From: an uncultured bacterium
GTDB taxonomy: Bacteria; Bacillota_I; Bacilli_A; RFN20; CAG-826
Assembly (NCBI GenBank): GCA_949297445.1
Contig: CASFSS010000015.1
Coordinates: forward strand, 1-32,178
DNA length: 32,178 nt
Direction of reading: 5' to 3'
Under the pieces are notes generated by a model. It had not been told where the DNA came from and ran no database searches. It saw nothing but the letters and a program-made list of their open reading frames with translations. Positions 1-32,178 of the stretch are shown here, piece after piece. How positions within the stretch are numbered: the stretch's first letter is position 1; each line of letters opens with the position of its first letter. A program made the translations under genes and the position numbers.

Positions 1-951
1 GGCGCGGCGCAAGTGAACGATGGTGGCCCATTCTCCACAAACGCTGCACATTACGGCGATAATGTAAAAATTAAGGCACATAACCCTGGAACAGGCATGA
101 AGTTTAAGAATTGGACAATCACAGGCGTTGACACATCGGAGTTGGTGCTCACTAATGAAGAGCTGACCTTTACCATGCCTGCAAACGCAGTCACGGCGAC
201 CGCTAATTACGACTTTATCAACTATACCGTATCAGTCACGGGCGGCACGGCGAACAAGACGACCGCACACTACGGCGAGGAAGTCACAATCACGGCAGAA
301 GTGCCCGTAGGTAAAGATTTTGTTATGTGGTCATTTGAAGGATTTGTTCCTGACGGTTTGACGCTCACCGATAAAGAGCTGACCTTTACCATGCCTGCAA
401 ACGCAGTCACAGCGACTGCCGTGTTTGAAGACATCAATTATGAAGTAAAAGTCATTTGCCGCAATATAGAGACGAAAACCGCACATTACGGCGAAGAAGT
501 CACAATCACGGCAGAGAATATAGAGGGCAAAATATTTGTGTGCTGGGAGTTTACCAATCTTGATACGGAAGGATTAGATCTTACAAGGGCAGAACTCTCG
601 TTCACTATGCCCGCAAATAATGTCACGGCTAAAGCAATCTATGAAGAGCTGATCACGCTCACGTTTGAAGGATCTACCGCCCAATCCGAAGAGCTGCAGT
701 ATAAAGACAACGGCAGTAAATCATTCCGTTTGCCGTTAGGGTCAGGACAGGATTTCTGCACGTATACGATTGAACTTTCCAACTCGGCATTCACTTTCAA
801 GGTATACGGTTCATACGGGGTGGAAATTGAGCCGTACGACAACGGTGACGGCTTTATGTGTATCGATATAGAGCGTGAAGATAACTACACAATCAGGGTT
901 GTCAACACAGGTTCAGCGGCAAATTGCAAACTTACGGTAACGAAAATTTAG
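1..951 (+). CDS. Surface protein with divergent InlB-type repeats, 5' partial
   Basis: The reading frame is open from the first base, so the N-terminus lies outside the window. Three units of about 70 residues each carry the pattern AHYGEEVTITAE ... FxxW ... ELTFTMPANAVTATA; this is the Bacterial repeat/divergent InlB B-repeat fold (Pfam Flg_new_2 type) found in secreted or wall-attached proteins. The last ~100 residues, starting near TLTFEGSTAQSEE, form a separate beta-rich domain with no recognisable sortase motif or membrane anchor, so attachment is unknown. DNA of units 1 and 2 is nearly identical around 158-198 and 376-416, suggesting recent duplication or gene conversion. The gene is visibly richer in GC than sequence after position 2460. 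A strong terminator follows. Confidence 0.75.
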   Translation, partial: GAAQVNDGGPFSTNAAHYGDNVKIKAHNPGTGMKFKNWTITGVDTSELVLTNEELTFTMPANAVTATANYDFINYTVSVTGGTANKTTAHYGEEVTITAEVPVGKDFVMWSFEGFVPDGLTLTDKELTFTMPANAVTATAVFEDINYEVKVICRNIETKTAHYGEEVTITAENIEGKIFVCWEFTNLDTEGLDLTRAELSFTMPANNVTAKAIYEELITLTFEGSTAQSEELQYKDNGSKSFRLPLGSGQDFCTYTIELSNSAFTFKVYGSYGVEIEPYDNGDGFMCIDIEREDNYTIRVVNTGSAANCKLTVTKI

Positions 952-998
952 AACTGCGATTTGCGCCTGACGTATTGTAAAAAGTCAAGCACTCGGGC

Positions 999-1023
999 AA
1001 GCGGGCATTCGCCCGCTTTTCTG
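999..1023 (+). terminator. Rho-independent terminator
   Basis: A perfect 8-bp stem AAGCGGGC/GCCCGCTT with an ATTC loop is followed by TTTTCTG. Outer arms AAAGTCA and TGACTTT can extend the pairing. It ends transcription of the InlB-repeat gene. Confidence 0.85.
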
Positions 1024-1095
1024 TGTGACTTTTGAAAAAAACGAAATCTCTTTCTTGTTTTGACGCACGGTTTCGGTAATTGACAGGAGAATTTT

Positions 1096-1929
1096 ATGAA
1101 AGCAATCCAAAGAATTATTATCAGCCTTGTTGTCATCGTGGCGGTTTTGGGTGTAGTGGTGATCGGCGGTTAAATCTACGTTCGATCTGCCTACGGCATC
1201 GACATTTTCCGCGCGGCAGGGCAATTAAAAACGCTCACCAAACAGGTGAACGAGGCGGAACTTTGTCCCAACGCCTACGGCAACAGCGATTTTGTCGATC
1301 TCAAAAATTCGGTTAATGCCGAAATAGAGGGGCTTGTCAAGTTTGAAGAGGGAAAGGGCTACAACGGCTACACCATAGATTTCAGCGCTTTGATAGGTGC
1401 TGAACTTTCTAAAACGATCGCTCTTTCCGAAAAACAGGTGGGCGCGCTGGCACAGACTGTATTTTATGAGTAGACGGGCGGTAAAACCCAACTGGGCGGC
1501 AAGCAAACGGACGTTACGATCGTGCAGACGGATTTTTCGGAAATTGCCGAAAACGGCAGTGCGGATTTCAACGTCGTCTGCAAACTAGACCTTTCGCCGT
1601 TCAAAGCGGATATGGACAAATTTCCGTACAGCCTTTCTAAAAAGTATATTCCTGACAACCTGTATGTTTCGTCCACCGTGCACGTCAATAAAACTATCGA
1701 CGGGCAATTCGATTATACCGTTTCGCACAAGGGGCTTGCGCTCAACAATCTGAATGCGGAAGAAACGGCGGATTTATTTCACACGTTGGATACCGTGCTG
1801 AAAATCGGTAGTGCGGAAAGCGTGAATATACAAATAGGTACTATTGCAGTAAACGCATTGATAGGTAACGAAGAAAATATCGGCTTTGCTTATTCCTTGA
1901 AAGCCGTGGGTGCTGAAGTGCTAGCCTAA
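1096..1929 (+). pseudogene. Membrane-anchored hypothetical protein with two nonsense codons
   Basis: A single frame runs from ATG 1096 (preceded by CAGGAGA) to TAA 1927-1929 but is interrupted by TAA at 1171-1173 and TAG at 1471-1473. With the stops ignored it would be about 277 residues: an N-terminal transmembrane helix (residues ~5-25, IIISLVVIVAVLGVVVIGG), then a soluble domain rich in charged beta strands. Translation is coherent on both sides of each stop, so these are point mutations rather than frameshifts. The terminal stop codon lies within the left end of the adjacent IS, so the true C-terminus may have been replaced. The family is not recognised. Alternatives are stop-codon readthrough or sequencing error. 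Confidence 0.65.
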
Positions 1930-2461
1930 AAGTGGATAGGGTCAAAAAAGCCCTCTCCACTTTTTTGCTACCCTATTAGGGAAAAGGAGGCAAACCAATG
2001 GCAAGACCAATAGCGGGCAAATTCGTGATGCGGACCCCCGAGGAGAAGGAGCGCATCGTCCTGGAGGGCAACGAGCGCGGGGTCAGGCGCACCGCGGAAG
2101 CGCACGGCGTCGATCGAAGGCTCCTCCAGAGGTGGATCGCCAAATACCGTGCCGCCGGCGTCGACGGGCTCAATAGCCAAACCGGCAAACACCGGGGACG
2201 GCAACCCCCTCGCCGGGCTGCGGAACAAAAAGAACAAGACCGGGGAGGAGGAGCTCGAGCTGGAGGTCCTCAGGCTGAAGATCGAGGTCGAGCTCTTCAT
2301 CGACTTCAACCTGAGGAAATGCGACGACGTTTTATCATTGATAAAGGCCTACGTCGATTACTACAACAACGAAAGGCCCATGTGCTGCCTGGGATACAAA
2401 ACCCCACATCAGTATAAAACTGACATGGGGTATTGACTCTTTTTTTGAACTGTCTACTTTT
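1928..2461 (+). mobile_element. Internally deleted IS3-family element
   Basis: Left end AAAAGTGGATAGGGTCAAAA matches the reverse complement of the right end, AAAAGTAGACAGTTCAAAA, as terminal inverted repeats. The content is OrfA plus only the last ~45 residues of OrfB, so nearly all of the DDE integrase domain is missing and the copy cannot transpose by itself. Length is about 534 bp against the usual 1.2-1.5 kb. It is clearly GC-rich compared with the DNA to its right. No target-site duplication is visible: different sequence, and different broken genes, flank each side. Confidence 0.75.
1998..2436 (+). pseudogene. IS3 OrfA fused to OrfB C-terminus, frameshifted
   Basis: ATG 1998 follows the ribosome site AAAAGGAGG. 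Residues 1-~65 (MARPIAGKFVMRTPEEKERI ... ERGVRRTAEAHGVDRRLLQRWIAKY) form the OrfA helix-turn-helix. Near 2190-2200 the frame must shift by one base to continue into GNPLAGLRNKKNKTGEEELE, the OrfA leucine-zipper segment. That runs directly into AYVDYYNNERPMCCLGYKTP, the conserved end of an IS3 OrfB, ending at TGA 2434-2436. The join inside VELFIDFN shows deletion of the catalytic core. No function is expected beyond possible DNA binding. Confidence 0.75.
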
Positions 2462-3024
2462 CGTTGACTAGTCCATATTATGTTGCAACCTTGCTTTCAA
2501 CACTTATTATTTGCTTTGCTGCAACGGGTATCTGTCTTACTTATGTGGCTATTGTCGGTTGGTATATGTCACTCGCAGATATATTCTTTTTGTTTCTTGA
2601 TATTTTACTTCTTGTTTTGTTTGGAACAGCATTATCTTCGATTATTAATTTTTTCTTATCAACACAAGGACAAATTTCAGCGGTAGGCACAATCATCAGT
2701 GCGGGATATGGTTTCATTTGTGGTGCATATATGCCTATTTCTTCATTTGGAGAAGGGCTGCAAAAAATAATCTCATTTTTGCCAGGCACTTATGGTACAT
2801 CACTTATCCGAAATCATACAATGCAAGGGGCGCTTGCCGAAATGCAAAATCAAGGTATTCCAACAGAGGTTATTGAAAAAATAAAAGATTCCCTTGATTG
2901 CAATCTTTATTTTTTCGGAAGTCAAGTAAATATTGGAACGATGTATGTGATACTTGGTATCACTATTTTGGTATTGATTGGAATTTATATTTTGTTAAAC
3001 AAATCAAAAAAATATAACTGTTAA
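2462..3024 (+). pseudogene. ABC-2 type transporter permease, C-terminal fragment
   Basis: The frame is open immediately after the IS and reads to TAA 3022-3024 (about 187 residues) without a plausible start or ribosome site. It has four to five hydrophobic helices, the conserved FICGAYMPISSFGEGLQKIISFLPGTYGT segment of ABC-2 permeases between the fifth and sixth helix, and a final helix ending NKSKKYNC. These permeases normally have ~250-380 residues, so the N-terminal half is missing, cut at the IS. An intact protein would pair with an ATPase to export a small molecule, peptide or polysaccharide; no ATPase gene is present in the window. Confidence 0.7.
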
Positions 3025-3051
3025 TTTAGTAGCTGCAAATGATTATGTAAT

Positions 3052-3086
3052 CCGCCGGTATGGGCAAAACCATAACGGCGGTTTTT
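3052..3086 (+). terminator. Rho-independent terminator
   Basis: CCGCCGGTATGG pairs with CCATAACGGCGG (12 bp, one mismatch) around a GCAAAA loop, followed by TTTTTC. It would end transcription of the permease fragment. Confidence 0.85.
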
Positions 3087-3182
3087 CAATGCCTATCGGC
3101 TATCTCTGTCAATGGATTTTTTGCGCGGTCTTTGCGGTGGGTTCTGCTTGTTGCGTTCCTGTTTCAAAGAAAAGCTCATATT

Positions 3183-3263
3183 ATTGGTAGATTCAAAACT
3201 AAAAGAGAAGCAGTGAAAGCAAGACTAGCTGGTGAAGAAGAGTACTTTGGAAAATATAGGTAG
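3183..3263 (+). pseudogene. AP2-domain protein remnant, C-terminal end
   Basis: The frame ending at TAG 3261-3263 reads IGRFKTKREAVKARLAGEEE then YFGKYR. This resembles the closing strand and helix of AP2 DNA-binding domains as found in HNH homing endonucleases and some integrases (pattern GxFKTKEEAxxARxxAExxYFGxY). Nothing upstream in frame resembles the rest of the domain, so this is a leftover of about 26 residues. The assignment rests on pattern memory only. Confidence 0.4.
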
Positions 3264-3291
3264 AACTATAGATATAACTTACACCTTATGT

Positions 3292-3351
3292 AGGGGTCGC
3301 AAAATTAGCAAAGGGGTTGCAAAAAGAAACAAGGGGTTGCAAGCGCATCAC
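3292..3351. repeat. Three tandem 20-bp direct repeats
   Basis: AGGGGTCGCAA, AGGGGTTGCAA and AGGGGTTGCAA begin at 3292, 3312 and 3332, exactly 20 bp apart, with variable AT-rich 9-bp tails. Exact two-turn spacing suggests protein-binding sites. Similar ~20-bp subterminal repeats occur at IS21-family ends, and iterons are an alternative. Confidence 0.6.
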
Positions 3352-3382
3352 AATAGGTTAGTTTTGCCATATTGAAAGCAAT

Positions 3383-3421
3383 GGTTTGATACAGTGAAAA
3401 TCGCTGGTCAAACCTTTTTTT
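3383..3421 (+). terminator. Rho-independent terminator
   Basis: GGTTTGA pairs with TCAAACC and CAGTG with CGCTG inside it, with loop AAAAT, followed by seven T residues. No gene reads into it now, so it may be left from a lost transcript. Confidence 0.6.
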
Positions 3422-3544
3422 GTGGCAAAAATATGGGTTTTCAGCCTCAAAATGACTAAATTATGATAAATGAGCAAAGGCTCGAACGCTAGGACAAGTC
3501 TCTAGTAGGAGCAGTGAGTTTGCACAAAAAAATTTTTGTCTAAT

Positions 3545-3567
3545 GAGTGCCTTTTGGGGCTCTTTTT
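3545..3567 (+). terminator. Weak terminator-like hairpin
   Basis: GAGTGCC and GGGGCTC pair (one mismatch, one wobble) around TTTT and are followed by TTTTT. Confidence 0.4.
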
Positions 3568-3669
3568 ACCATTCTTGTAACGATTAAATTCCAATCATTT
3601 CTTCAAGTCGTCCCAATGATCAACTAGGAAGAACGATTTATCGCCATGTAGGATGAAGCTCCCACGGTT

Positions 3670-3773
3670 CAGGTTAAATAGGCTGGGACAACCTGCTTGG
3701 CTTTGGCGGATAAAGCCATAATCCCATCACTATAAGAAAGGCTATTGAAGTCATAAGTAGGGATGGGCTTTTT
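3670..3773 (+). ncRNA. Possible structured RNA of three hairpins
   Basis: Hairpins follow each other: CAGGTT/AACCTG (3670-3675, 3690-3695), a perfect GGCTTT/AAAGCC with a 7-nt loop (3699-3704, 3712-3717), and CCCATC-x-CTA/TAG-x-GATGGG (from 3723 to 3767) ending in CTTTTTG, which looks like an intrinsic terminator. No known riboswitch or RNA family is recognised. It could equally be the palindrome-rich end of an IS200/IS605-type element: GAAGCTCCCACG at 3655-3666 resembles such ends. Confidence 0.3.
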
Positions 3774-3827
3774 GCCTAGTTGATGATGATACCCGATTTT
3801 CTCCATTGCTTTTGGGGGTATATTTCG

Positions 3828-3950
3828 ATGCTAAAAGTAATTGAGCTGTTTTCGGGCATTGGTTCCCAAAGAGAAGCATTAAAAAGAGCAAATATAGAAC
3901 ATGAAGTGGTGGCCATTTCTGATAATGATAAATATGCAAGCAAAGCCTAG
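3828..3950 (+). pseudogene. C5-cytosine DNA methyltransferase, N-terminal fragment
   Basis: ATG 3828 opens a 40-codon frame beginning MLKVIELFSGIGSQREALKR, motif I of Dcm-type methyltransferases (the FSGIG SAM-binding loop), then the acidic end of strand 2 (ISDNDKYA). It stops at TAG 3948. Such enzymes have 300-450 residues, and neither the PCQ catalytic motif nor the target-recognition region follows, so only the first ~10% remains. It is a relic of an earlier restriction-modification or phage methylase gene. Confidence 0.65.
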
Positions 3951-4114
3951 ATATGTATGGAACGAAGAAGGGGATCTAGTTGAAGCGAGAGAAGAGAACA
4001 ATAGATAGAATTTTAGTCAAATCGTTATTATAAATATTGATTATCAACCTGATCAAATAGAGCCTAAATTAATAAAGATGATGTATACTTATGATTGTGC
4101 GTACAGGAGGGTTT

Positions 4115-4306
4115 ATGAAGAAAAACAGGTACCGTCTACTTAGCGTTATACTAGGTTTGATAGCTACAATTGGCAGTTTTTTTATCTCATATTATTCACT
4201 TACAGAGTTGAATAACCAGTTTACTTTCATTTTTACTTTTATAACGCTTGTTATTTCGTTATTTGGAATAATGACAATTTTTGTATTAACTAAAGAGGAA
4301 AAATAA
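4115..4306 (+). CDS. Small two-TM membrane protein
   Basis: 63 residues. ATG 4115 is preferred over the in-frame ATG 4091 because CAGGAGG lies 5-11 bases upstream. There is a basic N-terminus (MKKNRYR), then two hydrophobic helices (~8-28 and ~36-57) joined by a short polar turn, and a charged tail KEEK. Its TAA shares an A with the ATG of the next gene (ATAATGA overlap), so the two are translationally coupled. Function is unknown. Size and topology resemble small immunity or holin-like partners of secreted proteins, but that is only an analogy. Confidence 0.6.
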   Translation: MKKNRYRLLSVILGLIATIGSFFISYYSLTELNNQFTFIFTFITLVISLFGIMTIFVLTKEEK

Positions 4307-5673
4307 TGATTACAAATTTTATTTTGGCATTACTTTGTTCAACTACGACTTTATTAACACCATCCACAGTGGAAAATAATTCAGATTATAAATCGGATAT
4401 TTCGTGTAATATGGAAACTCTTAATGTCGCTTCCAATGAAGTAACGATTGACGATTATGAAAACTTTAGTTTAGATAAAGACTTTGTTGAGAATTCTGCG
4501 CATGTTCTCTCTCAAAAAGAAATTATTGAGATTCCAGAAATTACTTATGAAGCACCTAATGGATATTATTTTTCTGATAACGGTGAAATTGCTCAGTTTT
4601 CAGATTCTGTTTATAAAAGCGATATTTATACAGAACCAGGAGGCTATGTTACACTTACAACAACTGCTTATCAAATTGGGCTTTATGACGGTAATGTAGT
4701 CTATAGAATTACGTCACATGCAGAACTAAATAAAAGTTTCTTTTTTACGCAGAAAGATAATTTAATAATAAGAACTGGTGATAACGCTGTTTTTTATGAT
4801 GGGATTGAATGTAAAGGAACGTCATCTATATACGATATTAAAAATGGGCATAATTTTCTCGAAGAATATGAACTAACACCTGTTTTTTCTAAAGGTCCAG
4901 GCGTTTTATATGAATTTGGTGTGGTTCAAAGCACTGGTCCGGGCGATTCATATAATCCTAGACAAACAATTGTTGATGGAGATTATTATTTGGTTGCTAC
5001 AAATACTACATCAGTTCAATCGGTTTATGTTCATAATCAAAAATTATTTACCGATTCATTATCGTTTTCTTATGGTCCAATTGGTATAAATATTCCATTA
5101 GGGTGGGCTGAAGCAGCAATATATTATGCTACACCTCTCACTTTAGAAGGATATGATGATGTCATAACTCGACAAATACATACTATAAAGCAAGCGGACT
5201 ATGGGTTTGAACAACAATATTTTTTCTATAGTAAAACGGCAAGTCATGAAATCGACGGCTTATCATTTACAACAAAGAGATTAAGGTGCGGATATATTGA
5301 ACAAGAATACATTAATTTATCTGCTCAAAGACAAAATGCTGGAAAAGCTTATTTAGAATTCACATTTACTAAACCAGTTTTTCAGGTATCAACTCAACTT
5401 GCTTTTTGGAGTGCAAATGAACAATTTAAAGAAGGTGACACTGCATATGTACAATATTTAGATGAAAACAATAACTGGATTACATTGCTAGATATGTTGA
5501 ATACTGAAGATCCATTACCTACTGATAGAACAGCTCCTAAGCGTTACAATTTTCACATCATTCAAGGCACAACTGGCATAAGATTTTATTCTCATACTAA
5601 TAATCCAACCGCAGATAGGAATAAAGGAAGAATTTGTATTGGTGAAACAAAATTCACAACTTATAATATCTAA
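4306..5673 (+). CDS. Exported protein of unknown function, 455 aa
   Basis: ATG overlaps the stop codon of the preceding two-TM gene. Residues 1-~20 (MITNFILALLCSTTTLLTPS) look like a short secretion signal without a lipobox Cys. A polar, acidic region (~25-80) follows, then beta-rich sequence with many aromatic residues (YYFSDNGEIAQFSD, PGGYVTLTTTAY). Around residues 260-275 a hydrophobic GPIGINIPLGWAEAAIYYAT segment could be a loop or membrane-active stretch. The C-terminal ~180 residues resemble a jelly-roll type sandwich (AYLEFTFTKPVF, VQYLDENNNWITLLD, IRFYSHTNN), as in carbohydrate- or surface-binding modules. No catalytic motif is recognised. Low GC and surrounding debris suggest an accessory gene. 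Confidence 0.6.
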   Translation: MITNFILALLCSTTTLLTPSTVENNSDYKSDISCNMETLNVASNEVTIDDYENFSLDKDFVENSAHVLSQKEIIEIPEITYEAPNGYYFSDNGEIAQFSDSVYKSDIYTEPGGYVTLTTTAYQIGLYDGNVVYRITSHAELNKSFFFTQKDNLIIRTGDNAVFYDGIECKGTSSIYDIKNGHNFLEEYELTPVFSKGPGVLYEFGVVQSTGPGDSYNPRQTIVDGDYYLVATNTTSVQSVYVHNQKLFTDSLSFSYGPIGINIPLGWAEAAIYYATPLTLEGYDDVITRQIHTIKQADYGFEQQYFFYSKTASHEIDGLSFTTKRLRCGYIEQEYINLSAQRQNAGKAYLEFTFTKPVFQVSTQLAFWSANEQFKEGDTAYVQYLDENNNWITLLDMLNTEDPLPTDRTAPKRYNFHIIQGTTGIRFYSHTNNPTADRNKGRICIGETKFTTYNI

Positions 5674-5711
5674 TCCAATATTCGCTGTATAATTACTTTA
5701 AAAAAATATAA

Positions 5712-5753
5712 GGGTGCACTCAAAATTAGACTTTATGCATCCTTTTTATTTTT
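5712..5753 (+). terminator. Probable terminator after the exported-protein gene
   Basis: GGGTGCA pairs with TGCATCC (7 bp, one wobble) across a 17-nt loop, followed by TTTTTATTTTT. The loop is long, so it is moderately supported. Confidence 0.5.
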
Positions 5754-5908
5754 ATAAATTAATATAGTGTCTACTCAATTTTTTGATATTTTATTAAGTT
5801 TTTTCTAGGTATCCCCCATCTAATTCAAAAATAAGCCTTGGGGTAACGTGCAGGGGGACTCACGAAAAATACGGGCCAAATATTCTAAAATTTTTGGTTT
5901 TTTACAAA

Positions 5909-6042
5909 ATGCCAATTAACAAGATTATTGATGAGAAAGAGTATCTTTTATCTAAGGAATATTTAGCAAAAAATATTGTATCAAAATGGGTAATTTATAC
6001 CGTCAAAATGACTTGATAAATAAGATTTTAGAGGATATATAA
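5909..6042 (+). pseudogene. SHOCT-like small protein, frameshifted
   Basis: ATG 5909 reads MPINKIIDEKEYLLSKEYLA and then loses sense. A one-base shift around the A-run at 5963-5970 restores KYCIKMGNLYRQNDLINKIL EDI to TAA 6040-6042. The combined pattern, two short helices with EYLLxKEYLAxKY followed by LYR, matches SHOCT-like proteins often encoded just before serine recombinases in Bacillota elements. The recombinase remnant follows about 60 bases later, supporting the pairing. A similar intact gene lies at 28356. Confidence 0.5.
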
Positions 6043-6104
6043 TAGTGAAAATTAAGAGGCAAATACGAACAAGATAATAACTAAAATATTGATGCCTTTC
6101 TTAA

Positions 6105-6487
6105 ACTAGAAAAAAGCTAGAAGTCGCTACTTATTGTAGGTTATCTAGTGGCAAGGATACTATGTTGCGTTCATTGACAAATCAGGTAAGCTACTACAAT
6201 AATTTAATTCAAATGAATCCAAGTTGGGAATCTGCCGGAATACATGCTGATGAGGGAATTTAGGTACAAGAGATACGAGGGAAGAACTCAATAAACTTAT
6301 TGAAGATTGTAAAGATGGTAAGATTGACTTGGTTACATCGATATCTAGATTTGCAAGAAATACTTTAGATACAATTGCTTATACAAGAAAGCTTAAAGCA
6401 AAAGGTGTAGAGGTTTATTTTGAAAAAGAGAATTTATGGACTTTTGATGAAAAAGCAGGAAGAACGATAAAAATTTGTTTATTTTGA
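6105..6487 (+). pseudogene. Large serine recombinase, N-terminal remnant
   Basis: The frame reads ATYCRLSSGKDTMLRSLTNQ, the resolvase start with the nucleophile Ser in YCRLSS, then [15 protein letters not shown]. It then meets TAG where family members have GISGT. Loss of one base in the Ser codon (TCA to TA, near 6261) explains this, because the next frame continues [20 protein letters not shown] and [20 protein letters not shown], the conserved catalytic Arg region, then YFEKENLWT. It ends at TGA 6485. The zinc-ribbon and coiled-coil DNA-binding domains (about 350 residues) are missing. It is a dead integrase of a conjugative or phage-like element. Confidence 0.75.
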
Positions 6488-6614
6488 TTATTCATTAGTT
6501 AATGCTGTTGCTTCATTTTACGATGAAATGTATAAAAACAAAGAATCCTTTATAACAAAAAGATGTTTTGCAAGAAAATTAGATAACATTAAATTCGTTA
6601 AATTATTAAATTAA
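6488..6614 (+). other. Short unrecognised coding-like fragment
   Basis: A third frame reads [20 protein letters not shown] and continues to TAA 6612-6614 with natural residue composition but no start codon or ribosome site. It may be the far end of a gene deleted between the recombinase catalytic domain and here. Confidence 0.25.
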
Positions 6615-6656
6615 ATTTAAAACATGTATAATAAATAGAAATAAGGAGAAATTTCA

Positions 6657-9644
6657 ATGAAAAGTAGCATTTATTTTATCACAGACTGTCATTTTTCTGA
6701 AAAGTATGACATTGATAAAAATAAAATAGATTCGTTAGGACAAATTATTAAGATAGATTCAAATCCGTTTATTTATTTGGCTATTAGTGGCGACATTGCT
6801 TTTAGCGGAAGAGCCAGCGAGTATAAATTATTTTGCAATTTTTTTGATGATATCAAAAAAATAAGTAAAAAAGATATTAAATTAATAGTTTGTCCCGGAA
6901 ATCATGATATTAATTTTAACAATGAAGAATATTCGCTCAAATCACTTATTAATGATACGGCAAAAGAAAATGTTGGAGCTGCATTTGAAAATAGAAAATC
7001 AAAAATTGCATCTTATCAATCATTTGAAAGAATGAACTCCAATTTAAAATATATTGATGATTTTTTATCTTTTTTATCCTTTAATAAAGATGAAAAAGAA
7101 ATTATATTTTACTCGCTTAATAACGTGCTTTTTTCCTGTTTTGGAAGCGAAAATAGTAGTGATGATACTAGAAATTATGCTTATTTGTCCGAACAAACAA
7201 TTCGCAATATTAAAAGAAAAAATCCAAATCAAATAGTATTTCTTTTAATGCACTTCCCTATTACTTATTTTAATGATAAAATTGGCAAAATATTAAAAGA
7301 AAGGATTATAAAAAACGTTGATGTTATCTTAAATGGCCACTTACATGTTTCAGAGAAAAAGATGATTGTTGATAAAAGCAATGTTGCAATCATACAAGGA
7401 GATTATTTTTCAGTAAACAACGGAGATGATAATGGTTCATTCGTCAAAATTGACTTGAGTAAAAACGAATATGTTGAGTTTAAATGGGAAAATGAATCGT
7501 ATATTGAGCAAGACGATATTGTCAAATTAGATCTCAAAGCTTCTAGATGGAATTCACTTAATGTTTCTTTTAATAATGATTTTTATTTAGAACTTACTCA
7601 ATGCGATATTTTGGATAAAAAGTTTAATATTAATGACATATTTGTTTTTCCGTATTTATGTAGCGAAAAGTATGAAGATTTTGACGATAACGAAGTAATA
7701 AAAGATTTTTCATCGTTTTTATTAAAAACAAAAAACAATCGTTTTATTTATATATATGGCTATGAAGGAAGCGGCAAAACCTCTTTATCTAAGTATTTGA
7801 CTTTATTATTTTTTAATGAAAATTATTTTCCGGTTTTATGCGACGGAGATCAATTTTCAAAAGTAAAAGATTTCGACAAACATATTAGAAATAGGATAAG
7901 AGAAATGTATTCTGATTCTACTATCAGTAAGTTCGAAAACGAAATACTTTTTTCTAATAAGGTTCTTATTATTGATGACTATTCTAGTTACAACAATGAG
8001 TTTTTGTCTAAAGCTAGTGAAGTATTTAAATCCATTATTGTTGTGTTCAAATTAGATAAAAATAAATTACTTAATAAGCCGATTTCAATTAATGAAACTA
8101 AAGTTTTGGAATACACGATTCAGCCGATGGTCAAGTCGAAGAGAAAAGAGTTTACATATAAAATATATGATGCCCTAACGAGCCTTGGTGAAAAGTCCAA
8201 TTTAACTAAAGAAAATTTTTTTCTTTTTGTTGAAAAACAATTAAATACTTTGGCAATAAATGATATATGCGATCCGATTTCATTGGCTTACCTTGAAATT
8301 AATTCGTTTCATCTTTCTGATGCTTTTGATAACACATTGTTTTCAAATGTTAATCAGGCTAAATCTTTATTAATGCTTGATAATGTTATAAAAAGAAAAA
8401 AATATAACTGCAATATTGATTCTATCAATAGAATGATGTCTTACATAGCATACGATATGTATAAAAACAATAAACAAGACTTTTCTATAGAAGATATTAG
8501 TAAAGCATTTGAATATGAAACTGATAATTATGGCGATCCAGAAATTAAACAATATGATATTTCTCAGTTAATGCTTGATACTTTGATTGCAAAAGAATTG
8601 GATAATAGAAACCTAACATTTTTTAATAGAGATATTTTTTCTTATTATATTGCATTGTATATAAATATTCAAATTGGCGAGGGAGATAATTCGCTTTTCA
8701 TTGATTTATTGAGTAAAGATATTTTTGTTCCACTAAATTTTAATATTTTGATGTGTCTAGCTTCAATATATAAAAATATTACTATTCCAAATACAATAAT
8801 TGATTTAATATCAACTCAAATCAAAGATATGCCTTTGTTAGATGAAAAGAATTTTTCGATTTCTGGCATAACGAAAGAAAAGCAAGAAGAATTAAAAAGA
8901 TTAACGCGTGAAGATATTATTAAAATCAACGAAAAACAAGACGAATACGAAAGGCAACAGCACGACGCTTACTTAAAAAACAAAGATAACCTATATTATG
9001 TTGAAGCTGTTCCACATAGAGTTAAAGAAATTTATACTTTATTTGATAAATTAAAAATATGTTGCGTTCTTTTAAAAAAACTTAATACATCTATAAAAAA
9101 AGCATATAAAGAAAAACTAATTAATTTAATCGTTTCGTTGCCTAACATAATCCTATATCAATTTAACGATTATTTATTTAAAGAATTGGATAATTTGTAT
9201 GCAGCATTAAAAGAGTATCTCACTAATAAACCTAGTTCATCAGTTATTTCTGATTTTAACAATTTTGTTATTTCAACCAAGAGAGCTTTTATTTTATCTA
9301 CATATGACTATGGTTCAAGATGCATCGCTGATAAAACAAGCAAGGATTTACTCAAAAAGTTCATAGAAGATTCAAATAGCGAACTTAAAATTGTACAAAA
9401 TTTAATGTTTAAATCATTTTTTATTGATGAGGATTCCTTTATTAAATTTTGCTCTAGCCTTATTAATGACAAAAAATACAAAGAAAATTCATTTGTAAAA
9501 GCATCTGCAAAATTGATTGGAAGAAGATATATTGTTGATAATTATGAAACATGTGTAAAAAAATACAGAGATTTTGTTGGATTAGTATTTAATTCGCCAA
9601 AAGAAGCATTAAGGCATACAATTAAAAATAAAATTAAAAAATAA
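6657..9644 (+). CDS. Metallophosphoesterase-NTPase fusion, probable defence protein
   Basis: 995 residues; ATG follows AAGGAGAAA. Residues 1-~265 form a calcineurin-like phosphoesterase with every metal-binding motif: D10-x-H12, G45-D46, G81-N-H-D84, H199 and G227-H228-L-H230. Residues ~330-600 carry a P-loop NTPase with Walker A GYEGSGKT (368-375) and Walker B VLIIDD (436-441), typical of STAND/NACHT-like ATPases. The remaining ~400 residues are helical, Lys-rich and unrecognised; in such proteins they usually serve as sensor. Calcineurin-like effectors joined to STAND NTPases are described in bacterial conflict systems. The gene is very AT-rich, stands alone, and lies between recombinase debris and chromosomal genes, as defence islands often do. 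The substrate (nucleic acid or nucleotide) cannot be read from sequence. Confidence 0.7.
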   Translation: MKSSIYFITDCHFSEKYDIDKNKIDSLGQIIKIDSNPFIYLAISGDIAFSGRASEYKLFCNFFDDIKKISKKDIKLIVCPGNHDINFNNEEYSLKSLINDTAKENVGAAFENRKSKIASYQSFERMNSNLKYIDDFLSFLSFNKDEKEIIFYSLNNVLFSCFGSENSSDDTRNYAYLSEQTIRNIKRKNPNQIVFLLMHFPITYFNDKIGKILKERIIKNVDVILNGHLHVSEKKMIVDKSNVAIIQGDYFSVNNGDDNGSFVKIDLSKNEYVEFKWENESYIEQDDIVKLDLKASRWNSLNVSFNNDFYLELTQCDILDKKFNINDIFVFPYLCSEKYEDFDDNEVIKDFSSFLLKTKNNRFIYIYGYEGSGKTSLSKYLTLLFFNENYFPVLCDGDQFSKVKDFDKHIRNRIREMYSDSTISKFENEILFSNKVLIIDDYSSYNNEFLSKASEVFKSIIVVFKLDKNKLLNKPISINETKVLEYTIQPMVKSKRKEFTYKIYDALTSLGEKSNLTKENFFLFVEKQLNTLAINDICDPISLAYLEINSFHLSDAFDNTLFSNVNQAKSLLMLDNVIKRKKYNCNIDSINRMMSYIAYDMYKNNKQDFSIEDISKAFEYETDNYGDPEIKQYDISQLMLDTLIAKELDNRNLTFFNRDIFSYYIALYINIQIGEGDNSLFIDLLSKDIFVPLNFNILMCLASIYKNITIPNTIIDLISTQIKDMPLLDEKNFSISGITKEKQEELKRLTREDIIKINEKQDEYERQQHDAYLKNKDNLYYVEAVPHRVKEIYTLFDKLKICCVLLKKLNTSIKKAYKEKLINLIVSLPNIILYQFNDYLFKELDNLYAALKEYLTNKPSSSVISDFNNFVISTKRAFILSTYDYGSRCIADKTSKDLLKKFIEDSNSELKIVQNLMFKSFFIDEDSFIKFCSSLINDKKYKENSFVKASAKLIGRRYIVDNYETCVKKYRDFVGLVFNSPKEALRHTIKNKIKK

Positions 9645-9935
9645 TGTCTTTTTGCTGTGTCTTACTTAAAATAAGTTTTACAATTTATAAAAAATGATTT
9701 TATGATTCTATTTTTTGATTTTTAAAATCATTCAAATTGATATAGGCTTATCATTTGTATTTATTATACTTATTTTATTCTCAATTTATTAAATATTTTT
9801 AAAAATATTTATATAATTTCATTTTTAATAAATACTTTGGCTCATTTTACAAAATTCTATATAAAAAATAGTTTTTCAATTGTAGTTAAAAAATATCATA
9901 TTATGCATTAAAATATGTTTGTGATTGAATATTAT
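9645..9935. other. AT-rich intergenic region between convergent genes
   Basis: About 290 bases of extreme AT content with no gene on either strand. AATGATTTTA (9693-9702) and TAAAATCATT (9723-9732) are perfect inverted arms that could act as a weak terminator in both directions. Confidence 0.45.
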
Positions 9936-10649
9936 TTAATCGATGGAATATTGAGCACCCAATTCATTGCATCGATTAAGCATCATTTCCGTTAATTCAT
10001 CTCTAGTTTTATTCATTTTTAAAAGGTCAGAATATTTTATTGCCTTATCAAAAACGTATGTTCTTCTTTTATAGTTAAGATAAGCTACCATTATATCTAC
10101 ATCTATTCCGTGCTTGTAGATGTAGTCGCATATTAATAAGAACCCGCTATAAAATTTTTGAATGTGGTCAAAGTACCCTTGAGAACTATCTTCGGGAAAA
10201 ATAATTAAATTTTCTTGGAATTCGCTTAATGCTCGATAACTTTCTTTGATGGTGGTTAAAAAGCGATAATCGTTATAACTAGATATTAATTTAAGGCCGC
10301 GATAAAATGCATGGACAATTGGTGCGGCAATAAAAGAAAAGATTTTAGCAACATGACGATTCCATTTTTTCTTTTGATAATAATATGTGCGACTTAAATA
10401 AATATATATTTCTTTTACCGAGCCATTCATTTCGTATGTTCCAAGCAATCTTTTTTTGAATGGAGCGTATAGTTCAAGCGTCAGCGGTGCTTTCGCGCCT
10501 ACATGATTAGTAAGAATTACTGTCGGCTTATCTATCTTTTCGCCTAGAAAGATAAAATCTGGTTTTTTAATGAACAATTTAACAACTGATTTCAGCAGTT
10601 TATATCCGATGGAATCTTTGTTTTTGGCTTCTAATTTGCGTTTGTTCAT
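9936..10649 (-). CDS. PlsC-like acyltransferase
   Basis: 237 residues. The acyltransferase block I appears as ILTNHVGAKAPLTLEL (family HxxxxD, here with His but without an obvious Asp at the fourth position), and block III as IIFPEDSSQGYF (family FPEGTRS). Between them are basic and aromatic segments that would lie on the membrane surface, with one hydrophobic stretch (IFSFIAAPIVHAFYRG). The family moves acyl chains onto lysophosphatidic acid or glycolipids. The altered block I and block III residues mean activity is uncertain. No ribosome site precedes ATG; a TAGAAT box ends 8 bases before it, suggesting a leaderless or near-leaderless mRNA. The gene faces away from the aconitase-X operon. 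Confidence 0.6.
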   Translation of the reverse strand: MNKRKLEAKNKDSIGYKLLKSVVKLFIKKPDFIFLGEKIDKPTVILTNHVGAKAPLTLELYAPFKKRLLGTYEMNGSVKEIYIYLSRTYYYQKKKWNRHVAKIFSFIAAPIVHAFYRGLKLISSYNDYRFLTTIKESYRALSEFQENLIIFPEDSSQGYFDHIQKFYSGFLLICDYIYKHGIDVDIMVAYLNYKRRTYVFDKAIKYSDLLKMNKTRDELTEMMLNRCNELGAQYSID

Positions 10650-10824
10650 GTAATAAAATTCTAACTATTTTTTGCATTAAAATAAAATATTTAATTTGTG
10701 TCGACAAAGAAATGTCATTTTTTGAATAATATGTGATAGTTTTATTAATTTTATAACGCTAAATAAATTTATATTTATTCGAATATTAATAAAGAATTAT
10801 AATTATTTTAGGAGGAAAAAATTA

Positions 10825-12120
10825 ATGTATGAGCCAAAAATGACTTTGTCAAAGGAAGAGCTCGCTATTTTAAATGGTGCAGAAGGTCCTACCAAAGCCA
10901 AAATAATGGAAACAATTGTCCGTTATGGTGATATTTTTGATGCAAAAAGGTTAGTTAAAGTAACGCACGGCGAAGGCCACTTAGTTACTTCGTTCGGACT
11001 ATCGTTATTGAAACCTATTTATCGCATCATGGACGAATTTATTGCCGCGGGTTTAAAGGTGGAAGAAGGTTTTACGATGGATCCTCGCCCACTGGATAAT
11101 GAGAACGTTCCTTATTCGCTTTTAGATCGTTTAATCAATGAAAAAATACTTTATGGCGCTCAAAGTAGATATGAGGAACAATTGACAAAATTAGGATTAA
11201 TAAGTCCCGATGCTTTTAGTTGTGCTTGTTATTTAAAAGAAATGGGCAATTTGCCAAAGAAAGGCGACATTCTTTCCTGGGCCGAATCGAGTGCGGTGAA
11301 TTACGCTAATTCGGTCCTTGGAGCACGCTGTAACCGCAATTCCGGCATGATAGATATAATGGGCTCGCTGATTGGTTATGTGCCTGAGTTTGGTCTATTG
11401 ACCGATGAAGGGCGCAAGGCGACATGGAAAATAATCGTCAAGACAACCAAAAAGCCTGAAGCTCAAATTTTAGGTTCCGCCATCGGCTTAAAAGTCATGG
11501 AAGATGTTCCTTATATCGTCGGTTTGGATAAATGGTTAGGTGAAGATTTAACCGATGAGACATTGGATTATTTAAAAGATATGGGAGCGGCCACAGCCTC
11601 TAACGGTGCGGTTGGCTTATATCACGTCGATAAACTAACTCCCGAAGCAAAAGAATTAAAAGAAAGTTTGCTCGTTCCAAATTATAAAGAATATGTCATC
11701 GATGATGAGGAATTAGAAAGAGTTTATAAATCTTATCCAATCATGTGGAAAAAGGTCGATAAGGAAGGTCAACTAGCCTTTATTGGCTGCCCACATTTAT
11801 CGCTCTCTCAACTAATTAGCTGGACCAAGCGAATCGAGAAGGCTTTAAAAGCCAGCCATGTGGACAAAGTTAGGATACCAACTGTCTTATGCTCGGCACC
11901 AGCGGTGATTGAAGAGTTTAAAAAGCGTCCCGAATACGAGCGTTTGCTCGCGACCGGAGCGAAGCTAACATACATTTGTCCACTCATGTACACTTCTAAT
12001 CCCTTGACGCATAAAAAGCGCCTGATGACTTGCTCCAATAAGCTAAGAACTTATTCGCTCGCTCGCTTTTACAAAGAAGATGATTTATTATCGATTATTG
12101 CTGGAAAGGAGAACAAATAA
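10825..12120 (+). CDS. Aconitase X catalytic (large) subunit
   Basis: 431 residues, ATG after AGGAGGAAA. This matches the AcnX family (DUF521/PF04412): N-terminal THGEGHLVTSFG, then SCACYLKEMGNLPKKGDIL followed by WAESSAVNYANSVLGARCNR, a family hallmark, then GCPHLSLSQL. Probable Fe-S ligands are among C133/C135, C322, C385 and C403. The family dehydrates hydroxy-acids: characterised members are cis-3-hydroxy-L-proline dehydratase and the archaeal phosphomevalonate dehydratase of the modified mevalonate pathway. The substrate cannot be decided here. Its TAA overlaps the ATG of the small subunit, as expected for a two-chain enzyme. No mevalonate or proline genes are nearby. Confidence 0.85.
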   Translation: MYEPKMTLSKEELAILNGAEGPTKAKIMETIVRYGDIFDAKRLVKVTHGEGHLVTSFGLSLLKPIYRIMDEFIAAGLKVEEGFTMDPRPLDNENVPYSLLDRLINEKILYGAQSRYEEQLTKLGLISPDAFSCACYLKEMGNLPKKGDILSWAESSAVNYANSVLGARCNRNSGMIDIMGSLIGYVPEFGLLTDEGRKATWKIIVKTTKKPEAQILGSAIGLKVMEDVPYIVGLDKWLGEDLTDETLDYLKDMGAATASNGAVGLYHVDKLTPEAKELKESLLVPNYKEYVIDDEELERVYKSYPIMWKKVDKEGQLAFIGCPHLSLSQLISWTKRIEKALKASHVDKVRIPTVLCSAPAVIEEFKKRPEYERLLATGAKLTYICPLMYTSNPLTHKKRLMTCSNKLRTYSLARFYKEDDLLSIIAGKENK

Positions 12121-12560
12121 TGAAAACATTTTATGGCCGCCCGCTCGCTAATGGCGAATATGTTGGTGAAGCGGTCGTTTCTCGTCAAGGTGTCAACACA
12201 TTAGCCACTTTCCAATCATCGGTTTTAATGGGCAAGAAAAAAGTTGCCTGTTCCGATCAAAATAATCCCGATATTTATAAGAAGAATTTGACTGGTGTGG
12301 CTCTTTGCTTGCCTAAGACAATCGGCTCAACGACTGGCGGAATGGTGCTTCAAGTTGTTTGTTCAATGAAGATCAATCCAGCGTGTTTGCTTTTTTCTGA
12401 AAGCATCGATTCTCTTGCGGCGGCCGGTGTCGTGCTCGCGAAGGTGTGGGAAAATAGCGACATCGTGGTTATCGACCGTCTCGGAGAGGAATTTTTAAAT
12501 ACAGTTCAAACCGGCGATAAAATTCATGTTTATCCCGATGGAAAAATAGAAATAGAATAA
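12120..12560 (+). CDS. Aconitase X swivel (small) subunit
   Basis: 146 residues, close to the family length. It matches the AcnX small-subunit/swivelling domain (DUF126, PF01989): N-terminal GRPLANGEYVGEAVVS, ALCLPKTIGSTTGGMVLQ with the conserved Ser in GSTTG (G69-S70-T-T-G73) that contacts substrate, and a C-terminal barrel end TGDKIHVYPDGKIEIE. It begins one base before the end of the large-subunit stop and has GGAAAGGAG upstream, so the pair is translationally coupled. It completes the active site at the interface with the large chain. Confidence 0.85.
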   Translation: MKTFYGRPLANGEYVGEAVVSRQGVNTLATFQSSVLMGKKKVACSDQNNPDIYKKNLTGVALCLPKTIGSTTGGMVLQVVCSMKINPACLLFSESIDSLAAAGVVLAKVWENSDIVVIDRLGEEFLNTVQTGDKIHVYPDGKIEIE

Positions 12561-12570
12561 GGAGACGAAG

Positions 12571-14631
12571 ATGAACAAAGTTTATGAACCATTATTCACC
12601 CCGTGGAAAATTGGCAATTGTGAGATTAAAAACCGCATTGTTTTAACTTCCATGGGTGGCACCTGCTTATTTGGCTTTGCCGAGCCAAATCACTGGGACA
12701 AAGAGGCCGCTAAGTTAATCTTAGAGATTGCTAAAAATGATTGCGGACTAATTTTACCCGGCATTGCCCCTTTACAAGATTTAATTGGCAGTAAATGGCT
12801 TTACCAAGGCAAGGCTAAATTTAAAAAGTTAAAGGCATTCATGGATGAAATACACGCGACAGGCGCTAAACTATTCGTTCAATTGACGGCCGGCTTTGGT
12901 CGTTCTTTTGCCGTGACACCATTAATGGAAACACTTTATAAAAATCCTGTAGTGAGAACTTTAACTAAACCGATTATTAACATTGAACGCTTGACTTGGT
13001 GTCCGAGTGAAAATCCAAATCGCTGGAGCGATTTAGTTAAGTCAAAAGAAATGCCGGTTGAATATATCGAAAAATTGATTGATGCGTTTGCGAGAGTTTC
13101 CGTCTTGCTTAAAGAAGCCGGGGTGGATGGTGTCGAAGTGCACGCCGTTCATGAAGGTTATTTACTCGATCAATTTACTTTAAAATATGTCAATCGTCGG
13201 CAAGATAAATACGGTGGTTCTTTTGAAAATCGTTATCGCTTTGCCGTTGAAGTTGTCAAGGCTATTAAAAAGGCTTGTGGTAAAGATTATCCTGTTACAT
13301 TGCGATATTCGGTCGTTTCAAAGACGAAAGGTTTTCGTGAAGGTGCATTGCCCGGGGAAACAGATTATGTCGAAGCCGGTAGAGATTTAGACGAAGGTAT
13401 TAAAGCCGCTAAATATTTAGAGGAAGCCGGCTATGATATGCTCAATTGCGATAACGGTACATACGATGCTTGGTATTGGTCGCATCCGCCGATGTATATG
13501 CCACAAAACTGCAATTATCTAGAGGCGGAAGCGGTTAAAAAAGCAGTTAAAATTCCTGTTGTTGTCGCCGGAAGAAATGAACCTGATTACGCTGCAGAAG
13601 CAATTAAAGAACATCGTATTGATGCCATGGGTGTCGCTAGACAATTCCTTGCCGACCCTGCCTGGGTTCATAAATTGATTAATGACGATATCGAGGATAT
13701 TCGTCCTTGCATTTGTTGCCATAATGGATGTTTTTCACTTTGCCATTATAACGGTGTTCCCAATGATCAGCATCTTCATGAGACAAAAGCAATGTGTCAA
13801 TGTGCCGTTAACCCAATGTCTATGAATACAAAAAGATATTATATTAAGAAAACAAAACATCCAAAGCATGTTGCGGTTATCGGCGGTGGTATCGCCGGAA
13901 TGGAAGCGGCGCGCGTTTTGACTTTACGCGGTCATAAAGTAACTCTATATGAAAAGGGCGATAAACTTGGTGGTGTCTTTGTGCCGGCTGCCTCTTTTGC
14001 TTTTAAAGAAAAAGACCGCGCTTTGATTGCGTGGTACATAAGGCAAATTAAAAAGTTAGGTGTGGAAATCGTTTTGAATAAAGAAATTAGCGACCCGCGT
14101 TCACTTGCTGTCGATGATTATGTAATCGCTACCGGCGCCAAAGCGCGCACATTACATATAAGCGGCATCGATAGAGCAGTTCCGGCAATTGATTATTTAA
14201 ATAATCGTTCGCTCGTGAAGGACAATGTCATTATTATTGGTGGAGCTTTAACCGGCTGTGAAATCGCTTATGAACTTCATAAAGAAGGCAAGCATCCTAT
14301 CATCGTTGAGATGCTCGACGATTTGATTAAGGTGCATGGCGTTTCATTAGCTAACTCTTCTTTCTTACGCGATTATTTTAAATTGCATAAAGTGCCAACG
14401 TATTTAAAACACACCGTTAAGGAAATTAAGGAAGATGGAGTAATTGTCACGAATGAAGAAGGCCAAGATGTCTTCATTAAAGGCGATTCGGTAATTTTGT
14501 CGGTCGGTTATTATCCGACGCCACTCAATAACGAAAATCATAATTTAGCCGGCGATTGTAAGCGTGTTGGTAATATTATGACAGCCGTTTGGAGCGCCTG
14601 GGATGTTGCCATGTCCAAACGTTTCTCATAA
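12571..14631 (+). CDS. FMN/Fe-S/FAD oxidoreductase of the FadH-BaiH family
   Basis: 686 residues, ATG after AAGGAGACG, ten bases behind the AcnX small subunit. Residues ~5-370 form an old-yellow-enzyme TIM barrel (LFTPWKIGNCEIKNRIV; GVDGVEVHAVHEGYLLDQFT; GVARQFLADPAW). The 4Fe-4S site is C380-x2-C383-x3-C387 plus C411 in the CxVNP-type loop. An FAD Rossmann motif GGGIAG lies at 438-443 and an NAD(P) motif IIIGGALTGCE near 550. The length and order fit 2,4-dienoyl-CoA reductase, BaiCD/BaiH and enoate reductase relatives. These reduce activated C=C bonds, so the natural inference is that it reduces the unsaturated product of the AcnX dehydratase. The real substrate is unknown. Confidence 0.85.
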   Translation: MNKVYEPLFTPWKIGNCEIKNRIVLTSMGGTCLFGFAEPNHWDKEAAKLILEIAKNDCGLILPGIAPLQDLIGSKWLYQGKAKFKKLKAFMDEIHATGAKLFVQLTAGFGRSFAVTPLMETLYKNPVVRTLTKPIINIERLTWCPSENPNRWSDLVKSKEMPVEYIEKLIDAFARVSVLLKEAGVDGVEVHAVHEGYLLDQFTLKYVNRRQDKYGGSFENRYRFAVEVVKAIKKACGKDYPVTLRYSVVSKTKGFREGALPGETDYVEAGRDLDEGIKAAKYLEEAGYDMLNCDNGTYDAWYWSHPPMYMPQNCNYLEAEAVKKAVKIPVVVAGRNEPDYAAEAIKEHRIDAMGVARQFLADPAWVHKLINDDIEDIRPCICCHNGCFSLCHYNGVPNDQHLHETKAMCQCAVNPMSMNTKRYYIKKTKHPKHVAVIGGGIAGMEAARVLTLRGHKVTLYEKGDKLGGVFVPAASFAFKEKDRALIAWYIRQIKKLGVEIVLNKEISDPRSLAVDDYVIATGAKARTLHISGIDRAVPAIDYLNNRSLVKDNVIIIGGALTGCEIAYELHKEGKHPIIVEMLDDLIKVHGVSLANSSFLRDYFKLHKVPTYLKHTVKEIKEDGVIVTNEEGQDVFIKGDSVILSVGYYPTPLNNENHNLAGDCKRVGNIMTAVWSAWDVAMSKRFS

Positions 14632-14649
14632 GGAAAAGATTCATAAAAT

Positions 14650-14677
14650 AAAAGAGTACAAATTGTACTCTTTTTTT
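14650..14677. terminator. Bidirectional terminator
   Basis: AAAAGAGTAC/GTACTCTTTT form a perfect 10-bp stem with loop AAATT, A-tract on the left and T-tract on the right. It serves the AcnX operon on the plus strand and the convergent lipoprotein gene on the minus strand. Confidence 0.9.
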
Positions 14678-14691
14678 GTTGTCTTAATAAA

Positions 14692-15381
14692 TTAATAAAA
14701 TAGGGTAATTGATTCAATAAAAACTCGATTGTAATCATCACCAACATTATTGATTGTCAATATTGTTGTCGGATTTTCTAATGCGAATTCACAAGTTTGG
14801 ATTTCGCTTTCAGCCTCTGTAGCGCTTGGTAATGGATAACTATTTTGATAAGAGCTGGCTTCAACTTCTAGCACGCAATCGCTATCGTTATTAAAATAAG
14901 TATTTCCGCCATAGGAATAGCTTTTAAAATAAGAGCGACAGGCAATCTCAAAACCTATAATTTTTTCAAAGAAAGTAAAAGTTAGATTACCTTCACTACT
15001 GCTTGAGCCTATGGTTAATTTATTTTTGCTTGTTCCGTCGGCGAGGCCGATATTTTGAATATAAACATTTTGACAATCAATTTCTTCCAAAATAGTGGAT
15101 TCTTTATTAAATAAAGCGATAAAAGTGTCTTTGTGTTTGTCAATTCCAGTGCCTCCACCTATTTCTTGCACATCATCAAACGAAACAGAATAAGAATTTT
15201 CGTATGTTGGTGGCTCACTGGTTGTGTCGCCGGTTGTATCACTTGTTGTGTCGCTAGATGATTCGCTAGTAGAATCGCTAGTAGTTGTTGATGTATCATC
15301 GCTCGTTATTGAATTTTTTGGCGTGCAGGCCGCCAATGCAAAAACACCAAACAACGTTAAAAATAAACTTAATTTACTCAT
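14692..15381 (-). CDS. Lipoprotein of unknown function
   Basis: 229 residues. The start is ATG at 15381, preceded by AAGAGGT, not the longer upstream frame. MSKLSLFLTLFGVFALAACT is a clear lipoprotein signal with the lipobox LAAC cut before Cys19. A low-complexity Ser/Thr/Asp linker (~24-58, repeats of SDTTSDTTGDTT) follows, as in wall-spanning stalks. The remaining ~170 residues form a beta-rich extracellular domain (SYSVSFDDVQEIGGG, GNLTFTFFEKIIGFEIACRS) resembling repeated surface modules in related bacteria, without catalytic motifs. It is divergent from the sigma-factor gene with only 88 bases between starts, so it may belong to the same regulatory circuit. Confidence 0.75.
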   Translation of the reverse strand: MSKLSLFLTLFGVFALAACTPKNSITSDDTSTTTSDSTSESSSDTTSDTTGDTTSEPPTYENSYSVSFDDVQEIGGGTGIDKHKDTFIALFNKESTILEEIDCQNVYIQNIGLADGTSKNKLTIGSSSSEGNLTFTFFEKIIGFEIACRSYFKSYSYGGNTYFNNDSDCVLEVEASSYQNSYPLPSATEAESEIQTCEFALENPTTILTINNVGDDYNRVFIESITLFY

Positions 15382-15396
15382 AATTTTTACCTCTTT

Positions 15397-15424
15397 TTTA
15401 TAATAACACTTTTTTATGACCCAA
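15397..15424 (-). promoter_or_regulatory. Candidate promoter of the lipoprotein gene
   Basis: Read on the minus strand: TTGGGT, 16-bp spacer, TATAAA, then the ribosome site AAGAGGT. It lies in the 88-bp divergent region shared with the ECF sigma gene. Confidence 0.4.
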
Positions 15425-15469
15425 AGGATGCTTTTAAATTGTAATATATTATGAGAAGGGCCTCTCAAC

Positions 15470-15982
15470 ATGTTATCAAGCAAAACGATAAAAGCGTTAA
15501 ATTCAACCAATCTTGTTGAAAGAGACGAAGCATTTAAAGCTATCTACGACAAATATAAGTTCCTTTGCTACTATGTCGCTTTAGGTATAACAAAATCGAA
15601 AGAAATGTCTGAAGATATTGTTAGCGATACCTTTATTGAACTCATTAAAAGAAGCGGTTCAATAGCTAGTGAAGGTAACTTAAAAAGTTATTTAGCAATA
15701 ACTGCTAAAAACAAGGCAATCAACCAAATTAAACAGAGTGAAAAAATTGTCACAATCGACGAGGAAGTTCCCTCTGATGACCAAACTATCATTGATGACT
15801 TTGCCAGTTATGTAGAACAATTTTCAAGATTCTTGAATGAAGAAGAACTAGATTTAGTGGTTTATAAATTTTTGTACGGCTTTTCTTTTAAAGAGATTGC
15901 TCAATTATTTGGCAAGACATTTGATGGCGTAAAGAGTAAATATCGACGAACGATAGAAAAAATTCGTCAAGAATATCGTTAA
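15470..15982 (+). CDS. ECF-type sigma-70 family sigma factor
   Basis: 170 residues. Region 2 spans ~18-60 (DEAFKAIYDKYKFLCYYVAL ... EDIVSDTFIELIKR, then YLAITAKNKAINQIK) and region 4 spans ~120-168 (LVVYKFLYGFSFKEIAQLFG followed by the recognition helix KTFDGVKSKYRRTIEKIRQEY). Regions 1.1 and 3 are absent, which defines the extracytoplasmic-function group. The serpin gene follows after 14 bases with its own ribosome site, in the position where ECF operons usually encode the membrane anti-sigma factor. The start is ATG 15470 with GAGAAGGG upstream. ECF factors usually activate their own promoter; no clear ECF consensus was identified. Confidence 0.85.
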   Translation: MLSSKTIKALNSTNLVERDEAFKAIYDKYKFLCYYVALGITKSKEMSEDIVSDTFIELIKRSGSIASEGNLKSYLAITAKNKAINQIKQSEKIVTIDEEVPSDDQTIIDDFASYVEQFSRFLNEEELDLVVYKFLYGFSFKEIAQLFGKTFDGVKSKYRRTIEKIRQEYR

Positions 15983-15996
15983 AGGAGCTCATTAAA

Positions 15997-17445
15997 ATGG
16001 AAGAACTTAAGCAAAGAGTAAAAAAAGATTTAGAGAGTAAAACGAACGCTAGCTTGGTGTGCCCTGATGTTGAAAATATAAAATGTGTCAATGGACGTGT
16101 AAAAAAACCAGTTCCTTGGAAAATTATCGTTCCCTCAGTGGCAGGCGGGTTATGTCTAACATTAATACTTGCCGTGGCAGGCATTGCAATAAGCACGATG
16201 ATATCTTTTGATGATAGTTTCAAAAAAACCGAACGAAAGTACTCACAAAATGAGATAGATATCGCGCTTAGTAATTCCTTTTCTGCCCTTAATTCAGTTA
16301 CCTTCCCTAGTGAAAATTATAAAAACATTAGTGTTGACGAACAATTCGCTTTGTCCATGAATACCTTTGGCGAAAAAATATATGATGCGTTAGAAGTTGA
16401 TTCCGATAGCAACTTGTTGCTTTCTCCAATGACTTTATACGCAAATCTTGCCATGCTTTTAGAATCAACTAGCAATCAAACAATAATCGCTGCGATGGAA
16501 GAATTATTAGGAAGCGATTTATCGACGATCAAAGAGCAATATAAGAAAGCTTATGAAAATGATTATTATGTTATGACAAACGGGACAATCCAAATGTATA
16601 ATGGTGTTTTCTTAAGCAATCTACATGAAGTCAATATGGATTATATTGATGCACTTAGTTCATATTACGCTGAAGCTTTTCAACTAGATTTTATGAATGA
16701 AAACGATGTTCAAAATATTATAAATTGGTTATCGGATAGAAGTGGCAATCAATTGATTGATATAAATGATTTAGATATCACTATATATACGAGATGCCTT
16801 CTTTTTTCAACACTATATTTTAAAAATAATTGGAAATTTAATTTTGATGAAAACGCCACTTATCAAGATAAGTTTTATCTAGACGGTAGTGAGACAAAAA
16901 ATATCGATTATATGCGGCATTCTTTATTTGGCAGTTATTATGACTATGGTGATTATATTTCTATTTACGATTATTATAGTTATGGTTCAAAAATTAAATA
17001 TATTGTGCCGAAATCATTAGATGATAACATCCATGAATTGATTAGTGATACAAATATATTTGTCGATGATGCTAGCAAGATTGTTGATGATTCAATCATC
17101 GATTTAAGCGTTCCGAAAATTAATCTTTCATCAAGTTTGGATCTTTCTAAGACAATTGCTCAATTTAATTTAGAATCAATCTTCAATATCAATAGTTTCG
17201 ACAAGATGTTTGAGCAACCGGTAAATGAAAATATATATCTTGAATATATTAAACAGGCAAATAATATTAGTTGGGATGAAAGTGGTACAACAGTTCAAAG
17301 CATTACATTAAATATGCTTGCTTCAAGCACAGCCCCCGCGGTCAATGGCGGCATTGAAATTAAACTGAATCAGCCGTTTATCTTTATCATTTATGATTCA
17401 AATGATTTACCTTTATTAGTCGGCGCTATAAATAATCCTAGTTAG
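15997..17445 (+). CDS. Membrane-anchored serpin in an anti-sigma position
   Basis: 482 residues, ATG after AAAGGAGC. Residues 1-42 are a charged cytosolic segment, 43-67 one transmembrane helix, ~70-110 a linker, and ~112-482 a complete serpin fold outside the cell: NLLLSPMTLYANLAMLLEST (helix B), FSTLYFKNNWKFNFDE (strand 3A), NISWDESGTTVQSIT (breach and hinge, 423-437) and PFIFIIYDSNDLPLLVGAINN (C-terminal strands). Counting G430 as P15 puts P1-P1' near S444-T445, within LASSTAP, which suggests an elastase-like target. Inward-facing hinge residues (T, V, S, T) are small enough for inhibitory loop insertion. Topology resembles an anti-sigma factor, but no zinc-binding anti-sigma domain is visible in the short cytosolic part. 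Confidence 0.85.
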   Translation: MEELKQRVKKDLESKTNASLVCPDVENIKCVNGRVKKPVPWKIIVPSVAGGLCLTLILAVAGIAISTMISFDDSFKKTERKYSQNEIDIALSNSFSALNSVTFPSENYKNISVDEQFALSMNTFGEKIYDALEVDSDSNLLLSPMTLYANLAMLLESTSNQTIIAAMEELLGSDLSTIKEQYKKAYENDYYVMTNGTIQMYNGVFLSNLHEVNMDYIDALSSYYAEAFQLDFMNENDVQNIINWLSDRSGNQLIDINDLDITIYTRCLLFSTLYFKNNWKFNFDENATYQDKFYLDGSETKNIDYMRHSLFGSYYDYGDYISIYDYYSYGSKIKYIVPKSLDDNIHELISDTNIFVDDASKIVDDSIIDLSVPKINLSSSLDLSKTIAQFNLESIFNINSFDKMFEQPVNENIYLEYIKQANNISWDESGTTVQSITLNMLASSTAPAVNGGIEIKLNQPFIFIIYDSNDLPLLVGAINNPS

Positions 17446-17953
17446 ATATTTTTTCAAGCGTGGTCGCTAAATATTCGCTGATTTCCTTAACATCGTCACG
17501 ACAATTACCGTCGATCCAAACTTTTACAACGATTTGGATGATTGCAATTTTAGTTGCAAATTGATATTTCTCATAGCCGCCGTAATTAAGCTTTGTAACG
17601 TAATCGTTTCTATATCGATAAAAAAGTAAAGAGCGATTGGTGGTCTTTGTGTCTGTCAAGTGACGTTGATTAACTAATTGATTATTAAAATGCTCTTCAA
17701 TCGCTTTTACCAAGGCTTCATGATTAGGAGCATTTAAAATTGCTAAATAGTCTCTTTTGCTTGCTTCGATGGTTTTTAATCCTACCGCTTTATATAATTC
17801 ATCGCGTGTTTTAAAGTAGCGATAATATGACATTCTTGAGACACCAGCTCGCCTAACAATATCAGTAACTGATATTGAACTATATAGTTTATCAGCAAGC
17901 AATTGATCAGTTGCCTCAATGATATAATCGCGAGCATTTGGGTGTTTATCCAT
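17438..17953 (-). CDS. TetR/AcrR-family transcriptional regulator
   Basis: 171 residues, ATG preceded by AAAGGAGG. The N-terminal DNA-binding domain is clear (~8-55): DYIIEATDQLLADKLYSSIS, then VTDIVRRAGVSRMSYYRYFKTRDELYKAV, the TetR helix-turn-helix. The helical C-terminal part should bind a ligand and dimerise but is too variable to name one. The gene converges on the serpin gene; both stop codons sit in CTAGTTAG and the coding regions overlap by 8 bases. It diverges from the lipid kinase gene, whose upstream region has phased TGTAAC repeats, so it may control that gene and itself. Confidence 0.85.
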   Translation of the reverse strand: MDKHPNARDYIIEATDQLLADKLYSSISVTDIVRRAGVSRMSYYRYFKTRDELYKAVGLKTIEASKRDYLAILNAPNHEALVKAIEEHFNNQLVNQRHLTDTKTTNRSLLFYRYRNDYVTKLNYGGYEKYQFATKIAIIQIVVKVWIDGNCRDDVKEISEYLATTLEKISN

Positions 17954-18036
17954 TTATAGTGCCTCCTTTGATAAGCATTGTAATTATATTCAGCATATTT
18001 TGTATTAAAAGCAAATATTAATTAAGTCGAAAAATT

Positions 18037-18063
18037 TGTAACACACTGTAACTTTTTTGTAAA
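18037..18063. promoter_or_regulatory. Phased TGTAA repeats, candidate operator
   Basis: TGTAAC, TGTAAC and TGTAAA start at 18037, 18047 and 18058, about one helical turn apart, in the divergent region between the TetR gene and the lipid kinase gene. They could be the TetR operator or overlap the kinase promoter. Confidence 0.35.
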
Positions 18064-18086
18064 AATTATGAAGATGCGATAAACTT

Positions 18087-18959
18087 ATGGCGATGTTAAA
18101 AAACGCTCTTTTAATCTATAACGCTAAAAGTGGACACGATCGTTCTATCAAATTAAAAAATAGAATTGCTAGCGAATTAAAAGGTACATTTTCAACGATT
18201 GATTTTTATAAAATGTCTTCTATAGAAAAGACCGAAGAAGATTTATCCTTTTTGTTTGATAAATACTATGCATTTATTGTTTGCGGTGGAGACGGAACTT
18301 TAAATCAAATTATCAATATCGTTTGTAAGAGCGAAATCCGGCCAGTCATTGGCTATGTCCCTACTGGAACAATGAACGACGCAGGCAAAAATCTCGGTAT
18401 TTGTTCTATTAAAAAGGCTTTAAAAATCATTAAAGAGGCGAATGTAAAAAATATCGATATTGCCAATTCTACATTTGGTTATTTTTTATATATGGCGGCG
18501 GTTGGCGTTTATTCTGATATTTCTTATACCGTCAAGCGCAAAGGCAAAAGAAAATTTGGTGTTTTATCATATTATTTTTTAGCAATCAAAGAAGCTTTCC
18601 AAAAAAGTGTAGTTAAAGGGAAAGTAAATATTGACGGTACGGAATTATCTTTTAAATCGCCATTTTTGTTATTGCTTGGCGGTCGACGGGTAGGTGGCTT
18701 TTTAATCAATAGAAAAGCCTCCATGATTGATGGCAAAATTGACTTATATATTACTAGACCTGGTCTATTTAATGGTTTGCTAAATTATTTCATTTTTAAA
18801 AAGCGCCTTTTGCATTATAGCGGGAACAAAATTTCAATCGAATTGGTCGAAAAGAAACATTGGTGTCTTGACGGCGAGAAAGTAGACAATGGTAATTTGT
18901 TCGTTGAAGTTAAACACCAATATTTAAGTTTTTTTCTCGCCGATAAAACTAATTTTTAA
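18087..18959 (+). CDS. Diacylglycerol kinase-like lipid kinase
   Basis: 290 residues. The N-terminal DAGK catalytic domain shows IYNAKSG (10-16), the ATP-binding GGDGTLNQ (67-74) and VPTGTMNDAGKNLGI (91-105), the signature of YegS/DgkB/BmrU lipid kinases. The C-terminal beta-sandwich includes GGRRVGGFLI and DGEKVDNG. Such enzymes phosphorylate diacylglycerol or related lipids at the inner membrane face, recycling it into phospholipid synthesis. No ribosome site precedes the ATG; TGCGATAAAC lies just upstream, so the mRNA may be leaderless. A second ATG at 18093 is equally possible. Confidence 0.85.
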   Translation: MAMLKNALLIYNAKSGHDRSIKLKNRIASELKGTFSTIDFYKMSSIEKTEEDLSFLFDKYYAFIVCGGDGTLNQIINIVCKSEIRPVIGYVPTGTMNDAGKNLGICSIKKALKIIKEANVKNIDIANSTFGYFLYMAAVGVYSDISYTVKRKGKRKFGVLSYYFLAIKEAFQKSVVKGKVNIDGTELSFKSPFLLLLGGRRVGGFLINRKASMIDGKIDLYITRPGLFNGLLNYFIFKKRLLHYSGNKISIELVEKKHWCLDGEKVDNGNLFVEVKHQYLSFFLADKTNF

Positions 18960-19081
18960 AGATTTTTCGCAGCTTTTTACTGATAAAATGCGCAAAACTC
19001 CGATATTTTTTATGTTTTTACTATACATTTTTTTACAATTTAACTAAAATAATAGTATCTTTGATAAGAAAGGAAATTTAT

Positions 19082-21058
19082 ATGAAAAAAGCTGTTACTG
19101 CTATTACGATTATTTCGTTAGTGTGGTTAGTATTAGGCGGAGTTCTTTATGCCCTTTTGCCAATATTTCCTGTTTGGCTTGGCGTTACACCGGTTTTCCC
19201 CGATTTACTAGCCTTCTTTTTATCACCATTTATGACGATGGGATCGTGGTTCGATTTCACCGTGCACGCAAGTGGCATTCAAGTGACGCCAATCATAATT
19301 TTGTGTTGCCTTGGTGTCTTTGCCATCATTTTCCTTGTTTGGTTTATTGTCATTTTGGTTCGTAAACGCTATTTATCGTTGCTTGTTTGGCTTTATTCCT
19401 TATTTGCAACGTTCGCAACTTTATACGCGGCGACAGGACTATTCTTAACATATTATGATGGTAGTGCTTATTCGACTACCGGAGATTTCCTCCTTAATTC
19501 GGTCTATATGTACGCCATTTCAGGCAATGGATCGTCCAATTTAACCTTTGTTACATTGAGCGCTGTATTTGTCTGGTCAATTATTTCGTTTATCGGTTTA
19601 GCGCTCGTTTTATCAATCGTTGCATTTATTCTCGATTTAGTGCTTATTTCTCGCGCTCCAGCTGCCGATCGTCGCGTCTATGCTTCGGCGGACGACGATC
19701 GTTTAGTACTTGTTCGCGATGAACCAGTCCCCGCTGGCCCAAGTACCCAAGAGATTCGCGAATTATTGCACGATGAATTATCCGGCATGGATAAGGAGCC
19801 AGCGCCAAAAGAAAAGGCTCCAGAAGTTGCCCCAATTCCACAAACAGTCAACGTGGCTACCCCAACGTATGGGATGCCCGCTGGTATATCCGGACCATTA
19901 TTAGTCCAATATATCAATACATACGGACCGCAACCTGTCGTTCAACCTTATCCTCCATGCCCACCATGCCCTCCACACGAACCGCCTCATAAAGAGGAGC
20001 CACCCGTGCATCCTGAACCGCCAGCTGCACCTAAAGAAAAGCCAGTGGCGGCCCCGGTTCCCGAACCTGTCGTTGACAAATATCGTCAAGCTTCGTTAGA
20101 AGCTATTCGTAAAGCGATGCATGACGAGTTGACTGATGTGCCAACTACTAAAACAGAACCTTCGACTGTTTTGCCACCTGAACCGGTTGAAGATGTCGAA
20201 ACGCCTCGAATTATTAATGTAGGTCCATCTTTAGATGAAATAAGAGCAATTATTCGCGATGAATTAAAGGCGGAAGAAAAGGCTCCGGTCATCGTTACCG
20301 TACCTTCGCCCGCTCCAGTTCCTGAAGAGCCGAAAATAGAACCGGTAAAAGAAGAAGAGCCGGTTGCTCCTACACCAGTTGTCGAAGAAGAAAAGCAACC
20401 GGTCATCACTTTAGAAGATATTCGTCGAATTGTCGCCGAAGAGATGGAAAAACGCAATGTCTACCATGTTGTTCAAGAGACAAAAGTGGTCGAAAAGGAA
20501 GTCGTGAAGAGCGAGCCTACTCCTACAGTAGTTGCCGAGCCAGTCGTCGAGGAAGCTCCTACCCCTGTTGTCGTTAGCAATGTCGAAGAAGAAGCTGATG
20601 AAGAATCGGCGCCCGAAAAAGAAGACGTTGAAAAACCAAAAATTATTCGGATTTCTTTCGAAGAAAGAATGAAAGATGCTGATCGCGAACTCAAAAATCA
20701 CTATAACGAATTAAAAAGCGAAATATTGAGTTATGGCGTTAATTCACGCGTCTCTAATTCTGGCGATACATTCCGTCTTCATCGCAAGACATACGTTAAA
20801 ATAACCATTGCCGGTAAGAGCTTAAAATTATATTTAGCGCTTGATCCTAAAGACTATGAAAATACAACTTTGCCAATTCAAGACGCTGGCAACAAAGGTA
20901 TTTATGTCGATATTCCTTTGGTGTTTAAAGTCAAATCTGAACTATCGTTAAGACGAGCCAAGCAGCTCATCGCCGATGTCATGGAAAAAGATGGTTTAGA
21001 GCAAGGCAAAATCGAACCATATAACTGGGTCAAAGAGCTCACTAAAAACGTCAAATAG
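19082..21058 (+). CDS. Four-TM protein with Pro-rich tail and repeated helical motif
   Basis: 658 residues; ATG 19082 is chosen for the AAAGGAAA site 5-10 bases upstream rather than the in-frame TTG at 19061. Four transmembrane helices lie within residues ~1-195. The cytoplasmic part then has four copies of a short helix, S/TLEDIRxxxxDEL (near 222, 342, 388 and 447: EIRELLHDELSG, AIRKAMHDELTD, EIRAIIRDELKA, DIRRIVAEEMEK), separated by Pro/Val/Glu-rich linkers including a PPCPPCPPHEPP run. The last ~130 residues (SFEERMKDADRELKNHYNEL to LRRAKQLIADVMEKDGL) form a conserved domain of unknown function widespread in low-GC bacteria with pattern FRLHRKTYVKITIAGKSLKL YLALDP. The role is unknown; scaffold or envelope protein is a guess. 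Confidence 0.65.
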   Translation: MKKAVTAITIISLVWLVLGGVLYALLPIFPVWLGVTPVFPDLLAFFLSPFMTMGSWFDFTVHASGIQVTPIIILCCLGVFAIIFLVWFIVILVRKRYLSLLVWLYSLFATFATLYAATGLFLTYYDGSAYSTTGDFLLNSVYMYAISGNGSSNLTFVTLSAVFVWSIISFIGLALVLSIVAFILDLVLISRAPAADRRVYASADDDRLVLVRDEPVPAGPSTQEIRELLHDELSGMDKEPAPKEKAPEVAPIPQTVNVATPTYGMPAGISGPLLVQYINTYGPQPVVQPYPPCPPCPPHEPPHKEEPPVHPEPPAAPKEKPVAAPVPEPVVDKYRQASLEAIRKAMHDELTDVPTTKTEPSTVLPPEPVEDVETPRIINVGPSLDEIRAIIRDELKAEEKAPVIVTVPSPAPVPEEPKIEPVKEEEPVAPTPVVEEEKQPVITLEDIRRIVAEEMEKRNVYHVVQETKVVEKEVVKSEPTPTVVAEPVVEEAPTPVVVSNVEEEADEESAPEKEDVEKPKIIRISFEERMKDADRELKNHYNELKSEILSYGVNSRVSNSGDTFRLHRKTYVKITIAGKSLKLYLALDPKDYENTTLPIQDAGNKGIYVDIPLVFKVKSELSLRRAKQLIADVMEKDGLEQGKIEPYNWVKELTKNVK

Positions 21059-21080
21059 TACGTTTATAAAAAAATAATTA

Positions 21081-21112
21081 GGCGTAGCAATCTTGCTATG
21101 CCTTTTATTTTT
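21081..21112 (+). terminator. Rho-independent terminator
   Basis: GGCGTAGCAA pairs with TTGCTATGCC (one wobble) and is followed by TTTTATTTTT, 22 bases behind the stop codon of the four-TM protein. Confidence 0.85.
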
Positions 21113-21124
21113 CCTAAATAAGGA

Positions 21125-21133
21125 TGATATAAT
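21125..21133 (+). promoter_or_regulatory. Extended -10 promoter, probably leaderless
   Basis: TGATATAAT is a perfect extended -10 (TG-N-TATAAT). The ATG of the next gene lies 8 bases behind it, where transcription would start. No ribosome site fits between. Confidence 0.6.
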
Positions 21134-21141
21134 ATAAAACG

Positions 21142-21306
21142 ATGTTACGCGAAAAGAAGAAATTAGTGCCGCGACCAGAAGAGGAGCCACGCTTTTCTAT
21201 AAAAAACAAAGGTGATCGTTTAATTATCATTTTTGTTTTAGTTCTTTTAGCCATCTTGGCGGTCGTTTTGGCCGCTTTAATATTGATTTATTATTTTGTT
21301 TTATAA
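21142..21306 (+). CDS. Small single-TM protein, 54 aa
   Basis: ATG 21142 to TAA 21306. A basic and Pro/Glu-rich cytosolic head (MLREKKKLVPRPEEEPRFSI, then KNKGDR) is followed by one long hydrophobic helix (~28-54, LIIIFVLVLLAILAVVLAAL) ending at the C-terminus. It has its own terminator-insulated promoter and reads straight to the SDR gene, whose -10 box overlaps its stop codon. Composition and codon choice look genuine. Function is unknown; the size fits FtsL/DivIC-like or other small membrane partners but no motif supports this. Confidence 0.55.
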   Translation: MLREKKKLVPRPEEEPRFSIKNKGDRLIIIFVLVLLAILAVVLAALILIYYFVL

Positions 21307-21307
21307 T
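21302..21307 (+). promoter_or_regulatory. -10 box of the SDR gene overlapping a stop codon
   Basis: TATAAT at 21302-21307 contains the TAA of the 54-aa gene and ends 5 bases before ATG 21313. Start of transcription would fall on or next to the ATG. Confidence 0.5.
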
Positions 21308-21312
21308 TGCCT

Positions 21313-22242
21313 ATGTTGAAATATTTACCTTATATTGATGCTAACGTTGAAGATTTAACCGGAAAGATTGTCGTTATTACTGGTGCGAATAGCGGCATAG
21401 GTTTTTCTGCCACCCGCTATTTAGCGTATAAACATGCGAAAGTGGTGATGGCTTGTCGTAACGAAGAAAAGGTCCAAAAGGCCATTAAAAAGATTAAGAG
21501 CGATGTACCTTATGCCGATTTAGAATATATTTATTATAATCAAGCTTCGGTTCTTGACATTGAATCGTTTGCCAACGAATTAGAAAAACGTCATCCCCGA
21601 ATCGATGCATTCGTCTTAAACGCCGGAGTTTATCATCCTAAACGTGGCTCCATGACAAAGGATGGCTTGCCGCTAACGGTGGGCACCAATTTTTTTGGTG
21701 TCTACTATTTGGTGCATTGTTTAAAAACTTACTTGCTGAAGTCAGAAGGTGTACGGCTAATCATGGTTGGCTCGATTTTACATATTATGGGCAAAACAAA
21801 AAAGATTCGTGAATATATTCGCAAAGAACGCAAATCGACCGTCCATCAATATTGCGTCTCAAAAAAGATGTTACAAACATTCGAACACGCTTTGAGCCAA
21901 GAATTTCAAAATCAAGTTATTGTTACTTCGATGCATCCAGGTGTAGCCGCTACCGGAATTATTACTGAGAAAAATAGTGCTTATCCCAAATTTATTGCTT
22001 CTATTGGCAATCAGTTTTTAAGATTGTTTGCTAATAATTCCGACAAAGCTTCTTTAGGTATTGTTTTGCTCGTCGGCAAAAAAGATATCAAAGACGGCGA
22101 TTATCTTGTGCCTAGAGGTCTCGGTCATTTGGTCGGTTTTCCTAAAAAAGTTAAAATGCCCAAATCAGACGGCGACGAAAAAGAGTTAATTGAAGAGGCC
22201 GAATTGGCGGTTGATGAAATTAAAAAGCGACTTAATGATTAG
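21313..22242 (+). CDS. Short-chain dehydrogenase/reductase, retinol-dehydrogenase-like
   Basis: 309 residues from ATG 21313. The N-terminal Rossmann fold has VVITGANSGIGFSATRYLA (TGxxxGIG), then MACRNEEKVQKA with the Arg typical of NADP use, VLNAGVY (NNAG equivalent), IMVGSI with the catalytic Ser, and YCVSKK as YxxxK. SMHPGVAATGI follows the active site. The substrate could be any small alcohol or ketone. There is no ribosome site; TATAAT lies 5 bases upstream of ATG. The gene ends overlapping by 11 bases with the convergent kinase-like gene. Confidence 0.85.
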   Translation: MLKYLPYIDANVEDLTGKIVVITGANSGIGFSATRYLAYKHAKVVMACRNEEKVQKAIKKIKSDVPYADLEYIYYNQASVLDIESFANELEKRHPRIDAFVLNAGVYHPKRGSMTKDGLPLTVGTNFFGVYYLVHCLKTYLLKSEGVRLIMVGSILHIMGKTKKIREYIRKERKSTVHQYCVSKKMLQTFEHALSQEFQNQVIVTSMHPGVAATGIITEKNSAYPKFIASIGNQFLRLFANNSDKASLGIVLLVGKKDIKDGDYLVPRGLGHLVGFPKKVKMPKSDGDEKELIEEAELAVDEIKKRLND

Positions 22243-22771
22243 ATATTTTTTCTATATATAATTGATATATTTTATCGGCGACTTCTTCGATTGACAAAGT
22301 AGATGTGTCGATTTTATAATCGACATTTTTTAATTTTTCTTCGACAAATTCGCGCTTATCGTTCAACAAGCGATCGTGTGCGTTTTCAATCGAATCGCCG
22401 CGATTAATCATTCTTTTATAGCGGACAATATCAGGTGCCTCAAGCAAAAAGGCAACTATATTTTGATTGGCTAACTTTTTAAAGGAATTCAAACCATTAG
22501 GATCAACGACAACAACCTTATTGTCATTTACTTGGTCAACTCCACACCCATAATAATTTTCATTATAAATAGTTGTTTCAACGAAATGCTTTTTGAGTTT
22601 CAAAGCGAGAAATTTCTTTTTGCTGACAAAGAAATAATCGACCCCATCGGTTTCGTTAATTCGCTTTTTTCTTGTAGTAGTGGTAATCGCCTTAACGAAG
22701 CCATATTTTTCCATTAGTTTTAAGGCCGTTACAGTTTTGCCAGATGCGCTTGCGCCAGTAAGAATTATCAT
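22232..22771 (-). CDS. Guanylate kinase-like nucleotide kinase
   Basis: 179 residues. The start is ATG 22771 (MIILTGASASGKTVTALKLM), placing the P-loop GASASGKT at residues 6-13 as in guanylate kinases. TTTTRKKRINETDGVDYFFV matches the GMP-binding segment (family TTRxPRxGExdGxDYfFv), followed by NENYYGCG (family gnyYGt). A lid-like segment YKRMINRGDSIENAHDRLL follows. It is shorter than typical Gmk (~200) and diverges in the P-loop, so it may be a paralogue with another substrate. No ribosome site; TATAAT ends 7 bases before ATG. Confidence 0.75.
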   Translation of the reverse strand: MIILTGASASGKTVTALKLMEKYGFVKAITTTTRKKRINETDGVDYFFVSKKKFLALKLKKHFVETTIYNENYYGCGVDQVNDNKVVVVDPNGLNSFKKLANQNIVAFLLEAPDIVRYKRMINRGDSIENAHDRLLNDKREFVEEKLKNVDYKIDTSTLSIEEVADKIYQLYIEKISNH

Positions 22772-22778
22772 GTCAAAT

Positions 22779-22784
22779 ATTATA
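22779..22784 (-). promoter_or_regulatory. -10 box giving a leaderless kinase mRNA
   Basis: On the minus strand TATAAT, ATTTGAC, ATG: the start codon sits at the expected transcription start. No good -35 is seen. Confidence 0.5.
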
Positions 22785-22886
22785 AAATAGATTGCAAGCA
22801 ATTAATAGCAAAGAATAGAAGAGTTTGTCATAATAAAATTATCTAAAGTCTCTTTTGCTTTCTATCCTTTCTTTCCTAGTGGTTTT

Positions 22887-22903
22887 TTGACACATTTTGT
22901 CAA
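22887..22903. promoter_or_regulatory. Palindrome overlapping a consensus -35 of the pilus operon
   Basis: TTGACACATTTTGTCAA has arms TTGACA/TGTCAA around a 5-bp centre. The left arm is a perfect -35 hexamer, 43 bases upstream of the first gene of the Tad-like operon. A dimeric repressor bound here would block transcription. Confidence 0.45.
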
Positions 22904-22945
22904 TTTAAACCTATTTGTTAATTGTCTAGAAAGGAGCAAACCAAC

Positions 22946-23293
22946 ATGGGACGTAATTCATTAAAGCACAACACCTTAGCGAAGCGACAAGCAGTTAAAA
23001 AAATTGCGACAAATTTCTTTAATTGCTATCAAAAACTAAAAGGAGAAAACCCACGTTTAGATGAAGACTTTATTAAAGAAATCGGCTATACAGCGGCTTG
23101 CTATCGCTATTACATCGACAAAGTTGAACGAGCTTTTAGAAAGTTAGATGAACTATCAAAAATGTTCATTAATAACGACTTCTTTTACTGCGCCTATCCA
23201 TATTGGTGGGTTGATAAGTTTCCAACCAGCAGCTACTATCGTTTAAAAGCGAATGCGGTGGAAAACTTTTTAAGGTATTTCAATGAAGCATAA
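22946..23293 (+). CDS. Hypothetical protein, first gene of the Tad-like operon
   Basis: 115 residues; ATG 22946 is chosen because AAAGGAG lies 9-15 bases upstream. It is soluble, with a basic N-terminus (MGRNSLKHNTLAKRQAVKKI) and aromatic-rich helices (YRYYIDKVERAFRKLDEL, FFYCAYPYWWVDKFPTSSYY). No signal peptide or transmembrane helix is visible. No family is recognised. Its end overlaps the next start by 11 bases, so it belongs to the operon. Confidence 0.6.
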   Translation: MGRNSLKHNTLAKRQAVKKIATNFFNCYQKLKGENPRLDEDFIKEIGYTAACYRYYIDKVERAFRKLDELSKMFINNDFFYCAYPYWWVDKFPTSSYYRLKANAVENFLRYFNEA

Positions 23294-24317
23294 TAAAAAA
23301 GAACTAATTTTAGGAATTCTTTTTATTCTCCCGATTGGCTTTTCTTTAATGTCAATGGAAGTTATAAAAGACACAATTAATATTGAACATCTAAAGGCCT
23401 ATCCATATAAGTATGGTCAGCCAGGTCTTATTGATGTTTTGATAACACGACTTGATACCGGTCCATTAACGTTATACATCGAGACATCTCGCAGTGAAGA
23501 CGGGCCATATACATTGGCGACTAAATATACTGGTGATAATAAAAAGTTAGACCATACTTTAATTGTGCCGATATCGCAAATGTATAAAGATAACACCTAT
23601 GTACATGCATATATGTACTATTTTCCAAAACAGGATGATTGGATAAAAAGCGTGCGCTTTTGTTGGCAGCCGATGGAGAGCTTTACTTATCATATTGACG
23701 GAGATAAAGTGCCGCGATATTACTTCGCTAACGGAATTTATTATAGCGGAAAGAGATTTACTAATGGTGAGACATTTGATGTTTCATCGCTAGTTAGTTT
23801 ATATGTCAATGAGTACTATTATCGACTCGATCTGGATATTCTAACTTTCCTTTATTCTTCAGCGTTAAATGATTCTAATTTAGGAGATAATCTTACGGCA
23901 ACTTTGAAGATGGATGACCCAAATAATTTCTTTTTGAATATTGGAAAAAAGGAAAATAATAAGCGCGTTTTTACATTAAACATCGTTAAAGATGGCGAGT
24001 GTTATCGCGTTAAATCTCCCTATACGTTTTATGTAAATCCCGATACGCTTCAAATGTTTAGTAAAAAGACTGGTAACACCGTAGCGACACGTTATATTTA
24101 CTTGCCAAAAAATTTTTATTCGGAAAATTATTCAATAGATTTTGCCTTGTATATCGACAAGATAGGAATTAACGAAAACAGCTTTATTTATAACTTTTCG
24201 CACTTATTTTTGAAAAAAATGGTGGGGAATTGCAGCGATTCTAAATATTGCATCATTGGTGAGAATAGTGGCAATCCGCTAGGAGATGGTTCTTACGAGG
24301 AAGTAATTTATGATTAA
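23283..24317 (+). CDS. Membrane-anchored exported protein of the Tad-like operon
   Basis: 344 residues. A basic N-terminus (MKHNKKE) precedes one hydrophobic helix (~8-25, LILGILFILPIGFSLMSM), either anchor or signal. The rest is extracellular and beta-rich with many Tyr/Phe residues (PGLIDVLITRLDTGPLTLYI, KSVRFCWQPMESFTYHIDG, SPYTFYVNPDTLQMFSKKTG). There is no catalytic motif. Its stop overlaps the next ATG by 8 bases. Encoded just before the assembly ATPase, it could be a minor pilin-tip, adhesin or platform protein in place of the CpaB/RcpC-type genes of classical Tad loci. This is inference from context. Confidence 0.6.
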   Translation: MKHNKKELILGILFILPIGFSLMSMEVIKDTINIEHLKAYPYKYGQPGLIDVLITRLDTGPLTLYIETSRSEDGPYTLATKYTGDNKKLDHTLIVPISQMYKDNTYVHAYMYYFPKQDDWIKSVRFCWQPMESFTYHIDGDKVPRYYFANGIYYSGKRFTNGETFDVSSLVSLYVNEYYYRLDLDILTFLYSSALNDSNLGDNLTATLKMDDPNNFFLNIGKKENNKRVFTLNIVKDGECYRVKSPYTFYVNPDTLQMFSKKTGNTVATRYIYLPKNFYSENYSIDFALYIDKIGINENSFIYNFSHLFLKKMVGNCSDSKYCIIGENSGNPLGDGSYEEVIYD

Positions 24318-24708
24318 TATGTTCGCTTATGCTTTAATCGCCGTTTTATCGATCAACTTCTTTTTTGCTAGTTTCTCCCTTCAAGGCGTGAATCGAACAG
24401 TTATGTCGATACCGAACACAATTTTTGAAAATGCGACCGTAACATTCGATTCCCGCTTAGGTGAAGACTATGTTCCGTATTTTGACAAAACTATTTTGAA
24501 TAAATCTATTAAAGAATATTTTTATAGCAACATGGAACATTATGTAAAACAATATGAGATTGCTATGGTGTTATTTAACCCTGAAACAGAGATGTCGTGT
24601 CTAAATTATTGTCGCGGAGTGCGTATTGGCGTAAAAACGAAAATACTCGATGTCTTTGCCTACGAAAAGGTCATGGAATATCGAATTGATAGCAAAGACG
24701 AGATTTAA
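24310..24708 (+). CDS. Pseudopilin-like small membrane protein
   Basis: 132 residues; ATG 24310, behind GAGGAAG, with another in-frame ATG at 24319. Residues 4-25 (MFAYALIAVLSINFFFASFS) form one N-terminal hydrophobic helix and the rest is a small extracellular domain containing paired Cys (~97 and 101, MSCLNYCRGVRI). This layout resembles TadE/TadF-type pseudopilins, but the glutamate of the classical motif is not seen. It ends one base before the ATPase start. Assignment is by position and shape only. Confidence 0.5.
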   Translation: MINMFAYALIAVLSINFFFASFSLQGVNRTVMSIPNTIFENATVTFDSRLGEDYVPYFDKTILNKSIKEYFYSNMEHYVKQYEIAMVLFNPETEMSCLNYCRGVRIGVKTKILDVFAYEKVMEYRIDSKDEI

Positions 24709-24709
24709 C

Positions 24710-25681
24710 ATGAACGAACGCTTATTAACGTATATCGGAAGTTCTTTTTTAAGCCCTTTGTTGGAGGATGAAGATATTACTGACATAACTTATAATGGTA
24801 AAAACATTTACTATCAGCACAATAAACATGGTCGCCTTTTATCTTCTATTATATTGGATAAAGAAGATGCTAGCAATTTTTTAAGACAAATTGCCAATTA
24901 TAGTGAACAACAATTCTCTTATGCCTCGCCAATTATCGATGTGAAAGTTGGCCAATATCGCATCAACGGTGTTCATTCATCATTGGCGCGAGTCAGCGAA
25001 GAAAAAACCGTCACATTTTCGATACGAATTTCACGGGATATTGATTATGTGAGTTATAACGAAGAATTTTTGGAATCGCGGGCAAGAAAAATTTTGAAAG
25101 CGATTGTCCAGTCAAATCAATCGATTGTCATCGCCGGTATTGTCGGCGTTGGGAAGACTGAATTGCAAAAATATTTGCTCGCCCAAATTAGCGATAACTC
25201 TCGCGTAATTGTTATCGATAACATTCAAGAATTAGATCTTAGCAATAAGGATACTACAATCGATTTGACCAACTGGAAAGTCAATGACTATATTGCATCG
25301 GCATCCATTCAATCACTTGTTAGAAATGCTTTGCGAAGTAACCCGGATTGGCTGATTGTAGCGGAGAGTCGGGGCAGTGAGATGGGCGAGATATTAAATG
25401 CGGCGATGAGTGGGCACCCAATCATTACGACAATTCACGCTAAAAGTATTACGACAATGCTTAGTCGAATCGTTCGCATGATTATGATGAGCGACAAGAG
25501 TTCTTCATATGAAGAAATTGCCTCCGATGTAAAAGAGCACTTTCCTTATTATGTGTATTTAAAGAAGAAAGTGAAACACGATGGCACCATCGTGCGTTAT
25601 GTCGATCAAATTGCTCATCATAACATTTTAGAAAACACGTTAGAGATTTTATATAGCAAGAAGGAAGAGGAGGAAAATTAA
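24710..25681 (+). CDS. tadA: TadA/CpaF-like type II/IV secretion ATPase
   Basis: 323 residues from ATG 24710. An N-terminal domain (~1-115) is followed by the VirB11/PilT-type ATPase core: Walker A GIVGVGKT (143-150), VIVIDNIQELDL acidic strand (~166-177), NPDWLIVAESRGSEMGEILN as Walker B with Glu219 and Arg221, and the His-box SGHPIITTIHAKS with H243. Length is at the small end for TadA (350-450), because the N-terminal domain is short. The hexamer would power pilin polymerisation at the cytosolic face. TadB- and TadC-like genes follow directly, with a TAATG overlap. Confidence 0.85.
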   Translation: MNERLLTYIGSSFLSPLLEDEDITDITYNGKNIYYQHNKHGRLLSSIILDKEDASNFLRQIANYSEQQFSYASPIIDVKVGQYRINGVHSSLARVSEEKTVTFSIRISRDIDYVSYNEEFLESRARKILKAIVQSNQSIVIAGIVGVGKTELQKYLLAQISDNSRVIVIDNIQELDLSNKDTTIDLTNWKVNDYIASASIQSLVRNALRSNPDWLIVAESRGSEMGEILNAAMSGHPIITTIHAKSITTMLSRIVRMIMMSDKSSSYEEIASDVKEHFPYYVYLKKKVKHDGTIVRYVDQIAHHNILENTLEILYSKKEEEEN

Positions 25682-26388
25682 TGTCATATAAAGGAATGTG
25701 CATTTTCGGTAGTGTTATTGGTTTGCTTATTGCTTTGTTATTATATTTTGTAACTAACAATATATACTCGCCAATTGTCTTTGCTATCATTTATTATTTG
25801 GATTTCTTCTTGCTTTTAGGCAAGAAAACGCGTGCTTATTTTATTAAGCGAACACGCATTCACGAATGTCATCATTTCATCAATTCGTTTGTCATCTCTC
25901 TTTCAATTAACGACTCGTTGCTAGATGCCTATGAATATGCGACTAAAAATCCCTCGAAGTCTTTTCTTAAAGAAATAGAGTCATTAAACGATTTGCCAAT
26001 TGAAGAGAGACTTGTCTATCTACGAAGATATTTTAATTTAAGCATTTACAAAATGTTTATTAACGTAATAAATATCCATTCGCAACAAGGCGGCAAAATA
26101 TTGAATAGTGCCGACACATTGTTGCAAGAGAGCACGCGTGTGGAACAAGCATTGATTGCCTCGACCGCATTCAATTTCAAAAAAGCGTTGGAATTTATTA
26201 GCTTATGGGGAATGACTTTCTTAATTTTAATTTTTCTACGCATCGGTCTAATAGATTTTTATAGTTCGATGTTAACCTCATCGGTTTTTCTTGTCCTCGT
26301 CTTTGCTTTTTTCCTTTTTGCAATCATCTCAATGCATATCTTTATCAACAATTTATTAACAATTTCAATCAAGGAGGACGAATTATAA
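25681..26388 (+). CDS. tadB: TadB-like platform membrane protein
   Basis: 235 residues. N-terminal hydrophobic helices (~5-25, 30-48), a cytosolic helical T2SSF-type domain (~50-160) with FVISLSINDSLLDAYEYATK and QQGGKILNSADTLLQESTRV, then two C-terminal helices (~163-187 and ~195-220). This is the GspF/TadB arrangement, in which the inner membrane platform couples the ATPase to pilin extraction. The start codon overlaps the ATPase stop (TAATG) and the stop overlaps the next ATG. Confidence 0.75.
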   Translation: MSYKGMCIFGSVIGLLIALLLYFVTNNIYSPIVFAIIYYLDFFLLLGKKTRAYFIKRTRIHECHHFINSFVISLSINDSLLDAYEYATKNPSKSFLKEIESLNDLPIEERLVYLRRYFNLSIYKMFINVINIHSQQGGKILNSADTLLQESTRVEQALIASTAFNFKKALEFISLWGMTFLILIFLRIGLIDFYSSMLTSSVFLVLVFAFFLFAIISMHIFINNLLTISIKEDEL

Positions 26389-27062
26389 TGCGTAAAATCA
26401 AATTGCCAAAATTTTCTTTTAAAAATAAGTTAAAGAAAAATACAAAGCTCGCAATATATAGCGCATTAATAGTTCTTTTAATGCTCACAATAACCATTTT
26501 GCTGATTGTCTTTAATATGTTAACTTATATTTTTGTTCCTATCGCAATTGGTTTGGCTCTTTTACTTTTCGTATTTTTATCCTATCGTAAGAGCAAAAAG
26601 TTGCCGCTAGAATTATACGAAAAAGAATTTGTTACTCTCTTTACCTATTTTAAAGTTTACTTAAACAATGGTTATAACATCTATAATGCTATTGAAGAAA
26701 TAAACAACTTTGCTTCCCCATTTTTAAAGGAGAAGTTTCAAACATTATTATCGGCGATTGACGAGGATAAAACCGTCAAACCTTTCATTGATTTTGCTCA
26801 TACGTTTAAACCAATTATTTATGAGCAGCTGATGATTTCTATTTATCAAATGGTAGAAGAAGGTGTTAGCGATATCTATTTGCAGCAATTCCAATTAATC
26901 TTTAATAAATTGTCTGAAGAAGTTTATAAAAAAGATTTAGACAAGCGTGAGAAACGTATTAGTTATATTACATCATCTCCTTTAGTTGGCGCGGCTATGC
27001 TGGTGGTTTTAATAACGATTGGTGTCATTACTTTGATAGGAGAAATGATAAGTGGGATCTAA
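26388..27062 (+). CDS. tadC: TadC-like platform membrane protein
   Basis: 224 residues. A basic head (MRKIKLPKFSFKNKLKKNTK) precedes two adjacent hydrophobic helices (~20-65), then a T2SSF-type helical domain (KEFVTLFTYFKVYLNNGYNI, AIEEINNFASPFLKEKFQTL, IYQMVEEGVSDIYLQQFQ) and one C-terminal helix (~197-222). It is shorter than most TadC (~300). The start codon overlaps the tadB-like stop in TAATG. The stop overlaps the GTG start of the next gene by 11 bases. Confidence 0.7.
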   Translation: MRKIKLPKFSFKNKLKKNTKLAIYSALIVLLMLTITILLIVFNMLTYIFVPIAIGLALLLFVFLSYRKSKKLPLELYEKEFVTLFTYFKVYLNNGYNIYNAIEEINNFASPFLKEKFQTLLSAIDEDKTVKPFIDFAHTFKPIIYEQLMISIYQMVEEGVSDIYLQQFQLIFNKLSEEVYKKDLDKREKRISYITSSPLVGAAMLVVLITIGVITLIGEMISGI

Positions 27063-27393
27063 ATTAACTTTTATTCTTTCGTTATTTTTTGTCGCTATTA
27101 TTTTTGCTTTGCTTGGCGATGTGATAACGATTCAATTTATATACACGAATCTAGATGCTGTCAGTGTGACAGCTGGCTATATTATTGCCAAAGAAGGGCG
27201 AATAACTGATGAGGTAATATTGCTTGTCGAAAAGGAAGCAGGAGCTTTTATCGAGGCTTGTGACGATTCCTTGCCTTTATACGGGAGCGTTTATGAATTT
27301 ATTGTTTATCGGCCTTATGATCCATTGTTTATTAGTGATGAAACAATAAAAATAACTGTCACACGAAGCGTAATTATTGGTTATTACAATTAG
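27052..27393 (+). CDS. TadE-like pseudopilin
   Basis: 113 residues starting at GTG 27052, 8 bases behind AGGAG. One N-terminal hydrophobic helix (~5-30, LTFILSLFFVAIIFALLGDV) leads into a small extracellular domain with two Cys... only one Cys is visible (EACDDS), so no internal disulfide. Position after the platform genes and size fit TadE-type minor pilins. The canonical G/E prepilin site is not seen, so processing is unclear. Confidence 0.5.
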   Translation: MGSKLTFILSLFFVAIIFALLGDVITIQFIYTNLDAVSVTAGYIIAKEGRITDEVILLVEKEAGAFIEACDDSLPLYGSVYEFIVYRPYDPLFISDETIKITVTRSVIIGYYN

Positions 27394-27407
27394 AAAGGGG
27401 GTAGACC

Positions 27408-27566
27408 ATGTCAGAAATCAAAGGTCAACTGCTCGGCATCATTCTTGCTATCGCAGTCTTTGGAGTGGTAGTAGGCGCAATGACGGCTGCTTTCGCGAAT
27501 GTCTCAGATACAATTGCTAGTCGAGTCGAAAGTGTCGCCAGTGAAAATTACGATAGTTTGCCATAA
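27408..27566 (+). CDS. Flp-pilin-like 52-aa peptide
   Basis: ATG 27408 behind AAAGGGGG. MSEIKGQLLG is followed by a 20-residue hydrophobic helix (IILAIAVFGVVVGAMTAAFA), then a short polar tail (NVSDTIASRVESVASENYDS LP). A brief charged leader ending in Gly before a long helix is the layout of Flp-type major pilins, cut by a prepilin peptidase; the cut would be after K5-G or G10. The usual Glu at +5 is absent. It is the last gene of the operon, just before a strong terminator, and is the best candidate for the pilus subunit. Confidence 0.55.
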   Translation: MSEIKGQLLGIILAIAVFGVVVGAMTAAFANVSDTIASRVESVASENYDSLP

Positions 27567-27580
27567 TAGTTAAAAGATCT

Positions 27581-27609
27581 GCAACTTCTCATTGAGGAGT
27601 TGCTTTTTT
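27581..27609 (+). terminator. Terminator of the Tad-like operon
   Basis: GCAACTTCTC pairs with GAGGAGTTGC (one wobble), loop ATT, followed by six T residues. Confidence 0.9.
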
Positions 27610-27671
27610 AGATAATCTCACTTGATTTTTCGATGCATTTTATTTTAAATAAAGTAAGTTAGGAGATAAAT

Positions 27672-27899
27672 ATGGATAAACTTGAAGAAATTAAAACAAA
27701 ATTTGCTAAGACGATTGGTGTTGAAAAACTCGATATGGATGCGAAATTAAAAGATTTAGGTTTAGACTCACTTGATGTTGTTGAGTTGCTTTTAGAGTTA
27801 GAAGATTCATATGGCATCCACTTTGACGATACTGACATGGGCGAAGTCGTTACCGTTCGAGACTTCTTTGCCGCGGTCGAAAAACGCCTTCACGAATAA
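27672..27899 (+). CDS. acpP: Acyl carrier protein
   Basis: 75 residues, ATG behind TTAGGAG. All of the ACP four-helix domain is present, with the phosphopantetheine site Ser in GLDSLDVVELLLELED (Ser33 region) and helix III IHFDDTDMGEVVTVRDFF. It carries acyl chains in fatty-acid synthesis. No fatty-acid synthesis gene adjoins it; it is a single gene between the pilus operon terminator and the tRNA pair. Confidence 0.95.
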   Translation: MDKLEEIKTKFAKTIGVEKLDMDAKLKDLGLDSLDVVELLLELEDSYGIHFDDTDMGEVVTVRDFFAAVEKRLHE

Positions 27900-27915
27900 A
27901 TATAACAATATTTTA

Positions 27916-27944
27916 TTGCAAAAAAGAAAACTTATTGATAAGAT
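27916..27944 (+). promoter_or_regulatory. Promoter of the tRNA pair
   Basis: TTGCAA (27916-27921), 17-bp spacer, TAAGAT (27939-27944). Transcription would start ~15-20 bases before tRNA-Asn. Confidence 0.55.
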
Positions 27945-27965
27945 TTATCGTGCGTCTTATGACGT

Positions 27966-28041
27966 GCCTACCTAGCTCAGTCGGTAGAGCATTCGACTGT
28001 TAATCGAACGGTCACAGGTTCGAGCCCTGTGGTAGGCGCCA
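27966..28041 (+). tRNA. tRNA-Asn(GTT)
   Basis: Full cloverleaf: acceptor GCCTACC/GGTAGGC, D arm GCTC/GAGC, anticodon stem TTCGA/TCGAA with loop CTGTTAA (anticodon GTT), T arm ACAGG/CCTGT with TTCGAGC, discriminator G and encoded CCA. Confidence 0.97.
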
Positions 28042-28043
28042 TT

Positions 28044-28120
28044 GGCCCATTGGAGAAGTGGCTTAACTCACATGCCTTTCACGCATGCATTCATGGGTTC
28101 GAATCCCGTATGGGTCACCA
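28044..28120 (+). tRNA. tRNA-Glu(TTC)
   Basis: Acceptor GGCCCAT/ATGGGTC (one wobble), D arm GAG/CTC, anticodon stem CATGC/GCATG with loop CTTTCAC (anticodon TTC), T arm ATGGG/CCCGT with TTCGAAT, discriminator A and encoded CCA. It lies 2 bases behind tRNA-Asn and is co-transcribed. The accessory unit begins 109 bases downstream. Confidence 0.95.
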
Positions 28121-28133
28121 ACTTAAAAACTAA

Positions 28134-28164
28134 AGTCAGATACTTAACAGTGTTTGGCTTTTTT
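28134..28164 (+). terminator. Terminator of the tRNA pair
   Basis: AGTCAGATAC pairs with GTGTTTGGCT (three wobbles), loop TTAACA, followed by T5-T6. Confidence 0.7.
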
Positions 28165-28228
28165 CTTCGATTAAATCGATACTTTTTGAAAATTATCATT
28201 TTGATATTCTCCTGAAAAATGATAAAAA

Positions 28229-28291
28229 GTAACACATTTTTGATACAAAGTGTGCAACGTTCCACCGAAAATAGGCAACGTTCCACCGAAA
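28229..28291 (+). repeat. Left end: inverted repeat plus two 17-bp direct repeats
   Basis: GTAACACATTTTTGATACAA at 28229, then GCAACGTTCCACCGAAA at 28254-28270 and again, identical, at 28275-28291. Confidence 0.75.
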
Positions 28292-28355
28292 TTAACTTTT
28301 TCTTCCATTATTATTCACTTAGAGCGAATAGTGGAAATATAAGGAGGATTAAGTG

Positions 28356-28568
28356 ATGGAAAACCTAAATAAAGAGTACATAGAGCAATTACATAACTAC
28401 ATAGTAGCTATGGTGTATTATGAAAGTCTTCTTAACAGAGGAGAGATAACTATCGACGACTATATAAAAATAGAAAGAGATATCGCTCGTAAATACAACA
28501 CGGAAGAAAGCATATTTAGAATGAAAAAGAGAGCCTGTGATTATGGCCCTCATATTATTCAAAAATAA
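28356..28568 (+). CDS. SHOCT-like small protein
   Basis: 70 residues; ATG 28356 has AAGGAGG upstream and is preferred over GTG 28353. It is helical: MENLNKEYIEQLHNYIVAMV as a first amphipathic helix, then YESLLNRGEITIDDYIKIER and DIARKYNTEESIFR. The segment LLxRGEITxDDYxKIExxIAxKY is the SHOCT-type pair of short helices seen in small proteins preceding serine recombinases in Bacillota elements. A decayed relative lies at 5909. Here no recombinase follows; the XRE gene converges one base behind its stop. Confidence 0.55.
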   Translation: MENLNKEYIEQLHNYIVAMVYYESLLNRGEITIDDYIKIERDIARKYNTEESIFRMKKRACDYGPHIIQK

Positions 28569-28569
28569 A

Positions 28570-28851
28570 CTACAGCTTTTTTATTTCTTCTTTTATAAAG
28601 TTGATGACGTCTTCTTTAGGAATTCTTTCCAATTCTCTACATATGTCATCAGCTTTTTTGCCGTTGTTTTTACGTTCAATTAAGTAATCAACAGTTACGC
28701 CAAATAAATCGGCTAGTTGAATAAGCTGGTTGATTTTTGGTTCATAAATACCATTTTCCCAGTTCAGTATTGTTTGGCCAGAGACGCCAAGTCTATTGGC
28801 TATTTCATTTTGCGTCAGACCACTTTTATTTCTTAGTTCCCTTAGTCTCAT
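28570..28851 (-). CDS. XRE-family regulator, likely controller of the R-M genes
   Basis: 93 residues from ATG 28851, which has AGAGGAAGAGG directly upstream; the longer frame to 28941 has no ribosome site. Residues 1-~58 form a Cro/CI helix-turn-helix: LRNKSGLTQNEIANRLGVSG QTILNWENGIYEPKINQLIQLADLFGVTVDYL. The tail (~60-93) is charged and helical. The gene is divergent from the methyltransferase, with phased palindromes between them, the arrangement of controller proteins that delay restriction until methylation is complete. The palindromes are the expected binding sites. Confidence 0.85.
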   Translation of the reverse strand: MRLRELRNKSGLTQNEIANRLGVSGQTILNWENGIYEPKINQLIQLADLFGVTVDYLIERKNNGKKADDICRELERIPKEDVINFIKEEIKKL

Positions 28852-28872
28852 TTCCTCTTCCTCTAGAAAAAT

Positions 28873-28986
28873 AATCAAAGAAACCTTGATTTCTTTAGTA
28901 GTAAAATCAAGGAAAACTTTGTAGAATAGTAGATAAATCAAGGAAACCTTTGATTATCTCTATTTTTAAAAAGGTTCCTTTGTTTA
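28873..28986. promoter_or_regulatory. Phased operator array between regulator and methyltransferase
   Basis: Three related imperfect palindromes: AATCAAAGAAACCTTGATT (28873-28891), AATCAAGGAAAACTTTGTAG (28905-28924) and AATCAAGGAAACCTTTGATT (28936-28955), with half-sites AATCAA and TTGATT. A fourth, weaker one has core AAAGGTTCCTTT (28970-28981). Centres are about 32, 31 and 30 bp apart, three helical turns, so bound dimers would face the same side. Site 1 lies close to the regulator start, site 4 close to the methyltransferase start. Confidence 0.75.
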
Positions 28987-29001
28987 TGAAAGGGAATCAT
29001 T

Positions 29002-30000
29002 ATGCCTAAAGTTAAATCATCAAGAAACAAAACAATCGATTTCACGGAGGAAGAAGGAAAGGTTTACATAGATCGTTGTATTTATGTAAAAGATATTCGT
29101 GGTGTCGACAGTGTCATCGATAAGACTATTATTGGTGATACTTTTGAAGCTCTTAAGAAGTTGCCTTCAGAATTTGTGGATTTGTTAGTGGTGGACCCTC
29201 CATATAATCTCGCAAAGAATTATCACGGCAACAAATTTGGAAAAACAAATAACGATGCGTACAAAGAGTACACACGTCAGTGGATTTCAGAATGTAAAAG
29301 ATTGTTAAAAAAAGAAGGGTCTATTTATGTTTGCTGTGATTGGGAGTCGAGCCTAGTTATTGGAGAAGTTCTATACGAGTTCTTTCATGTGCAAAACAGA
29401 ATTACATGGCAAAGAGAAAAAGGTCGTGGTGCTCTTTCAAATTGGAAGAATGGAATGGAAGACATCTGGTTTGCAACTAATTCAAAGAATTATGTTTTCA
29501 ACGTTGAAGATGTAAAAATTAGAAGAAAAGTTATTGCTCCATATAAAGTTGACGGAAAACCAAAGGATTGGGAAGAAACGGGCGATGGTAATTACCGTAA
29601 TTCTTATCCATCTAATTTCTGGGATGATATTTCAATTCCTTATTGGAGCATGCCTGAGAATACAGAACATCCAACTCAAAAACCTGAAAAGCTTATTGCT
29701 AAGCTTATTTTAGCAAGCAGTAACAAAGGTGATATCGTTTTGGATCCATTTTTAGGGTCTGGAACTACATCTGTTGTCGCTAAAAAGCTTGATAGACATT
29801 ATGTTGGAATTGAACAAAACCCTAGATATTGTGGATGGGCAGAATATCGTATTGAGTTAGCCGAAACCGATAAAGAGATTCAAGGATATACAAATGGTGT
29901 TTTCTGGGAAAGAAACACTTTAAGTGAACAAAACAAGGCAAAATCCAAAAAGAATGGGGGCAAAGAGAAATGTTCTATGATGGACCTATTCAACGACTAA
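29002..30000 (+). CDS. Beta-class DNA adenine methyltransferase
   Basis: 332 residues, ATG behind AAAGGGA. Motif IV DPPY (65-68, in LLVVDPPYNLAKNY) comes first and the SAM-binding motif I DPFLGSGTT (248-256) near the end, preceded by EHPTQKPEKL; this order defines the beta group with HinfI/CcrM-type enzymes. DPPY points to N6-adenine. The central part (~110-200), with WQREKGRGALSNWKNGMEDI, holds target recognition. The first 40 residues are an extra charged head. The last 31 bases overlap the nuclease gene, so the pair is coupled. Recognition sequence cannot be deduced. Confidence 0.9.
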   Translation: MPKVKSSRNKTIDFTEEEGKVYIDRCIYVKDIRGVDSVIDKTIIGDTFEALKKLPSEFVDLLVVDPPYNLAKNYHGNKFGKTNNDAYKEYTRQWISECKRLLKKEGSIYVCCDWESSLVIGEVLYEFFHVQNRITWQREKGRGALSNWKNGMEDIWFATNSKNYVFNVEDVKIRRKVIAPYKVDGKPKDWEETGDGNYRNSYPSNFWDDISIPYWSMPENTEHPTQKPEKLIAKLILASSNKGDIVLDPFLGSGTTSVVAKKLDRHYVGIEQNPRYCGWAEYRIELAETDKEIQGYTNGVFWERNTLSEQNKAKSKKNGGKEKCSMMDLFND

Positions 30001-31133
30001 TTGCATTCATTCAATCTCACAATGGTATTGGTAAAAAAGATGAACTCAAAGAGTTAGTCAAAAACGAATTCCATTTAACTCTCGATAGAAAAGTATATTA
30101 CTGTAACGCTTTTGCGATTAGATTTTCATCTGCTAAAACCAGGAATTTTTCAAATACCGTCTTAGGATTATCAGCCCTTCAAAAATACGATGATAGACCG
30201 TTTATAGTTTGCGTCGTTTTACCGAACGAAAATTATATGCTTTTAGTAAACACGTTTTGTCTAAAGAAGATTAGTCATTCATCAAAGGAACTTAGAGTTG
30301 ATAATATTAAAGGCAGTTTTAATGGTGGAGATATCATGAGAAATGTTAGCGGAATTGAAAATAAACCGGATAATTTTAAGGATCTTTTCTTGTTCCATGA
30401 AGCAACTTCTTTTGAAGAAAATCTTGAACGATTAGTAGAAACAACCAATCAGATTGTTGGTACAAAGAAAAAAGTTGAATTAAATGATGAAGATATTAAA
30501 AATATCCTTAATGCTCCCGATAGAGCAAAAAAGTTTGTAAATTCACAATTCTATTCAGTTTTAGAATCGGACCTAGCAAATAGAATTAAGAAGGTACAGA
30601 ATTCAATCGCCATTGCTGCGTTTATTGATAATGTAAATATCAGAGGCCGTATTATTGAATATTTAATTACGAGCGAATCCGAAGATAAAACTAGACGAAT
30701 GCTGATAGATGCTCTTGAAAATGAAAAAGCTTTGCCTAAATTTGTCACGCCAGATAAGTTAGGCGACTATACAAGAGACTTCGAATCTTTTTTCACCGAA
30801 ACGGACATAAAGACTAAAGTTTTATTCCTTGACGCGAATCCAAAAGCTTATAACATTGACAAACTTTTAGAATTTCTGTCTGGGGATAAAAGCGTTTATA
30901 TGTTGTGCTTTGTTGGCGTTAGCAAAAACAAAGAAATATCTATGGCACTCGTCTCTATGTTCCAATACGAGCTTTTGGAGAATACTCGCTGTATGCAACA
31001 CTGGGCTGGAAGAGGAACTAGAGGAGTAACTCAATTCTATGGGGCAGTTATAAAAGATATTTTGACCTCATATAGAACTAATATTGATATCAATTATTCA
31101 ATTGATAGATTGAAAGAAATGATAAAACTTTAA
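29970..31133 (+). CDS. Probable type II restriction endonuclease
   Basis: 387 residues; ATG 29970 lies inside the end of the methyltransferase gene behind GGGGGCAAAGAGAA. No family is firmly recognised. A PD-(D/E)XK-like core is plausible: E230 in GRIIEYLI as the helix Glu, then D270-FESFFTETD279-I-K281-T-K283, then a hydrophobic strand VLFLDANPKAYNIDKLLEFL. The conserved-looking WAGRGTRGVTQF (345-356) could be a DNA-contacting loop. Overlap with a modification gene and presence of a regulator are the main support. It could alternatively be a specificity or accessory protein. Confidence 0.65.
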   Translation: MFYDGPIQRLIAFIQSHNGIGKKDELKELVKNEFHLTLDRKVYYCNAFAIRFSSAKTRNFSNTVLGLSALQKYDDRPFIVCVVLPNENYMLLVNTFCLKKISHSSKELRVDNIKGSFNGGDIMRNVSGIENKPDNFKDLFLFHEATSFEENLERLVETTNQIVGTKKKVELNDEDIKNILNAPDRAKKFVNSQFYSVLESDLANRIKKVQNSIAIAAFIDNVNIRGRIIEYLITSESEDKTRRMLIDALENEKALPKFVTPDKLGDYTRDFESFFTETDIKTKVLFLDANPKAYNIDKLLEFLSGDKSVYMLCFVGVSKNKEISMALVSMFQYELLENTRCMQHWAGRGTRGVTQFYGAVIKDILTSYRTNIDINYSIDRLKEMIKL

Positions 31134-31202
31134 AGAAAATTTGATTTTTTTGGAAAAAATTGAGTTTTCTTGCCTATTTATAAATAATAGGAGGTGTTTT
31201 AT

Positions 31203-31373
31203 ATGAAACACTTTGATAGTGATACATTTCTTGATATCGCTAAAACTCTTAAATCAGATGAGCGACAAAAAGCGTTTCTTCCTGAATTCCGAATAGTTAT
31301 TGTAAAGGCTATTTGGGAAGGAAGAACTGATGAAACGTTGCTCCAACAATTTGATGAGATAATAGCATATTAG
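31203..31373 (+). CDS. Small soluble protein, 56 aa
   Basis: ATG 31203 behind AGGAGG, stop TAG. MKHFDSDTFLDIAKTLKSDE then RQKAFLPEFRIVIVKAIWEG and RTDETLLQQFDEIIAY. It is acidic and helical, with no membrane segment or Cys. It follows the nuclease gene by about 70 bases and ends at its own terminator. Function is unknown; anti-restriction, antitoxin-like or regulator roles would all be guesses. Confidence 0.6.
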   Translation: MKHFDSDTFLDIAKTLKSDERQKAFLPEFRIVIVKAIWEGRTDETLLQQFDEIIAY

Positions 31374-31381
31374 AGAAGCAT

Positions 31382-31411
31382 AAAGGGCTGAAAAAAAGCC
31401 CTTTTGCTTTA
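31382..31411 (+). terminator. Terminator after the R-M genes
   Basis: AAAGGGCT (31382-31389) pairs with AGCCCTTT (31397-31404) around GAAAAAA, followed by TTGCTTT. Confidence 0.8.
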
Positions 31412-31471
31412 AAGTGCTAGTATTGGTTAACGAATAGCCTTCTAAATGTCCTTATATTGAAGGAGGCAAGT

Positions 31472-31867
31472 ATGATTCAATATCCAACAAATGAACAAAT
31501 GGAAGCACTAAGACAATTTATCGTTAAAGGTAAGCATCGCTTTTATGAGAATGCCGTTAATTTCTTCAATGGGGCTTTTGGTAATCGCAGTTTAAGGAAC
31601 GCTCTTAGAAAAACAAGATGGTTTGTCGACTTTAGAATGTGTGAATATTGCCATAAAGAAATGATTATTACCCGTGATTTCTATGAACGAAAGTATTGCT
31701 GTAAAGAGCACAGAATTTTATATCATAACAAATTTAGACATATTAAATTTTGTAAATGCGAATATTGTGGTGAAGAATTTTATCCTTTCACTTATAGAAG
31801 AGGCCGATTCTGCTCTCGACATTGTGCTGCTATGTTTCGAGAAGCTGCTAAACGAGAGAAAAAGTAG
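31472..31867 (+). CDS. Double zinc-finger protein
   Basis: 131 residues; ATG 31472 is chosen because GAAGGAGG lies just upstream. After a basic helical N-terminus (~1-50) there are two zinc-binding knuckles: CEYCHKEM ... YCCKEH (~55-80) and CEYCGEEF ... RFCSRHC (~95-120), each C-x2-C followed by C-x3-H or C-x3-C. The protein is strongly basic (pI expected high), fitting nucleic-acid binding. Similar small finger proteins accompany phages and integrative elements. A terminator follows directly. Confidence 0.65.
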   Translation: MIQYPTNEQMEALRQFIVKGKHRFYENAVNFFNGAFGNRSLRNALRKTRWFVDFRMCEYCHKEMIITRDFYERKYCCKEHRILYHNKFRHIKFCKCEYCGEEFYPFTYRRGRFCSRHCAAMFREAAKREKK

Positions 31868-31886
31868 TGGACCTAAAACTTTTAAG

Positions 31887-31915
31887 AAGGCTGATGGAAA
31901 CGTCAGTCTTTTTTT
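31887..31915 (+). terminator. Terminator after the zinc-finger gene
   Basis: AAGGCTGA pairs with TCAGTCTT (one wobble), loop TGGAAACG, followed by a T-tract. Confidence 0.75.
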
Positions 31916-31953
31916 GTTTATTATAAAAAAAGCAAATTGTGATATGACCTTTA

Positions 31954-32009
31954 GCAAAGTGTGAGACCACATTGAGCAAAGTGTGAGTTTTGTATCAAAA
32001 TAGTGTCAC
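31954..32009 (-). repeat. Right end: inverted repeat plus two 12-bp direct repeats
   Basis: GCAAAGTGTGAG at 31954-31965 and 31976-31987 (22-bp period), then TTTGTATCAAAATAGTGTCA up to the outer end at 32009. Read on the minus strand it mirrors the left end at 28229. Confidence 0.7.
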
Positions 32010-32070
32010 CTTGCCAATGAAAAAAAATAAAGCTTGATTTGAACTGAACCCAATTTAGTTCACAGGAAAA

Positions 32071-32110
32071 GAAAAAGCCTTCTATCGTATACTTACGGTA
32101 GGAGGTTTTC
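32071..32110 (+). promoter_or_regulatory. Hairpin covering the OrfA ribosome site
   Basis: GCCTTCTATCGTA (5' arm) pairs with TACGGTAGGAGGT (3' arm) around TACT, extended by A/T pairs. The AGGAGG that would start OrfA lies in the 3' arm, so the folded mRNA hides it. Confidence 0.55.
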
Positions 32111-32113
32111 TTT

Positions 32114-32178
32114 ATGGCAAGTAAAGGACAAAAGTTTAAGAAATATCCATCTGAATTAAAGAATAAGATACTCAAAGA
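32114..32178 (+). CDS. IS3-family OrfA transposase, 3' partial
   Basis: Only the first 21 codons are in the window: MASKGQKFKKYPSELKNKIL K. The K-F-x-x-Y-x-x-E-x-K pattern is the start of the helix-turn-helix of IS150-group OrfA proteins. ATG 32114 has AGGAGG 10 bases upstream within a hairpin. Confidence 0.6.
   Translation, partial: MASKGQKFKKYPSELKNKILK

What the first reader, a model, noticed from the sequence alone, without database searches (positions are those of the whole stretch)
15470..17445. ECF sigma factor paired with a membrane-anchored serpin in the anti-sigma position
Seen: an ECF sigma gene, then after 14 bases a protein with a 42-residue cytosolic head, one TM helix and a full extracellular serpin with hinge and reactive loop. 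Known: ECF operons usually place a single-pass anti-sigma factor second, and serpins undergo a large irreversible change when a protease cuts their loop. Inference: host or competitor proteases cutting the loop near residue 444 could signal across the membrane and release the sigma factor, making the serpin a protease sensor. The absence of a visible zinc anti-sigma domain in the short head is the main doubt; the alternative is a simple protease shield induced by the sigma factor.
Basis: partly seen in the sequence, partly recalled or inferred. Interest (0 to 1): 0.78.

Follow-up and report, generated by a model that had tools for sequence, protein, structure and literature searches.

The report
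Serpin-headed anti-sigma factor, putative protease sensor
Uncultured gut-type Bacilli repeatedly pair a gene-switching sigma factor with a membrane protein whose outside part is a serpin (a spring-loaded protease trap), probably a receptor that reports protease attack, which would give bacterial serpins a signalling role we found nowhere described.

Summary
An ECF sigma gene (15470-15982) is followed after 14 bases by a single-pass protein (15997-17445) with a 42-residue cytosolic head, one TM helix and a full serpin domain.

The pairing is not chance. Among 204 distinct serpin ORFs, 66 of 66 serpins with a head plus TM directly follow a sigma gene; 0 of 115 others do. Sigma linkage arose or was lost at least 6 times on the serpin tree, and the head changed with it every time (6 of 6 independent pairs). 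Three lineages lost both; in the two held genomes that can be judged, the cognate sigma is absent genome-wide.

In serpin-less relatives, the same sigma subfamily is followed by single-pass proteins with similar short heads and other ectodomains. The head is therefore probably a swappable anti-sigma module; it has no zinc motif. Many relatives share an ECF-type promoter before the sigma gene; one also has it before a lipoprotein serpin.

Best reading: an RsiV-like transmembrane anti-sigma factor whose sensor is a serpin. Head-sigma contact, protease triggering and release are inferred, not shown. The window's loop hinge departs from the inhibitory consensus, so it may be a cleavage sensor rather than an inhibitor. 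No paper on serpin anti-sigma factors was found.

The parts
15418..15448 (+). putative ECF-type autoregulatory promoter: GACCCAAA - N13 - TTGTAATATA, ending 21 nt before the sigma start
   Evidence: Same place and same 13-nt spacing as the clade motif CGAC[AG]AAA-N13-TTGT[TC]TTATT; the window copy itself is a weak variant (leave-one-out score 2.1, inside the shuffled range), same-genus L002 scores 15.8
15470..15982 (+). ECF-type sigma factor, 170 aa (sigma2 + sigma4)
   Evidence: Pfam and NCBIfam matches; conserved partner in 68 sigma-serpin pairs
15997..16122 (+). cytosolic head of the serpin protein (residues 1-42), presumed anti-sigma domain; predicted helix residues 2-15, no zinc motif
   Evidence: Head presence tracks an adjacent sigma gene in 66 of 66 and in 6 of 6 independent changes; HxxxCxxC motif in none of 68 heads
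16123..16200 (+). single transmembrane helix (residues about 43-68), basic residues before it
   Evidence: AlphaFold2 helix 41-68; hydropathy peak at residue 42
16201..16344 (+). extracellular juxtamembrane segment and N-terminal extension of the serpin (residues about 69-116), with conserved YS..E / SF..LN..YP
   Evidence: Conserved in the clade; residues from 93 on align with the N-terminal part of native tengpin 2PEE
16345..17442 (+). serpin domain (residues 117-482)
   Evidence: PF00079 E 8.5e-43; PDB serpins Z 35-41
17272..17353 (+). hinge and reactive-centre loop (residues 426-452), P15 = G430, P1 by count = S444, tip ASSTAPAV
   Evidence: Alignment of 60 serpins and loop comparison; AlphaFold2 places 430-441 as a strand, tip 441-452 disordered

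Best explanation
A two-gene ECF signalling unit. The second protein is a transmembrane anti-sigma factor. Its short cytosolic head holds the sigma factor at the membrane, and its extracellular part is a serpin that acts as the receptor. A protease outside the cell cuts the reactive loop; the loop inserts into the central sheet (the irreversible serpin switch). This disturbs the membrane-proximal N-terminal extension, opening the protein to a site-1 cut (for example by signal peptidase) and then to the M50 intramembrane protease. Sigma is freed and transcribes its own operon and, in at least one relative, a secreted lipoprotein serpin. Shown here by comparison: the conserved pair, the tie between head and sigma, independent origins and joint losses, a conserved autoregulatory-type promoter, and one serpin target promoter in a relative. 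Inferred: head-sigma binding, protease as the signal, the conformational relay, regulated intramembrane proteolysis.
For: Pair in all seven of the best relatives with different flanking genes. 66/66 headed serpins follow sigma, 0/115 others do; 27 of 68 pairs overlap by 4 bases. Sigma linkage changes at least 6 times on supported branches and the head goes with it in 6 of 6 independent pairs, sign test p 0.031. Members that lost the head (L050/L066, L051/L064, L060, L135) have no adjacent sigma, and genomes G141 and G063 hold no cognate sigma anywhere (best about 105 bits; cognates reach 237). 29 of 31 sigma genes of this subfamily without these serpins are followed by a single-pass protein with TM at residue 34-63 and other ectodomains. 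Promoter CGAC[AG]AAA-N13-TTGT[TC]TTATT before sigma: 20 exact sites in 273 genomes, reversed control 0, 18 before sigma genes, one before a lipoprotein serpin (L279), one before another lipoprotein (L280). M50 and signal peptidase genes are present. Other sigma-linked serpin clades keep the inhibitory-type hinge. Precedent: RsiV senses lysozyme by this architecture (PMC4183432, PMC5014341, PMC6066255).
Against: No contact between head and sigma was predicted with confidence (pTM 0.45, the second half of the head at pLDDT 47-56, a strained two-residue linker). The main clade, the window included, has a non-canonical hinge (P12-P9 V-Q-S-I or V-K-S-V instead of AAAA), so protease trapping is doubtful and even loop insertion is unproven. 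AlphaFold2 places the loop already inserted, which, if real, would mean a resting relaxed state. The window's own promoter copy is weak. No experiment exists.
Confidence: 0.68

Rival explanations
1. The head is an anti-sigma domain, but the serpin body senses something other than proteolysis: a small ligand or a binding partner, as hormone-binding non-inhibitory serpins do, with no loop cleavage needed.
For: Non-inhibitory-type hinge across the window's clade; the model is loop-inserted and matches ligand-binding corticosteroid-binding globulin among its best hits; the closest solved sequence is a biliverdin-binding serpin, E 4.7e-24.
Against: Several independent sigma-linked serpin clades keep an inhibitory-type EAAAxT or close hinge; the loop tip is less conserved than the hinge and the C-terminal part, as expected of a bait; one relative's regulon contains a canonical-hinge lipoprotein serpin.
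Confidence: 0.15
2. Membrane-tethered protease shield: the serpin is an effector made under sigma control and the head has no regulatory role; sigma is controlled otherwise.
For: Serpins are ECF operon members in some Clostridia (L091, L093, L098, L103: serpin-serpin-sigma-separate anti-sigma); the operon promoter looks autoregulated.
Against: In those Clostridia the serpins have signal peptides and no head, and a separate anti-sigma gene is present; here no other anti-sigma gene exists, the head tracks sigma through independent gains and losses, and the slot is filled by short-headed single-pass proteins throughout the sigma subfamily.
Confidence: 0.13
3. Chance neighbours or assembly artefact.
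For: None found.
Against: 68 pairs in many genera and several families, with differing flanks and conserved strand and spacing.
Confidence: 0.01

Closest known systems
Bacillus subtilis sigmaV / RsiV (lysozyme receptor anti-sigma factor; PMC4183432, PMC5014341, PMC6066255)
   Same: ECF sigma paired with a single-pass anti-sigma factor with a short cytosolic head, one TM helix and an ectodomain that meets the threatening enzyme; a helix-forming region just outside the membrane; signal peptidase and M50 protease available in the genome
   Different: Ectodomain is a serpin, unrelated to the RsiV domains (Pfam finds only Serpin); sensed enzyme would be a protease; activation not shown
[quoted passage not shown]
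   Same: Short head without the zinc motif, with two short helical segments
   Different: No sequence match sought or found; docking on sigma not confidently predicted; different ectodomain
Tengpin (Thermoanaerobacter serpin; PDB 2PEE native, 2PEF latent; PMC8233489)
   Same: Bacterial serpin fold; N-terminal extension that in tengpin stabilises the stressed state; both structures among the matches (Z 37.0 and 38.9)
   Different: No TM-head or sigma partner is described for tengpin; the stabilising role of the extension here is untested
Protease-inducible serpin of Bifidobacterium breve, controlled by a two-component system (cited in PMC8012564)
   Same: Gut bacterium that links protease exposure to serpin expression
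   Different: Sensor is a two-component system and the serpin is the product, not the receptor
Serpin-serpin-sigma-anti-sigma operons of Clostridia (L091, L093, L098, L103)
   Same: Serpins tied genetically to an ECF sigma factor
   Different: Serpins are secreted and headless, with a separate anti-sigma factor

Membership tests
ECF sigma factors | sigma2 and sigma4 domains in a protein of about 170-200 aa | tested here: met
   PF04542 E 8.4e-9; PF04545 E 7.9e-5 (just under cut-off); TIGR02937 71 bits against cut-off 42.9
ECF sigma factors | conserved promoter before their own gene (autoregulation) | tested here: inconclusive
   Strong and spacing-constant in about 27 of 49 clade operons; weak in the window itself
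Class I (zinc-type) anti-sigma factors | H-x3-C-x2-C motif in the head | tested here: not met
   In none of 68 heads; non-zinc class I members exist (PMC7406223)
Class II (CnrY-like) anti-sigma factors | two short helices wrapping sigma4 and sigma2 | tested here: inconclusive
   Helix 2-15 and a short second helical turn (25-27, low confidence) predicted in the window protein; docking not confident in a relative's fusion model
RsiV family (DUF4179 / DUF3298) | Pfam match to the RsiV domains | tested here: not met
   Only Serpin found at E up to 1 in the whole protein; head alone gives nothing credible
RsiV-like mechanism | stepwise site-1 then M50 site-2 cleavage on signal | not testable with these tools
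   M50 and signal peptidase genes exist in the genome; cleavage itself needs experiment
Serpins | full serpin domain and fold | tested here: met
   PF00079 E 8.5e-43; Z up to 41 to solved serpins over residues 102-482
Inhibitory serpins | hinge P17-P9 ExGTEAAAA (consensus in PMC8233489) | tested here: not met
   Window: ESGTTVQSI; same departure in the whole main clade, while secreted relatives and the other sigma-linked clades are canonical or close to it
Inhibitory serpins | covalent trapping of a protease with loop insertion | not testable with these tools
   Needs biochemistry; the model is loop-inserted, which shows no activity

The most novel reading that the evidence does not exclude
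Probability: 0.45. Interest if true: 0.9.

Novelty: new variant of a known kind. Interest (0 to 1): 0.8.

Why it matters
The functions of bacterial serpins are described as enigmatic (PMC8233489). A serpin in the sensor position of an ECF system gives a concrete, testable role: reporting proteolysis to transcription. It would add an irreversible mechanical switch to the known ways of activating anti-sigma factors, parallel RsiV (the threatening enzyme is read directly by the receptor), and show how gut bacteria might feel host or competitor proteases. Its repeated origin suggests the design works. It could also serve as a genetically encoded protease reporter with an exchangeable loop.

Tried and rejected
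Unpaired head rows misaligned onto sigma in joint alignments and were dropped. Secreted serpins in general as sigma targets: 0 of 120 upstream regions carried the motif, 3 in the reversed control, so the L279 case is one example, not a rule. One-mismatch promoter hits L284 and L285 looked like chance. Seven headed-but-unpaired serpins in the tally were artefacts: over-long 5' calls before a lipobox, or no N-terminal TM at all. Literature: serpin + ECF sigma factor + anti-sigma, and serpin + sigma factor + bacterial serpins gave 0 papers; serpin + extracytoplasmic function gave 4, whose titles and abstracts were unrelated. Only open-access papers were searched.

Full report
What is there. The window holds an ECF sigma gene at 15470-15982 and, 14 bases on, a 482-residue protein at 15997-17445. 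The sigma factor matches sigma regions 2 and 4 and passes the NCBI ECF superfamily model. The second protein has a 42-residue head rich in charge, one TM helix, a juxtamembrane stretch of about 50 residues and a complete serpin domain (PF00079 E 8.5e-43). AlphaFold2 gives it mean pLDDT 86.8, and residues 102-482 match solved serpins with Z up to 41. It is the only serpin in this 1.12-Mb genome. The next gene downstream is a TetR regulator on the other strand, so no third gene could supply an anti-sigma factor in the operon.

Is the pairing real? The seven best relatives in a 58-genome search all have the pair, in different surroundings. A profile search of 279 genomes of the order, one of 395 genomes of the class and a scan of named genomes brought 204 distinct serpin ORFs together. 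Each was scored separately for a TM helix at residues 32-80 and for an adjacent sigma gene. The result was 66 with both, 108 with neither, and 7 apparent heads without sigma that proved to be mis-called starts before a lipobox or proteins without an N-terminal TM; the rest were cut off by contig ends. The two traits coincide completely (Fisher p about 4e-51, although the sequences are not independent). In 27 of 68 pairs the genes overlap by four bases.

Evolution. On a tree of 189 serpins, sigma linkage changes at least six times on supported branches. It appears in the main clade that includes the window, in a small separate clade (L162, L163, L175-L177), in L153, in a group nested among secreted serpins (L154, L165-L169), and in L170, L172, L219, L223, L225 nested in another secreted group. 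A careful IQ-TREE tree of 50 rows also forces at least six changes, and none of 200 bootstrap trees makes the sigma-linked serpins one clade. Counts of changes cannot by themselves tell gain from loss, but the nesting among secreted serpins favours several gains. In six of six independent comparisons the head goes with sigma (p 0.031). Inside the main clade L060, L135 and L050/L051 lost the head and carry a signal-peptide-like start or only a short stub; none has a sigma neighbour. Genomes G141 and G063 contain no cognate sigma at all; only paralogues near 105 bits remain, while cognates reach 237. G150 is too incomplete to judge.

The head looks like an anti-sigma module. In 27 relatives without these serpins, and at the window genome's own second ECF locus, sigma genes of this subfamily are followed in 29 of 31 cases by a single-pass protein with TM at residue 34-63. 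One of the two others lies at a contig end; the other is unresolved. The outer domains differ: a beta-propeller (PF09826, L236), a divergent serpin (L240, PF00079 E 8e-13) and several domains without a Pfam name. None of 68 serpin heads has the zinc motif. Non-zinc class I and two-helix class II anti-sigma factors are established (PMC7406223), so the missing zinc motif is no objection. A direct test by folding was inconclusive: only a relative's fusion could be folded, with a two-residue linker, and the second half of the head stayed at low confidence.

The promoter. Main-clade operons share CGAC[AG]AAA-N13-TTGT[TC]TTATT just before the sigma start, with fixed spacing and leave-one-out scores of 20-28 in most bearers, against shuffled maxima mostly below 13. 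Exact matches number 20 in 273 genomes with none for the reversed pattern; 18 precede sigma genes. The other two precede lipoprotein genes: L280, a 190-residue lipoprotein, and L279, a lipoprotein serpin cut by the contig end. A near-identical longer copy of the latter on another contig of that genome, L018, has the inhibitory hinge. This fits autoregulation and, in one relative, a serpin as a target. The window carries only a weak variant at 15418-15448: position and spacing fit the clade, but its score does not stand out from shuffled sequence. Its same-genus relative L002 is intermediate.

The sensor. The loop hinge of the window and its clade (EDGT-[IVT]-[VIA]-K-S-[VIL]-[TS]) departs from the inhibitory ExGTEAAAA pattern, while secreted relatives and the other sigma-linked clades keep it or stay close to it. 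The loop is also longer: 26-31 residues from P15 to the next conserved strand, against 24 in secreted sister serpins. AlphaFold2 draws residues 430-441 as an inserted strand, and the top structural matches are cleaved or latent serpins. This may be a bias of the method towards the low-energy state. The likeliest reading is a cleavage sensor that no longer needs to hold its protease, but a ligand sensor is not excluded. The alanine-serine-threonine-proline-rich tip would suit elastase-like enzymes; this is inference.

How it may work. RsiV is the model: its ectodomain binds lysozyme, helices next to the membrane stop shielding a signal-peptidase site, regulated intramembrane proteolysis completes the destruction and sigmaV is freed (PMC6066255; the role of the M50 protease RasP there is established knowledge). 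The window genome has one M50 protease and one signal peptidase. In native tengpin an N-terminal tail binds a patch near strand s1A and stabilises the stressed state (PMC8233489); residues from 93 on of the present model align with the N-terminal part of that structure. A tether held in the stressed state and released on loop insertion would couple cleavage to the membrane-proximal segment. Head-sigma binding and every step after it are inference.

Novelty. Searches for serpins together with ECF or anti-sigma terms found no relevant paper in a 5.4-million-paper open-access library. Architecture and logic are those of known transmembrane anti-sigma factors; the serpin as receptor, acquired several times, appears new. 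A contrasting arrangement in Clostridia (secreted headless serpins, sigma, separate anti-sigma) shows what an effector role looks like and strengthens the reading that the headed form is the regulator.

Noticed in passing
L091, L093, L098, L103 (Clostridiaceae and Mageeibacillus MAGs): Operon-like rows of one or two secreted serpins, an ECF sigma gene and a separate single-pass anti-sigma-like gene: serpins as likely ECF targets in Clostridia.
   Followed up: partly
L240 (G057), L256 (G025): Sigma genes followed by short-headed single-pass proteins whose ectodomains are very divergent serpins (L240 PF00079 E 8e-13; L256 serpin-like C-terminus but no Pfam hit), perhaps further origins.
   Followed up: no
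L280 1501-2123: Exact copy of the sigma-operon promoter before a 190-aa lipoprotein of unknown function in G199.
   Followed up: no
window 14692-15381 (minus): Ser/Thr-rich lipoprotein gene diverging from the sigma gene; its true start is probably near 15381, not the TTG at 15510 that overlaps sigma. No known domain.
   Followed up: no
window 6657-9644: 995-aa metallophosphatase plus P-loop protein matching candidate defence family PDC-S60 (E 5e-13).
   Followed up: no
window 29002-30000: Type II DNA methyltransferase (PADLOC E 1.6e-71), with another ORF overlapping its end.
   Followed up: no
window 10825-14631: Aconitase X (PF04412), a small ORF and an FMN/NAD oxidoreductase in a row, an unusual metabolic cluster.
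   Followed up: no
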